Origin: Cellulosimicrobium sp. Marseille-Q4280
Lineage (GTDB): Bacteria > Actinomycetota > Actinomycetes > Actinomycetales > Cellulomonadaceae
Length of the DNA: 64,000 nt
NCBI RefSeq assembly: GCF_943181405.1
Contig: NZ_CALPBY010000008.1
Span: forward strand, 233,357-297,356
Reading direction: 5' to 3'
The position numbers and the translations under genes were made by a program. Below, one piece after another: positions 1-64,000 of the stretch. A model generated the notes under the pieces. The model ran no database searches, was not told where the DNA came from, and saw nothing but the letters and a program-made list of their open reading frames with translations. The stretch's first letter is position 1. Every line of letters starts with the position of its first letter.

Positions 1-2
1 CG

Positions 3-740
3 GCCGTGTCGTCGCTCCAGCGTTCGCTGACCTGGCTCGACGACGCGCTGGTCGCTCCGCTCGCGGCGGACGGCGACCTTCACATCGCGGCGCGGAACCT
101 CCTGCTCGCCGTGCCGTGGGCGTCCCTGCCGTCCAGGAAGGGACGTCGGACCTGGGCGAACTCGTGGGTCGACCTCCAGCAGGGCCTCCCCGTCCGTCGC
201 CAGGGCGAGGCGCTCGTCGTGGCCGGACCGGGACTGCGGTTCGCCGCCGCAGAGGCGAAGCTCGTGGCGGGCGTGTGGGAGGACGCGCACCTGATCTCGG
301 GGGAGGGCGCGACCTGCAGCGCCGCGGTGGAGAGGCTCCCCGACGCCGGCGTCGTGCACCTGGCCGCGCACGGCACGCACGACATCGACAACCCGCTGTT
401 CTCGTCGCTCCGTCTCGCCGACGGGCCGCTGTTCGCCCACGAGCTCGACGGCATCGACCTGAGAGGGGTGGTCGTCGTCCTGTCGGCGTGCGAGGTGGGC
501 CTGTCGACGCCGCGCATCGGCGGGGAGTCGCTCGGGCTCACGAGCGTCCTGCTACGACTCGGCGCGCGAGCGGTGATCGCCAGCGTCGGCCCGCTGCGCG
601 ACGACGTCGCGGCGCGGGTCATGCCGGCCCTGCACGCCGAGCTGCGAGACGGCGCGATGCCCGGGACCGCGCTCGCGCGCGCCGTCGCGGACGAGCCGGA
701 GCCCGTGCCCCTCGTCTGCTTCGGGCCGCTCGTCGTGTGA
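3..740 (+). CDS. CHAT-domain protein, C-terminal part (5' end outside window)
   Basis: The reading frame is open at the left edge, so only the last ~245 residues are present. The visible part matches a CHAT domain, a caspase-like cysteine peptidase fold. Counting from the GTG at position 6, a histidine lies in HLAAHGTHD (H122) and a cysteine in VLSACEVG (C162), the expected catalytic pair. The conserved [12 protein letters not shown] stretch lies upstream at residues 32-43. In this family the CHAT domain usually follows TPR repeats, which would lie outside the window. The protein ends 317 bases before rplJ and appears unrelated to it. Substrate and partner are unknown. The fold is fairly secure; peptidase activity is inferred from the His/Cys pair only. 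Confidence 0.72.
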
Positions 741-809
741 GCCGTCGTGTCGCCGCTGCGTCCTCCACGACGCCGCCGAGCGAGGCCGTCGTCCTGCTCG
801 GGCCGCGGT

Positions 810-838
810 TTGGACCACGCGCCGTCGTCCCGTACGAT
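810..838 (+). promoter_or_regulatory. rplJ-rplL promoter
   Basis: A -35 box TTGGAC (810-815) and a -10 box TACGAT (833-838) are separated by 17 bases, a near-consensus housekeeping sigma promoter. Transcription would start around 845, just before the L10 leader. Confidence 0.75.
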
Positions 839-846
839 GGACGCGT

Positions 847-945
847 ACCCAAGACCGCCGGTCGTCCGACGCTGCCCGCAGACTCCTCTGCAGGACGTGA
901 AGGCCGAAGTCCCACCACGAGGTGGAGGCCAGCGCAGGTAGCGAA
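847..945 (+). ncRNA. L10 leader (autoregulatory 5' UTR of rplJ)
   Basis: The stretch begins with CCAAGACCGCCGGTC and ends with GGCCAGCGCAGGTA, the flanking elements typical of actinobacterial L10 leaders. Internal helices include CCACC-ACGA-GGTGG near 911-924. In this RNA family the kink-turn structure binds the L10-L7/L12 complex and represses the operon. The identification rests on remembered consensus and on position directly 5' of rplJ; exact ends are approximate. Confidence 0.7.
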
Positions 946-983
946 TCGACGACGTCCGCCCGGCCCCGCCGTGCGAGCGACAC

Positions 984-1009
984 CGAGCCCCGCGCCTGCG
1001 CGGGGCTCG
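984..1009 (+). terminator. Attenuator-like hairpin between L10 leader and rplJ
   Basis: A perfect 11-bp stem (984-994 with 999-1009, loop CCTG) is followed by the T-rich TTCTCGTTCC. It sits in the 5' UTR, 49 bases before the rplJ start. It could act as an intrinsic terminator or attenuator downstream of the L10 leader. Confidence 0.55.
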
Positions 1010-1057
1010 TTCTCGTTCCGGGGCCACGCCGGTGGTACCACCACCGGAAGGATTGCC

Positions 1058-1588
1058 ATGGCGAGGCCGGACAAGGCAGCCGCAGTCGTCGAGCTCTCGG
1101 ACAAGTTCCGCGACTCGAACGCTGCCGTGCTGACCGAGTACCGCGGGCTCACCGTCGCGCAGCTCAAGCAGCTGCGTCGGTCGCTCAGCGGCAACGCAAC
1201 CTACGCCGTGGTGAAGAACACGCTGACCGCCATCGCGGCCAAGGAGGCCGGTGTCGAGGGACTCGACGCCGACCTGCAGGGCCCGTCGGCCATTGCCTTC
1301 GTCACCGGGGACCCGGTCGAGGCAGCCAAGGGTCTGCGTGACTTCGCCAAGGCGAACCCCGCGCTGGTCATCAAGGGCGGTGTCCTCGACGGGCGCCCCC
1401 TGACCGCTGCGGAGGTCACGAAGCTCGCGGACCTCGAGTCCCGCGAGGTCCTGCTGGCCAAGGCGGCCGGCGCGATGAAGGCCAAGCTGTTCCAGGCCGC
1501 GTACGTCTTCACCGCGAACACCGCCCAGGCCGCCCGCGTCATCGATGCCCTGCGTCAGAAGCAGGAATCGGAGGGCGCTGCCGCCTGA
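1058..1588 (+). CDS. rplJ: Large ribosomal subunit protein uL10
   Basis: The product is 176 residues, normal for bacterial L10. L10 forms the base of the ribosomal stalk and binds dimers of L7/L12 through its C-terminal helix. The start ATG at 1058 gives [13 protein letters not shown] and follows GGAAGGATTGCC. A longer in-frame opening from 116 exists but would include the leader and the hairpin, so it is rejected. The family signatures [12 protein letters not shown] and TYAVVKNTL are present. The gene is followed after 112 bases by rplL, forming the usual bicistronic stalk operon under L10-leader control. Confidence 0.97.
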
Positions 1589-1700
1589 TCCCGTGCCGGT
1601 CCTCTGACTGGTTCGTGATCACGACAGCGCAAGCACACACCCCGCTTCTGGCAGGCCCGCCACGGGCCGTGGCCGAGCACCAACCGAAAGGAACGCCATC

Positions 1701-2090
1701 ATGGCGAAGCTCAGCACCGAAGAGCTCATCGAGCAGTTCAAGGACCTCACCCTCATCGAGCTCAACGAGTTCGTGAAGGCCTTCGAGGAGACCTTCGAGG
1801 TCACCGCGGCCGCCCCCGTCGCCGCTGCCGCCCCGGCCGCTGCCGGTGGCGCTGCCGCCGCCGAGGAGGCCGAGGAGAAGACGGAGTTCGACGTCGTCCT
1901 CGAGGCCGCCGGCGACAAGAAGATCCAGGTCATCAAGGAGGTGCGCGCGCTCACGTCCCTCGGTCTCAAGGAGGCCAAGGACCTCGTGGACGGCGCCCCG
2001 AAGCCCGTCCTGGAGGGCGCGACCAAGGAGGCCGCGGACAAGGCCAAGGCTGCCCTCGAGGGCGCCGGCGCCACGGTCACCGTCAAGTGA
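1701..2090 (+). CDS. rplL: Large ribosomal subunit protein bL12 (L7/L12)
   Basis: The 129-residue acidic protein has the three expected parts: an N-terminal dimerisation helix region (about 1-32), an alanine-rich flexible hinge (about 36-55) and a globular C-terminal domain starting at [15 protein letters not shown]. That domain recruits translational GTPases such as EF-Tu and EF-G, both encoded downstream in this window. A GAAAGGA ribosome-binding site lies 8 bases upstream of the ATG. The 112-base gap after rplJ holds no gene or clear promoter. A strong terminator follows. Confidence 0.97.
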
Positions 2091-2131
2091 TCTCGCCGGT
2101 CCCGTCCTGACGGGACCGGTCGTCACGCCGC

Positions 2132-2166
2132 ACGAGGCCCGCACCCCGCTGGGGTGCGGGCCTCGT
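2132..2166 (+). terminator. Terminator of rplJ-rplL
   Basis: A perfect 16-bp stem (2132-2147 with 2151-2166) with a GCT loop lies 42 bases after the rplL stop. The T tract is weak, as is usual in high-GC actinobacteria. Confidence 0.85.
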
Positions 2167-2446
2167 CGTGTCCGTCGACGTGCCGGGGCGCGGCGGCCGG
2201 CAGCCGGCCGCGGCGCGCGCAGGGCGCCGACCGGCTTCCCGGATGGGCGTGGTGTGTGCCACCATGTGCGGGTCGACGATGCAGAGCAGCAGGACAGCAC
2301 AGGACAGCACCACACAGCGGAGCCGACGAACGGCCGGGCACCAGTGCCCGGAGAGCGTGCGGCGGGCGACGAGGCCCGCCGGAGGAGTACCGGGCAGGGT
2401 GCCGGACGGCGCCGGGTCGAGCCCGGCAGGTCGGTGCGCGGTCGGG

Positions 2447-2476
2447 GTGGACGTGCACGCTCGCAGGGGGTATGCT
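2447..2476 (+). promoter_or_regulatory. Putative rpoB promoter
   Basis: GTGGAC (2447-2452) and TATGCT (2471-2476) are spaced by 18 bases. The remainder of the 458-base gap between the rplL terminator and rpoB holds no gene that I can support. A leader of about 140 bases would precede rpoB. Confidence 0.5.
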
Positions 2477-2518
2477 AACGCTTTGCGCTGTCCTGTGCCC
2501 ACGATCTCAGATACCCCC
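2466..2518 (+). promoter_or_regulatory. Inverted repeat around the rpoB -10 region and early leader
   Basis: GGGGGTAT (2466-2473) and ATACCCCC (2511-2518) are perfect 8-base inverted repeats separated by 37 bases. The left arm overlaps the proposed -10. Between them lies GCTAACGCTTTGCGCTG, which resembles an element I recall upstream of rpoB in other actinobacteria. Function is unknown. Confidence 0.4.
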
Positions 2519-2624
2519 GACCCCCTCGACGACGTACGTGCGCGTCCGCGAGGAGTCGTGGCGGCGGTGATCGCGACCAGCCGGGTGGTGCAGCGTTCTT
2601 TCGATCTGCAGGGAAGGACCCCTC

Positions 2625-6149
<3,525 letters not shown>

Positions 6150-6170
6150 TCTCGGGCAGGCGGGGGCGTC

Positions 6171-6192
6171 GGCCCGGTCCTCTGACCGGGCC
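6171..6192 (+). terminator. Hairpin in the rpoB-rpoC gap (first)
   Basis: A 9-bp stem (6171-6179 with 6184-6192, loop CTCT) lies 21 bases after rpoB. No T tract follows. Because rpoB and rpoC are normally cotranscribed, this may be a weak attenuator or a processing site rather than a full terminator. Confidence 0.4.
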
Positions 6193-6252
6193 CCGCTCCC
6201 GCCCTCCCCGCACCCCATTCGTTCCACCCCGTCTTGATGAAGCCGACGGCGA

Positions 6253-6272
6253 CGGTCCCCTCGGAGGGACCG
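6253..6272 (+). terminator. Hairpin in the rpoB-rpoC gap (second)
   Basis: CGGTCCC (6253-6259) pairs with GGGACCG (6266-6272) around a 6-base loop, 30 bases before the rpoC start. It is short and has no T tract, so an RNA-processing or translational role is as likely as termination. Confidence 0.3.
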
Positions 6273-6302
6273 CGCCCCGGCAGACGAAGGAAGTAGGACA
6301 CC

Positions 6303-10184
<3,882 letters not shown>

Positions 10185-10211
10185 CGTCCCGCACCAGCGG
10201 GGCGGCACCTG

Positions 10212-10258
10212 ACGGGTGCCCGACGACGCAGGCCCGGCCTGCGTCGTCGGGCACCCGT
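10212..10258 (+). terminator. Terminator of rpoBC
   Basis: A perfect 22-bp stem (10212-10233 with 10237-10258) with a 3-base loop lies 27 bases after rpoC. It is the longest perfect terminator stem in the window. Confidence 0.88.
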
Positions 10259-10319
10259 CCGCGTTCCCCGCCCCGCCGGTCCCACCCAGCGCGTCCGGCC
10301 AGGACGCCGACCAGCGCCT

Positions 10320-10348
10320 TTGACTACCCCCCGGGTGGCAGGTAACCT
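10320..10348 (+). promoter_or_regulatory. str operon (rpsL) promoter
   Basis: TTGACT (10320-10325) and TAACCT (10343-10348) are spaced by exactly 17 bases, a strong housekeeping-type promoter. About 305 bases of leader follow before rpsL. That leader holds no gene I can support and no riboswitch I recognise, only weak inverted repeats around 10407-10434. Confidence 0.78.
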
Positions 10349-10661
10349 GGTAAACCGTGCCCGCGCCGTCGGGCCCTCCGTGATGTCCCTGGCGGGACCG
10401 TGCTCAGCGAGCGATCGCCGGCGCACTGTCGCTCATCGCCACGCTGGATCTCCGGACGGGCCGATGTGAGTGCCCGGGCATTCCGGATCCGGTCCTGACA
10501 GCGCCTCGCGCCGCAGGGCAGGAGATGGACCATCGGGCCGGTGGTAGGTGGCTGCTGCAGCGTGTCGAGCGCTGCGGGTGCCTCGTGCGATCGGCTCCAC
10601 CAGCCAGCACGACCACCACCGGGGATCGCCCCGGTACAGCTCGAGAAGACACGGAGACGTA

Positions 10662-11036
10662 GTGCCTACGATCCAGCAGCTCGTCCGCAAGGGGCGGACC
10701 TCGAAGGTGGGGAAGTCCAAGACTCCCGCCCTCAAGGGTTCCCCGCAGCGGCGCGGTGTGTGCACGCGCGTGTACACCACCACCCCGAAGAAGCCGAACT
10801 CCGCGCTGCGCAAGGTCGCTCGCGTGAAGCTCTCCTCCCAGGTCGAGGTCACGGCCTACATCCCCGGCGTCGGCCACAACCTGCAGGAGCACTCCATCGT
10901 GCTCGTCCGCGGTGGTCGTGTGAAGGACCTCCCGGGTGTGCGCTACAAGATCGTGCGCGGCGCGCTCGACACGCAGGGCGTGAAGAACCGCAAGCAGGCC
11001 CGCAGCCGCTACGGCGCCAAGAAGGAGAAGAGCTGA
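10662..11036 (+). CDS. rpsL: Small ribosomal subunit protein uS12
   Basis: The 124-residue product is exactly the usual S12 length when started at GTG 10662, preceded by GGAGACGTA. S12 sits at the decoding centre and influences fidelity. K43 (in TTTPKKPNS) and K88 (in GGRVKDLPG), the classic streptomycin-resistance positions, are both wild-type. D89, the residue methylthiolated in other bacteria, is present. The stop codon shares one base with the rpsG start, so the two are translationally coupled. Confidence 0.98.
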
Positions 11037-11506
11037 TGCCTCGCAAGGGCCCGGCCCCGAAGCGGCCGCTCATCGTCGACCCCGTCTACGGGTCGCCCGT
11101 CGTCACGCAGCTCATCAACAAGGTGCTGCTCGACGGCAAGAAGTCCACCGCCGAGTCGATCGTCTACGGCGCCCTCGAGGGCGTCCGGGCGAAGACCGAC
11201 GGCGACCCGGTCGTCGTCCTCAAGCGCGCGCTCGAGAACGTGCGCCCCGCGCTCGAGGTCCGCTCGCGCCGCGTCGGCGGTGCGACCTACCAGGTCCCCG
11301 TCGAGGTGCGCCCCACGCGTTCCACGACCCTCGCGCTGCGCTGGCTCACGGACTACTCGCGCGCCCGTCGCGAGAAGACCATGACCGAGCGCCTCATGAA
11401 CGAGATCCTCGACGCGAGCAACGGCCTCGGCGCCGCGGTCAAGCGTCGCGAGGACATGCACAAGATGGCGGAGTCCAACAAGGCCTTCGCCCACTACCGC
11501 TGGTAG
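11036..11506 (+). CDS. rpsG: Small ribosomal subunit protein uS7
   Basis: The 156-residue protein starts at an ATG that overlaps the rpsL stop by one base. S7 nucleates assembly of the 30S head and contacts the E-site tRNA. It begins [11 protein letters not shown] and carries the conserved [14 protein letters not shown] and [11 protein letters not shown] segments. In related bacteria S7 represses the str operon by binding the rpsL-rpsG junction; here that junction is only an overlap, so this type of control is not obvious. Confidence 0.98.
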
Positions 11507-11621
11507 TCCGCCCGACCGGCCCCGTGGACTCGCGTCCCCGGGGCCGTCGGCGGGTCTCCGGCCGGCCACCCCGGTCCGAGCAGCGCCCCCGACTCAACCC
11601 ACCTAGCGAGGGAAACAGACC

Positions 11622-13724
<2,103 letters not shown>

Positions 13725-13855
13725 GACCCCACAGGTCGTAGTAGTCCCGCACAACCATCAACCTGTAGGCAACCGCAACGCCCCGTGGATGTAGGATCTT
13801 TCGGTCGACATTCGCAAACGTTCGGCACATCTACCCAAGTCCCAGGAGGACCCCA

Positions 13856-15052
13856 GTGGCTAAGGCCAAGTTCGAGCGGACCAAGCCGCACGTCAACATC
13901 GGCACCATCGGTCATGTCGACCACGGTAAGACGACGCTGACGGCGGCGATCTCGAAGACGCTCGCGGACACGTACCCGGACCTGCCGGCGAACGTCCAGC
14001 GCAACTTCGACGAGATCGACGCGGCTCCCGAGGAGAAGCAGCGCGGTATCACGATCAACATCGCGCACATCGAGTACGAGACGCCGAAGCGCCACTACGC
14101 GCACGTCGACGCCCCGGGTCACGCCGACTACATCAAGAACATGATCACCGGTGCCGCCCAGATGGACGGCGCGATCCTGGTCGTCGCCGCGACCGACGGC
14201 CCGATGGCCCAGACGCGCGAGCACGTCCTGCTCGCCCGCCAGGTCGGCGTGCCCTACCTGCTCGTGGCGCTCAACAAGTCCGACATGGTCGACGACGAGG
14301 AGATCCTCGAGCTCGTCGAGATGGAGGTGCGTGAGCTCCTCTCCGGTCAGGGCTACGACGGCGACGACGCTCCCGTCGTGCGCGTCTCCGGCCTCAAGGC
14401 CCTCGAGGGCGACGCGGAGTGGACCTCCAAGATCGTCGAGCTCATGGAGGCCGTCGACGAGAACGTGCCCGAGCCCGTCCGCGAGCTCGACAAGCCGTTC
14501 CTCATGCCCGTCGAGGACGTCTTCACGATCACCGGTCGTGGCACCGTCGTCACCGGCAAGGTGGAGCGTGGCACGCTCGACCTGAACTCGGACGTCGAGA
14601 TCGTCGGCATCCGCTCCCCGCAGAAGACCACGGTCACGGGCATCGAGACGTTCCACAAGCAGATGGACCAGGCTCAGGCCGGCGACAACACCGGTCTGCT
14701 CCTGCGCGGCATCAAGCGCGAGGACGTCGAGCGCGGCCAGGTCGTCGTGAAGCCGGGTTCGATCACCCCGCACACGGACTTCGAGGCGCAGGTCTACATC
14801 CTGGGCAAGGACGAGGGTGGGCGTCACAACCCGTTCTACTCGAACTACCGTCCGCAGTTCTACTTCCGCACCACCGACGTCACCGGCGTCATCACGCTGC
14901 CCGAGGGCACCGAGATGGTCATGCCCGGCGACAACACCGAGATGACGGTCGCGCTGATCCAGCCGATCGCCATGGAGGAGGGCCTCGGCTTCGCCATCCG
15001 TGAGGGTGGCCGCACCGTGGGCTCCGGCCGCGTCACCAAGATCCTCAAGTGA
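13856..15052 (+). CDS. tuf: Translation elongation factor Tu
   Basis: The 398-residue GTPase delivers aminoacyl-tRNA to the ribosomal A site. The P-loop GHVDHGKT is at 19-26, and DAPGH and NKSD are present. It starts at GTG with AGGAGG upstream. The C-terminal segment [13 protein letters not shown] and the QTREH motif keep the residues usually altered in kirromycin-resistant mutants, so wild-type elfamycin sensitivity is predicted. It is the last gene of the str operon. TAGGAT at 13792-13797 could be the -10 of a secondary promoter, but no convincing -35 accompanies it. Confidence 0.98.
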
Positions 15053-15080
15053 TCTGACGCTGCCTGTCGGCAGCACCGCC

Positions 15081-15116
15081 ACGAGGGCCCGGCACCGCGA
15101 GGTGCCGGGCCCTCGT
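15081..15116 (+). terminator. Terminator of tuf / str operon
   Basis: A perfect 16-bp stem (15081-15096 with 15101-15116) encloses a GCGA tetraloop, 28 bases after the tuf stop. Confidence 0.86.
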
Positions 15117-15140
15117 GCCGTCTGGCCCCAGGAACGGCCC

Positions 15141-15193
15141 TCCCTGGCCCGTCCCTGGTCGTCCCTGGCCCGTCCCTGGCCGTCCCTGGCCCG
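15141..15193. repeat. Short tandem repeat of a 10/11-base unit
   Basis: TCCCTGGCCCG (11 bases) alternates with TCCCTGGYCG (10 bases), giving five units, or two and a half copies of a 21-base unit. It lies between the tuf terminator and the rpsJ promoter, in non-coding DNA. The alternating length excludes a coding repeat. Confidence 0.85.
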
Positions 15194-15272
15194 CCGGCCG
15201 GGGAGCCGGTGGAGCGCCGACGGGGGAGGGCGCGACGTCGGAGACGTCACAGCACTGCCCGCCCGCCCCGAC

Positions 15273-15302
15273 TTGGACGTAGGCGGGTTCGTGTGGCAAA
15301 CT
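15273..15302 (+). promoter_or_regulatory. S10 operon (rpsJ) promoter
   Basis: TTGGAC (15273-15278) precedes CAAACT (15297-15302) by 18 bases. The -35 is identical to that of the rplJ promoter. A leader of roughly 340 bases follows up to rpsJ; it holds no supported gene and no riboswitch family I recognise. The leader could host ribosomal-protein autoregulation, but no known L4 site can be claimed. Confidence 0.58.
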
Positions 15303-15648
15303 GTTCAGGTTGCCTGCAACGGGCGCGCTCTTTCATGTGTCGAACAGTGTGTTGAACCGGTCCTCGCCCCGCGAGGACGGATCCCGGGCGGAATCAGCCC
15401 GGATCTGCGGGTTGAGCTCTCTGTCGACATGGATCGAGCACCCCGCGGAACACACGTTCCGACCAGGCTCGACAAACGTTGTGGTCCGATGCTGCGGCGT
15501 CGTGCGAGAGCACGGTGCGCGGTGGGCTCACATATCCAACGGCCCTGCGCCTCTCGGCGCGTGCGCCCAGGTGCGTCGTGAATACGCGACACGCCCGAGC
15601 GCGGGGGTCGGACAGCTAGCGGTTCGAGAGAGAGAGTCAGACGACGCC

Positions 15649-15957
15649 ATGGCGGGACAGAAGATCCGCATCCGGCTCAAGTCCTACGACCACGAGGTCA
15701 TCGACAGCTCGGCGCGCAAGATCGTCGACACGGTGACGCGCGCTGGTGCAACGGTCGTGGGTCCGGTGCCGCTGCCGACGGAGAAGAACGTCTTCTGCGT
15801 CATCCGGTCGCCTCACAAGTACAAGGACAGCCGCGAGCACTTCGAGATGCGCACGCACAAGCGGCTGATCGACATCATCGACCCCACGCCGAAGGCCGTC
15901 GACTCGCTCATGCGTCTCGACCTGCCTGCCGACGTGAACATCGAGATCAAGCTCTGA
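15649..15957 (+). CDS. rpsJ: Small ribosomal subunit protein uS10 (NusE)
   Basis: The 102-residue protein has the exact usual length when started at ATG 15649. A longer in-frame opening from 15310 lies in the leader and is rejected. S10 is part of the 30S head and, as NusE, joins the NusB antitermination complex. The core [19 protein letters not shown] and the loop [11 protein letters not shown] are intact. It opens an 11-gene run to rpsQ with short spacings, the conserved S10 operon. Confidence 0.97.
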
Positions 15958-15971
15958 GGCTGGAGGACATC

Positions 15972-16634
15972 ATGACTACCCCCCAGCAGAACACCCGACC
16001 GGTCACGGCCGTGCTCGGGACCAAGCTCGGGATGACCCAGCTCTGGGACGAGGCCGGGCGCCTCGTTCCGGTGACTGTCGTCGCGGTCGGCACGAACGTC
16101 GTCACGCAGCTCCGTACCGCTGACGTCGACGGGTATGCCGCCGTGCAGCTGGCCTACGGCCAGATCGACCCCCGCAAGGTGACGAAGCCCCTCAAGGGCC
16201 ACTTCGAGAAGGCCGGCGTCACGCCGCGTCGTCACGTCGCCGAGATCCGGACCTCCGACGCGGCCGAGTACACGCTCGGTCAGGAGATCACCGCGGAGGC
16301 CTTCGAGGCCGGCGCCGTGGTCGACGTCGTGGGCACGACCAAGGGCAAGGGCACCGCCGGTGTGATGAAGCGTCACGGCTTCTCCGGCGTCGGCGCCTCC
16401 CACGGTGCGCACCGCAACCACCGCAAGGCTGGTTCGATCGGTGGCGCCTCGACCCCGTCGCGCGTCTTCAAGGGACTGCGCATGGCGGGTCGTATGGGCC
16501 ACGACCGCCAGACCACCCAGAACCTGACCGTGCACGCGGTCGACGCCGAGAAGGGTCTGCTGCTCGTCAAGGGCGCGGTTCCCGGCCCCAAGGGCGGCGT
16601 CGTCCTCGTCCGTAGCGCCGCGAAGGGAGCGTGA
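15972..16634 (+). CDS. rplC: Large ribosomal subunit protein uL3
   Basis: The 220-residue protein begins 14 bases after rpsJ, with GGAGGACATC before its ATG. L3 is an early-assembling 23S-binding protein whose extended loop reaches toward the peptidyl-transferase centre. That loop is seen as [25 protein letters not shown]. The N-terminal [11 protein letters not shown] signature identifies the family. It lies between rpsJ and rplD as in most bacteria. Confidence 0.97.
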
Positions 16635-16641
16635 ACAACCG

Positions 16642-17355
16642 ATGGCAACGCAGAACGCGCTGACCGTTGAGGTCCTCGACGCGAGCGGCAAGAAGGCCGG
16701 GACCGCCGAGCTCCCCGCCGAGGTGTTCGACGTCGTGACGAACGTCCCGCTGATCCACCAGGTCGTCGTCGCCCAGCGTGCCGCCGCGCGCCAGGGCACC
16801 CACGACACCAAGAGCCGCGGCGAGGTCCGCGGTGGTGGTCGCAAGCCCTACAAGCAGAAGGGCACTGGCCGCGCCCGCCAGGGCTCGATCCGCGCGCCGC
16901 AGTTCGCGGGCGGTGGCACGGTCCACGGGCCGACGCCGCGCTCCTACGACCAGCGCACCCCGAAGAAGATGAAGGCCGCCGCGCTGCGCGGTGCCCTCTC
17001 GGACCGGGCCCGCAACGGCCGCGTCCACGTCGTGACGGGCTTCGGCGTCGACGGTGCTCCGTCGACCAAGACCGCCCTCGCGACGCTCGCGAAGCTCTCC
17101 GAGCGCAAGCACGTCCTCGTCGTCACCGAGCGTGGTGACGAGCTGACGGTCAAGTCGCTGCGGAACGTCGAGCAGGTCCACCTCCTGGTGGCCGACCAGC
17201 TCAACACCTACGACGTGCTCGTCTCCGACGACGTCGTCTTCACGCAGGGCGCGCTCGACGCGTTCCTGGCCGGCCCGTCCACGGGTCGCTCCGCGAAGGC
17301 CGTCGCCACCTCCACCGAGGCGGACGAGACTGCTGCCGAGGAGGCTGCGAAGTGA
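16642..17355 (+). CDS. rplD: Large ribosomal subunit protein uL4
   Basis: The 237-residue protein lines the polypeptide exit tunnel with its extended loop ([19 protein letters not shown]). The loop residues associated with macrolide resistance (KGTGRAR) look wild-type. In E. coli L4 represses its own operon; no matching leader can be recognised here. The C-terminus carries a short Ala/Glu-rich tail beyond the usual end. Its stop overlaps the rplW start by four bases (GTGA), indicating translational coupling. Confidence 0.97.
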
Positions 17356-17642
17356 CCACCGTGACCAAGGACCCCCGCGACGTGATCCTCTCGCCCGTCG
17401 TCTCCGAGAAGAGCTACGGCCTCCTCGACGAGGGCAAGTACACGTTCGTCGTGGACCCGCGGGCCAACAAGACCGAGATCAAGATCGCCATCGAGCAGAT
17501 CTTCTCCGTCAAGGTTGCGTCGGTGAACACGATCAACCGCAAGGGCAAGACGCGTCGCACGCGTTTCGGCCTGGGCAAGCGCAAGGACACCAAGCGTGCG
17601 ATCGTCACCCTCCGCGAGGGCACGATCGACATCTTCGGCTGA
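17352..17642 (+). CDS. rplW: Large ribosomal subunit protein uL23
   Basis: The 96-residue protein begins at a GTG that overlaps the rplD stop. L23 sits at the exit tunnel and docks trigger factor and SRP. The characteristic start [16 protein letters not shown] and the loop [15 protein letters not shown] are present. Length and position in the S10 operon are standard. Confidence 0.97.
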
Positions 17643-17673
17643 GCCGACGAGAGCAGATTGAGGACAGATCCCC

Positions 17674-18510
<837 letters not shown>

Positions 18511-18525
18511 TAGGAGCCTGGAAAC

Positions 18526-18807
18526 ATGCCTCGTAGCCTGAAGAAGGGCCCCTTCGTCGACGGACACCTCCAGAAGAAGGTGGACGTGCAGAACGAGAAG
18601 GGGACCAAGAACGTCATCAAGACCTGGTCCCGCCGGTCGGTCATCACGCCCGACTTCCTCGGTCACACCTTCGCCGTGCACGACGGTCGCAAGCACACGC
18701 CGGTGTTCGTCACCGAGTCGATGGTCGGCCACAAGCTCGGCGAGTTCGCTCCCACGCGGACCTTCCGCGGCCACGTGAAGGACGACAAGAAGGGTCGTCG
18801 CCGCTGA
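18526..18807 (+). CDS. rpsS: Small ribosomal subunit protein uS19
   Basis: The 93-residue protein belongs to the 30S head and contacts S13, encoded at 29657. It begins [15 protein letters not shown] and contains [17 protein letters not shown], both diagnostic. A TAGGAGCC ribosome-binding site precedes the ATG. Spacing to rplB is 15 bases. Confidence 0.97.
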
Positions 18808-18874
18808 CCCGCGAGGGTCAAGGTGACGACTGGATTGTCGAATGACGGTCAACACACAAGAAGGCAGGACAGCA

Positions 18875-19246
18875 ATGGAAGCCAAGGCGCAGGCGCGGTT
18901 CGTCCGTGTCACGCCCCAGAAGGCCCGGCGCGTCGTGGACCTCATCCGTGGCAAGCAGGCCTCCGAGGCCGTCGCGGTGCTGAAGTTCGCACCGCAGGCG
19001 GCGAGCGAGCCCGTCCGCAAGGTCGTGGAGAGCGCGATCGCCAACGCCCGGGTGAAGGCGGACCGTGCGAGCGTCGCGTTCGACGAGCAGGAGCTCGTCG
19101 TGCGTGAGGCGTTCGTCGACGAGGGCCCGACCCTCAAGCGGTTCCGCCCGCGCGCCCAGGGCCGTGCGAACCGCATCCTCAAGCGCACCAGCCACATCAC
19201 CGTGGTGATCGCTCCGCGCGAGAACACGAAGGGAAGTGCCCGATAG
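18875..19246 (+). CDS. rplV: Large ribosomal subunit protein uL22
   Basis: Started at ATG 18875 the product is 123 residues, [19 protein letters not shown]. An in-frame ATG at 18842 would add eleven residues but lacks a well-placed ribosome-binding site, whereas AAGGCAGGACAGCA precedes 18875. L22 has a beta-hairpin that lines the exit tunnel, seen as [18 protein letters not shown]. Its TAG stop shares a G with the rpsC GTG start. Confidence 0.95.
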
Positions 19247-20100
19247 TGGGACAGAAGGTTCACCCGCACGGGTACCGCCTCGGCATCACCACCGACCACC
19301 GGTCGCGCTGGTTCGCCGACAGCACCAAGCCCGGACAGCGGTACCGCGACTACGTCCGCGAGGACGTCCAGATCCGCAAGCTCATGAGCACCGGTCTCGA
19401 GCGCGCGGGCATCTCCAAGGTCGAGATCGAGCGCACCCGTGACCGTGTCCGCGTGGACATCCACACGGCGCGCCCGGGCATCGTCATCGGTCGCCGTGGC
19501 GCCGAGGCCGACCGCATCCGCGGCGAGCTGGAGAAGCTCACCGGCAAGCAGGTGCAGCTCAACATCCTCGAGGTCAAGAACGCTGAGATCGACTCCCAGC
19601 TCGTGGCCCAGGGGATCGCGGAGCAGCTCGCGAGCCGTGTCTCGTTCCGTCGTGCCATGCGCAAGGGCATCCAGTCCGCGCAGCGCGCCGGCGCGAAGGG
19701 CATCCGCGTCCAGGTCTCCGGCCGCCTCGGTGGCGCGGAGATGAGCCGGTCGGAGTTCTACCGCGAGGGTCGTGTGCCGCTGCACACGCTGCGCGCGAAC
19801 ATCGACTACGGCTTCTTCGAGGCCCGCACCACGTTCGGCCGTATCGGCGTGAAGGTGTGGATCTACAAGGGCGACATGACCGAGAAGGAGTGGGCCGCCC
19901 AGCAGGCGACCGCTGCTCCTCGCCAGGGCCGTGGCGGCCCGCGCGGCGAGCGCGGCGGCGACCGTGGCGGAGACCGCCGTGGTGGGCGTCGTCCCGAGCG
20001 TTCGGCCGAGCGGAGCGCAGCTCCCGAGGCGCCGGCCGCCGAGCAGGCCCCGGCCACGGAGCCCGCTCAGCAGGCCCCTGAGACCGGAACGGAGGCCTGA
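19246..20100 (+). CDS. rpsC: Small ribosomal subunit protein uS3
   Basis: The 284-residue protein lines the mRNA entry channel. An N-terminal KH domain with the nucleotide-binding loop [16 protein letters not shown] is followed by the S3 C-terminal domain. From about residue 225 there is a Gly/Arg-rich then Ala/Pro/Glu-rich tail of around 60 residues that is longer than in E. coli (about 233 residues in total). Such tails are common in actinobacteria and are probably disordered. GTG is the start, overlapping rplV by one base. Confidence 0.97.
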
Positions 20101-20103
20101 GTC

Positions 20104-20523
20104 ATGCTGATCCCCCGCAGGCTCAAGCACCGCAAGCAGCACCACCCGTCGCGCTCCGGCGCGGCCAAGGGTGGCACGCAGATCTCCTTCGGTGAGTACG
20201 GCATCCAGGCTCTCGAGCCGGCGTACGTCACGAACCGTCAGATCGAGGCTGCTCGTATCGCGATGACCCGCCACATCAAGCGTGGCGGAAAGGTCTGGAT
20301 CAACATCTACCCGGACCGTCCCCTGACCAAGAAGCCCGCCGAGACCCGCATGGGTTCCGGCAAGGGCTCGCCCGAGTGGTGGGTCGCCAACGTCAAGCCC
20401 GGCCGCATCGTCTTCGAGCTGGCCGGTGTCCCGGAGCCCCTGGCTCGTGAGGCCATGCGCCGCGCGATCCACAAGCTCCCGATGAAGTGCCGTTTCGTGG
20501 TGCGCGAGGGTGGTGGCAACTGA
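20104..20523 (+). CDS. rplP: Large ribosomal subunit protein uL16
   Basis: The 139-residue protein sits near the A-site tRNA elbow. It opens [16 protein letters not shown] and carries the signature [19 protein letters not shown]. The arginine corresponding to the hydroxylated Arg81 of E. coli falls in this conserved segment. It starts three bases after rpsC, and its stop overlaps rpmC by one base. Confidence 0.97.
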
Positions 20524-20759
20524 TGGCTGTCGGAACGAAGGGGCTCGCCCCCACGGACCTGGATGCCTTCGACGACGAGAAGCTCGTCGCCGAGCTGAAG
20601 AAGGCCAAGGAGGAGCTTTTCAACCTCCGTTTCCAGTCGGCCACCGGCCAGCTGGAGAGCCACGGACGTCTCAAGGCCGTCCGTCGCGACATCGCGCGGA
20701 TCTACACGATCCTGCGTGAGCGCGAGCTCGGTATCCGTACTGCACCGAGCGCCGAGTGA
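20523..20759 (+). CDS. rpmC: Large ribosomal subunit protein uL29
   Basis: Started at ATG 20523 the product is 78 residues, within the L29 range. The core helix pair is clear ([21 protein letters not shown]). It lies beside the exit tunnel with L23. An upstream in-frame start at 20487 inside rplP is unlikely because the one-base stop-start overlap at 20523 is typical of this operon. Confidence 0.95.
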
Positions 20760-20770
20760 GTGAGGCTGGA

Positions 20771-21073
20771 ATGAGCGAGAACGCAACGAACGCCCCGGTC
20801 GAGGAGGCGAGCGCCGAGGAGGCGCGCGCCTACCGCAAGACCCGCCGCGGCTACGTCGTCAGCGACAAGATGGACAAGACCGTCGTGGTCGAGGTCGAGG
20901 ACCGGGTCAAGCACCCGCTCTACGGCAAGGTCATCCGTCGCACGAGCAAGGTCAAGGCGCACGACGAGCAGAACTCCGCCGGCGTCGGCGACCTCGTCCT
21001 GATCATGGAGACCCGCCCGCTGTCCGCGACCAAGCGGTGGCGCCTGGTGGAGATCCTCGAGAAGGCCAAGTAG
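20771..21073 (+). CDS. rpsQ: Small ribosomal subunit protein uS17
   Basis: The 100-residue product starts at ATG 20771 with GAGG just upstream; an in-frame GTG at 20756 is an alternative. An acidic N-terminal extension of about 24 residues precedes the S17 core ([21 protein letters not shown]), making it longer than the E. coli protein of about 84 residues. S17 is a primary 16S-binding protein of the 30S body. It closes the S10 operon; a hairpin and a 215-base gap follow. Confidence 0.95.
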
Positions 21074-21080
21074 TACCGGC

Positions 21081-21110
21081 CGTGGCGGACGGCTCACGTC
21101 GTCCGCCACG
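21081..21110 (+). terminator. Hairpin between rpsQ and rplN
   Basis: A perfect 11-bp stem (21081-21091 with 21100-21110) has an 8-base loop, 7 bases after rpsQ. It probably marks the S10/spc operon boundary. The remaining 178 bases before rplN hold no clear promoter or gene. Confidence 0.55.
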
Positions 21111-21288
21111 ACCGATCTCGTGCCGCGCCTCGCGGTGCGGCAACCAGTGAGGACAGGAGCGGCGGGTCCACCGCCGCGACCTGGCCGGTTCACCCGCGAG
21201 GGACCCGGCACTGACAGCTATCCGTTCGGCAAGGCTCGCCCCGACCTCGGTCGTGGTGAGAACCGGCTCGACGACAGGAGTACATGAC

Positions 21289-21657
21289 ATGATCCAGCAG
21301 GAGTCGCGACTTCGTGTCGCCGACAACACGGGTGCCAAGGAGATTCTCTGCATCCGCGTTCTCGGTGGCTCGGGCCGTCGCTACGCCGGAATCGGCGACA
21401 CCATCGTCGCAACCGTCAAGGACGCGATCCCGGGCGGCAACGTGAAGAAGGGCGACGTCGTCAAGGCCGTCATCGTCCGGACCGCCAAGGAGCGCCGTCG
21501 TCCCGACGGTTCCTACATCAAGTTCGACGAGAACGCGGCCGTGATCCTCAAGAACGACGGCGAGCCGCGCGGTACGCGCATCTTCGGCCCGGTCGGTCGT
21601 GAGCTGCGCGACAAGCGCTTCATGAAGATCATCTCGCTGGCTCCGGAGGTGCTCTGA
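21289..21657 (+). CDS. rplN: Large ribosomal subunit protein uL14
   Basis: Starting at ATG 21289 gives the standard 122 residues, [20 protein letters not shown] nearby ATG at 21284 is out of frame, and 21253 would add an unsupported extension. L14 contributes to the inter-subunit bridge. The signature [19 protein letters not shown] is intact. It opens the spc operon, with CAGGAG upstream. Confidence 0.97.
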
Positions 21658-21659
21658 CC

Positions 21660-22001
21660 ATGGCGAAGATCAAGAAGGGCGACCTCGTGGTCGTCATCGC
21701 GGGCAAGGACCGCGGCAAGCAGGGACGCGTGCTCGAGGTCCTCAAGGACAGCGACCGCCTGGTCGTCGAGGGCGTGCAGCGCGTCACGAAGCACACCAAG
21801 GTCGGCCAGTCGCAGCGCGGCACGCGGACCGGTGGCATCGAGACCGTCGAGGCGCCGATCCACATCAGCAACGTGATGGTCGTCGACCCGGAGACCAAGA
21901 AGGGCACCCGCGTCGGGTACCGCACCGAAGAGGTCGAGCGTGACGGCCGCAAGCGGACGGTTCGCGTCCGTGTCGCCAAGCGCTCCGGTAAGGACATCTG
22001 A
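21660..22001 (+). CDS. rplX: Large ribosomal subunit protein uL24
   Basis: The 113-residue protein carries the KOW motif near its N-terminus ([20 protein letters not shown]). L24 is one of the first proteins in 50S assembly and sits near the tunnel exit. It starts two bases after rplN, and its stop shares one base with the rplE ATG. Confidence 0.97.
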
Positions 22002-22570
22002 TGAGCACCGATATCGCAGCCCCCGAGGTCCCGCGCCTCAAGCAGCGCTACCGCGACGAGATCGTCGCCGGTCTGCGCGAGGAGTTCGGCCACGGCAACG
22101 TCAACCAGGTCGCCCGCGTCACGAAGATCGTCGTGAACATGGGTGTCGGTGACGCCGCCAAGGACTCGAAGCTCATCGAGGGCGCCATCCGCGACCTCTC
22201 CGCGATCACCGGCCAGAAGCCGCAGGTCACGAAGGCCCGCAAGTCCATCGCGCAGTTCAAGCTGCGCGAGGGCATGCCGATCGGCGCGCACGTCACGCTG
22301 CGCGGCGACCGCATGTGGGAGTTCCTCGACCGTCTGCTGTCGATCGCCCTGCCGCGCATCCGCGACTTCCGCGGCCTGTCGCCCAAGCAGTTCGACGGGC
22401 ACGGCAACTACACGTTCGGCCTCACGGAGCAGTCGATGTTCCACGAGATCGACCAGGACAAGATCGACCGTGTCCGCGGTATGGACATCACGATCGTGAC
22501 CACGGCGACGACCGACGACGAGGGCCGCTCACTGCTGCGCCGTCTCGGCATGCCTTTCAAGGAGAACTGA
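22001..22570 (+). CDS. rplE: Large ribosomal subunit protein uL5
   Basis: The 189-residue protein binds 5S rRNA and contacts the P-site tRNA and the 30S head. The family signature is visible as [18 protein letters not shown] and [17 protein letters not shown]. It overlaps rplX by one base and is followed one base later by rpsN. Confidence 0.97.
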
Positions 22571-22571
22571 C

Positions 22572-22757
22572 ATGGCGAAGAAGGCCCTGGTCAACAAGGC
22601 GGCCGCCAAGCCCAAGTTCGCGGTCCGCGCCTACACCCGGTGCCAGAAGTGCGGTCGCCCGCACTCGGTGTACCGCAAGTTCGGCCTGTGCCGCATCTGC
22701 GTGCGCGAGATGGCCCACCGTGGTGAGCTTCCGGGCGTCACCAAGAGCAGCTGGTAA
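22572..22757 (+). CDS. rpsN: Small ribosomal subunit protein uS14, zinc-binding (type Z)
   Basis: The 61-residue protein is the short, zinc-binding C+ form. Two CxxC pairs are visible (CQKCGRPH and CRIC), which coordinate one zinc. Many actinobacteria also encode a zinc-free paralogue elsewhere, repressed by Zur; it is not in this window. It lies between rplE and rpsH as expected for the spc operon. Confidence 0.97.
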
Positions 22758-22839
22758 CAACTACGTCGTAGGTCCTGGCGGGCCGCACCGCACGGTGCGC
22801 GCCCGCCGGGATACCACGCCGAGGAAGGGCTAGAGCCCA

Positions 22840-23238
22840 ATGACGATGACCGATCCGATCGCAGACATGCTGACGCGTCTGCGGAACGCGAACTCGGCTT
22901 ACCACGACACGGTCACCATGCCGTTCTCGAAGCTGAAGTCGCACATTGCCGAGATCCTCCAGGCCGAGGGCTACATCGCCGGCTGGAGCGTCGAGGACGC
23001 GAAGGTGGGGCAGAACCTCACCATCCAGCTCAAGTTCGGCCCGAACCGTGAGCGCAGCCTTGCCGGCGTGCGCCGCGTGTCGAAGCCCGGGCTGCGCGTG
23101 TACGCGAAGTCCACCAACCTGCCCAAGGTGCTCGGCGGCCTCGGCGTGGCGATCCTGTCCACGTCCTCCGGCCTCCTCACCGACAAGCAGGCCGCCACGA
23201 AGGGCGTGGGCGGCGAAGTCCTCGCCTACGTCTGGTAA
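22840..23238 (+). CDS. rpsH: Small ribosomal subunit protein uS8
   Basis: The 132-residue protein starts [16 protein letters not shown] and ends with the S8 signature ([26 protein letters not shown]). S8 binds the 16S central domain. In E. coli it represses the spc operon by binding at the start of rplE mRNA; no similar site can be claimed here. The 82-base gap from rpsN contains GGCGGGC/GCCCGCC-like inverted sequences. Confidence 0.97.
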
Positions 23239-23257
23239 TCCGGAAAGGAGATACGCC

Positions 23258-23794
23258 ATGTCTCGAATCGGCAAGATCCCCGTTCCGGTCCCGGCCGGAG
23301 TGGACGTCACCATCAGCGGCGCGCTCGTGACCGTGAAGGGCCCCAAGGGTTCTCTCGAGCACAACGTGCCCACCCCCATCCAGGTCGCCCAGGAGGACGC
23401 CACGCTCGTGGTGTCGCGCCCGGACGACGAGCGCGCGTCCCGCGCGCTGCACGGCCTCACGCGCACCCTTCTGGCGAACATCGTCGAGGGCGTCACGCAG
23501 GGCTACGAGAAGAAGCTCGAGATCGTCGGTACCGGGTACCGCGTGACCGCGAAGGGCTCGGACCTCGAGTTCGCCCTCGGGTTCAGCCACCCGGTCGTCG
23601 TGACCCCGCCCGCGGGCATCACGTTCGCCGTCGAGAGCCCCACCAAGTTCTCGGTGTCGGGCATCGACAAGCAGCAGGTCGGCGAGGTCGCTGCGAACAT
23701 CCGCAAGATCCGCAAGCCCGAGCCGTACAAGGGCAAGGGTGTGCGTTACGCCGGCGAGGTCGTCCGCCGCAAGGTCGGAAAGGCTGGTAAGTAA
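23258..23794 (+). CDS. rplF: Large ribosomal subunit protein uL6
   Basis: Started at ATG 23258, preceded by GGAAAGGAGATACGCC, the product is 178 residues. L6 has two similar alpha/beta domains and lies near the factor-binding site. The C-terminal signature [14 protein letters not shown] is complete. The long in-frame opening from 22946 overlaps rpsH and is rejected. Confidence 0.97.
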
Positions 23795-23796
23795 CG

Positions 23797-24168
23797 ATGG
23801 CTCTGAAGGTTCTCGGCAAGGGCAAGGCGGTCGCGCGTCAGCGCCGCCACCTGCGCCTGCGCAAGAAGATCAAGGGCACCGACGCTCGTCCGCGCCTCGT
23901 GGTGACGCGCTCCACGCGCCACATCACGGCCCAGGTCGTCGACGACACGATCGGTCAGACGCTCGCGTCGGCCTCGTCCCTCGAGGCGGACCTGCGTGCG
24001 CTCGACGGCGACAAGAGCGCCAAGGCCCGCAAGGTCGGCGAGCTCGTCGCCGAGCGTGCGAAGGCCAAGGGCGTCGACTCCGTCGTGTTCGACCGCGGTG
24101 GCAACAAGTACCACGGTCGGGTTGCTGCGGTCGCCGACGGCGCACGCGAGGGCGGTCTGGCCCTGTGA
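23797..24168 (+). CDS. rplR: Large ribosomal subunit protein uL18
   Basis: The 123-residue protein binds 5S rRNA together with L5. The basic N-terminus ([18 protein letters not shown]) and the C-terminal [24 protein letters not shown] are diagnostic. It starts two bases after rplF. Confidence 0.97.
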
Positions 24169-24208
24169 CGACGCCGACCATCCGTACACGGAAGCAAAGG
24201 ATTCTCTG

Positions 24209-24862
24209 ATGGCTGCAGGGCAGCGCAGCAACACCGGCGCCCCCACGGGTGCCGCCAACGAGTCGAGCGACCAGAACGCCCGCGGGGGCCGCGACAACCG
24301 TCGTGACAACCGCCGTGACGGTCGCCGGGGCGACGCAGCCGAGAAGAACGCCTTCGTCGAGCGCGTCGTCACCATCAACCGCGTCTCCAAGGTCGTCAAG
24401 GGCGGCCGTCGCTTCAGCTTCACCGCGCTGGTCGTGGTGGGCGACGGCGACGGCACCGTCGGTGTCGGCTACGGCAAGGCGAAGGAGGTGCCCGCGGCGA
24501 TCGCCAAGGGTGTCGAGGAGGCCAAGAAGAACTTCTTCAAGGTCCCGCGCATCCAGGGCACCATCCCGCACCCCATCCAGGGTGAGGCCGCCGCCGGCGT
24601 CGTCTTCCTCCGTCCGGCCGCCCCGGGTACCGGTGTCATCGCCGGTGGTCCGGTGCGCGCCGTGCTGGAGTGCGCCGGCATCCACGACGTCCTGAGCAAG
24701 TCGCTCGGCTCGTCCAACGCGATCAACATCGTGCACGCGACCGTCGAGGCGCTGCGCAACCTCGAGCAGCCTGAGGCCGTCGCGGCTCGCCGTGGCCTCC
24801 CGCTCGAGCACGTGGCTCCGGCCGCGCTCCTGCGTGCCCGTGCAGCGGGGGTGAACGCCTGA
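24209..24862 (+). CDS. rpsE: Small ribosomal subunit protein uS5
   Basis: The 217-residue protein contributes to decoding fidelity and spectinomycin binding. An Asn/Asp/Arg-rich N-terminal extension of about 47 residues precedes the double-stranded-RNA-binding domain ([20 protein letters not shown]). The loop residues around [10 protein letters not shown], where spectinomycin-resistance changes occur, look wild-type. It starts at ATG 24209. The stop overlaps rpmD by one base. Confidence 0.96.
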
Positions 24863-25044
24863 TGGCCAGGCTCAAGGTGACCCAGACGAAGTCCGCCATC
24901 GGCGGCAAGCAGAACCAGCGCGACACGCTGCGCACTCTGGGCCTCAAGCGGATCGGCGACACCGCCGTGAAGGAGGACCGCCCGGAGATCCGCGGCATGG
25001 TCGCGACGGTGGCGCACCTCGTCACCGTTGAGGAGGTCGAGTGA
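24862..25044 (+). CDS. rpmD: Large ribosomal subunit protein uL30
   Basis: The 60-residue protein has the usual bacterial short L30 form, with the core [21 protein letters not shown]. It starts on the last base of the rpsE stop, and its own stop overlaps the alternative GTG start of rplO. Confidence 0.96.
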
Positions 25045-25046
25045 CC

Positions 25047-25604
25047 ATGGCTGAGAAGGCCACCAAGGAGACCGTCGAGGCTCCGAAGAAGAAGGCACCC
25101 GCCAAGAAGGCACCCGCCAAGTCTGCGGAGGCCGCTCCGGCGAAGCAGACCGAGGGTGCCGGCGGCACGCTCAAGATGCACCACCTGCGTCCGGCTCCCG
25201 GCGCCAAGAAGGCCAAGACCCGTGTGGGTCGTGGTGAGGCGTCGAAGGGTAAGACGGCGGGCCGCGGTACCAAGGGTACGAAGGCTCGTTACCAGGTCCC
25301 CGAGCGCTTCGAGGGCGGGCAGATGCCTCTGCACATGCGCCTGCCGAAGCTGCGCGGGTTCAAGAACCCGTTCCGCACCGAGTACCAGGTCGTGAACCTG
25401 GACAAGCTCGCCGCGCTGTACCCCGAGGGTGGCTCCGTCACCGTCGAGGACCTCGTGGCGAAGGGCGCGGTCCGCAAGGGCCAGCTCGTGAAGGTGCTGG
25501 GCACGGGCGAGATCACCGTCAAGCTCGAGGTCGCGGTCGACGCCCTCTCGGGCGCGGCCCGCGAGAAGATCCTCGCGGCCGGCGGTTCGGTCTCGGAGGA
25601 CTGA
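25047..25604 (+). CDS. rplO: Large ribosomal subunit protein uL15
   Basis: The product is 185 residues from ATG 25047, or 187 from the GTG at 25041 that overlaps the rpmD stop. AGGAGG at 25031-25036 fits either. A Lys/Ala-rich N-terminal extension of about 40 residues, with repeated KKAPA units, precedes the L15 core ([21 protein letters not shown]). L15 is a late-assembling 50S protein. A large hairpin after it marks the end of this unit before secY. Confidence 0.95.
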
Positions 25605-25608
25605 CACC

Positions 25609-25652
25609 ACGGACAGGGCCGGTGGCGCGCACGCGCCGTCGGCCCTGTCCGT
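25609..25652 (+). terminator. Terminator after rplO
   Basis: ACGGACAGGGCCG (25609-25621) pairs with 25640-25652, and an inner GGCGCG/CGCGCC stem lies within the loop. It starts five bases after rplO and separates the ribosomal genes from secY. Confidence 0.82.
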
Positions 25653-25806
25653 GTCTCGGGGCCGTCTCCGACGGGTCCCGGGGTACGGTCGCCGTCCCGT
25701 CGGGCAGCGGGGCGCGACTAGACTTCCCGTCGGCCGTCGTCGGTCTCCGACCGGCGGCCGGTCGACGCGGTGGACGACCGACCGATCCCGGTCGGCCGAC
25801 ACCGAC

Positions 25807-25837
25807 TTGCCGTTCGACGCGGCGCAACGGTTAGGGT
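25807..25837 (+). promoter_or_regulatory. Putative secY promoter
   Basis: TTGCCG (25807-25812) precedes TTAGGG/TAGGGT (25831-25837) by 18-19 bases, about 85 bases before secY. A second TAGACT box near 25719 has no convincing -35. Because a strong terminator precedes, a promoter is expected somewhere in this 269-base gap. Confidence 0.45.
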
Positions 25838-25921
25838 GCCTCTTGGCGCCGGTGCCGTGCGTCACACCTCGCCGGGCCTCCCGGCGACACGACATCCCGC
25901 CTCGGCGGGCCAGGAGGATAG

Positions 25922-27220
25922 GTGCTCAGCGCATTCGCCCGGGCTTTCCGGACGCCTGACCTGCGGCGCAAGCTGCTGTTCACGATCGCGATCATGGCGA
26001 TCTTCCGTGTGGGTTCGTTCATCCCCACGCCGGGTGTGGACTACCCCAACGTGCAGCAGTGCATCGCGGAGACCGCCGAGGGCAACGACCTTCTCGGGCT
26101 CGTCAACCTCTTCAGCGGTGGAGCACTGCTCCAGCTGTCGATCTTCGCGCTCGGGATCATGCCGTACATCACGGCCAGCATCATCGTGCAGCTCCTGCGC
26201 GTGGTGATCCCTCGCTTCGAGGCCCTGCACAAGGAGGGCCAGTCGGGCACCGCGAAGCTCACGCAGTACACGCGCTACCTGACGATCGCGCTCGCGATCC
26301 TCCAGTCGACGACCGTCATCACGACGGCGCGCAACGGCCTGCTCTTCCAGGGCTGCTCGGTCGAGGTCATCCCCGACGGGAGCTTCGTCACGATGGCCCT
26401 CATGGTCATCACGATGACCGCCGGCACGGGCCTCATCATGTGGCTGGGCGAGCTCATCACGGAGCGCGGCGTCGGCAACGGCATGTCGCTGCTGATCTTC
26501 ACGTCGATCGCCGCGAGCTTCCCGACCGCGCTGTGGTCGATCGCCGGTGGCGCCAACGGCCCCGCGAACTTCATCATCATGATCGCGGTGATCGTCCTCG
26601 TGATCGGGCTCGTCGTCTTCGTCGAGCAGTCGCAGCGCCGGGTGCCCGTGCAGTACGCCAAGCGCATGGTCGGCCGGCGCATGTACGGCGGGTCGAGCAC
26701 GTACATCCCCATCAAGATCAACATGGCCGGCGTCATCCCCGTGATCTTCGCGGCCTCGCTGCTCGCGGTCCCGGGCCTCATCGCGCAGTTCGGCGACCAG
26801 ACCGCCGGCTGGGTGATCTGGGTCAGCACGAACCTGGCCGACCCCGCCGCGCCGCTGCACATCGCGCTCTACGTCGCGATGATCCTGTTCTTCTGCTTCT
26901 TCTACACGGCGATCACGTTCAACCCGGACGAGGTCGCGGACAACATGAAGAAGTACGGCGGCTTCATCCCCGGCATCCGTGCCGGGCGTCCGACCGCCGA
27001 GTACCTCGACTACGTCATCACCCGCATCACCTCCGCGGGCTCCATCTACCTCGCGCTCGTCGCGCTCCTGCCGACGCTGGTCCTCATCGGGCTCGGCGTG
27101 AGCACGAACATCCCGTTCGGCGGCTCCTCGATCCTCATCGTGGTCGGCGTCGGCCTGGAGACGGTCAAGCAGATCGACTCCCAGCTGCAGCAGCGCCACT
27201 ACGAAGGGTTCCTCCGTTGA
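25922..27220 (+). CDS. secY: Protein translocase channel subunit SecY
   Basis: The 432-residue integral membrane protein forms the protein-conducting channel of the Sec translocon with SecE and SecG, which are not in this window. About ten hydrophobic segments are visible. The plug and early signature region includes VDYPNVQQC and NLFSGGALLQLSIFALGIMPYI. The cytoplasmic loop RRVPVQYAKRMVGRR is typical. GTG is the start after AGGAGGATAG. The stop overlaps the adk TTG start. Confidence 0.97.
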   Translation: MLSAFARAFRTPDLRRKLLFTIAIMAIFRVGSFIPTPGVDYPNVQQCIAETAEGNDLLGLVNLFSGGALLQLSIFALGIMPYITASIIVQLLRVVIPRFEALHKEGQSGTAKLTQYTRYLTIALAILQSTTVITTARNGLLFQGCSVEVIPDGSFVTMALMVITMTAGTGLIMWLGELITERGVGNGMSLLIFTSIAASFPTALWSIAGGANGPANFIIMIAVIVLVIGLVVFVEQSQRRVPVQYAKRMVGRRMYGGSSTYIPIKINMAGVIPVIFAASLLAVPGLIAQFGDQTAGWVIWVSTNLADPAAPLHIALYVAMILFFCFFYTAITFNPDEVADNMKKYGGFIPGIRAGRPTAEYLDYVITRITSAGSIYLALVALLPTLVLIGLGVSTNIPFGGSSILIVVGVGLETVKQIDSQLQQRHYEGFLR

Positions 27221-27807
27221 GCAACGCCCCGACCGCACGCCTCGTGATCATGGGACCTCAGGGTGCCGGCAAGGGGACGCAGGCCGCCCGGCTCGCCGAG
27301 CGCTACGCGATCCCCGCGATCTCCACGGGCGACATCTTCCGGGCGAACATCAAGGGCGGCACGGAGCTCGGCCGCCTCGTGCAGGAGTACACGGCGAAGG
27401 GCGACCTCGTCCCCGACTCCGTGACCAACGAGATGGTGCGGGACCGCCTCGCGCAGGACGACGTCGCGCGCGGCTTCATCCTGGACGGCTACCCGCGCAA
27501 CGCGGCCCAGGTCGTCGAGCTCGACGCGATCCTCGCCGACCTGGGCTGGTCGCTCGACGGCGTCGTCGAGATCACGGCCGAGCGTGACGAGCTCCTCGCC
27601 CGGCTCGCGAAGCGCGCCGAGATCGAGGGCCGCGAGGACGACACCGAGGAGGCCATCGCGCGCCGCCTCGACATCTACGCGGAGCAGACGGCTCCGCTCA
27701 CCGCCGCGTACGACGAGCGCGGGCTGCTCGTCCGCGTGGACGGCATCGGCGAGATCGACGACGTCACCGAGCGCATCGTGTCCGCGCTCGAGCCGCTGGT
27801 CGGCTGA
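27217..27807 (+). CDS. adk: Adenylate kinase
   Basis: The 196-residue enzyme interconverts ATP + AMP and 2 ADP. The P-loop GPQGAGKGT is at 13-21, the AMP-binding ISTGDIFRANI follows, and FILDGYPRN is present. The LID is the short form without zinc-binding cysteines. The TTG at 27217 overlaps the secY stop by three bases and has AAGGG upstream. The secY-adk-map order is conserved in many bacteria. Confidence 0.96.
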   Translation: MSNAPTARLVIMGPQGAGKGTQAARLAERYAIPAISTGDIFRANIKGGTELGRLVQEYTAKGDLVPDSVTNEMVRDRLAQDDVARGFILDGYPRNAAQVVELDAILADLGWSLDGVVEITAERDELLARLAKRAEIEGREDDTEEAIARRLDIYAEQTAPLTAAYDERGLLVRVDGIGEIDDVTERIVSALEPLVG

Positions 27808-27886
27808 CGGCAGAGCAGCACCGCACGCCACGCGGCAGGCCGTCCTGCGCGGGGCCGTGCGGGTGCCGGTCGGGAGAGGGAGCACG

Positions 27887-28723
27887 GTGTTCGGTCGCGA
27901 ACGCATCGAGTACAAGACGCACGAGCAGGTCCAGGCCATGCGGCGTGCCGGGGTCGTCGTCGCCACGGCCCTCGAGACGGTGCGCGACGCCGTACGGCCC
28001 GGCATGACGACGAGCGACCTCGACGCGCTGGCCGCCGCGGTCATCGCCGACGCCGGTGCGACCTCGTCGTTCCTCGGCTACGAGGGGTATCCGGCGACGG
28101 TGTGCGTGTCGGTCAACGACGAGGTGGTGCACGGCATCCCCGGTGCGCGCGAGCTGCGCGCGGGAGACGTCGTCTCGGTGGACTGCGGGGCCGTCGTCGA
28201 CGGCTGGCACGGGGACTCGGCGACGTCGTTCGTCCTCGCCGACGCGGACCCCGCCGACGAGGCGCTCGTCGAGGCCACGCGCCAGGCGATGTGGGACGGC
28301 ATCGCGGCGCTCGCGAGGAGCGAGCGGCTCGGTGACGTCGGCGTCGCGATCGAGGACTCCGTCCGGGCGGCGGGGGAGCGGGACGGCGTCGCCTACGGGA
28401 TCGTCGAGGAGTACGTGGGCCACGGGATCGGCTCCGCGATGCACCAGCCGCCGGACGTGCCGAACTACCGCACGCGCGACCGCGGGCCGCGGCTGCGGCC
28501 GGGCATGTGCCTCGCGATCGAGCCGATGGTCACGCGGGGGGAGCGTTTCACCCAGGTGTGCGAGGACGACTGGACGGTCGTCACCGACGACGGCTCGCGG
28601 GCCGCGCACTGGGAGCACAGCGTCGCGATCCTCGACGACGGCATCTGGGTCCTCACCGCCGCCGACGGTGGCGCGGAGGAGCTCGCCGCGCGCGGTGTGC
28701 AGGTCGCACCGCTCGGCGCCTGA
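27887..28723 (+). CDS. map: Methionine aminopeptidase, type I
   Basis: The 278-residue enzyme removes the initiator methionine from nascent proteins. The metal ligands are in place: D99 (SVDCG), D110 (HGDSA), H179 (VGHGIG), E212 (IEPM) and E243 (WEHSVAI), with the substrate-binding H82 in EVVHGIP. The start is GTG 27887 after GGGAGAGGGAGC. It acts after peptide deformylase, encoded at 41212. It lies 79 bases after adk and probably shares its transcript. Confidence 0.96.
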   Translation: MFGRERIEYKTHEQVQAMRRAGVVVATALETVRDAVRPGMTTSDLDALAAAVIADAGATSSFLGYEGYPATVCVSVNDEVVHGIPGARELRAGDVVSVDCGAVVDGWHGDSATSFVLADADPADEALVEATRQAMWDGIAALARSERLGDVGVAIEDSVRAAGERDGVAYGIVEEYVGHGIGSAMHQPPDVPNYRTRDRGPRLRPGMCLAIEPMVTRGERFTQVCEDDWTVVTDDGSRAAHWEHSVAILDDGIWVLTAADGGAEELAARGVQVAPLGA

Positions 28724-28827
28724 CGTCCCGACGCGTCGCGGCGGACCCGGGGCGCCCGCCAAGGGGGCGAGACCTCGCCGGCGACCGGTGTGACGGACTC
28801 GGGTTTCCCGACGCTTGCCGGATGCCG

Positions 28828-28833
28828 TAGGAT
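28828..28833 (+). promoter_or_regulatory. Putative -10 box of the infA operon promoter
   Basis: TAGGAT lies 164 bases before infA. The matching -35 position holds only a weak TTCCCG-like hexamer. The 274-base gap from map contains no supported gene; GGCGAGACCTCGCC near 28765-28779 is a small palindrome that could end the secY-adk-map transcript. Confidence 0.4.
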
Positions 28834-28997
28834 AGACCGTTGGGTGTAGTCCGTGTTCACCGGTACGTCCGGCTCCGCCGTCCCGAAGGGCGCCGGTGCC
28901 GGCGTCGACGCGAGGCTCCACACGACAATCCACGCTCGCGGGCCTCGGGTCCTTCGCGCGTGGGACCGAGCAGTTCAGACGAGAGTTAGCGGAGGAC

Positions 28998-29219
28998 ATG
29001 GCAAAGAAGGACGGTGTCATCGAGATCGAGGGCAGCGTGGTCGAGGCCCTGCCGAACGCGATGTTCCGCGTGGAGCTGGCCAACGGGCACAAGGTTCTCG
29101 CCCACATCTCGGGCAAGATGCGTCAGCACTACATCCGGATCCTCCCCGAGGACCGTGTCGTGGTGGAGCTCAGCCCGTACGACCTGTCCCGCGGCCGGAT
29201 CGTCTACCGCTACAAGTAG
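28998..29219 (+). CDS. infA: Translation initiation factor IF-1
   Basis: The 73-residue protein has the universal IF-1 length. It is a single S1-type OB-fold ([20 protein letters not shown] to [18 protein letters not shown]) that occupies the ribosomal A site during initiation. ATG 28998 has GGAGGAC directly upstream. A longer opening from 28896 is in the leader and is rejected. It heads the infA-rpmJ-rpsM-rpsK-rpoA-rplQ cluster. Confidence 0.98.
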
Positions 29220-29317
29220 TCGTCACGCGTCCACCACTCAACCAGCCACCGCCTCCTGGCCACCGGGACCACCCGGTCGGTCGCCTGCGGGGGCGGAGCA
29301 CCACTGAGGGAACACTG

Positions 29318-29431
29318 ATGAAGGTCAAGCCCAGCGTCAAGAAGATCTGCGACAAGTGCAAGGTGATCCGCCGGCACGGTCGCGTCATGGTGATCTGCGA
29401 CAACCTGCGGCACAAGCAGCGCCAGGGCTGA
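29318..29431 (+). CDS. rpmJ: Large ribosomal subunit protein bL36
   Basis: The protein is only 37 residues, [20 protein letters not shown] onward. It is the zinc-binding type: C11, C14, C27 and H32 form the expected ligand set. TGAGGGAACACTG precedes the ATG. It lies between infA and rpsM, its usual place. The next 225 bases to rpsM hold no supported gene. Confidence 0.97.
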
Positions 29432-29656
29432 GCCCTCGCCTGCGCCACGGGTGACGGCCCTCGGGCCGGATCACCGGGCGACCGCCTGACGGCGGCGCCC
29501 ACCAGCGCACCACCACGAACCCGCCCCGGAGGGCGGTCGCGACAGCGGCCGCACGACGGCGCGGGGGAACCCCCGGCCCGGAGGCCGGGGCCCGCGGCTC
29601 CCGCGGGAGGGCGGTGCGGAAGACCTCCGGACGAAGTACGAGGAGCCGAAAGGCAC

Positions 29657-30031
29657 ATGGCACGTCTCATCGGCGTCGACCTCCCCCGCGACAAGCGGCT
29701 CGAGGTTGCGCTCACCTACATCTTCGGCGTCGGCCGCACCCGCGCCCAGCAGACGCTGGCCGCGACGGGCATCAGCCCGGACGCGCGCGTGAAGGACCTC
29801 GGCGACGCCGAGCTCGTCGCGCTCCGCGACTACCTCGAGGGCAACTACAAGCTCGAGGGTGACCTCCGTCGTGAGGTGGCCGCCGACATCCGCCGCAAGG
29901 TCGAGATCGGCACCTACCAGGGCCTGCGTCACCGCCGCGGCCTTCCCGTGCGCGGTCAGCGCACGAAGACCAACGCGCGCACGCGCAAGGGACCGAAGCG
30001 CACCGTGGCCGGCAAGAAGAAGGCCCGCTAA
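29657..30031 (+). CDS. rpsM: Small ribosomal subunit protein uS13
   Basis: The 124-residue protein sits at the top of the 30S head and forms inter-subunit bridges. It begins [20 protein letters not shown], has the helix-hairpin-helix [14 protein letters not shown], and ends in a basic tail ([21 protein letters not shown]) that reaches the P-site tRNA. A GGAGCCGAAAGGCAC ribosome-binding region precedes it. Confidence 0.97.
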
Positions 30032-30137
30032 GCAGCAGTCCGCCGGGCGGGCCCCGGCCGTGCGGTGACCCTCGCGTCACCGGGCGGCTCGGAGATCCCC
30101 GCGGTCCGACCACCTCAGACCAGGAGAGAAAGAGCAC

Positions 30138-30545
30138 ATGCCTCCCAAGACTCGCGCAGCCTCCGGCTCGCGCAAGCCGCGCCGCAAGGACAAGAAGAAC
30201 GTCCCGCTGGGCCAGGCGCACATCAAGAGCACCTTCAACAACACGATCGTCTCGATCACCGACCCGACGGGCGCCGTGATCGCCTGGGCCTCGGCCGGGC
30301 ACGTGGGCTTCAAGGGCTCCCGCAAGTCCACGCCGTTCGCCGCGCAGCTCGCTGCGGAGTCCGCGGCACGCCGCGCCCAGGAGCACGGCGTGAAGAAGGT
30401 CGACGTCTTCGTCAAGGGTCCCGGCTCGGGCCGCGAGACCGCGATCCGCTCCCTCCAGGCCACCGGCCTCGAGGTCGGCTCGATCCAGGACGTGACGCCG
30501 CAGGCGCACAACGGGTGCCGTCCGCCCAAGCGTCGCCGCGTCTGA
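30138..30545 (+). CDS. rpsK: Small ribosomal subunit protein uS11
   Basis: The 135-residue protein forms part of the 30S platform. The core [20 protein letters not shown] and the C-terminal [18 protein letters not shown] are diagnostic. In many bacteria rpsD comes next; here rpoA follows directly, as I recall for Streptomyces, with a large hairpin in between. Confidence 0.97.
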
Positions 30546-30567
30546 CGTCCTCGCCGTCGGCACGCAC

Positions 30568-30619
30568 GCCGTCGACGGGTCTCCGGGTGCCTCGCGCACA
30601 CCGGAGCCCCGTCGACGGC
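30568..30619 (+). terminator. Large hairpin between rpsK and rpoA
   Basis: GCCGTCGACGGG (30568-30579) pairs with 30608-30619, and an inner stem (CTCCGG with CCGGAG, then GTG with CAC) fills much of the loop. It may cause partial termination or processing within the alpha operon, at the place where rpsD is missing. Confidence 0.5.
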
Positions 30620-30772
30620 AGCGGTCCGTCCGGGCTCCGGCCCTGACGCACCGGCGGCACCCCTTCCCGACCGGGTGGACCGAGTCCCGGCCGGGGCCGC
30701 GCGCCCAGGCGCGCACCTCGCCTTGAACCGTGAAGCGTCATATGGCGGACGCTCACCGAAAGGAAATCACCA

Positions 30773-31792
30773 GTGCTGATCGCACAGCGCCCCACCTTGA
30801 CCGAAGAGGTCATCTCGGAGAACCGTTCGCGCTTCTCCATCGAGCCCCTGGAGCCGGGCTTCGGCTACACGCTCGGCAACTCGCTGCGTCGCACGCTGCT
30901 GTCGTCCATCCCGGGCGCGGCGGTCACCTCCATCCGCATCGACGGTGTGCTCCACGAGTTCACCACCGTGCCGGGTGTCAAGGAGGACGTCACCGAGGTC
31001 ATCCTCAACATCAAGAACCTCGTGGTCTCCTCGGAGAACGACGAGCCCGTCGTGATGTACCTGCGCAAGCAGGGCGCTGGCGCCGTCACCGCGGCCGACA
31101 TCGTCCCGCCCGCGGGCGTGGAGGTCCACAACAGCGATCTGCACATCGCCACGCTGAACGACAAGGGCAAGCTCGAGATCGAGCTCACGGTCGAGCGTGG
31201 CCGTGGCTACGTCTCGGCGGCGCAGAACAAGTCGTTCGACGCGGAGATCGGCCGGATCCCGGTCGACTCGATCTACTCGCCGGTCCTCAAGGTGACCTAC
31301 AAGGTCGAGGCGACGCGTGTCGAGCAGCGCACCGACTTCGACAAGCTGGTCGTCGACGTCGAGACGAAGCAGGCGATCTCGCCTCGCGACGCCCTCGCGT
31401 CGGCGGGCAAGACGCTCGTCGAGCTGTTCGGCCTGGCCCGTGAGCTCAACGTCGAGGCCGAGGGCATCGAGATCGGCCCGTCGCCGACGGACGCCGCGCT
31501 CGCCGCGGACCTGGCGCTGCCGATCGAGGAGCTCAACCTCACGATCCGCTCGTACAACTGCCTCAAGCGCGAGGGCATCCACCAGGTGGGCGAGCTCGTC
31601 GCTCGCAGCGAGGCCGACCTGCTGGACATCCGCAACTTCGGTGCGAAGTCCATCAACGAGGTGAAGGAGAAGCTCGCTGAGCTCGGCCTGTCCCTCAAGG
31701 ACTCGCCGCTGGACTTCGACCCGTCGGCCGCCGCGTACTACGACGGCGACGAGGACGAGCCGACGTTCTCGGACACCGAGCAGCAGTACTGA
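30773..31792 (+). CDS. rpoA: DNA-directed RNA polymerase alpha subunit
   Basis: The 339-residue subunit scaffolds RNA polymerase assembly and contacts activators. The N-terminal dimerisation domain covers about residues 1-235 ([19 protein letters not shown]). The C-terminal domain at about 255-325 carries the helix-hairpin-helix that binds UP elements ([19 protein letters not shown], then [14 protein letters not shown]). The start is GTG with GAAAGGAAATCACCA upstream. It is followed by rplQ after 84 bases. Confidence 0.98.
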
Positions 31793-31876
31793 GCCGGCGC
31801 GAGCCAGCGACTCCCACACCTCTAGCGCGCCCCGGGTCGCACCCGGGCCGCGATCACTTCCCAAGGAGCACATCCC

Positions 31877-32434
31877 ATGCCTACCCCCACCAAGGGCCCG
31901 CGGCTCGGCGGTGGACCGGCTCACGAGCGTCTGATCCTCGCGAACCTGTCCACGGCGCTGTTCGAGCACGGCCGCATCACGACCACCGAGACCAAGGCGA
32001 AGCGTCTGCGTCCGCTGGCCGAGCGCCTCATCACCTTCGCCAAGCGCGGCGACCTGCACGCGCGTCGTCGCGTCTTGCGCGTCGTGCGCGACAAGTCCGT
32101 GGTGCACACGCTGTTCACCGAGATCGCGCCGCAGATGGCGGAGCGCAACGGTGGCTACACGCGCATCACGAAGGTCGGCACGCGCAAGGGCGACAACGCG
32201 CCCCTCGCGGTCATCGAGCTCGTGACCGAGCCCGTCAGCCCGAAGCAGGCCGTCGTCCGCGAGGCCGAGAAGGCCGCGGAGAAGGCCGGCAAGAAGAAGG
32301 CCGACAAGCCGGCGAAGAAGGCCGACGCCCCGGTCGAGGACGCGCCCGTCGAGGACGCTCCGGTCGCCGAGGACCAGGTCGAGGACGCTCCGGCTGAGAA
32401 GGCCGACAAGGCTGAGGAGACCAAGGAGGCCTGA
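31877..32434 (+). CDS. rplQ: Large ribosomal subunit protein bL17 with long charged tail
   Basis: The L17 core covers about residues 1-120 ([20 protein letters not shown] to APLAVIELV). A C-terminal extension of roughly 65 residues follows, first Lys/Ala-rich, then acidic with repeated VEDAP units, making 185 residues in total against about 120-130 in E. coli. Long disordered tails occur on actinobacterial L17, but function is unknown. It ends the alpha operon and is followed by a strong terminator. Confidence 0.96.
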
Positions 32435-32452
32435 GGCCACCTGTCGCTCCGT

Positions 32453-32490
32453 ACGGAGGGCCCGGAACCGCACGGTTCCGGGCCCTCCGT
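32453..32490 (+). terminator. Terminator of the alpha operon
   Basis: A perfect 17-bp stem (32453-32469 with 32474-32490) encloses a GCAC loop, 18 bases after rplQ. Confidence 0.87.
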
Positions 32491-32567
32491 CGTCCGCTGT
32501 GGCGCCGGTGGGATCCAGCCGCGGGCCGGGCCGAGCGGGATCTCGTGCGATGCCACCGTCCGGCACC

Positions 32568-32573
32568 TACGGT
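32568..32573 (+). promoter_or_regulatory. -10 box, predicted leaderless start of the alpha/beta hydrolase gene
   Basis: TACGGT ends 6 bases before the ATG at 32580, so transcription should begin at or next to the start codon. No good -35 is seen. Confidence 0.5.
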
Positions 32574-32579
32574 CGGGAG

Positions 32580-33389
32580 ATGGACCCCGTCCGTGACGCC
32601 CCGCCCGTGCTCCTCGTGCACGGCTCGCGCACGTCGCGCACGATGTGGCGCGGCCAGCTCGCCGCGCTCGACCGCGCCGGCGTCCCGGCCCTCGCGGTCG
32701 ACCTCCCCGGCCACGGCGCGCGGCGCGGCGAGCCGTTCACGCTCGACGGCGCGGTCGATGCCGTCGCGCAGGGTGTCGAGGACCTCGGCGGCCGGGCGCT
32801 CGTCGTCGGGCTGTCGCTCGGGGGGTACGTGGCGATCGAGGCGAGGGCGCGGCACCCCGGGCGCGTGCTGGGGCTCGTCGCAGCGAGCTGCTCGACCGTG
32901 CCGAGCACGAGGCTGCGCGCGGCGTGGCTCCTCGCCGCGGAGCGCATCGAGAGGCTGCCCGACGGCGGGGCGGCTCTCAACCAGGCGCTCGTGGACCGGT
33001 CGATGCCGGCGAACGCCGCGGCCGACCTCGCGGCGGGTGGCTTCGCCCTCGACGTGATGAGCGCGATCCTGCGCGAGGTGGGCACCGCCGACCCGCTCGC
33101 CGCCCTGGCGGCGACCGACTCCCCGGTGTGGCTGGTGAACGGGCGATGGGACCACTTCCGGACGGGCGAGCGGTCGTTCCTCGCGGCCGCGCGTCGCGGG
33201 GGAGCGCGGGCCCGCCTCGTCGTGGTCCCCGGGGCGCGCCACCTCGTGAGCCTCGACCGCCCCGTCGCCTTCTCGCGTCTCCTGCTCGAGGCGGTCGCCG
33301 ACGTCGCGCGCGACCCGGCGCACGACACCCCCATCCGCCCCGCAGGGGCCGCCCACGACCGTTCCCTGACGGCCTCAGGCGGGCGGTAG
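32580..33389 (+). CDS. Alpha/beta hydrolase
   Basis: The 269-residue product has the alpha/beta-hydrolase fold: the oxyanion segment PPVLLVHGSRTS near the N-terminus, the nucleophile elbow GLSLGG with S79, an acidic residue in VNGRWDHF, and the catalytic histidine in VPGARHLVSLDRP. No signal peptide is evident, so it is probably cytoplasmic. The substrate cannot be inferred. The start is ATG 32580, just after a -10-like box. An upstream in-frame start at 32499 is possible but would overlap the promoter region. The 3' end overlaps the convergent ROK gene by 15 bases. Confidence 0.85.
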   Translation: MDPVRDAPPVLLVHGSRTSRTMWRGQLAALDRAGVPALAVDLPGHGARRGEPFTLDGAVDAVAQGVEDLGGRALVVGLSLGGYVAIEARARHPGRVLGLVAASCSTVPSTRLRAAWLLAAERIERLPDGGAALNQALVDRSMPANAAADLAAGGFALDVMSAILREVGTADPLAALAATDSPVWLVNGRWDHFRTGERSFLAAARRGGARARLVVVPGARHLVSLDRPVAFSRLLLEAVADVARDPAHDTPIRPAGAAHDRSLTASGGR

Positions 33390-34133
33390 GTCCCACGCCC
33401 GGGCGCCCCCGACGAGGGCCGCCGAGTTCGGGACCACCACGACGTCGTCGCCCAGCCGGTCCAGCACCGTGGGGGTGATCTGCCGGGAGTTCCCGCCGCC
33501 GAGGTAGAGCCGGTCCCACCAGAACACGGGCCGCAGCCCGTCCACGACGGCCAGCACCCGGCGAGACCAGAGCGCGTTGCCCAGGCGCCGGCGCTCCGGC
33601 TCGCCGACGTACTCGTCGTATGACGTCCCGCGCCGCACGGGCGCGCGCGACCACTCCAGGTGCGGCGCGAGCCGGCCGCCGTGGAACAGCGCCGACCCGA
33701 GGCCGGTCCCGAGCGTGAGGACGAGCTCGAGCCCCGACGCCGCGACGACGCCCGCCCCGTGCACCTCGGCGTCGTTGAGCACGAGCGCGGGCACGCCGAG
33801 CCGGCGCGCGACGGCCGCCTGCACGTCGAAGCTCGTCCACGCCTCGACGAGAGCCGGGTCGACGCGCGAGCGGGGCCCGCTGCGCGTGACGTAGTGCGGG
33901 GTGTGCACGACGACACCCCGCCGGATCATCCCCGGCATGCCGACGGTCGCGCGGTCCGCGTGCGGGAGCCTGCCCGCGATGTCCGCGACGGTCTCGACGA
34001 GCAGCTCCGGTGGGAGCGGGTACGGGGTCGGCACGCGGACCGCCGCCGCGTGGGCCGTGCCGGAGGAGTCCAGCACGTTCGCCTTGATCCCACCGCCGCC
34101 GCAGTCGACGGCGAGCGTCCTCAGGTCGGTCAT
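33375..34133 (-). CDS. ROK-family sugar kinase, polyphosphate-glucokinase-like
   Basis: The 252-residue product has the ASKHA/ROK arrangement: phosphate-1 loop VDCGGGGIKANVLD (residues 9-22), the catalytic Asp in VLNDAEVHGAG (D121), and phosphate-2 loop LGTGLGSALF (141-150). The short length and lack of the Cys-rich zinc motif of many ROK proteins resemble the polyphosphate/ATP-glucokinase group, which makes glucose 6-phosphate. That specificity is inference. The start at 34133 lies 7 bases from a TACGCT box on the reverse strand; an in-frame start at 34169 would add twelve residues. Confidence 0.78.
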   Translation of the reverse strand: MTDLRTLAVDCGGGGIKANVLDSSGTAHAAAVRVPTPYPLPPELLVETVADIAGRLPHADRATVGMPGMIRRGVVVHTPHYVTRSGPRSRVDPALVEAWTSFDVQAAVARRLGVPALVLNDAEVHGAGVVAASGLELVLTLGTGLGSALFHGGRLAPHLEWSRAPVRRGTSYDEYVGEPERRRLGNALWSRRVLAVVDGLRPVFWWDRLYLGGGNSRQITPTVLDRLGDDVVVVPNSAALVGGARAWDLPPA

Positions 34134-34140
34134 GCGTCGC

Positions 34141-34146
34141 AGCGTA
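34141..34146 (-). promoter_or_regulatory. -10 box, predicted leaderless start of the ROK kinase gene
   Basis: On the reverse strand TACGCT is followed by 7 bases and then the ATG at 34133. Confidence 0.5.
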
Positions 34147-34225
34147 GGCGCGCGCAGCAGGGTGCGCACCGCACGACGGGGACCGCGCCGCGCGGTGCGG
34201 GACCACGCGTCCCGGGACCGGCGGC

Positions 34226-34231
34226 TACCGT
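34226..34231 (+). promoter_or_regulatory. -10 box, predicted leaderless start of truA
   Basis: TACCGT is followed by 8 bases and then the GTG at 34240. No ribosome-binding site lies between them. Confidence 0.5.
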
Positions 34232-34239
34232 GAACCCCT

Positions 34240-35166
34240 GTGAACGCCCTCCCGCCCGACGCGCCAGACGCGCCCGACGCGCCCCACGCGCCCGCCGTGC
34301 GCGTCCGGCTCGACCTCGCCTACCAGGGCACGCACTTCGCCGGGTGGGCGCGGCAGCCGGGTCTGCGCACCGTGCAGGGTGCCCTGGAGGACGCGTTCGC
34401 GACCCTCCTGCGCGGTGACGCGCCGCGCCTCACCGTCGCGGGCCGCACGGACGCGGGGGTGCACGCGCGCGGACAGGTCGCGCACGTGGACCTCACGACG
34501 GCGCAGTGGGAGTCGCTGCCAGGCCGGTCCGACCGTGCACCCGGGGAAGCGCTCGTCGCGCGCCTCGGCGGCGTGCTGCCGGGCGACGTCGTGGTACGTC
34601 GCGCGGCGCCCGCGCCCGACGGCTTCGACGCGCGGTTCTCCGCGCTGCACCGCGCGTACACGTACCGCGTCGCGGACGACCCGGCGCTGCGCGACCCGTT
34701 GCGCCGCGAGTGGACGCTGTGGAACCGGCGGCCCCTCGACGTCGCAGCGATGGACGCCGCCGTGCGGCCCTTGCTCGGCGTGCGGGACTTCGCCGCGTTC
34801 TGCAAGCCCCGTCCTGGCGCCACCACGATCCGCGAGCTGCAGCACCTGTCGTGGTCACGACCGACCGAGGGCCCGGACGCCGGGCTGGTCGTCGCCCACG
34901 TCCGGGCGGACGCGTTCTGCCACAACATGGTCCGCGCGCTCGTCGGCGCGTCGCTCGCCGTGGGGGAGGGGCGGCGCGACGTCGCGTGGCCCGCCGCGCT
35001 CCTGGCGAGCCGACGGCGGGACGGCGGGGCCGGCGTCGTGCCGTCTCACGGGCTCGTGCTCGAGGAGGTGACCTACCCGCCCGACGAGGAGCTCGCGGAC
35101 CGGGCCGAGCGCATCCGTGCGGTCCGCAACGAGGAGGACGTGTGGGACGCCGCCGACGGGTCGTGA
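34240..35166 (+). CDS. truA: tRNA pseudouridine(38-40) synthase TruA
   Basis: The 308-residue enzyme isomerises uridines 38-40 in the tRNA anticodon arm. The catalytic aspartate is D71 in VAGRTDAGVHARGQ, and RLDLAYQGTHFAGWARQ and DAFCHNMVRALVG are family hallmarks. The N-terminus has a run of Pro-Asp-Ala repeats (residues 6-18) encoded by 9-base direct repeats, probably a disordered extension. In many actinobacteria truA follows rplQ; here two genes intervene. Confidence 0.94.
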   Translation: MNALPPDAPDAPDAPHAPAVRVRLDLAYQGTHFAGWARQPGLRTVQGALEDAFATLLRGDAPRLTVAGRTDAGVHARGQVAHVDLTTAQWESLPGRSDRAPGEALVARLGGVLPGDVVVRRAAPAPDGFDARFSALHRAYTYRVADDPALRDPLRREWTLWNRRPLDVAAMDAAVRPLLGVRDFAAFCKPRPGATTIRELQHLSWSRPTEGPDAGLVVAHVRADAFCHNMVRALVGASLAVGEGRRDVAWPAALLASRRRDGGAGVVPSHGLVLEEVTYPPDEELADRAERIRAVRNEEDVWDAADGS

Positions 35167-35188
35167 CCGGTCGGCGGCGCCCCGCCGG

Positions 35189-35587
35189 TCACGGCTCCTC
35201 GACGATGTGCACCGCGGCCTCCTCCGCGCTCGCGCCGGCTCCGGAGATGCCCTCGTCGTCGGCGTAGGTGTCGTTCTGGCGGCCGTCCAGCGCGTCCGGG
35301 TCGGCGGTCAGCCTGCCGGCTCGGGACGTGTCGGGCCGGTCGAGCGGGTCGCCGTCCCACTCCTCCGGCTCCTCCTCGGACAGGCGCTGGTCGAGCGACT
35401 CGCCGTGCACCTCCTCCCACGCGGTCTCGCCGAAGTGATTGGTGCGCGGGCGGTCGGGCGGGGAGTACCCCTCGTCGAGCACGTCGTCGACGCCGCGGTC
35501 GAGCAGCGTGTCCTCGGCCTGGAGCTGGTCGTTGTCGCCCTCGGCCCCGGTCTCCGGGTCAGGGCTGGTGCCTGTGGTCTCGGTCAT
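35189..35587 (-). CDS. DUF5709-like protein
   Basis: Starting at ATG 35587, the 132-residue product is very acidic and lacks membrane segments. It contains DTLLDRGVDDVLDEGYSPPD followed by RTNHFGETAWEEVHGESLD. These segments match what I recall of DUF5709, a family of small acidic actinobacterial proteins of unknown role. GGTGGGGG lies just upstream of the ATG. It lies convergent to truA and divergent from the ABC-F gene. No function can be assigned. Confidence 0.72.
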   Translation of the reverse strand: MTETTGTSPDPETGAEGDNDQLQAEDTLLDRGVDDVLDEGYSPPDRPRTNHFGETAWEEVHGESLDQRLSEEEPEEWDGDPLDRPDTSRAGRLTADPDALDGRQNDTYADDEGISGAGASAEEAAVHIVEEP

Positions 35588-35718
35588 GCCCCCACCGTCG
35601 CACCTCGTGACGACCGTCGCAGCACGACGGCGCCCCGCCCCTTCGCGGACGTGGCGGCCGCGCGTCGTCAGGGCCAAAGGACGTGACCGCGGCGCGTGCC
35701 ACGGGCGACCATGGCGGG

Positions 35719-37434
35719 GTGGGACACCTCGACATCAGCGACATCACCTATCACCTGCCCGACGGCCGGACGCTCCTGGACTCCGTGAGCCTGCGCGTCG
35801 CGGACGGCGCGAAGGTCGCCCTCGTGGGCCCGAACGGGGTGGGGAAGTCGACCCTGCTGCGGATCGTCACGGGCGACCTGGCTCCGCACGGAGGGACCGT
35901 CGTCCGCAGCGGCGGCCTCGGTGTGATGCGGCAGCAGGTCGCCCGCGAGGACGACGAGCGCACGGTGCGGGAGCTGCTCGTCGAGCTCGCCCCGACCGTG
36001 GTGCGCGAGGCCGCGCTCGAGCTCGCGGCCGCCGAGCTCGACATCATGACCGTCGACGACACCGCCGCGCAGATGCGCTACGCGCAGGCGCTCGCGGACT
36101 GGGCGGACGTCGGCGGGTACGACGCGGAGACGACGTGGGACCGGGTGACCGACGAGGTGCTGTCGATCCCCTTCGAGCGGGCGCAGTGGCGCGAGCTGCG
36201 GACGCTGTCGGGCGGGGAGCAGAAGCGGCTCGCGCTCACGGCGCTGCTGGGCGGCCCCGAGCAGGTCCTGCTGCTCGACGAGCCGGACAACGCGCTCGAC
36301 GTCCCGACCAAGCGCTGGCTCGAGGACCGGCTCACCGAGTCGCCGAAGGCCGTGCTCTACGTGTCGCACGACCGCGAGCTGCTCGCCCGCACGGCGACGC
36401 AGGTCGCGACGCTCGAGCCGACGCCCGGCGGCGGCACGGTCTGGGTCCACGGCGGCGGGTTCACCACCTACGCGCAGGCGCGCGAGGACCGTCGCGAGCG
36501 GCTCGCCGAGCTCGCGCGCCGCTGGGACGAGGAGCACCGCAAGCTCGTCGACCTCGTCCAGACGCTCAAGACGAAGGCGGCGTTCAACGACGGGCTCGCG
36601 AGCCGCTACCAGGCGGCGCGCACGCGGCTGCGGAAGTTCGAGGAGGCCGGTCCGCCCGAGGTCCTCGCGCGCGAGCAGCGCGTCAGCGTGCGTCTCCGGG
36701 GCGGGCGCACGGCCAAGCGCGCCGTGACGTGCCACGCCCTCGAGCTCACCGGGCTCGTGCAGCCGTTCGACCTCGAGGTGTTCTTCGGCGAGCGCGTGGC
36801 GGTGCTCGGGTCGAACGGCTCGGGCAAGTCGCACCTCCTCCGCCTCCTCGCCGCGGGCGGGAGCGACCCGGAGCCCGGCCTCGTGCCCGACGCCGCGCCG
36901 TCCGGGCTCCCCGGTGCACCCGGCGACGCGGTCGCCCCGGCGCCCGTCGCCCACACCGGGCGGGCCGTCCTGGGGTCGCGGGTGCGACCGGGGTGGTTCG
37001 CCCAGAACCACGACCATCCCGGACTGCGCGGGCGCACGCTGCTGGAGATCCTGCACCGCGGCGAGGGCAACCGGGCGGGGAGGGGACGCGAGGACGCGAG
37101 CCGCGCGCTCGACCGGTACGAGCTCGTCGCCCAGGCGGAGCAGCGCTTCGAGACGCTGTCGGGCGGCCAGCAGGCGCGGTTCCAGATCCTGCTCCTCGAG
37201 CTCGACGGCGCGACGCTCCTGCTGCTCGACGAGCCGACGGACAACCTCGACCTGCACTCGGCGGAGGCGCTGGAGGCCGGTCTCGCGGCGTTCGAGGGCA
37301 CGGTGCTCGCCGTGACGCACGACCGCTGGTTCGCCCGCGGGTTCGACCGGTTCCTCGTCCTCGGGGGCGACGGCCGGGTCGTCGAGACGCCCGAGCCGGT
37401 GTGGGACGTCGAGCGGGTGGACCGCGTCCGCTGA
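35719..37434 (+). CDS. ABC-F family ATP-binding protein
   Basis: The product is 571 residues from GTG 35719; GTG 35683 is an alternative giving 583. It has two ABC domains and no membrane segments, as in ABC-F ribosome-associated ATPases. The first domain has Walker A GPNGVGKST (37-45), signature LSGGE (163) and a Walker B ending DEPDNALD. The second has Walker A GSNGSGKSH (364-372), signature LSGGQQ and DEPTDNLD. Histidine replacing the usual Thr/Ser in the second P-loop, and DNALD replacing TNHLD in the first, are unusual. ABC-F proteins resolve stalled ribosomes or protect them from antibiotics; which applies here is unknown. Confidence 0.88.
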   Translation: MGHLDISDITYHLPDGRTLLDSVSLRVADGAKVALVGPNGVGKSTLLRIVTGDLAPHGGTVVRSGGLGVMRQQVAREDDERTVRELLVELAPTVVREAALELAAAELDIMTVDDTAAQMRYAQALADWADVGGYDAETTWDRVTDEVLSIPFERAQWRELRTLSGGEQKRLALTALLGGPEQVLLLDEPDNALDVPTKRWLEDRLTESPKAVLYVSHDRELLARTATQVATLEPTPGGGTVWVHGGGFTTYAQAREDRRERLAELARRWDEEHRKLVDLVQTLKTKAAFNDGLASRYQAARTRLRKFEEAGPPEVLAREQRVSVRLRGGRTAKRAVTCHALELTGLVQPFDLEVFFGERVAVLGSNGSGKSHLLRLLAAGGSDPEPGLVPDAAPSGLPGAPGDAVAPAPVAHTGRAVLGSRVRPGWFAQNHDHPGLRGRTLLEILHRGEGNRAGRGREDASRALDRYELVAQAEQRFETLSGGQQARFQILLLELDGATLLLLDEPTDNLDLHSAEALEAGLAAFEGTVLAVTHDRWFARGFDRFLVLGGDGRVVETPEPVWDVERVDRVR

Positions 37435-37532
37435 CCAGGCCCGCTGACAGGGCCCTGCGAGCTGGTGCACGCGGGCGGACGCGGGCGGTCATGGGTGGAC
37501 ACGGCACGGTCCGGGAGGCACCGCGAGATCCC

Positions 37533-37538
37533 TATCCT
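37533..37538 (+). promoter_or_regulatory. -10 box, predicted leaderless start of trhO
   Basis: TATCCT is followed by 7 bases and then the ATG at 37546. Confidence 0.5.
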
Positions 37539-37545
37539 GGAGAGC

Positions 37546-38460
37546 ATGGCCGTCCACAAGATCGTGCTCTTCTATGCCTTCGCGCCGCTCGCGGACCCGC
37601 GCGCCGTGCAGCTCTGGCAGCTGGCGCTCGGCGAGCGCTGGCACCTGACGGGCCGCGTGATCGTCTCCGAGCACGGCATCAACGCGACGCTCGGCGGGAC
37701 GGTGGAGGACCTCAAGCAGTACGTGAAGACGACGCGCCGCTACTCCGGCTTCGAACGGATCGACGTCAAGTGGTCCGACGGCACCGGACGCGACTTCCCC
37801 CGGCTCTCGGTCAAGGTGCGGCCCGAGCTCGTCGCGTTCGGGGCCGCCGACGAGCTGAAGGTGGACGAGCACGGCGTGGTCGGCGGCGGCGAGCGGCTCA
37901 GCCCGCAGGCCCTGCACGACCTCGTCGACGCGCGCGGCGACGAGGTCGTGATGCTCGACGGGCGCAACGCCTTCGAGGCCGCGATCGGGCGGTTCCGTGG
38001 CGCGGTGGTCCCCGACGTGGAGACGACGCGAGAGTTCGTCGCCGAGATCGACTCGGGTCGCTACGACGACCTCAAGCAGCGGCCCGTCGTCACGTACTGC
38101 ACCGGCGGCGTGCGGTGCGAGGTGCTGTCGGCGCTCCTGCGCTCGCGCGGTTTCGAGGAGGTGTACCAGCTCGACGGCGGCGTGGTGCGCTACGGCGAGG
38201 TGTTCGGGTCCCGGGGACTGTGGGACGGGTCGCTCTACGTGTTCGACGAGCGCATGCATGTCGAGCTCGGCCCGGGGTCGACCCCGCTGGGGGAGTGCAC
38301 CGTGTGCGGCGCCGCGACGGCGAGGTACGAGAACTGCGCGGACCCCGGCTGCCGGACGCTGCGGCTGTTCTGCGACGGCTGCGTCGGGGCCGCGCGGTCC
38401 GGCCGCTGCGAGGTGTGCGTCGCGGAGCGGCCGACCGCCACCGCGGCCGCCCGTGGCTGA
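37546..38460 (+). CDS. trhO: tRNA uridine(34) hydroxylase TrhO, rhodanese-like
   Basis: The 304-residue product matches the YceA/TrhO family, which hydroxylates U34 in tRNA on the way to 5-methoxy- or carboxymethoxy-uridine. An N-terminal acylphosphatase-like domain ([24 protein letters not shown]) is followed by a rhodanese domain with the active cysteine C185 in [11 protein letters not shown] cysteine-rich C-terminus (CTVCG, CADPGC, CDGC, CEVC) may bind metal. ATG 37546 is favoured over an in-frame start at 37465 because the -10-like box lies between them. Confidence 0.9.
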
Positions 38461-38481
38461 GGACGCCGCCGTCCGGCCGCT

Positions 38482-38511
38482 TTGACCACGACCCGTCCAC
38501 GCAGGTACTCT
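38482..38511 (+). promoter_or_regulatory. rplM-rpsI promoter
   Basis: TTGACC (38482-38487) and TACTCT (38506-38511) are spaced by 18 bases. A leader of about 160 bases precedes rplM; nothing else is recognised in it. Confidence 0.75.
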
Positions 38512-38677
38512 GGTGAGTCGTTGTGCTCTTCTCACGACACCCGTGTCGCTAGCGCGCCCACTCGCTGCCGGCCAAGGAGCGGGTGTCGACCGAGCCCGCC
38601 GCGCAACGACAACGCCCTCTCGGCCGCCCAGCTTCAGCGACCGAAGAAGACACCTGACAGAAACGAAGGCTACGACC

Positions 38678-39121
38678 GTGCGTACGTACACCCCGAAGCC
38701 CGGCGACATCCAGCGCAACTGGTACGTCATCGACGCGACCGACGTCGTCCTGGGCCGCCTGGCCACCCACGTGGCCACCCTGCTGCGCGGCAAGCACAAG
38801 CCGACCTTCGCTCCGCACGTCGACGGCGGTGACTTCGTCATCGTCATCAACGCCGGCAAGGTCGCCCTCAGCGGCAACAAGCGCGAGCAGAAGATGGCCT
38901 ACAACCACTCGGGCTACCCGGGTGGTCTCCGTGCCACCGCCTACGGCGACCTGCTCGACAAGCACCCCGAGCGTGCCGTCGAGAAGGCCGTGCGCGGCAT
39001 GGTGCCGAAGACGAGCCTCGGCCGCGCCCAGCTCGGCAAGCTGAAGGTCTACGCGGGTGCCGAGCACCCGCACGCCGCTCAGCAGCCCCAGCCGTTCGAG
39101 ATCACCCAGGTCGCGCAGTAA
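38678..39121 (+). CDS. rplM: Large ribosomal subunit protein uL13
   Basis: The 147-residue product begins at GTG 38678, [20 protein letters not shown], and carries [27 protein letters not shown]13 is an early 50S assembly protein. Longer in-frame openings from 38513 run through the leader and are rejected. It is followed by rpsI after 44 bases, the universal pairing. Confidence 0.97.
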
Positions 39122-39165
39122 TCGCCGCCCAGGCGTAGCCGACAGAGAGACGCGAGGACACACCC

Positions 39166-39654
39166 GTGGCCGAGACCACCGTCGAGACCGACACGCTGGG
39201 TGACGAGACCCCCAGCACCTACACCTCTGAGTCCGCAGCCCCCACGGGCCGCGGCCAGAGCATCACCGCCCCCGGGCAGGCCCTGGGCCGTCGCAAGGAG
39301 GCGGTCGCTCGCGTCCGCCTCGTGCCGGGCACGGGCCAGTGGAAGGTCAACGGGCGCACGCTCGAGGACTACTTCCCGAACAAGGTCCACCAGCAGCTCG
39401 TCAACTCCCCGCTGAAGCTGGTCGACGTCGAGGGCCGCTTCGACATCGTCGCCCGCATCTCGGGTGGCGGCACCTCCGGCCAGGCCGGTGCGCTGCGCCT
39501 CGGCATCGCGCGGGCGCTCAACGCGATCGACGCGGAGAACAACCGCCCGGCGCTGAAGAAGGCCGGCTTCCTCACTCGCGACGCGCGCGTCGTCGAGCGC
39601 AAGAAGGCCGGGCTCAAGAAGGCCCGCAAGGCCCCGCAGTACTCCAAGCGCTGA
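39166..39654 (+). CDS. rpsI: Small ribosomal subunit protein uS9
   Basis: The 162-residue protein has an acidic N-terminal extension of about 35-40 residues before the core ([19 protein letters not shown]). The C-terminal tail ends KAPQYSKR; the terminal SKR contacts the P-site tRNA. It starts at GTG 39166 after GAGGACACACCC. A classic terminator follows. Confidence 0.97.
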
Positions 39655-39670
39655 TCCGCGCCGTGTGATC

Positions 39671-39710
39671 GTCGGCCCCGGTGGACTCGTCCGCCGGGGC
39701 CGACGGCTTT
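39671..39710 (+). terminator. Terminator of rplM-rpsI
   Basis: An 11-bp stem (39671-39681 with 39694-39704), with an inner GGAC/GTCC pairing in the loop, is followed by GGCTTTT. It is the most canonical intrinsic terminator in the window because it has a true T tract. Confidence 0.9.
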
Positions 39711-39794
39711 TGTCAGGACTGTTGACGATGCCCGGCGCGGGCGAGGTAGGGCGACGGCGCGGTCGACGCGCGGACGCCGTGAGAGAAGGACTTC

Positions 39795-41153
39795 ATGGGA
39801 CGACTGTTCGGGACCGACGGCGTGCGAGGCCTCGCCAACGGCAACGTGACGGCCGAGCTCGCGCTCGACCTCGGCGTCGCCGCGGCGCGCGTGCTCGCGG
39901 ACGGACCGGAGGGCCACCGTCCGCGCGCGGTCGTCGGACGCGACACGCGGGTGTCCGGAGAGTTCCTCGGGGCGGCGCTCGCCGCGGGGCTCGCGAGCGC
40001 GGGGGTCGACGTGCGCGACGTCGGTGTACTGCCGACCCCCGGCGTCGCCTACCTCGCGAGCGCGATGGACGTCGACTTCGGCGTCGTCATCTCCGCGTCG
40101 CACAACCCCATGCAGGACAACGGGATCAAGTTCCTCGCGCGCGGCGGCGTGAAGCTCGACGACGCGGTCGAGGACGCGATCGAGTCGCTCATCGGCCAGG
40201 AGTGGTCGCGCCCCACGCACGGCGACGTCGGCCGGCTGTCCCGTGACGCAGGCCGCGCCGGCAGCGCGTACGTCGAGCACCTCATGGCGAGCATCGGCGC
40301 CGACGAGGACGCCAAGCCGCTCGCCGGCCTGCGGATCGCCGTGGACTGCGCCAACGGCGCGGCGAGCGACGTCGGTCCGGCGGCGCTGCGCGCGGCCGGT
40401 GCGGACGTCGTCGTCATCAACGCGAGCCCCGACGGTCACAACATCAACGCCGCGTGCGGCTCCAACCACCCGGAGCAGCTCCAGGCCGTGGTCGTCGCGT
40501 CGGAGGCCGACTTCGGTGTCGCGTTCGACGGCGACGCGGACCGCTGCATCGCGGTCGACCACGGCGGTGCCGTCGTCGACGGCGACCAGATCATGGGGGT
40601 GCTCGCGCTCGCGCTCAAGGCCGAGGGCGCCCTGCCGGACGACACGCTCGTCGTCACGGTGATGAGCAACCTCGGTCTCCTCCTCGCGATGCGCGACGCC
40701 GGGATCCGTACGGTGCAGACCGGCGTCGGCGACCGGTACGTCCTCGAGGAGATGCGCGCGCACGGCTACGGCCTCGGCGGCGAGCAGTCCGGGCACATCA
40801 TCATGTCGCGGTACGCGACGACGGGCGACGGCGTCCTCACCGCGCTGCAGCTCGCGGCGCGCGTCAAGGCGACCGGTCAGAAGCTCGCGGACCTGGCCGG
40901 AGTGGTCCAGCGGCTGCCGCAGACGCTCGTCAACGTCCCCGGGGTCGACAGGTCGCGCGCGGCGAGCGACGAGGCTCTGCTCGCCGCGGTCGCCGACGCC
41001 GAGGCCACGCTCGGGGAGACCGGGCGTGTCCTGCTGCGCCCGTCGGGCACGGAGCCCCTCGTGCGCGTGATGGTGGAGGCCGCGACGCAGCAGCAGGCGG
41101 ACGCCGTCGCCGGCGGGCTCGCCGACGTCGTCCGCGAGCGACTGGCGCTGTGA
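39795..41153 (+). CDS. glmM: Phosphoglucosamine mutase
   Basis: The 452-residue enzyme converts glucosamine 6-phosphate to glucosamine 1-phosphate for UDP-GlcNAc and peptidoglycan. The phosphoserine is S102 in [13 protein letters not shown]. The metal-binding loop FDGDADRC and the C-terminal phosphate loop [13 protein letters not shown] are intact. It begins [16 protein letters not shown]. It works directly after GlmS, encoded at 45344. Position after rplM-rpsI is conserved in many actinobacteria. Confidence 0.97.
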
Positions 41154-41211
41154 GGCGGCGGACGGCCGTGAGCCGGCAGGGTGCAGGGGCGACTGCGGAC
41201 GAAGGGGTGCG

Positions 41212-41823
41212 ATGAGCGTGCGGTACGGGGTCGACGAGGCGCTGCGGGCGCACGTGCTCGGCCTGCTCGACACCTTCGACGACGGGCTCCTGCCCATCGT
41301 GCAGGCCGGTCACCCGGTGCTGCGCACGCCCGCCGTCCCGTACGCGGGTCAGCTCGGCGACGCGCTCCCGGCGCTCCTCGACGCGATGCGGGCGACCATG
41401 CACGCCGCCCCCGGCGTCGGGCTCGCCGCCCCGCAGATCGGGCTGGGTCTCGCGCTCGCGGTCGTCGAGGACCCGGGCTCGCCCGACCCGGACGACGAGC
41501 GCGAGCGCCCTGCGCTGCCCTTCCGCGTCCTCGTGAACCCCCGCTACGAGGCGGTGGGCGAGGACGCGCGGACGTTCGTCGAGGGGTGCCTGTCGGTGCA
41601 CGGATGGCAGGCGGAACGCACCCGTGCGCGGTCCGTGCGGCTGACCGGCGAGGACGAGACCGGTACGCCGGTCGACGAGGTCCTCACCGGATGGCCCGCG
41701 CGGATCGTCCAGCACGAGACGGACCACCTGCGCGGCGAGCTGTATCTCGACGGTGCCGACCTGCGGACGCTCTCGTCCACGCTCGCGGCGGCACGCCTGC
41801 CCCAGGCCCGCGCGGACGCCTGA
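41212..41823 (+). CDS. def: Peptide deformylase
   Basis: The 203-residue metalloenzyme removes the formyl group from nascent proteins. All three motifs are present: GVGLAAPQIG (68-77), EGCLS with the metal ligand C126, and HETDH (168-172) with two histidine ligands and the catalytic glutamate. It acts ahead of methionine aminopeptidase (27887). The start is ATG 41212 with GAAGGGGTGCG upstream. Confidence 0.95.
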   Translation: MSVRYGVDEALRAHVLGLLDTFDDGLLPIVQAGHPVLRTPAVPYAGQLGDALPALLDAMRATMHAAPGVGLAAPQIGLGLALAVVEDPGSPDPDDERERPALPFRVLVNPRYEAVGEDARTFVEGCLSVHGWQAERTRARSVRLTGEDETGTPVDEVLTGWPARIVQHETDHLRGELYLDGADLRTLSSTLAAARLPQARADA

Positions 41824-42097
41824 ACCGGACCCGGTCGCGCTCACCCGGTCGTGGTCCCCCCGACGTACCCGTACCCCGGCCGATCTCCCTCGACAGGATG
41901 ACGACGGCGCGTCACCCGCGCGGAAGACTCGTGGTCACCGCCGCGACCGGCGGGAGTCCTCAGGGTTCTCTCGGGGGAATTCCTGATGGACGACGACGGG
42001 ACGCTCCGTAGGCTGGACGTGGCACCGGACGCCACTTCCGGTGCCACCACAGCCGCCGCCAGCCTGGCCTCCCCGCCAGCCGACGAACGAGGACCCC

Positions 42098-42907
42098 GTG
42101 ACCGAGGCCGTGTCGACCTTCCTGGAGAATCTGGAAGCCTGGATTCTCGCTCTCGCGGCGTCCGGGTGGATCTACCCCGCACTGCTCGGCTTCGCCACCA
42201 TCGACGGCTTCTTCCCGCCGATCCCCAGCGAGTCGGTCGTCATCACCCTCGCCGTCTCGGCGCACGCGACCGGCTCGCCGAACCTGCTGCTCGTCCTCGT
42301 CATCGCCGCGGTCGGCGCGTGGACGGGCGACCAGATCGCCTTCTCGCTGGGCCGTGCCATCGGCACCGAGCGCATCGCCTTCCTCCGGACGGCGCGCGGT
42401 CGCAAGGCGGTCGCCTGGGCGGAGCGCGCGCTCGCGCACCGAGGTGCGTCGTTCATCCTCGCCGCGCGCTACATCCCGATCGGTCGCGTCGCGGTCAACA
42501 TGACCGCGGGCGCCGTGGGCTACCCGCGTCGCCGGTTCATGGCCTTCTCCGCGATCGCGGCCGTGACCTGGGCGCTGTACTCCGTCCTCATCGGCCTCGT
42601 CGCCGCGCAGTGGCTCGGCCACGAGCCGCTGCTCGCGATGGTCGTCGGCGTCGTCATCGGGATCGCCGCCGGGTTCGTGATCGACCGGATCCTCATGGTC
42701 CGCTCCCGGCGGCGCGGCGTGATCCCCGTGGCCCTCATGGACGCGGCGCCGACGACGGACGCTGCCACGGCGCCGTCGGGCACCGCCGTGGCGAGCACCC
42801 CGGGGGACGTCGGGGCGACGTCGGGCTCCGGCGTGGCGAGCGCCCCGGGAGAGACCGATGCGGCGTCGGGCACGACGGCCGGCGGTGCCGGGAGCCTGCC
42901 GCGCTGA
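42098..42907 (+). CDS. DedA family (VTT domain) membrane protein
   Basis: The 269-residue product has several membrane segments and the DedA core (GFFPPIPSESVVITLA, GDQIAFSLGRAIG, ARYIPIGRVAVNMTAGAVGYPRR). DedA proteins are membrane transporters implicated in undecaprenyl-phosphate or phospholipid recycling; the substrate here is not known. The C-terminal 50 or so residues are Ala/Thr/Gly-rich and probably disordered. The GTG at 42098 has GAGGACCCC upstream and is preferred over an upstream GTG at 42041. The 274-base gap after def holds a possible TAGGCT -10 at 42008-42013 but no gene. Confidence 0.87.
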   Translation: MTEAVSTFLENLEAWILALAASGWIYPALLGFATIDGFFPPIPSESVVITLAVSAHATGSPNLLLVLVIAAVGAWTGDQIAFSLGRAIGTERIAFLRTARGRKAVAWAERALAHRGASFILAARYIPIGRVAVNMTAGAVGYPRRRFMAFSAIAAVTWALYSVLIGLVAAQWLGHEPLLAMVVGVVIGIAAGFVIDRILMVRSRRRGVIPVALMDAAPTTDAATAPSGTAVASTPGDVGATSGSGVASAPGETDAASGTTAGGAGSLPR

Positions 42908-42928
42908 CGCCGTGGGCGTGCGCACGTG

Positions 42929-43915
42929 TCACAGCTTGCGCAGGCGCACCCGCTGGACCGAGTGGTCCGATCCCTTCGTGAGCACGAGCGTCGCCCGACC
43001 GCGCGTCGGCAGGATGTTCTGCTCGAGGTTGGGCGCGTTGATCGAGTCCCAGATCGACCGCGCCCGCTCCACGGCCTGCTCGTCCGTGAGGTCCGCGTAG
43101 CGGCGGAAGTACGACTCCGGGCGCGCGAACGCGGTGCGGCGCAGCGTGAGGAACCGGTCGACGTACCACTGGCGCACGTTGCGCGTCCGGGCGTCGACGT
43201 AGATCGAGAAGTCGAAGAAGTCCGAGACGGCGACGGTCGACTCGTCGTGCGCGCTCGGCCGTGCCGGCTGCAGGACGTTGAGCCCCTCGACCACGAGCAC
43301 GTCCGGCTTGCGGACGACCGCCTCGGCGCCGGGCACGATGTCATAGGTGAGGTGGTCGTAGACCGGCGCCCGGACCTCGTCGTGCCCCGCCTTGACCTTG
43401 GAGAGGAAGCGGATGAGCGCCCGCCGGTCGTAGGACTCGGGGAAGCCCTTGCGGTCCATGAGGCCCCGGCGCTGCAGCTCCGCGTTCGGGTACAGGAACC
43501 CGTCGGTCGTGATGAGCTCGACCCGCGGCGTCTCGGGCCAGCGCGCCAGCATCTCGCGCAGGACGCGCGCCGTCGTGGACTTGCCGACGGCCACGGACCC
43601 CGCGACGCCGATGACGTACGGCGTCGACCCCGTGTCCTCGCGCAGGAATGTCGACGTCGCCTCGTGCAGCCCCGCCGTCGCGGTGACGTAGAGATTGAGC
43701 AGGCGCGAGAGCGGCCGGTACACCGCGTCGACCTCCGCGAGGTCGATCGGGTCGCCGAGGCCACGCAGGCGCGTCACGTCGGCGTCGGTCAGCGGGAGCG
43801 GCGTGGACTCCGAGAGGCGGCTCCACGCCGCGCGGTCGAGGTCGACGTACGGCGACGACGGACTGGCGATCAGGCGGGTCAGGGCGTCGGTCGACTCGGG
43901 CGCGGGGGAGGACAC
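42929..43915 (-). CDS. coaA: Pantothenate kinase, type I
   Basis: The 328-residue enzyme catalyses the first step of coenzyme A synthesis. The P-loop [12 protein letters not shown] is at 103-114, followed by [13 protein letters not shown] and [10 protein letters not shown], which bind pantothenate. It ends FVLTKGSDH-like ([19 protein letters not shown]), typical of CoaA. The start is GTG 43915, 6 bases from a CAGAAT box on the reverse strand. It lies convergent to the DedA gene, with 21 bases between stops. Confidence 0.95.
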
Positions 43916-43921
43916 CGTCCG

Positions 43922-43927
43922 ATTCTG
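43922..43927 (-). promoter_or_regulatory. -10 box, predicted leaderless start of coaA
   Basis: On the reverse strand CAGAAT is followed by 6 bases and then the GTG at 43915. Confidence 0.48.
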
Positions 43928-44090
43928 CCGGATTCCCGGTGGTGCGCGTGCCCTGAAGCCTCGGTCGAGTCGGTCGGGTCGGTCGGGGCTGGGTCGCGCG
44001 CCGTCGCCTGCGCGGACGGCGTGCTCGGGCTGCCGCGCCGTCGCCCTGGTCTGTCCGGTCCGGATTCAGGAGCGCGGCTCTGACGCCCTT

Positions 44091-44333
44091 CGCACGTCGT
44101 CCGCTCCGGCGGCGGCCCGCTCGTCGTCCGGGTCCCGCCCGCACGTCGTGCGCTCCGGCGCCGACCTGCTCGTCGTCCGGGTCCCGCCCGCACGTCGTGC
44201 GTTCCGGCGCCGACCTGCTCGTCGTCCGGGTCCCGGCCCGCACGTCGTGCGTTCCGGCGACGGTCGCTCGTCGTCCGGGTCCCGTCCCCACGTCGTGCGC
44301 TCCGGCGACGGTCGCTCGTCGTCCTGGTCGCGC
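44091..44333. repeat. Tandem array of five ~49-base repeats
   Basis: Copies span 44091-44139, 44140-44188, 44189-44238, 44239-44287 and 44288-about 44333 (lengths 49, 49, 50, 49, ~46). Each starts with CGCACGTCGTGCG, a palindrome that is perfect in copies 2-4, and contains CTCGTCGTCCGGGTCCCG. The unit is not a multiple of three, so copies fall in different frames and are unlikely to be coding. The array fills the second half of the 435-base gap between the divergent-side end of coaA and the 3' end of the DUF72 gene. Short GGTCGGTCGGG repeats lie at about 43965-43990. Confidence 0.9.
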
Positions 44334-44350
44334 GGTGCGGTGTGGTGCTC

Positions 44351-45223
44351 TCAGTGGGGACGACGGCGGGGTGGCAGCTCGACGGGGGCGCCCGGGCCCG
44401 GGAGGGCGAGGTCGGGGACCCGGTCCATCAGGGCGCGGGCGTCGGCGGGGGCGTGGGCGTGGACGTCGTTGTCGAAGTACAGCTCGACGTCGTGGCCGTC
44501 GGCGTGCCAGCGGCGGAGGCGCTCGGCCCAGGAGTCGAGCACGTGCGGTCGGTAGGCGCTCGTGTAGAGCTCGGTGTCGCCGTGGAGGCGCACGTAGACG
44601 AGCGGGGCGGTCACCGCCTGGATCAGGGGCCAGCGCCCGGCGCCGTCGGAGATCGCGAGGGCGATGCCGTGCTCGCGCAGGAGGTCGAGGGCCGCCGGGT
44701 CGGCGAAGGACGCGTGCCGGGGCTCGAGCGCGTGGACGAGCGGCCGGTCGACCTCGGTCGTCGTCCACGGGTCGCCGCGGAGGCGGTCGTCGTGGTCCTG
44801 CGCGAGGCGGGCGGCGTCGGACGTGGTGCGGGGGAGCTGGTCGAGGAACGACTCGAGCGTCGGACGGTCGAAGGTGGTGCGTTCCGGCAGCTGCCACAGC
44901 ACGGGCCCGAGACGGTCCCCGAGGGCGAGGACGCCGCTCGCGAAGAAGTTGGCGAGCGGCGTCCGGACGTCGCGCAGGCGCTTCATGTGGGTGATGAACC
45001 TGCCGCCCTTGACCGCGAACGTGAAGCCGGGCGGCGTCTGCTCGCGCCAGGCCGTGAACGACGACGGTCGCTGGAGCGAGTAGAACGTGCCGTTGAGCTC
45101 GACGGACGGGAACGCGGACGCCACGTGCTCGAGCTCGCGGCGCTGCGGAAGGCCGGGCGGGTAGAACCGGCCGCGCCAGTCCGCGTACCGCCATCCGGAC
45201 AGGCCGATGCGGACGGAGGGCAT
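44351..45223 (-). CDS. DUF72 domain-containing protein
   Basis: The 290-residue product begins MPSVRIGLSGWRYADWRGRFYPPGLPQ. It contains FPSVELNGTFY and FAVKGGRFITHMKRL, hallmarks of DUF72 proteins, which have a TIM-barrel-like fold and no established reaction. The family has been compared with metal-dependent hydrolases, but the activity is unproven. ATG 45223 is chosen; an in-frame GTG at 45238 is an alternative. It is divergent from glmS with about 120 bases between them. Confidence 0.85.
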   Translation of the reverse strand: MPSVRIGLSGWRYADWRGRFYPPGLPQRRELEHVASAFPSVELNGTFYSLQRPSSFTAWREQTPPGFTFAVKGGRFITHMKRLRDVRTPLANFFASGVLALGDRLGPVLWQLPERTTFDRPTLESFLDQLPRTTSDAARLAQDHDDRLRGDPWTTTEVDRPLVHALEPRHASFADPAALDLLREHGIALAISDGAGRWPLIQAVTAPLVYVRLHGDTELYTSAYRPHVLDSWAERLRRWHADGHDVELYFDNDVHAHAPADARALMDRVPDLALPGPGAPVELPPRRRPH

Positions 45224-45329
45224 GGGGTCACTGTGCACCGCGCCGGCGTGGCTCGCCGTCCGGAATTACGCAGGACGGCTCACGAAGAACGGCGAGATCG
45301 CGGCGCTCCGAGGGAGCACCGGCCGTCGT

Positions 45330-45335
45330 TAGACT
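45330..45335 (+). promoter_or_regulatory. -10 box, predicted leaderless start of glmS
   Basis: TAGACT is followed by 8 bases and then the ATG at 45344. No glmS ribozyme is recognisable, as expected outside Firmicutes. Confidence 0.5.
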
Positions 45336-45343
45336 CGTGCACC

Positions 45344-47221
45344 ATGTGCGGAATCGTGGGTTACGTGGGCCCTGGAACCATGGTGGGAGAGGCGTCGGGG
45401 CGACCCCTCGACGTCGCCCTCGAAGGACTCGGCCGGCTCGAGTACCGCGGGTACGACTCCGCGGGGGTGGCGCTCGTCGGTCCGGGGATCGACGCGGTCG
45501 CGTTCGCGAAGAAGTCGGGCAAGCTGGCGAACCTGGTCGCCGAGCTCGGCGAGCACCCGCTGCCGGCGTCGACGGCCTCGATCGGGCACACCCGGTGGGC
45601 GACCCACGGCGGTCCGACCGACACCAACGCGCACCCGCACCTGGCGGACGGCGACCGGCTCGCCGTGATCCACAACGGGATCGTCGAGAACTTCGCGATC
45701 CTCAAGGCGGAGCTCGTCGCCGAGGGCGTGACGTTCCGGTCGGAGACCGACACCGAGGTCGCGGCGCAGCTGCTCGCCCGTGCCTATCGCGCGACGAAGG
45801 ACCTGACGACCGCGATGGGTCAGGTCGCCCGTCGGCTCGAGGGCACCTTCACGCTGCTCGCCGTGCACGCGGACGTCCCCGACACCGTGGTGGGCGCGCG
45901 GCACGACTCCCCGCTCGTCGTCGGGATCGGCGAGGGCGAGAACTTCCTCGGCTCGGACGTCGCGGCGTTCATCTCGCACACCAAGGAGGCGCTCGAGCTC
46001 GGGCAGGACCAGATCGTCACGATCACGCCGACCTCGGTCGAGGTGACGGACTTCGACGGGAACCCGGCCGAGGCGAAGCGCTTCACGGTCGACTGGGACG
46101 CCGCCGCCGCCGAGAAGGGCGGTTTCTCGTCCTTCATGGACAAGGAGATCCACGACCAGCCGCACGCCGTCGGCGACACGCTGCTCGGCCGGACCGACCC
46201 GTCCGGGAAGCTCGTGCTCGACGACCTGCGCATCGACGAGGCGGTGCTGCGCTCGGTCGACAAGATCATCGTCGTCGCGTGCGGCACGGCCGCGTACTCC
46301 GGTCACGTCGCCAAGTACGCGATCGAGCACTGGTGCCGCATCCCCGTCGAGGTCGAGCTCGCGCACGAGTTCCGCTACCGCGACCCGATCGTCGACGAGA
46401 AGACGCTCGTCGTCGCCGTGACGCAGTCGGGCGAGACCATGGACACCCTCATGGCCGTGCGCCACGCGCGCGAGCAGGGCGCCAAGGTCATCTCGATCGT
46501 CAACACGCACGGGTCGACGATCCCGCGCGAGTCCGACGCCGTGCTGTACACGCACGCAGGACCCGAGATCGCGGTCGCGTCGACCAAGGCGTTCCTGTCG
46601 CAGATCACCGCGGCGTACCTCCTCGGGCTCTACCTCGCGCAGCTCCGCGGCAACAAGTTCCCCGACGAGATCTCCGCGATCCTCGACGACCTGCGCGACA
46701 TGCCGCGCAAGATCCAGACCGTCATCGAGCGTGGCGAGTACGTGCGCGCCACGGCCCGGTCGATGAAGGACGCGTCGTCGGTCCTGTTCCTCGGTCGGCA
46801 CGTCGGGTTCCCGGTGGCGCTCGAGGGCGCGCTCAAGCTCAAGGAGCTCGCGTACATCCATGCCGAGGGTTTCGCGGCCGGCGAGCTCAAGCACGGACCG
46901 ATCGCGCTCATCGACGAGGGCCAGCCGGTGTTCGTCATCGTGCCGTCGCCGCGCGGCCGCGAGGGCCTGCACTCGAAGGTCATCTCCAACATCCAGGAGA
47001 TCCGGGCGCGCGGTGCGCGCACGCTCGTCATCGCGGAGGACGGCGACGACGCGGTGCGTCCGTACGCCGACGAGATCTTCTGGATCCCGGAGTCGCCCAC
47101 CCTGCTGTCCCCGTTGCTCGCGGTCGTCCCGCTGCAGATCTTCGCCATGGCGCTCGCCACGGCGAAGGGGCTCGACGTCGACCAGCCGCGCAACCTCGCG
47201 AAGTCGGTCACGGTCGAGTAG
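45344..47221 (+). CDS. glmS: Glutamine-fructose-6-phosphate aminotransferase (isomerising)
   Basis: The 625-residue enzyme makes glucosamine 6-phosphate from fructose 6-phosphate and glutamine, committing carbon to cell-wall amino sugars. The glutaminase nucleophile is C2 of MCGIVGYVG. The second part has two SIS sugar-phosphate domains (ACGTAAYSG, VTQSGETMDT, KHGPIALIDEG) and the conserved C-terminus PRNLAKSVTVE. The long in-frame opening upstream from 44342 is antisense to the DUF72 gene and is rejected. GlmM, the next enzyme, lies at 39795. Confidence 0.97.
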   Translation: MCGIVGYVGPGTMVGEASGRPLDVALEGLGRLEYRGYDSAGVALVGPGIDAVAFAKKSGKLANLVAELGEHPLPASTASIGHTRWATHGGPTDTNAHPHLADGDRLAVIHNGIVENFAILKAELVAEGVTFRSETDTEVAAQLLARAYRATKDLTTAMGQVARRLEGTFTLLAVHADVPDTVVGARHDSPLVVGIGEGENFLGSDVAAFISHTKEALELGQDQIVTITPTSVEVTDFDGNPAEAKRFTVDWDAAAAEKGGFSSFMDKEIHDQPHAVGDTLLGRTDPSGKLVLDDLRIDEAVLRSVDKIIVVACGTAAYSGHVAKYAIEHWCRIPVEVELAHEFRYRDPIVDEKTLVVAVTQSGETMDTLMAVRHAREQGAKVISIVNTHGSTIPRESDAVLYTHAGPEIAVASTKAFLSQITAAYLLGLYLAQLRGNKFPDEISAILDDLRDMPRKIQTVIERGEYVRATARSMKDASSVLFLGRHVGFPVALEGALKLKELAYIHAEGFAAGELKHGPIALIDEGQPVFVIVPSPRGREGLHSKVISNIQEIRARGARTLVIAEDGDDAVRPYADEIFWIPESPTLLSPLLAVVPLQIFAMALATAKGLDVDQPRNLAKSVTVE

Positions 47222-47245
47222 CCAGGACGTCGCTGACCAGGTGAC

Positions 47246-47277
47246 CGTGGCCCGTCCGGTCGACCGGACGGGCCACG
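47246..47277 (+). terminator. Terminator of glmS (32-base perfect palindrome)
   Basis: Bases 47246-47261 are the exact reverse complement of 47262-47277, with no spacer. As RNA it would fold as a long stem with a small closing loop, 24 bases after glmS. Confidence 0.75.
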
Positions 47278-47348
47278 CGCGCACGGTCGGCGGGCGGGGG
47301 GACGGCCGGCGGGAGCGGGGACCGCATGGTCGGTGCCAGGTCGCGCCG

Positions 47349-47354
47349 TAGGGT
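47349..47354 (+). promoter_or_regulatory. -10 box, predicted leaderless start of acpS
   Basis: TAGGGT is followed by 6 bases and then the ATG at 47361. Confidence 0.52.
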
Positions 47355-47360
47355 GAGCGC

Positions 47361-47711
47361 ATGATCATCGGGGTGGGGATCGACGTCGTCGACGTCGCGC
47401 GGTTCATGGAGTCGATCGAGCGGACCCCGCGGCTCCGGGACAAGCTCTTCACGCCGGCCGAGCGCGACCTCCCGCCGTCGTCGCTCGCGGCGCGGTTCGC
47501 CGCGAAGGAGGCGATCGCGAAGGCGCTCGGCGCCCCGGGCGGCATGCAGTGGCACGACGCGACCGTGCACCGCGTCGTCGGCGGCCCCCCGGAGGTGGAG
47601 ATCACCGGGACGGTCGCGGCCCGCGCCGAGGAGCTCGGCATCCGGACGTTCCACCTGTCCATCTCGCACGACGCCGGCATCGCCTCGGCGATGGTCGTGG
47701 CCGAGGGCTGA
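47361..47711 (+). CDS. acpS: Holo-[acyl-carrier-protein] synthase
   Basis: The 116-residue enzyme transfers 4'-phosphopantetheine from coenzyme A to acyl carrier protein. The family motifs are [10 protein letters not shown] with the magnesium ligand D8 and [12 protein letters not shown] with E50. Length is typical for the trimeric AcpS type. It depends on the coenzyme A route begun by CoaA (43915). It is convergent to the following oxidoreductase gene. Confidence 0.93.
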
Positions 47712-47748
47712 CGCCTCCGGCGCGCCCCGCCGACCAGGCGGTGGCGAT

Positions 47749-47767
47749 CCGTCCGCGCGTCGGACGG
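47749..47767. terminator. Shared hairpin between acpS and the convergent oxidoreductase gene
   Basis: CCGTCCG (47749-47755) pairs with CGGACGG (47761-47767) around CGCGT. It sits midway in the 86-base convergent gap and could serve both strands. Confidence 0.5.
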
Positions 47768-47797
47768 GCCGCCGTCGCCCGGTGGCGGGGGACGGGG

Positions 47798-48817
47798 TCA
47801 GTCCTGCAGCGCCGGGATGACCTCGCGCTCGAAGAGCTCGATGCCGCTGCGGTCGTAGGCCGCCTCCGCGAAGTACGTGATGGCGTACGACAGGCCGAGC
47901 CCGCGCAGCTCCGTGAGCTTCTCGACGATCTGCTCCGGCGTCCCGACGAGCGGTCCGCGGCGCGCCTTCTCGGCCTCCTCCGGGGCGCGCTCGGGCAGCG
48001 TCAGCGCGTAGTGCTCCTCGATCCACGCGATGCGGTCGTCGACCTCGGCCTCCGTCGCGCCGACGACCACGTTGTAGTTCGCGCTGCGCGTGATCTCCTC
48101 GAACGGCCGGCCGATCGCCTCGCAGTGCCCGCGCAGCACCTCCGACTTGTGCGCGAAACCCGCGGGCGAGCCGTCGAAGTTCGTGTACTGCGCGTGTTCC
48201 GCCGCGATGCGCAGCGTCTTCCTCTCCCCGCCGCCCGCGATCCACAGCGGCGGACCGTCGACCTGCAGCGGCAGCGGGGCGAGGCGAGCGCCGTCGACCT
48301 GGAAGTGCGTGCCGTCGAGCGTCGCGACGCCGTTCGTCCACAGCTGCTTGAAGATCTGCACGCCCTCGTCGAGGGCGGCGAGGCGCTCGCCCGCGCGCGG
48401 GAAGCCGTAGCCGTAGGCGCGCCACTCGTGCTCGTACCAGCCGGCGCCGATGCCCATCTCGACGCGTCCGCCGCTCACGACGTCGACCGTCGCCGCGACC
48501 TTCGCGAGGTAGGCCGGGTTGCGGTAGGCCATGCACGTGCACATCTGGCCGAGGCGCACGCGCTCGGTCGACGCCGCGAACGCCGCCATGAGCGTCCACG
48601 CCTCGTGGGTCGCCTCGTCCGTCGGTTCGGGGACGGTGTGGAAGTGGTCGTACACCCAGACCGACTCCCAGGCGTGCGCCGCACCGGGCAGGCCGTCGCC
48701 CGCGAGCGCGGTGTCGGCGTGGCGCGCGAGGGACCGCATGGTCTCCCACTGGTCCGCGGGGTCGATGCCGACGAGGTCGAGCCGCCAGCCCTGGGGGATG
48801 AAGAGTCCGAAGCGCAT
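47798..48817 (-). CDS. LLM-class flavin/F420-dependent oxidoreductase
   Basis: The 339-residue product is luciferase-like: MRFGLFIPQGWRLDLVG at the N-terminus, RVRLGQMCTCMAYRNPAYLAKVAATVD, then GGRVEMGIGAGWYEHEWRAYG and a C-terminal VGTPEQIVEKLTELRGLGL. In actinobacteria this subgroup usually uses the deazaflavin F420; that cofactor choice is inferred from family resemblance. The substrate is unknown. The start ATG 48817 follows TAGGGT by 7 bases on the reverse strand. Larger in-frame openings up to 49741 are antisense to the next gene. Confidence 0.88.
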   Translation of the reverse strand: MRFGLFIPQGWRLDLVGIDPADQWETMRSLARHADTALAGDGLPGAAHAWESVWVYDHFHTVPEPTDEATHEAWTLMAAFAASTERVRLGQMCTCMAYRNPAYLAKVAATVDVVSGGRVEMGIGAGWYEHEWRAYGYGFPRAGERLAALDEGVQIFKQLWTNGVATLDGTHFQVDGARLAPLPLQVDGPPLWIAGGGERKTLRIAAEHAQYTNFDGSPAGFAHKSEVLRGHCEAIGRPFEEITRSANYNVVVGATEAEVDDRIAWIEEHYALTLPERAPEEAEKARRGPLVGTPEQIVEKLTELRGLGLSYAITYFAEAAYDRSGIELFEREVIPALQD

Positions 48818-48824
48818 GACCGTC

Positions 48825-48830
48825 ACCCTA
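48825..48830 (-). promoter_or_regulatory. -10 box, predicted leaderless start of the LLM oxidoreductase gene
   Basis: On the reverse strand TAGGGT is followed by 7 bases and then the ATG at 48817. Confidence 0.52.
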
Positions 48831-48898
48831 GGGGCTGCCGTGCGCGCTCGCGCCCGGCCTCGCTCCTGTCCCACGGGGCGGACGCGGCGGGACATGGG

Positions 48899-48904
48899 CA
48901 GGAT
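48899..48904 (+). promoter_or_regulatory. -10-like box before the NAD(P)HX repair gene
   Basis: CAGGAT is followed by 7 bases and then the ATG at 48912. The T at the first position is replaced by C. Confidence 0.42.
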
Positions 48905-48911
48905 GAGCGGC

Positions 48912-50639
48912 ATGATCGAAGCCTGGTCCGTCGACGACGTCCGTGCCGCCGAGCAGCCGCTCCTCGAGGCCGGCGTCCCGCTCATGGAGCGCGCCGCGTT
49001 CGCGCTCGCCACCGTCGTCGCGCGCGACGTCGCCCGCGCGAGGTCCGTCGTCGGGCCCGACGGCGGTCGGCGCGACGGGCGCGTGACGGGCGCCCGGGTG
49101 GTGCTGCTCGTCGGGTCGGGCAACAACGGCGGCGACACGCTCTTCGCGGGCGCGCACCTCGCGCGCCGTGGCGCGCTCGTGACCGCCGTGCTCACGAGCG
49201 AGCGGGTGCACCGTGAGGGCCTGGCTGCTCTGCGCCGCGCCGGCGGGACTGCGCGCGACGTGCCCGGCCGGGTACCCGGCGACGTGCTCGGACCGGTGGT
49301 CGACGAGGTGCTGCGCGCCGACGCGGTGCTCGACGGCCTCGTCGGCATCGGCGCGACGGGCGCACTGCGCGGGGTCGCGGGCGAGCTCGTGGGCCGGCTC
49401 TCGGACGCGCTCGCCGCGGCGCCTCGACGCCCGCGGGTCGTGGCCGTGGATGCGCCGAGCGGCATCGGGGTCGACGACGGGACCGTCCCGGGACCGGTGC
49501 TGCGCGCCGACCGCACGGTGACCTTCGGCGCCGCGAAGCCGGGTCTCCTGCTCCCGCCCGCGACGCTCGAGGTCGGCCACGGCGCGGTCGTGGACCTCGG
49601 CCTCACGCTCGGCGCGTCGGCCGGTCCCACCGCCTCCGGCACAGCGGCCGGTCCCCGGGGTGTGCCCACCGTTCGGCGCCTGGAGCCCGCGGACGTGGCG
49701 GCGCTGTGGCCCGTCCCCGGCCCGACGGACCACAAGTACACGCGCGGTGTGCTCGGCGTCGTCGCGGGTACCCCGACCTATCCCGGCGCGGCCGTGCTCG
49801 TCTCGACGGCCGCGGTCCGCACCGGTCCCGGCATGGTCCGCTACGCCGGGCCGGACGACGTCACGCGTGCCGTGCTCGCCGCGCGCCCCGAGGTCGTCCC
49901 CGGCGAGGGCCGCGTCCAGGCGTGGTCGCTCGGTCCCGGAGTCCCGGCAGCGCCGGGGCCGGGAGACGACCCGGTGGACGACGGCGGACAGCACGACCGC
50001 ATCCGGCGCGCCCTCGCGGCCGCGACCGGTCAGGACGCCGAACCGTCCGCGGACGAGCAGCCGGGGAACGCGTCGCCCACGGACGAGCGGCCGGACGCAG
50101 GTCCGGGGGGTCGTCGGCCGGGTGATGCCCCGAGGCCGCGCGTGGCCGCCGTCGTCGACGCGGGCGCCCTGTCCCTGCTGCCCGGGCGGTGCCCTGCGTC
50201 CGTCGTGCTCACGCCCCACGCGGGCGAGCTCGCGACGCTCCTGTCGGCCCGTGGGCAGGACGTCGCCCGGGCCGACGTCGACGCCGAGCCGTGGCGGTGG
50301 GCGCGCCGTGCCCACGAGCTCACGGGCGCGACGGTGCTGCTCAAGGGGTCGGCGACGGTCGTCGTCGGACCGGGCGTGACGTACTCCCAGGCGGACGCGC
50401 CGTCATGGCTCGCGACCGCGGGCGCGGGCGACGTCCTCTCGGGGATCCTCGGCGTCCTGCTCGCGGCGCACCTCGACCGGGTCCTCGCCGAACCGGCGCT
50501 CGCGGCCGAGCTCGCCGCCGCTGCCGCGCTCGTGCACGGGCTCGCCGCCGAGAGGGCCAACCCCGGCGGACCCGTCGCGGCGCTCGACGTCGCGGACCAG
50601 GTGCCCCACGTCGTCGCGGAGCTCCTCGCCGCGCGCTGA
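48912..50639 (+). CDS. nnr: Bifunctional NAD(P)H-hydrate epimerase / ADP-dependent dehydratase
   Basis: The 575-residue enzyme repairs hydrated NAD(P)H. The N-terminal YjeF epimerase domain (about 1-230) has VLLVGSGNNGGDTLFAGAHLARRG and DAPSGIGVDDG. The C-terminal ribokinase-like dehydratase domain has YTRGVLGVVAGTPTYPGAA, LTPHAGELATLL and the catalytic GAGDVLSGILGVL. A low-complexity Asp/Gly/Pro/Arg-rich insertion of about 35-40 residues interrupts the dehydratase domain at roughly residues 372-408. It is divergent from the LLM gene with 94 bases between starts. Confidence 0.93.
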   Translation: MIEAWSVDDVRAAEQPLLEAGVPLMERAAFALATVVARDVARARSVVGPDGGRRDGRVTGARVVLLVGSGNNGGDTLFAGAHLARRGALVTAVLTSERVHREGLAALRRAGGTARDVPGRVPGDVLGPVVDEVLRADAVLDGLVGIGATGALRGVAGELVGRLSDALAAAPRRPRVVAVDAPSGIGVDDGTVPGPVLRADRTVTFGAAKPGLLLPPATLEVGHGAVVDLGLTLGASAGPTASGTAAGPRGVPTVRRLEPADVAALWPVPGPTDHKYTRGVLGVVAGTPTYPGAAVLVSTAAVRTGPGMVRYAGPDDVTRAVLAARPEVVPGEGRVQAWSLGPGVPAAPGPGDDPVDDGGQHDRIRRALAAATGQDAEPSADEQPGNASPTDERPDAGPGGRRPGDAPRPRVAAVVDAGALSLLPGRCPASVVLTPHAGELATLLSARGQDVARADVDAEPWRWARRAHELTGATVLLKGSATVVVGPGVTYSQADAPSWLATAGAGDVLSGILGVLLAAHLDRVLAEPALAAELAAAAALVHGLAAERANPGGPVAALDVADQVPHVVAELLAAR

Positions 50640-50765
50640 GGCGCTCACCGCTGTCGAACCCGTGCTCTGCACGGTTAGGCGAGCGCCGTCGTCGACGGCC
50701 GTCTGTCATCCGCCGCTCGTCGTCCGTCGTCCTGGCGACGTGCCGAGGGCGTCACGACGCGCCGG

Positions 50766-50771
50766 TACCGT
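50766..50771 (+). promoter_or_regulatory. -10 box, predicted leaderless start of the RluA-like gene
   Basis: TACCGT is followed by 6 bases and then the GTG at 50778. Confidence 0.5.
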
Positions 50772-50777
50772 GGACGG

Positions 50778-51686
50778 GTGGTTCCCCTCCCCGTGCGTGA
50801 CGGTCTCAACCCGACGCGCCTCGTCCTGCCGCACGACGCCGCGAGCGTCGCGCGCTGGACGCGCACGCTCGACTACGTGCGGCACCGTTTTCCCGACGAC
50901 GCCGCGCGCCTCGCCGAGAAGGTCGCGGCGGGCGAGGTCGTGGACGGGGGCGGTCGGCCGGTCGACGACCGCACGCCGTACGCGCCGCGCGGGTTCGTGT
51001 TCCTCTACCGCGACCCGCCCGTCGAGCCCGACGTGCCGTTCGAGATCCGCGTGCTCCACCGTGACCGGGACCTGCTGGTCGTCGACAAGCCGCACTTCCT
51101 CGCGACGATCCCGCGCGGTGCCCACGTCGAGCGCTCGGTCCTCGTGCGCCTGCGGCGCGACCTCGACCTGCCGGAGCTCAGCCCGGCGCACCGACTCGAC
51201 CGCGTCACGGCCGGTGTCCTGCTCCTCACGATCCGCCCGCAGGTCCGCGGCGCGTACCAGGAGCTCTTCGCGCGGCGCGAGGTCCGCAAGACCTACGAGG
51301 CGGTGGCTCCGTCCGACCCGTCGCTCGACCTCCCGGCCACGGTCCGCAGCCGGATCGTCAAGCACCGTGGTGTGATGCGCGCCGAGGAGGTGCCGGGCGA
51401 GCCGAACGCCGAGAGCCGTGTCGACCTCCTGGAGACCGACGCGGCTCGCGGGCTCGCGCGCTACCGGCTCGAGCCGCACAGCGGCAAGACGCACCAGCTG
51501 CGCCTGCACATGAACCGCCTCGGCGTGCCGATCCTGCACGACAACTTCTACCCCGAGCAGTACGACGTCGCGCCCGACGACTACTCGCGGCCGCTGCAGC
51601 TCGTGTCGCGCTCGCTCGAGCTCGTCGACCCCCTGGACGGCCGTCCGCGTCGGTTCGAGACCGACCGGGTGCTCGACGCCTGGTGA
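50778..51686 (+). CDS. RluA-family RNA pseudouridine synthase
   Basis: The 302-residue product has the RluA catalytic domain: VVDKPHFLATIP, the catalytic aspartate D141 in AHRLDRVTAGVLLL, a KTYEAV strand, and the C-terminal SGKTHQLRLHMNRLGVPILHD. The target uridine in rRNA or tRNA cannot be assigned from sequence. It begins at GTG 50778. It lies 25 bases before the alr start. Confidence 0.92.
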   Translation: MVPLPVRDGLNPTRLVLPHDAASVARWTRTLDYVRHRFPDDAARLAEKVAAGEVVDGGGRPVDDRTPYAPRGFVFLYRDPPVEPDVPFEIRVLHRDRDLLVVDKPHFLATIPRGAHVERSVLVRLRRDLDLPELSPAHRLDRVTAGVLLLTIRPQVRGAYQELFARREVRKTYEAVAPSDPSLDLPATVRSRIVKHRGVMRAEEVPGEPNAESRVDLLETDAARGLARYRLEPHSGKTHQLRLHMNRLGVPILHDNFYPEQYDVAPDDYSRPLQLVSRSLELVDPLDGRPRRFETDRVLDAW

Positions 51687-51697
51687 GCGACGGGTGA

Positions 51698-51703
51698 GAG
51701 AAT
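51698..51703 (+). promoter_or_regulatory. -10-like box, possible leaderless start of alr
   Basis: GAGAAT is followed by 8 bases and then the GTG at 51712. The first base departs from the TANNNT pattern. Confidence 0.4.
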
Positions 51704-51711
51704 CGTCGACC

Positions 51712-53064
51712 GTGAGCGACACCCAGCGCACGACCGTCGCCGGTGGACCGGCGGGAGGCCCCGGCGGACCGGACGCACGCGCCTACCCGGCGCGCGCCGT
51801 CGTCGACCTCGCCGCGGTCCGTGACAACGTCCGCGCCCTCGCGGGCTACGCGCCGGGGGCGCAGGTCATGGCCGTGGTCAAGGCCGACGCGTACGGCCAC
51901 GGGCTCGTGCCGAGCGCGCTCGCGGCGCTCGCGGGCGGCGCGACATGGCTCGGGACCGCCCAGCCGAGCGAGGCGCTCGCGCTGCGTGCGGCGGGCGTCG
52001 GCCCCGACCGCGCGCGGCTGCTCACGTGGCTCTACCCGCCCGGCGCGCCGCTGCGCGAGCTGCTCGACGCGGACGTCGACGTGTCCGTCGCGGCGCTGTG
52101 GGCCCTCGACGAGGTCGTCGCCGCGGCGCGCGCCTCGGGGCGCACGGCCCGCGTGCACGTCAAGGTCGACACGGGCCTGGGGCGCAACGGGATCATGCCT
52201 CCCGACCTGCCCGCGGTGCTCGACGCGGCGGCCCGTGCGTCGGCCGAAGGCCTCGTGCGCGTCGTCGGGGTCTGGTCCCACCTCGCGTTCGCGGACGAGC
52301 CGGGGCACCCGAGCGTCGTCGCGCAGGCCGAGGTCCTCGACGACGCCGTGCGCCTCGCCGAGGCGTCGGGCGCGGAGCTCGAGGTGCGCCACCTCGCGAA
52401 CTCGGCCGCGAACCTCACCGCGCCGCGCACCCACTACGACCTCGTGCGCCCCGGGCTCGCGGTCTTCGGGATGTCGCCCGTGCCGCAGCTCGGGCCGCCC
52501 CAGGACTTCGGCCTGCGGCCCGCCATGACGCTCGAGGCGCGGCTCGCCACGGTCAAGCGCGTGGGGCCAGGGCAGGGCGTCTCGTACGCGCACGCCTACA
52601 CGACGGAGCGCGAGACGGTGCTCGGCGTCGTGCCGCTGGGGTACGGGGACGGGATCCCGCGGCACGCCTCGGGTGGATCCTCGGGCCCGACGGCGGCGAC
52701 CGGCACGTCGGCACCCGGCGGCCCGCTGCTCGTCGGTACAGGAGCGACGGAGCGGGTGCTGCGCGTGCGCGGCCGCGTGTGCATGGACCAGGTGATGCTC
52801 GACCTGGGCCCCGGTGCGACCGAGCGGGCGGGTGACGTCGTCACGCTGTTCGGCGCGGGCGCCGGCCTCGAGCGCGGGGGAGCGCCCACCGCGGAGGACT
52901 GGGCGCAGGCCGCGGGCACCATCAGCTACGAGATCACGACCCGGCTCGGCGCACGCGTCCCGCGGGTGCACGTGGGCCTGGACGTGCTCGACGACGCGGC
53001 GCGAGCCCTGCTGGCCCCACCGACGACCGACCCGCCCGCTCCCGAGAGGACCCCGGCACCGTGA
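51712..53064 (+). CDS. alr: Alanine racemase
   Basis: The 450-residue PLP enzyme makes D-alanine for peptidoglycan. The PLP lysine is K57 in AVVKADAYGHG, and the second active-site region is seen in RVRGRVCMDQVMLDLG. A disordered Gly/Pro-rich start (about residues 9-22) and a small insertion near HASGGSSGPTAATG make it longer than the usual 370-390 residues. The start GTG 51712 is preferred over an in-frame start at 51694. The stop overlaps tsaE by four bases (GTGA). Order alr-tsaE-tsaB-rimI is conserved in actinobacteria. Confidence 0.95.
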   Translation: MSDTQRTTVAGGPAGGPGGPDARAYPARAVVDLAAVRDNVRALAGYAPGAQVMAVVKADAYGHGLVPSALAALAGGATWLGTAQPSEALALRAAGVGPDRARLLTWLYPPGAPLRELLDADVDVSVAALWALDEVVAAARASGRTARVHVKVDTGLGRNGIMPPDLPAVLDAAARASAEGLVRVVGVWSHLAFADEPGHPSVVAQAEVLDDAVRLAEASGAELEVRHLANSAANLTAPRTHYDLVRPGLAVFGMSPVPQLGPPQDFGLRPAMTLEARLATVKRVGPGQGVSYAHAYTTERETVLGVVPLGYGDGIPRHASGGSSGPTAATGTSAPGGPLLVGTGATERVLRVRGRVCMDQVMLDLGPGATERAGDVVTLFGAGAGLERGGAPTAEDWAQAAGTISYEITTRLGARVPRVHVGLDVLDDAARALLAPPTTDPPAPERTPAP

Positions 53065-53678
53065 CCGAGCCCACCGCCGACCCGACCGACCCCGTCGAGG
53101 GACCGGCCCTCCACCTCGTCCTGCCCGACGCCGAGACCACGCGCGCGTTCGGCGCCGCGCTCGCGGGCCTCCTGCGCGCGGGCGACCTCGTCGTCCTCAC
53201 GGGCGATCTCGGCGCGGGGAAGACCACGCTCACGCAGGGCATCGGCGCGGGGCTCGGGGTGCGCGGGCAGGTCGCGTCGCCGACGTTCATCGTCGCGCGC
53301 GAGCACCCGTCGCTCACGGACGGTCCGGCGCTCGTGCACGTGGACGCGTACCGCCTGGGCTCGCTCGACGAGGTGGACGCGCTCGACCTCGACTCGAGCC
53401 TCGACGAGTCGGTGACCGTCGTGGAGTGGGGCAGCGGGCTGGTCGAGTCCCTCGCGGGAGACCGGCTCGAGATCGTCCTCGAGAGGCCGCGCGGCGGGGT
53501 GGGCACGGACGACGCGCCCGAGGCCGGCGCGCGGCGCGTCGTCCTGCGGGCCGTGGGTCCGCGCTGGTCCGACCTCGACGTCGCCGCGCTCGCCCGGGCC
53601 GCCGGGGTCGGCGCCGGGACGGGGTCGCCGGAACCGTCGGGCCGCGGCGACGCCGCCACGCCGCCCGCGCAGCCGTAG
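53061..53678 (+). CDS. tsaE: tRNA t6A biosynthesis ATPase TsaE
   Basis: The 205-residue P-loop ATPase works with TsaB and TsaD to make N6-threonylcarbamoyladenosine at tRNA position 37. Walker A GDLGAGKTT lies at 48-56 and is followed by VASPTFIVAREH. VHVDAYRLGSLDEVDALDLD and VTVVEWGSG are also typical. A C-terminal tail of about 45 residues, rich in Gly/Ala/Pro, exceeds the core family length. It overlaps alr by four bases. Confidence 0.93.
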   Translation: MTEPTADPTDPVEGPALHLVLPDAETTRAFGAALAGLLRAGDLVVLTGDLGAGKTTLTQGIGAGLGVRGQVASPTFIVAREHPSLTDGPALVHVDAYRLGSLDEVDALDLDSSLDESVTVVEWGSGLVESLAGDRLEIVLERPRGGVGTDDAPEAGARRVVLRAVGPRWSDLDVAALARAAGVGAGTGSPEPSGRGDAATPPAQP

Positions 53679-53681
53679 GCT
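53676..53681 (+). promoter_or_regulatory. -10 box overlapping the tsaE stop, before tsaB
   Basis: TAGGCT begins on the tsaE TAG stop and lies 6 bases before the GTG at 53688. It could give tsaB and rimI an additional leaderless transcript inside the operon. Confidence 0.42.
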
Positions 53682-53687
53682 GGTTCC

Positions 53688-54410
53688 GTGGCTGTTCTCG
53701 CGCTCGACACCTCCGCGTCCGTGACCGTCGCCGTCGTCGGGGACGACGGCGCCCGCCTGGCCCGGCGCGAGGCGCCCGAGCGCCGTCGGCACGCGGAGGC
53801 GCTCGCCCCGCTCGTCGACGAGGCGCTCGCGGAGGCCGGTGTCGACCGGTCGGAGCTCACCGCGGTCGCGGTGGGTACCGGCCCGGCGCCGTTCACGGGG
53901 CTGCGTGTCGGCCTCGTCACGGCGCGCGCGATCGGCTTCGCGCTCGGCGTCCCGGTGCTCGGCGTGCCGAGCCTCGACGCGCTCGCGACCCAGGCCGTGA
54001 GCGACCTCGGCCTCGCGCCCGACGACGAGGTGCTCGTCGCGACGGACGCCCGCCGCCGCGAGGTGTACTGGGCGCGGTACCGCGTCGTCGCGCACGAGGG
54101 TCCGCACGCCGTGCCCGTCGTCGAGACGGTGGCCGGACCCGACGTCGGGCCGGCCGCGACGGTCGCCGAGCACGCCGCGGGCGCGGTCGTCGTCGGGGAG
54201 GGCGCGTCGCTGTACGCCGACGTGCTCGACCTCGCCGAGGACGCCCCGCTCGTCCCCGACGCCGCGGTGCTCGCCCGGCTCGCGATGGCCCGGCGCGACG
54301 CCGGCGCGGAGCAGCCCACCGAGCCGCTGTACCTGCGGCGCCCGGACGTCCAGGAGCCGGCGGGCGCGAAGCGCGTGAGCGACGGCACGGCCACGGCGGA
54401 GCCCCGGTGA
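53688..54410 (+). CDS. tsaB: tRNA t6A biosynthesis scaffold TsaB
   Basis: The 240-residue protein belongs to the inactive ASKHA branch that dimerises with TsaD in t6A synthesis. It begins VAVLALDTSASVTVAVVGDD, with AVGTGPAPFTGLRVGLVTARAIGFAL, the TsaB hallmark. DARRREVYWARY is also diagnostic. The start is GTG 53688. The stop overlaps rimI by three bases (GTGA). Confidence 0.93.
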   Translation: MAVLALDTSASVTVAVVGDDGARLARREAPERRRHAEALAPLVDEALAEAGVDRSELTAVAVGTGPAPFTGLRVGLVTARAIGFALGVPVLGVPSLDALATQAVSDLGLAPDDEVLVATDARRREVYWARYRVVAHEGPHAVPVVETVAGPDVGPAATVAEHAAGAVVVGEGASLYADVLDLAEDAPLVPDAAVLARLAMARRDAGAEQPTEPLYLRRPDVQEPAGAKRVSDGTATAEPR

Positions 54411-54949
54411 GCGCGCGCCGGTACGAGATCCGCCTGCGCCCGCTGCGCGCGGCGGACCTCGACCGCGTGGTCGAGCTCGAGCGCGAGCTCTTCGGCCGTG
54501 GCGCCTGGACGTACGGCATGCTCGCCGACGAGCTCGCGGGGCTGGGGCGCTGGTACGTCGCGGCCGAGCCCGTGCGCCTCTACGCGGCGGGACCGCAGCC
54601 GGTCGTCGGCTACGCGGGCCTGTGGTTCGACGGCGACGTCACGCAGATCATGACCATCGGCGTCGACCCGGCGTTCCAGCAGCAGGGCGTCGGCTCGACG
54701 CTCCTCGACGCCCTCGTCGCGCGCTCGCGCGAGCTGCGCGCGAGCGCGGTCTTGCTCGAGGTGCGCGTCGACAACGACGCGGCGCTGGCGATGTACGCCA
54801 AGCACGGCTTCGAGCAGCTCGGCATCCGCAAGCGGTACTACCAGCCCGAGGACGTCGACGCGTACACGATGCGGCTCGAGCTGACGCCGCTGCGCGACGA
54901 CGACCCCGACTACGGCACGGCGTCGGACGCGGGGAGCGTCCTCGCGTGA
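54407..54949 (+). CDS. rimI: Ribosomal-protein-alanine N-acetyltransferase-like GNAT protein
   Basis: The 180-residue GNAT acetyltransferase has the acetyl-CoA-binding stretch IGVDPAFQQQGVGSTLLDALVARS and the RimI-like end LEVRVDNDAALAMYAKHGFEQLGIRKRYYQPEDVDAYTM (partly quoted across positions 110-148). RimI acetylates the N-terminus of S18 in E. coli. The actinobacterial homologue may have wider protein targets. It overlaps tsaB and, by four bases, the next gene. Confidence 0.88.
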   Translation: MSARRYEIRLRPLRAADLDRVVELERELFGRGAWTYGMLADELAGLGRWYVAAEPVRLYAAGPQPVVGYAGLWFDGDVTQIMTIGVDPAFQQQGVGSTLLDALVARSRELRASAVLLEVRVDNDAALAMYAKHGFEQLGIRKRYYQPEDVDAYTMRLELTPLRDDDPDYGTASDAGSVLA

Positions 54950-55806
54950 CGCCCCGGGAGCGCGTCCTCGTCGACGCGCGGGCGCTCGCGGCGGCGCTCG
55001 CCACCGACGACGGCCCTGTCGTCCTGGACGTCCGCTGGGCGCTCGGCGTCACCGACGGGCGCGAGCGGTACCTCGCAGGACACGTGCCCGGCGCGGTCTA
55101 CGCGGACCTCGAGGCGGAGCTCGCGGCGCCGCCGTCGCCCACCGCCGGGCGCAACCCCCTGCCGGACCCGCAGGACCTGCAGGACGCAGCCCGTCGGTGG
55201 GGCGTGCGCGGCGACCGCGGGGTCGTCGTCTACGACACCGTCGGCGGCACGTCGGCGGCGCGCGCGTGGTGGCTGCTGCGCTGGGCGGGCCACGACGACG
55301 TGCGGATCCTCGACGGCGGCCTCCCCGCGTGGGAGCGTGCCGGCCTACCGGTCGAGGAGGGTGCGGTGCGCGCCGAGCCGGGCGACGTCGTCGTCACCCC
55401 GGGCGCGCTGCCGGTCCTCGACGCCGACGGCGCGGCCGGCCTCGCGGCGTCGGGCGTGCTGCTCGACGCCCGGGCGGAGGAGCGGTACCGCGGCGAGGTC
55501 GAGCCCGTGGACCCGCGCGCGGGCCACGTCCCGGGCGCGACGAGCGCGCCGACGACCGCGAACCTCGCCGACGACGGGACGTTCCTCGCCGACGCGGCGC
55601 TGCGCGAGAGGTTCGCTGCGCTCGGGGTCACGGCCGGGCCGGCCGCGGACGTCCCGGTCGGCGTCTACTGCGGCTCCGGCGTCACCGCGGCGCACGAGGT
55701 CGCCGCGCTCGCGACGCTCGGGATCGACGCGGCGCTCTACGCCGGGTCGTGGTCGCAGTGGTCGAACGACCCGGCCCGGCCTGTCGAGACCGGGCCGGGC
55801 GTGTAG
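54946..55806 (+). CDS. Sulfurtransferase, two rhodanese domains (3-mercaptopyruvate type)
   Basis: The 286-residue product has two rhodanese domains. The first (about 8-135) is non-catalytic: no cysteine is found at its active-site loop (VVVYDTVGGTSAARAW). The second carries C242 in VYCGSGVTAAHE. CGSGVT is the loop of 3-mercaptopyruvate sulfurtransferases, whereas thiosulfate types usually have CRKG(V/T)T. GTG 54946 overlaps the rimI stop. It is inserted between rimI and tsaD, which are adjacent in many actinobacteria. Confidence 0.88.
   Translation: MTPRERVLVDARALAAALATDDGPVVLDVRWALGVTDGRERYLAGHVPGAVYADLEAELAAPPSPTAGRNPLPDPQDLQDAARRWGVRGDRGVVVYDTVGGTSAARAWWLLRWAGHDDVRILDGGLPAWERAGLPVEEGAVRAEPGDVVVTPGALPVLDADGAAGLAASGVLLDARAEERYRGEVEPVDPRAGHVPGATSAPTTANLADDGTFLADAALRERFAALGVTAGPAADVPVGVYCGSGVTAAHEVAALATLGIDAALYAGSWSQWSNDPARPVETGPGV
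55770..55799 (+). terminator. Hairpin inside the 3' end of the sulfurtransferase gene
   Basis: CCCGGCCCGG (55770-55779) pairs with CCGGGCCGGG (55790-55799) around a 10-base loop, within the last 12 codons. It probably terminates the alr-to-sulfurtransferase transcript, because the next gene is convergent and only one base away. Confidence 0.6.
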
Positions 55807-55807
55807 G

Positions 55808-56428
55808 TCAGACGACGGCGACGGCCTGCTCGGCGGCGAGACGCGGGGCGCGCGGGTACGACGTGCCGGCACCGGCGGCGACGCCGACGTTGATGACGAG
55901 CAGCGACCGCCAGCCGTTCTCGGCGAAGAACTCGGCGTCGACGCCGTCGCGGTCCATGCCGTTCATCGGTCCGGTGGCGAGCCCCGCGGCGCGGAGCCCC
56001 ACGAGGAGGTAGCCGGCCTGGAGGAGAGCGTTCGTGCGGGCCATCTCGTCCCGGACCTCCGGCGCACCGGCGAGGTTCTCGCGCATGCCCGGCACGTGGG
56101 GGAACAGGACGTCCATGTGCTCGTGGAAGGCGGGGTCGTACGCGACGACGAGGGACAGCGGAGCGGCGGCGACGCGCTCCTTGTTGCCGTCGGCCATGTG
56201 CGCGACGAGGCGCTCCCGGGCCTCGGCCGTGCGGACGGCGAGCACGCGCAGGGGCAGCGTGTTCATCGCGGTCGGGCCCCACTTGACGAGGTCGTACACC
56301 GCGGCGAGCTGCTCGTCGGTCACCTCCGCGTCGGTGAAGTCGCGCGTCGTCCGGGCCTCGCGGAAGAGGCGGTCGGCCGTGGCGTCGTCGATCTGCAGGG
56401 AGGCGGGGGCAAGGGTCTCGATGGTCAT
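55808..56428 (-). CDS. Nitroreductase-family protein, RutE/malonic semialdehyde reductase-like
   Basis: The 206-residue product resembles the RutE branch of FMN nitroreductases: RTTRDFTDAEVTDEQLAAVYDL, KWGPTAMNTLPLRVL and GPMNGMDRDGVDAEFFAENG. RutE reduces malonic semialdehyde in pyrimidine degradation. No other rut genes are nearby, so the substrate here is open. ATG 56428 is chosen; ATG 56458 is in frame and would add ten residues. TTGAAGACTTGACC lies between the two ATGs. It separates sseA-like and tsaD genes on the other strand. Confidence 0.85.
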   Translation of the reverse strand: MTIETLAPASLQIDDATADRLFREARTTRDFTDAEVTDEQLAAVYDLVKWGPTAMNTLPLRVLAVRTAEARERLVAHMADGNKERVAAAPLSLVVAYDPAFHEHMDVLFPHVPGMRENLAGAPEVRDEMARTNALLQAGYLLVGLRAAGLATGPMNGMDRDGVDAEFFAENGWRSLLVINVGVAAGAGTSYPRAPRLAAEQAVAVV

Positions 56429-56514
56429 GCCCCGGGCAACGGTCAAGTCTTCAACCATCTTCCCGACAGAGCATGTGACGTGCGCGACAGCCCAGGGCTC
56501 GGCCTCCGCGCGAC

Positions 56515-56520
56515 TACCCT
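56515..56520 (+). promoter_or_regulatory. -10 box, predicted leaderless start of tsaD
   Basis: TACCCT is followed by 6 bases and then the ATG at 56527. Confidence 0.52.
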
Positions 56521-56526
56521 GGGCCC

Positions 56527-57594
56527 ATGGATTCTTCTGTGGTCGCGAGCGGCGGCGAGCCCCTCGTGCTCGGCATCGAGACGTCCTGCGACGAGACCGG
56601 GGTGGCGCTCGTCCGCGGTCGCGAGCTCCTCGTGGACACGGTCGCGAGCTCCATGGACGAGCACGCGCGGTTCGGCGGCATCATCCCGGAGGTCGCGTCG
56701 CGCGCCCACCTCGAGGCGATGATCCCCACGCTCGAGCGCACGCTCGGCACCGCGGACGTCGACCTGTCCGAGGTCGACGCGATCGCCGTCACCGCGGGTC
56801 CCGGGCTCGTCGGGCCGCTGACGATCGGCGCGTCCGCGGCGAAGGCGCTCGCCCTCGCGCTCGGCAAGCCCCTGTACGGCGTGAACCACGTCATCGGGCA
56901 CGCCGCCGTCGACGAGCTCGTCCACGGCGCGTTCCCGGAGCGCGTGATGGCCCTCGTGGTCTCCGGCGGGCACAGCTCGCTCCTCCTCGTCGACGACGTC
57001 GCGACGTCGGTCACCGAGCTCGGCTCGACGCTCGACGACGCCGCGGGCGAGGCGTTCGACAAGGTGGGCCGCCTCCTCGGCCTGCCGTACCCCGGTGGAC
57101 CGCACATCGACCGCCTCGCGCGCGAGGGCGACCCCACCGCGATCCGGTTCCCGCGTGGCCTCACGGCGCGCAAGGACCAGGAGAAGCATGCCTATGACTT
57201 CTCCTTCTCCGGTCTCAAGACGGCCGTCGCGCGGTGGGTGGAGGCACGGCAGGACGCCGGTGAGGAGATCCCCGTGCACGACGTCGCGGCCTCCTTCGCG
57301 GAGTCCGTCGCCGACGTCCTCACGGCCAAGACCATCGCCGCGTGCGAGCGGCACGGCGTCGACACCCTCGTGGTCGGCGGCGGGTTCTCCGCCAACTCGC
57401 AGCTCCGGGACATGGCCGCGAAGCGCTGCGCCGAGGCGGGCATCGAGCTGCGCATCCCGCCGATTCGGTACTGCACCGACAACGGCGCGATGATCGCCGC
57501 CCTGGGGTCCGCCGTCGTGCGCGCGGGAGTGGCGCCCTCGCGCCTCGACATCGGCGTCGACTCGTCGATGCCGCTCACCGTGACGCACGTGTGA
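56527..57594 (+). CDS. tsaD: tRNA N6-adenosine threonylcarbamoyltransferase TsaD
   Basis: The 355-residue enzyme transfers the threonylcarbamoyl group to A37 of ANN-decoding tRNAs. [15 protein letters not shown] opens the ASKHA fold. The metal ligands H121 and H125 lie in [11 protein letters not shown]; many homologues have NHLEGH here. [12 protein letters not shown] and the C-terminal [14 protein letters not shown] are intact. It works with TsaB and TsaE, encoded about 3 kb upstream. Its stop overlaps the GTG of the next gene by three bases. Confidence 0.95.
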
Positions 57595-58586
57595 GCAGCC
57601 CTCCCGAGCCGGGGCTCACCCCGGAGGAGGCGCTGCGCCGAGCGCAGGCGTGGTGGCACGCGGCGGCGACCTCGACGGGACCGTACCGCGCCGACGCCGA
57701 GCGCGCGGCGGCCTACTGGTCGGCGCAGCACCGGTTCCTCGTCGCCCAGGCCGCACCGCCGCAGCCCGTGCGTACGGACGGGTACGGGTACGTGGCACCC
57801 TCCGGCACGGCTCGTCGCGGCCGCGTCCGTCGTGGACGTGGTGCGATGGCCGGCCTCGTGGTGGTCGTCGCCGTCGCCGCGTACGTCCTGAACGCCCTCG
57901 GCGGGACGGACCCGGCAGACGCGGCGGGGCTCCCGACCGAGCAGGAGGGTTCCGTCCCGCCGCCCACCGTGTGGGAGGACCCGAGTCCCGACGCCGCGCC
58001 GTCGGCGTCGGGGGCGGAGGCCCGCTGGCGGGCGGGTGACCACGCCGAGCCGCTGCCCGACCCCGTGCCGGGTGGGACGTCGTCCGCGCCGGCCTTCCTG
58101 CCCGCCCACCCCGATCCCACGGAGTGGCTCCTCGCCCTCAACCCCGCGAACGAGGGGGTCGACGTCGTGTTCACCGACGACCCCGCCTACAACTGCGGGA
58201 TGGTGCACGTCGAGGAGCACGACGCCTACGAGGACGGCGTGGCGGGCTGCTTCCACCCCTCCTACCCGCGGACCCTCTTCGTCTGGTGGGCGGACGGGGC
58301 CGACCCCGCGACGAAGGAGTTCCTCCTCGCGCACGAGCTGTCGCACATGATCCAGTGGTGGCACGACTTCGACGTCGTGCAGTCGGCCGTCGACTCGGGG
58401 TTCGCCGAGGACGACGAGTGGCAGCGTGCGGTCGAGACCGACGCGTCGTGCCGCGTGCTGTCGTGGGGCGGGTACTCGCGCGAGGCGGCGGACCGGTCGT
58501 CGTCGCCGTGCGGCACGGACGAGTGGTCCGAGGGGTGGCTCGCGGAGCGCGCCGCGGAGCGCGGCGTCGTCCTGCGGGACTACTGA
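57591..58586 (+). CDS. Membrane-anchored protein with HExxH motif, putative metalloprotease
   Basis: I do not recognise a named family. The 331-residue product has a soluble N-terminal segment (about 1-80), one transmembrane segment (about 86-104, [20 protein letters not shown]) preceded by Arg residues, a Pro/Ala-rich linker (about 108-170), and a C-terminal domain placed outside the cell by the positive-inside rule. That domain contains HELSH (248-252), a possible zinc-binding HExxH site, with acidic candidates for a third ligand around residues 282-284. Cysteines at 202, 220, 287 and 307 could form two disulfides. GTG overlaps the tsaD stop, so the two are translationally coupled. Protease activity is inference. 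Confidence 0.72.
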
Positions 58587-58593
58587 GGGCGGT

Positions 58594-59730
58594 TCACAGC
58601 GGCCGGCCGGCGCGCATCTCGGCGACCAGCGAGCGCACGACGGCGTCCAGCTCGCCGCCGTTGCGCCGTGCCACGGCGCGCTGGCGCTGGTACGACGCGC
58701 CGCGCCGCAGGATCGTGCGGACCCCGTCGAGCTCGTCGAGGCACCCGAGCCGCGCGGCCACGGGCTCCAGCTCGGTGAGGAGTCGTGTCACGGCGTCGGT
58801 GACGAGCTCCTCGTTCCCCGAGCGGTCGAGGATGATGATCGCGTCCATGCCGTAGCGGGCCGAGCGCCACTTGTTCTCCTGCGCGAACCACGGGGGCAGC
58901 GTCGGCAGCTCGCGGCCCTCGTCGAGCAGTGTCGAGAAGTGCTCGACGAGGCAGTGGGTCAGCGCGGCGAGGGCGAGGAGCTCGGTGATGTTCGTCGTGC
59001 CGTCGCAGATGCGGGTCTCGAGCGTGCCGAACCGAGGGGCCGGGCGCAGGTCCCAGCGGATCTCGCTGAAGTCGTCGATCACGCCGGTGTGCAGCATGTC
59101 GGCGACGTAGCCCTCGAGGTCGGGCCACCCCTCGAACTGGAACGGCAGGCCTGCGGTGGGCAGCTGCTGGAACATCAGCGCGCGGTTCGACGCGTACCCG
59201 GTGTCCTTGCCGCCCCAGAAGGGTGAGCTCGCGGAGAGCGACTGCAGGTGCGCGAAGCACGTGAGCATCGCGCGCTGGATCGGCAGCACCTTGTCGCGGT
59301 CCTCGACGCCCACGTGCACGTGCACGCCGTAGATGAGCATCTGCCGCCCCCACCACTGGGTGCGGTCGATGAGGGTGGTGTACCTCTGCTTGTCGGTGAC
59401 CTTCTGCTGCGCCCAGCGCGCGAACGGGTGCGTGCCCGCGCACATGAGCTCGACGCGCAACGGGTCCGTGACGGCGCGGATCTCGTCGATCGAGCGCTCG
59501 AGGTCCCTGCCCGCCTCGCCGACCGTGCGCCGCACGCCGCTGACCACCTCGACCGTGTTCAGCAGGAGCTCCTGCTTGATGGACGGGTGCTCGCCGCCCC
59601 CGGCGGGCCGGACGGCGTCGAGCACCGTCTGCGCGACCTGCCGCAGGTCGCCCGAGTCGGTGTCGACGAGCGCGAGCTCCCACTCGAGGCCGACGGTCGA
59701 GCGCTCCGAGCGCGCGAAGGGGATCTCCAC
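58594..59730 (-). CDS. Carboxylate-amine ligase / glutamate-cysteine ligase type 2 (YbdK-like)
   Basis: The 378-residue product belongs to the GCS2 family: STVGLEWELALVDTDSGDL near the N-terminus, INTVEVVSG-like LLNTVEVVSGVRRTVGEA, HVHVGVEDRDKVLP, and RICDGTTNITELLALAALTHCLVEH. YbdK-type enzymes ligate glutamate and cysteine weakly or form other amide bonds. Actinobacteria of this kind normally use mycothiol, so a true glutathione role is doubtful. GTG 59730 is the start, 4 bases after the upstream methyltransferase gene. It ends 7 bases from the convergent HExxH gene. Confidence 0.9.
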   Translation of the reverse strand: MEIPFARSERSTVGLEWELALVDTDSGDLRQVAQTVLDAVRPAGGGEHPSIKQELLLNTVEVVSGVRRTVGEAGRDLERSIDEIRAVTDPLRVELMCAGTHPFARWAQQKVTDKQRYTTLIDRTQWWGRQMLIYGVHVHVGVEDRDKVLPIQRAMLTCFAHLQSLSASSPFWGGKDTGYASNRALMFQQLPTAGLPFQFEGWPDLEGYVADMLHTGVIDDFSEIRWDLRPAPRFGTLETRICDGTTNITELLALAALTHCLVEHFSTLLDEGRELPTLPPWFAQENKWRSARYGMDAIIILDRSGNEELVTDAVTRLLTELEPVAARLGCLDELDGVRTILRRGASYQRQRAVARRNGGELDAVVRSLVAEMRAGRPL

Positions 59731-59734
59731 GGCG

Positions 59735-61003
59735 TCAGCCCTCTCGCCCGGTCGCGATGGGCCGGTCCAGGGGGTCGACGACGAGCACGCGCTGCTGACC
59801 CCCGACCCGTGTGAGGACCAGCGTCGCCTCGGCGTCGCCGGTGAGCGCGAGCTGCTTGCGCAGCTGCTCGGGCGTCACGGCCGTCCCGCGCTTCTTGATG
59901 GTCAGGCGCCCGACGTCGCGCTCGCGCAGGTACGCGCGCAGCCGCTTGAGGCCGAACGGCATGGTGTCGAGCACGCGGTACCCGCGCGCGAGCCCGGCGG
60001 CGAGACCGTTCTCGCCCACCGGGGCGGGGGAGTCCGTCGTGACGTACGCGATGGTCCGGTCGAGGAGCCGGCCCTCGAGCTCCGCCGCCGCGTGCGCCAC
60101 GAGACCCGCGCGGATCACCGCGCCGTCCGGCTCGTACAGGTAGTGCCCGACGTCGCCGGCGTCGGCCGTGACGTCGGCGTCGCCCGGGCGGTGCGCGAGC
60201 GCACGCGCGACGGTGTGCTCGGTCCCGTCGGCGTCGGTCCGGGTCGTGAGCACGAGCGCGGCGCGCCCGGGCCCCTCAGGGGCGAGCGGGCCGAACCACA
60301 GGGCGGCCTCCACGACGTCGCCGTCGACGGACACCCACTCGGTCTCCGCGTCGGCCGGCAGCCCGTTGTGGGAGATCCCGGGACCGACCTTGATGCCCAC
60401 CGCCGGGACCCGGTCGCGCAGGGCCCACACGGCGTCGAGCGGCGGGGCGTAGGCCCTCGGGTCGAACACGCGCGACCCGGAGCGGGTGCGCCGCGCGGGA
60501 TCGGCGTAGACGCCCTCGACGCCCTCGGCCGCGAGGTCGAGCGCGAGCCCGTCGCCGTGGCGCACCTCGGCCTCGGGGAAGTGCCGCAGGTTGACGGTCG
60601 CGAGGGCGGCGGTGAGCTCGTCGACGTCGGTCGCCAGCACGTGGAGGCCGGTCCCGGCGAAGGCGAGCGAGTCGGCGCCGATGCCGCACGTGAGGTCGGC
60701 GACCTTGGTGACGCCGGCCCCGAGGTAGCGCTGCGCGTGCCGGACCGCGACGACGAGCCGGGTCGCCTGCTCGAGGCCCGGCTGGGTGAAGAGCATCCCG
60801 TCGGCGAACGCCCCGAACTTGGCGCGTGCCGCGGCCCGCAGGCGCGACTGCGTGAGCGCGGCCGCGGCCAGGTCGGGGTCGACGCCCTTCGCCCGCAGGC
60901 CCGCCGAGAGGACGAGGGCCTGGTGCTCGTCGTAGGGCGGCAGCGCTCCGAGCAGGGCCCAGCCCTCGGGGCTGAGCAGCTTCGACAGCGCGGCGGCGTC
61001 CAT
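59735..61003 (-). CDS. SAM-dependent methyltransferase with THUMP-like C-terminus
   Basis: The 422-residue product has a class I methyltransferase core: KVADLTCGIGADSLAFAG (motif I, near residue 100), VLATDVDELTAALATVNL, and GVYADPARRTRSGSR at the motif IV position. The C-terminal part (from about 340) has LKRLRAYLRERDVGRLTIKKRGTAV, similar to the THUMP-like domain annotated on this actinobacterial family. The substrate is probably RNA but is unproven. It is followed at 4 bases by the GCS2 gene, so they are likely cotranscribed. Confidence 0.85.
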   Translation of the reverse strand: MDAAALSKLLSPEGWALLGALPPYDEHQALVLSAGLRAKGVDPDLAAAALTQSRLRAAARAKFGAFADGMLFTQPGLEQATRLVVAVRHAQRYLGAGVTKVADLTCGIGADSLAFAGTGLHVLATDVDELTAALATVNLRHFPEAEVRHGDGLALDLAAEGVEGVYADPARRTRSGSRVFDPRAYAPPLDAVWALRDRVPAVGIKVGPGISHNGLPADAETEWVSVDGDVVEAALWFGPLAPEGPGRAALVLTTRTDADGTEHTVARALAHRPGDADVTADAGDVGHYLYEPDGAVIRAGLVAHAAAELEGRLLDRTIAYVTTDSPAPVGENGLAAGLARGYRVLDTMPFGLKRLRAYLRERDVGRLTIKKRGTAVTPEQLRKQLALTGDAEATLVLTRVGGQQRVLVVDPLDRPIATGREG

Positions 61004-61105
61004 GCGTCGATCCTTCCACGGACGTGCGCCCGCGTGCGCCCGGGACCGACGAGGTGCCGATCGGCGAGCGCGGTGGTCCGTGCTGCGTCGCCCTGCGCGA
61101 ACACG

Positions 61106-61132
61106 CTGGCACTCGCCTTGACCGAGTGCTAA
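61106..61132 (+). promoter_or_regulatory. CIRCE element (HrcA operator) upstream of groES
   Basis: CTGGCACTC, 9 bases, GAGTGCTAA. The consensus is TTAGCACTC-N9-GAGTGCTAA, so the right arm is perfect and the left arm has two changes. It overlaps the -35 box of the groES promoter. HrcA repression, relieved on heat stress, is expected. Confidence 0.92.
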
Positions 61133-61146
61133 CCGCGACCTAGATT
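61118..61146 (+). promoter_or_regulatory. groES promoter
   Basis: TTGACC (61118-61123) lies inside the CIRCE spacer, and TAGATT (61141-61146) follows after exactly 17 bases. A leader of about 130 bases precedes groES. Confidence 0.82.
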
Positions 61147-61281
61147 GGGCAGCGGGTCGGCGCCGTCAGCGACGGTGGCCACCCCACGAGCGACCCGGCT
61201 GCCGGCACCCGCGACGACGGCCAGCCACGGTGCGCTCGACCCAACCGTCAGCAGTTCTCATCGCGAAAGGGGAGGTCCGAC

Positions 61282-61578
61282 GTGTCGGTCCCCATCAAGC
61301 CGCTCGAGGACCGGATCGTCGTGAAGGCCCTCGAGGCCGAGACCACGACCGCATCCGGCCTGGTCATCCCGGACACCGCCAAGGAGAAGCCCCAGGAGGG
61401 CGAGGTCCTGGCCGTCGGTCCGGGCCGTGTCGACGACAACGGCAACCGCGTCCCCCTGGACGTGACCGTCGGCGACAAGGTCATCTACAGCAAGTACGGC
61501 GGCACCGAGGTCAAGTACGGCGGCGAGGACTACCTCGTCCTGTCCGCGCGCGACATCCTCGCCGTGGTCGTCGGCTGA
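61282..61578 (+). CDS. groES: Co-chaperonin GroES, without adjacent groEL
   Basis: The 98-residue co-chaperonin caps the GroEL folding chamber. It shows [18 protein letters not shown] at the N-terminus, the mobile loop [18 protein letters not shown], and the usual C-terminus [15 protein letters not shown] 61282 follows GCGAAAGGGGAGGTCCGAC. A terminator stands directly behind and no groEL follows, although groEL1 is adjacent in mycobacteria and Streptomyces. Control by CIRCE is clear. Confidence 0.97.
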
Positions 61579-61598
61579 CCCAGCCGGCAGCGAACGCC

Positions 61599-61635
61599 AC
61601 AGGGCCCCGCGACCGTCATGGTCGCGGGGCCCTGT
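61599..61635 (+). terminator. Terminator of groES
   Basis: A perfect 16-bp stem (61599-61614 with 61620-61635) with a GTCAT loop starts 20 bases after the groES stop. It shows that groES is transcribed alone. Confidence 0.87.
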
Positions 61636-61760
61636 CGTGCCGCCGACGGGTCGCCCCACCCGTCGTGGCGTGCCGGCGCGCTCGTGGTGAGCGCGCGCAC
61701 CGACCGGTCTGCCGTGCCGCTGCGGTGCGTCGTCGGACCGCAGCGGTCAGCCGTCCGGGG

Positions 61761-62051
61761 TCAGCCCGTCTTGCGCGCCGACCCGGCGAGGATCGCCGCG
61801 CGCTCGTCCTCGCTCAGCCCGCCCCACACGCCGTAGGGCTCGCGCACGCGCAGCGACTGCTCGCGGCACTGCATCATCACCGGGCACGAGTGGCAGATCG
61901 CCTTCGCGGCCTCCGCGCGTCGTCGTCGCGTCGAGCCTCGCTCGCCCTCGGGGTGGAAGAACAACGTGTCGTCCTGATCGCGGCACGAGCCCTGGTACTG
62001 CCATTCCCAGAGTTCCATCACCGGTCCGGGGAGCCTCGAGATCTCTGCCAT
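61761..62051 (-). CDS. WhiB-family regulator, WhiB3/WhiD-like
   Basis: The 96-residue protein has the four WhiB cysteines C23, C53, C56 and C62 (CRDQ, then CHSCPVMMQC), which bind a redox-sensitive 4Fe-4S cluster, and the sigma/DNA-binding turn YGVWGGLSEDERAAIL. FFHPEGERG and EPYGVWGG fit WhiB3 of mycobacteria and WhiD of Streptomyces better than WhiB1 or WhiB2. Location near groES supports this, since whiB3 and whiD both lie near groES-groEL1. Such proteins govern redox response or sporulation septation. The promoter is overlapped by a perfect inverted repeat. Confidence 0.93.
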   Translation of the reverse strand: MAEISRLPGPVMELWEWQYQGSCRDQDDTLFFHPEGERGSTRRRRAEAAKAICHSCPVMMQCREQSLRVREPYGVWGGLSEDERAAILAGSARKTG

Positions 62052-62054
62052 GGC

Positions 62055-62085
62055 GAACAACCTACAAGCGTTGCAGAGGTTGTTC
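62055..62085. promoter_or_regulatory. Perfect inverted repeat over the whiB promoter, candidate operator
   Basis: GAACAACCT (62055-62063) and AGGTTGTTC (62077-62085) are perfect 9-base inverted repeats with 13 bases between. They cover part of both the -10 and -35 boxes of the reverse-strand whiB promoter and nearly reach its start codon. A dimeric repressor site is likely. Confidence 0.7.
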
Positions 62086-62087
62086 AA
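62059..62087 (-). promoter_or_regulatory. whiB promoter (predicted leaderless)
   Basis: On the reverse strand TTGAAC (62087-62082), 17 bases, TAGGTT (62064-62059), then 7 bases to the ATG at 62051. It is the best -35/-10 pair among the predicted leaderless units. Confidence 0.75.
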
Positions 62088-62334
62088 GTCCCTGTGTCGA
62101 TCTCGTGAATCCGCAGGTCGTGGCGAGGTCTCGACGCGCGTGCCTCCAGCATCGCGCCAGGCGACCGGTCGCGCGGGCGCGACCTCGGACCGAGAGACGC
62201 CGGCGGCGCGATGCCACGACGGTCTGGCGCGTTCGTCCGCACCGTGAACAAGTGCTGCACAGCGCGCGGCGCGAACGAGGTCACGGTGTGGTCGAGGTGG
62301 GGTCCGGCGAGTGGCGGGACCTGGTGGTGATCGG

Positions 62335-62340
62335 CAGAAT
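62335..62340 (+). promoter_or_regulatory. -10-like box, possible leaderless start of the MerR gene
   Basis: CAGAAT is followed by 6 bases and then the ATG at 62347. The rest of the 295-base divergent gap with whiB holds nothing further that I can support. Confidence 0.45.
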
Positions 62341-62346
62341 CGATCC

Positions 62347-63498
62347 ATGACCTCCGTGCGGTCCGCCCCCGACCCCGAGGGAGCCCGACCGACCATGTCC
62401 CACAGTCCCGGTCTCGCCGTCGCCGTCGTCGCCCGACGCCTCGGCGTCGCTCCGGCGACCCTGCGCACCTGGGACAGGCGCTACGGGCTGGGCCCCTCCG
62501 AGCACCAGGCGGGCTCGCACCGTCGCTACACCGACGACGACGTCGCGCGCCTGTTCATCATGCGGCGCCTCACGCTCGAGGGCGTGGCCCCGGCGGACGC
62601 CGCCCGGAACGCCCTCGCGGCCGACGGCGACGAGCTCGCTGCCCACCGTGGGACGAACGCGACCCTCGAGTCCGTGGACGCGACCGTCGACGCCGACGAC
62701 CTGGACGGTTCCGACGACGCCGACGAGGACGAGGACGACGGCGGCCCGGCCCCGCGGGGCGTCGGGCCGCGGCCGTTCCTGCGCGCCGTCCCGGGCGGGG
62801 AGAAGCGCGGTCCCTCGGCACCCCGGATCGGCGGGCTGCGCGACGCGCGGCCCGTGACGGTCTCCGACGCCGTCGACGCGGCCATCGCCTACGACCAGCG
62901 CACGTGCGACCGCCTCCTGCGGATCCCGGCGGGCGTCGACCCTGCCGACTGGTGGTCCGACCTGGTGGAGCCGGCGCTCGACCGTCTCGCCGAGCGCACG
63001 GTCCTCGCGACCTCCGGCGAGGTGCCCGAGGTCGTCCTCGCGAACGCGACGCTCGGTGCGCTGCGCGAGTACACGCAGTCGCGCGAGGACGCGATCGTCG
63101 CCGCTGGCGGCCCGCCGCGCAACCACCCCAGCCGCATGCGCCGCATCGTGCTGGTGTTCGCCGCGCCCGACGAGCCGCTGCCCCTCGCCGCGCACGCGCT
63201 CGCGGCCGCGCTCGGCGCGCACGGCGCGATGGCACGGATCGTCACCGGTCCGGCGAACGTCCACCGCACGCTCGAGCTCGTGACGATGGTCCGGCCCGCG
63301 GCCGTCGCGATGGTGACGACGCAGACGCGGCCCGACCTCGGCATCGTGCACGCCACCTTCGAGGCCAACCCCGGGCTCCCGGTGTTCGTCGGCCTGCCCA
63401 GCGACGACGTCGCAGCCGACCTCCCGCTCGCGCCGACGGTGCACCGCGTGCGCAGCTTCCCGGGGCTGCTCCACGAGCTCCTCGCCGTCGTGCGCTGA
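62347..63498 (+). CDS. MerR-family transcriptional regulator with cobalamin-domain-like C-terminus
   Basis: The 383-residue product has an N-terminal MerR helix-turn-helix (about 22-90, VAVVARRLGVAPATLRTWDRR then GSHRRYTDDDVARL). An acidic Asp/Glu linker (about 115-135) follows. The C-terminal half resembles the light- and B12-sensing CarH/LitR proteins: a helical segment (WWSDLVEPALDRLAERTVL) and a Rossmann-like segment (RRIVLVFAAPDEPLPLAAHALAAALGAHG). The W-x9-EH and ExHxxG residues that bind cobalamin are not preserved, so cofactor binding is doubtful. It is divergent from the WhiB gene and could regulate it; that is inference. Confidence 0.8.
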   Translation: MTSVRSAPDPEGARPTMSHSPGLAVAVVARRLGVAPATLRTWDRRYGLGPSEHQAGSHRRYTDDDVARLFIMRRLTLEGVAPADAARNALAADGDELAAHRGTNATLESVDATVDADDLDGSDDADEDEDDGGPAPRGVGPRPFLRAVPGGEKRGPSAPRIGGLRDARPVTVSDAVDAAIAYDQRTCDRLLRIPAGVDPADWWSDLVEPALDRLAERTVLATSGEVPEVVLANATLGALREYTQSREDAIVAAGGPPRNHPSRMRRIVLVFAAPDEPLPLAAHALAAALGAHGAMARIVTGPANVHRTLELVTMVRPAAVAMVTTQTRPDLGIVHATFEANPGLPVFVGLPSDDVAADLPLAPTVHRVRSFPGLLHELLAVVR

Positions 63499-63521
63499 CC
63501 ACCGCGCCTCGGCCGGACGGG

Positions 63522-63543
63522 GCCCGCCGGGCACGCGGCGGGC
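63522..63543 (+). terminator. Putative terminator of the MerR gene
   Basis: GCCCGCCG (63522-63529) pairs with CGGCGGGC (63536-63543) around GGCACG, 24 bases after the stop. The following 90 bases hold no supported feature. Confidence 0.5.
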
Positions 63544-63633
63544 GATCCGGGGACGGGTCTCGCGCTGGAATACCGGGCGGCCTCGCGGCGTAGAAGTCGG
63601 AGGGGACCTCCTCGCCCGCCCCCCGTTCCACGC

Positions 63634-63666
63634 CTGTCTCTTATTCACACCCGACGCCGCCGGCGG
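63634..63666. other. Nextera/Tn5 adapter-like sequence, probable assembly artefact
   Basis: Bases 63634-63652 match the 19-base engineered Tn5 mosaic end (reverse-complement orientation) with three mismatches. The next 14 bases match the Read-1 adapter tail with three mismatches. That is 27 of 33 positions by eye, and five of the six differences are A/T replaced by G/C. The mosaic end is synthetic, so this is most simply adapter read-through built into a contig end. Confidence 0.85.
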
Positions 63667-63823
63667 AGGAGGGCGCGGGCGGCCCGGCGGCCGGGGACCC
63701 GGCGGCCCCCCGTTCCCTGGACGACCTCCCCGCCGGCCGGGACCAGCCACAGGTGGGCGGCGGAGCACGGACGGCCGCGCACAGAGCGGCCGGCGGGGGG
63801 CGGGGGCGCGGAGCGCGTGCGGG
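63667..63823. other. Low-complexity GC-rich stretch after the adapter-like sequence, no supported gene
   Basis: The sequence is dominated by G/C runs and shows no recognisable coding pattern, promoter or RNA. Given the adapter match immediately before it, it may be low-quality read sequence rather than genome. Confidence 0.55.
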
Positions 63824-64000
63824 CTCTTCAGGATCCTGGGAGCGCGGTCCTCCCCCGCGCACCTCTGGTTCTGCCCGCCGATCGTCACCGGGACGGTCAT
63901 CCTCATCATCGGCGTGACCCTCATGGACGTCGCCGCGGGCTGGATCACCGCCCAGGGCGAGAGCGCGGCGCCGTCGGACCTCGCGCTCGCCGCGGGGACG
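63824..64000 (+). CDS. NCS2-family nucleobase permease, internal fragment (no start, runs off window)
   Basis: The frame reads LFRILGARSSPAHLWFCPPI followed by VTGTVILIIGVTLMDVAAGW and on to LALAAGT at the window edge. The PPxVTGTVIxxIGxxL pattern is the fourth-helix region of UraA/PbuX-type uracil or xanthine permeases, about residue 125 of some 430. The preceding 120 or so residues that such a protein needs are absent, since the MerR gene and adapter-like sequence occupy that space. The fragment probably belongs to a separate contig joined here. No in-frame start codon fits. Confidence 0.6.

Follow-up and report, generated by a model that had tools for sequence, protein, structure and literature searches.

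An error-ridden Nextera adapter followed by copies from other contigs at a Cellulosimicrobium contig end: almost certainly an assembly artefact

The right-hand end of one contig in the draft genome of Cellulosimicrobium sp. Marseille-Q4280 (GCF_943181405.1) carries, downstream of a MerR-like regulator gene, a sequence that resembles a Nextera sequencing adapter, and it raises the question of whether the bases from there to the edge belong to the living strain or to the assembly alone. The window analysed here, a stretch of 64,000 nucleotides, corresponds to positions 233357-297356 of contig C8 in a 12-contig assembly, and the contig ends at window base 64000. We consider it almost certain (with a probability of about 0.98) that, at this contig end, the region 63634-64000 is an artefact of the assembly, arising from adapter read-through and the chaining of low-quality read tails; it is an artefact of a known kind, it contains no real feature and there is nothing biologically new in it. 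The features of the contig end are collected in Table 1, and left and right contig ends are denoted below by L and R.

Table 1. Features at the right end of the window, with the evidence for each.
Feature	Positions	Strand	Evidence
MerR-like regulator gene, last real gene on the contig	62311-63498	+	395-aa ORF; Pfam MerR_1 and MerR; homologue in 20/20 loci
Intergenic stretch, probably real	63499-63602	+	Alignments to 13/16 congener loci reach at least 63623
Putative degraded guaB start, presumably to the end of the library insert	63603-63633	+	Aligns with the first guaB bases in L060
Tn5 mosaic end and Nextera Read-1 tail, six errors	63634-63666	+	27/33 identical; 0/200 shuffles as good
Putative place of the 8-base i5 index, from the spacing	63667-63674	+	Spacing of 8 gives the best P5-remainder fit among spacings 0 to 15
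Probable degraded rest of the i5/P5 oligo	63675-63703	+	12/15 G/C kept, 0/14 A/T kept; 63689-63703 also claimed by the C1 copy
Degraded copy of C1:1052778-1052858	63689-63769	+	83% identity; 12/14 mismatches are A/T to G/C
G/C-rich stretch between the C1 and C6 copies	63770-63790	.	Covered by neither match
Degraded part of the C6 copy, left of the exact run	63791-63873	-	18 mismatches (11 A/T to G/C), all within 63797-63873
Exact 127-base copy of C6:394473-394599, last bases of the contig	63874-64000	-	Terminal exact run

An outward-pointing adapter

An earlier, sequence-only reading of this stretch had described a Nextera match over 33 positions with six differences, five of them from A/T to G/C, and our comparison reproduces it, the sixth difference being A to T. 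Positions 63634-63649 read CTGTCTCTTATTCACA, which is the Tn5 mosaic end over its first 16 bases but for a single change, and CTGTCTCTTATACACA, searched with up to three mismatches, matches the window at this site only (100 shuffles gave a mean of 0.04 matches, and 4 of them had one). The mosaic end is joined directly to the Read-1 tail; the next-best place in the window for the 33-base adapter reaches 19/33, and 200 shuffled adapters run across the window gave a mean maximum of 19.8 and a highest value of 22, and on these shuffles we reject a chance origin of the match. The adapter lies 335 bases inside the end of C8 and points outward. A Read-2 tail was also sought in the window and discarded as a poor fit (20/34, tied by another place).

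The adapter probably continues beyond 63666, further than had been noticed before. At the 8-base gap given in Table 1, the i5/P5 remainder keeps more of its 15 G/C positions than at any other spacing from 0 to 15, where it keeps at most 10. Plain identity over the same bases is 12/29, a value not above chance (P5 alone reaches up to 19/29 elsewhere in the window), and it is low because 13 of the 14 A/T positions read G or C. For these comparisons, the remainders of P5 and P7 were used in the form that we take them to have.

A likeness to the mosaic end could also be expected if the living strain carried, downstream of its MerR-like gene, either the end of a natural Tn5/IS50-type transposon or a mini-Tn5 inserted in the laboratory. 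The first 19 bases agree with the mosaic end at 16 positions and with each of the natural IS50 ends, outside and inside, at 14, the letters of these ends being those that we assume for them. However, the similarity runs on into the Read-1 tail, which to our knowledge no transposon carries, and the Read-2 tail is also present at other contig ends of the assembly. In addition, PF14706, which we take to be the DNA-binding family of Tn5-type transposases, has no match in the strain's own genome, while the E. coli control was positive. A natural transposon end is rejected on its worse fit and the lack of a PF14706 match, and the whole transposon account, of which the wild form had already been judged unlikely in the sequence-only reading, appears to us extremely improbable. 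With up to two mismatches, the mosaic end is found twice in the genome, at 63634 and at C10L, and in none of the 16 independently assembled congeners, where the sequence-only reading had proposed to look for it.

The true neighbour and the pieces beyond the adapter

In all 20 related loci (16 from the genus and 4 from the family), the MerR-like gene is followed on the same strand by guaB, so named here because its copy in locus L060 matches IMPDH and CBS; in L060, 82 bp separate the two genes. In the strain itself, guaB lies in an open frame at the left end of another contig (C7:210-1729), and C8R and C7L therefore flank a single gap, which falls where guaB begins. Over roughly its first 200 bases, C7 carries copied C2 sequence, which becomes more degraded toward guaB. 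Gene adjacency to the right of the adapter had previously been called unproven and, with guaB at the start of C7, can now be called wrong: a permease-like fragment is falsely placed beside the MerR-like gene, and guaB stands on C7 without its true upstream region.

Errors probably begin near 63603, before the adapter, judging from the alignment to L060, in which the guaB start codon is GTG and the aligned window reads GGG. None of the 16 congener loci aligns beyond 63634, and no congener match spans that position among the matches listed. Distrust should start near 63600; from there to the right edge the sequence is unfit for use, and gene order, promoters or fusions inferred to the right of about that position are false. 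As a side observation, one record among those of Cellulosimicrobium, L107 (QAPD01000029.1), matches at 78% and is titled Sphaerisporangium cinnabarinum ATCC 31213, a label that may be wrong.

What follows the adapter had been dismissed as G/C-rich junk, a description that holds only in part, as much of it can be traced to degraded copies of C1 and C6 sequence and, finally, to the exact 127-base copy of C6. A/T to G/C changes outnumber the reverse by 12 to 1 in the C1 piece and by 11 to 1 in the C6 piece, and the errors rise with distance from the contig end, the base just beyond the exact run being a mismatch. The C1 source sequence has matches in 12 of the 16 congeners, and the C6 piece has one long match among the matches listed for the congeners (G008, 86%). 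The C6 original lies inside an intact 499-aa ORF, presumably permease-like, a name we take from its family.

These pieces allow two further accounts of the contig end. A chance likeness to the adapter in G/C-rich sequence might stand before a duplicate of the C6 gene that is genuine and has diverged, and the overall identity of the copy, 93% across 198 bases, would suit an older duplicate. An aged duplicate, however, would not show this distribution of mismatches, with 0 in the last 127 bases and 18 in the preceding 83; the adapter score exceeds those of all 200 shuffles, the expected next gene, guaB, sits at the end of another contig, and an exact run of 127 is seen again at three other ends. 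The gradient of mismatches and the exact run of 127 bases lead us to reject a real duplicate, and we regard this account as very improbable. It is even harder to believe that the adapter alone is artefactual and wrongly inserted, with a true genomic continuation to its right: that part does include real sequence of the strain's own genome, but intact copies of it lie elsewhere, on C6 and, conserved among congeners, on C1, and the gene that neighbours the MerR-like gene in every related locus is on C7.

Signs at other contig ends

The presence of an adapter embedded in the assembly, as first proposed, is supported both by its position at a contig end and by outward adapter matches at three other ends. 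We scanned 1500 bases at each of 22 of the 24 contig ends for Nextera sequence, leaving out C12, which reads as N, and used 42 segments of the window as an interior control, whose maximum score was 27. Four of the 22 ends exceeded this maximum, all with the adapter pointing outward: C8R (44), C9R (40), C10L (34) and C4L (28). C9R and C4L also show P7-like sequence and poly-A, at 52/68 and 48/68 in a fit made without a control. The index bases read at C8R, C9R and C4L gave nothing firm by which these ends could be linked to one library. The Nextera remnants other than that of C8 are found in loci L098 (C9 right end), L079 (C4 left end) and L017 (C10 left end) of the same assembly.

A terminal run of exactly 127 identical bases, with a mismatch at base 128, is found at C8R (in C6), C9L (in C2), C4R (in C1) and C6R (in C2L), that is, in four of the eight end pairs tested. 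The recurrence of this length suggests a de Bruijn assembly with k=127; 127 is the largest k of SPAdes, a common de Bruijn assembler. The bias in base changes recurs at C7L, where A/T to G/C changes in the comparison with C2 number 14 against 1, and C10L looks as if degraded pieces from C8, C7 and C5 had been chained together, those with weaker matches (75-79% identity) being probable assignments.

Several observations speak against the artefact account. The exact 127-base run fails in the other four pairs, with terminal runs of 101 at C7L, 88 for C10R against C11L, 73 for C5L against C8L, and 11 at C10L; the signal at C4L is weak, as its Read-2 match, taken by itself, scores barely above the interior maximum and the P7 and poly-A fits have no control; at C10L the excess of A/T to G/C changes is weaker (9:1, 9:4, 12:6 and 10:3) and G/C to G/C changes are common; and positions 63770-63790 fall outside both the C1 and the C6 match.

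Some ends look chimeric and show no clear adapter: L081 (C9 left), L085 (C4 right) and L071 (C7 left) carry terminal copies of C2, C1 and C2, respectively, that grade into G/C-rich junk. A separate observation concerns the 18-mer CTACCATCCGCCGCTCGT, which has 13 exact copies in the genome, four of them within about 180 bases of a contig end (C1 right, C3 right, C5 left and C8 left), and which the window matches near 50703 with two mismatches; it resembles a REP-like repeat, dispersed through the genome, at which contigs break.

A probable course of events and comparison with known artefacts

The order of events that we infer would begin with the assembly halting where guaB starts. A rightward read from the MerR-like gene would run out of its short library insert near 63633 and enter the Nextera Read-1/i5 adapter, where its quality would fall and A/T would increasingly be called G or C; poor read quality would thus lie behind the biased changes. 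The untrimmed tail of this read and those of reads from C1 and C6 may then have been chained through chance similarity of their G/C-rich junk, and the path would have stopped on meeting the graph of C6, leaving one full k-mer of C6, 127 bases if the assembler and its k are as suggested above, as the last bases of the contig.

The value of this case lies in quality control, and its biological interest is low. An adapter screen that relies on exact matches would not flag the right end of C8, while exact terminal 127-base runs, taken together with the gene order of congeners, provide a simple means of recognising and explaining such ends that needs no raw reads. We would give about even odds to the more general proposition that false ends can be recognised by a signature made up of an error-ridden adapter, then chained read tails and then unrelated sequence of the same genome exactly one k-mer long, that exact adapter screens would miss it and that it may affect other high-G+C drafts assembled with a large k.

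The mosaic-end, Read-1 and Read-2 letters used here agree with the oligos given in PMC4248319. The reverse complement of Tn5ME-A from that source is what fits the window at 63634-63666, and the tail of Tn5ME-B is present at C9R and C4L; unlike these oligos, the window copy carries substitutions, mostly from A/T to G/C. Moeller et al. (2024; PMC11536531) have described how adapter sequence occurs at contig ends in microbial assemblies and how it affects their contiguity, and the present case shares with that description the concentration of adapter at contig ends, its outward direction and its tie to broken contigs. That work counted 12-base stretches identical to the Illumina universal adapter, and the word 'Nextera' occurs in its main text 0 times; here, in contrast, the adapter is a Nextera adapter with six errors, it lies 335 bases inside the end, and pieces of other contigs are chained on behind it.
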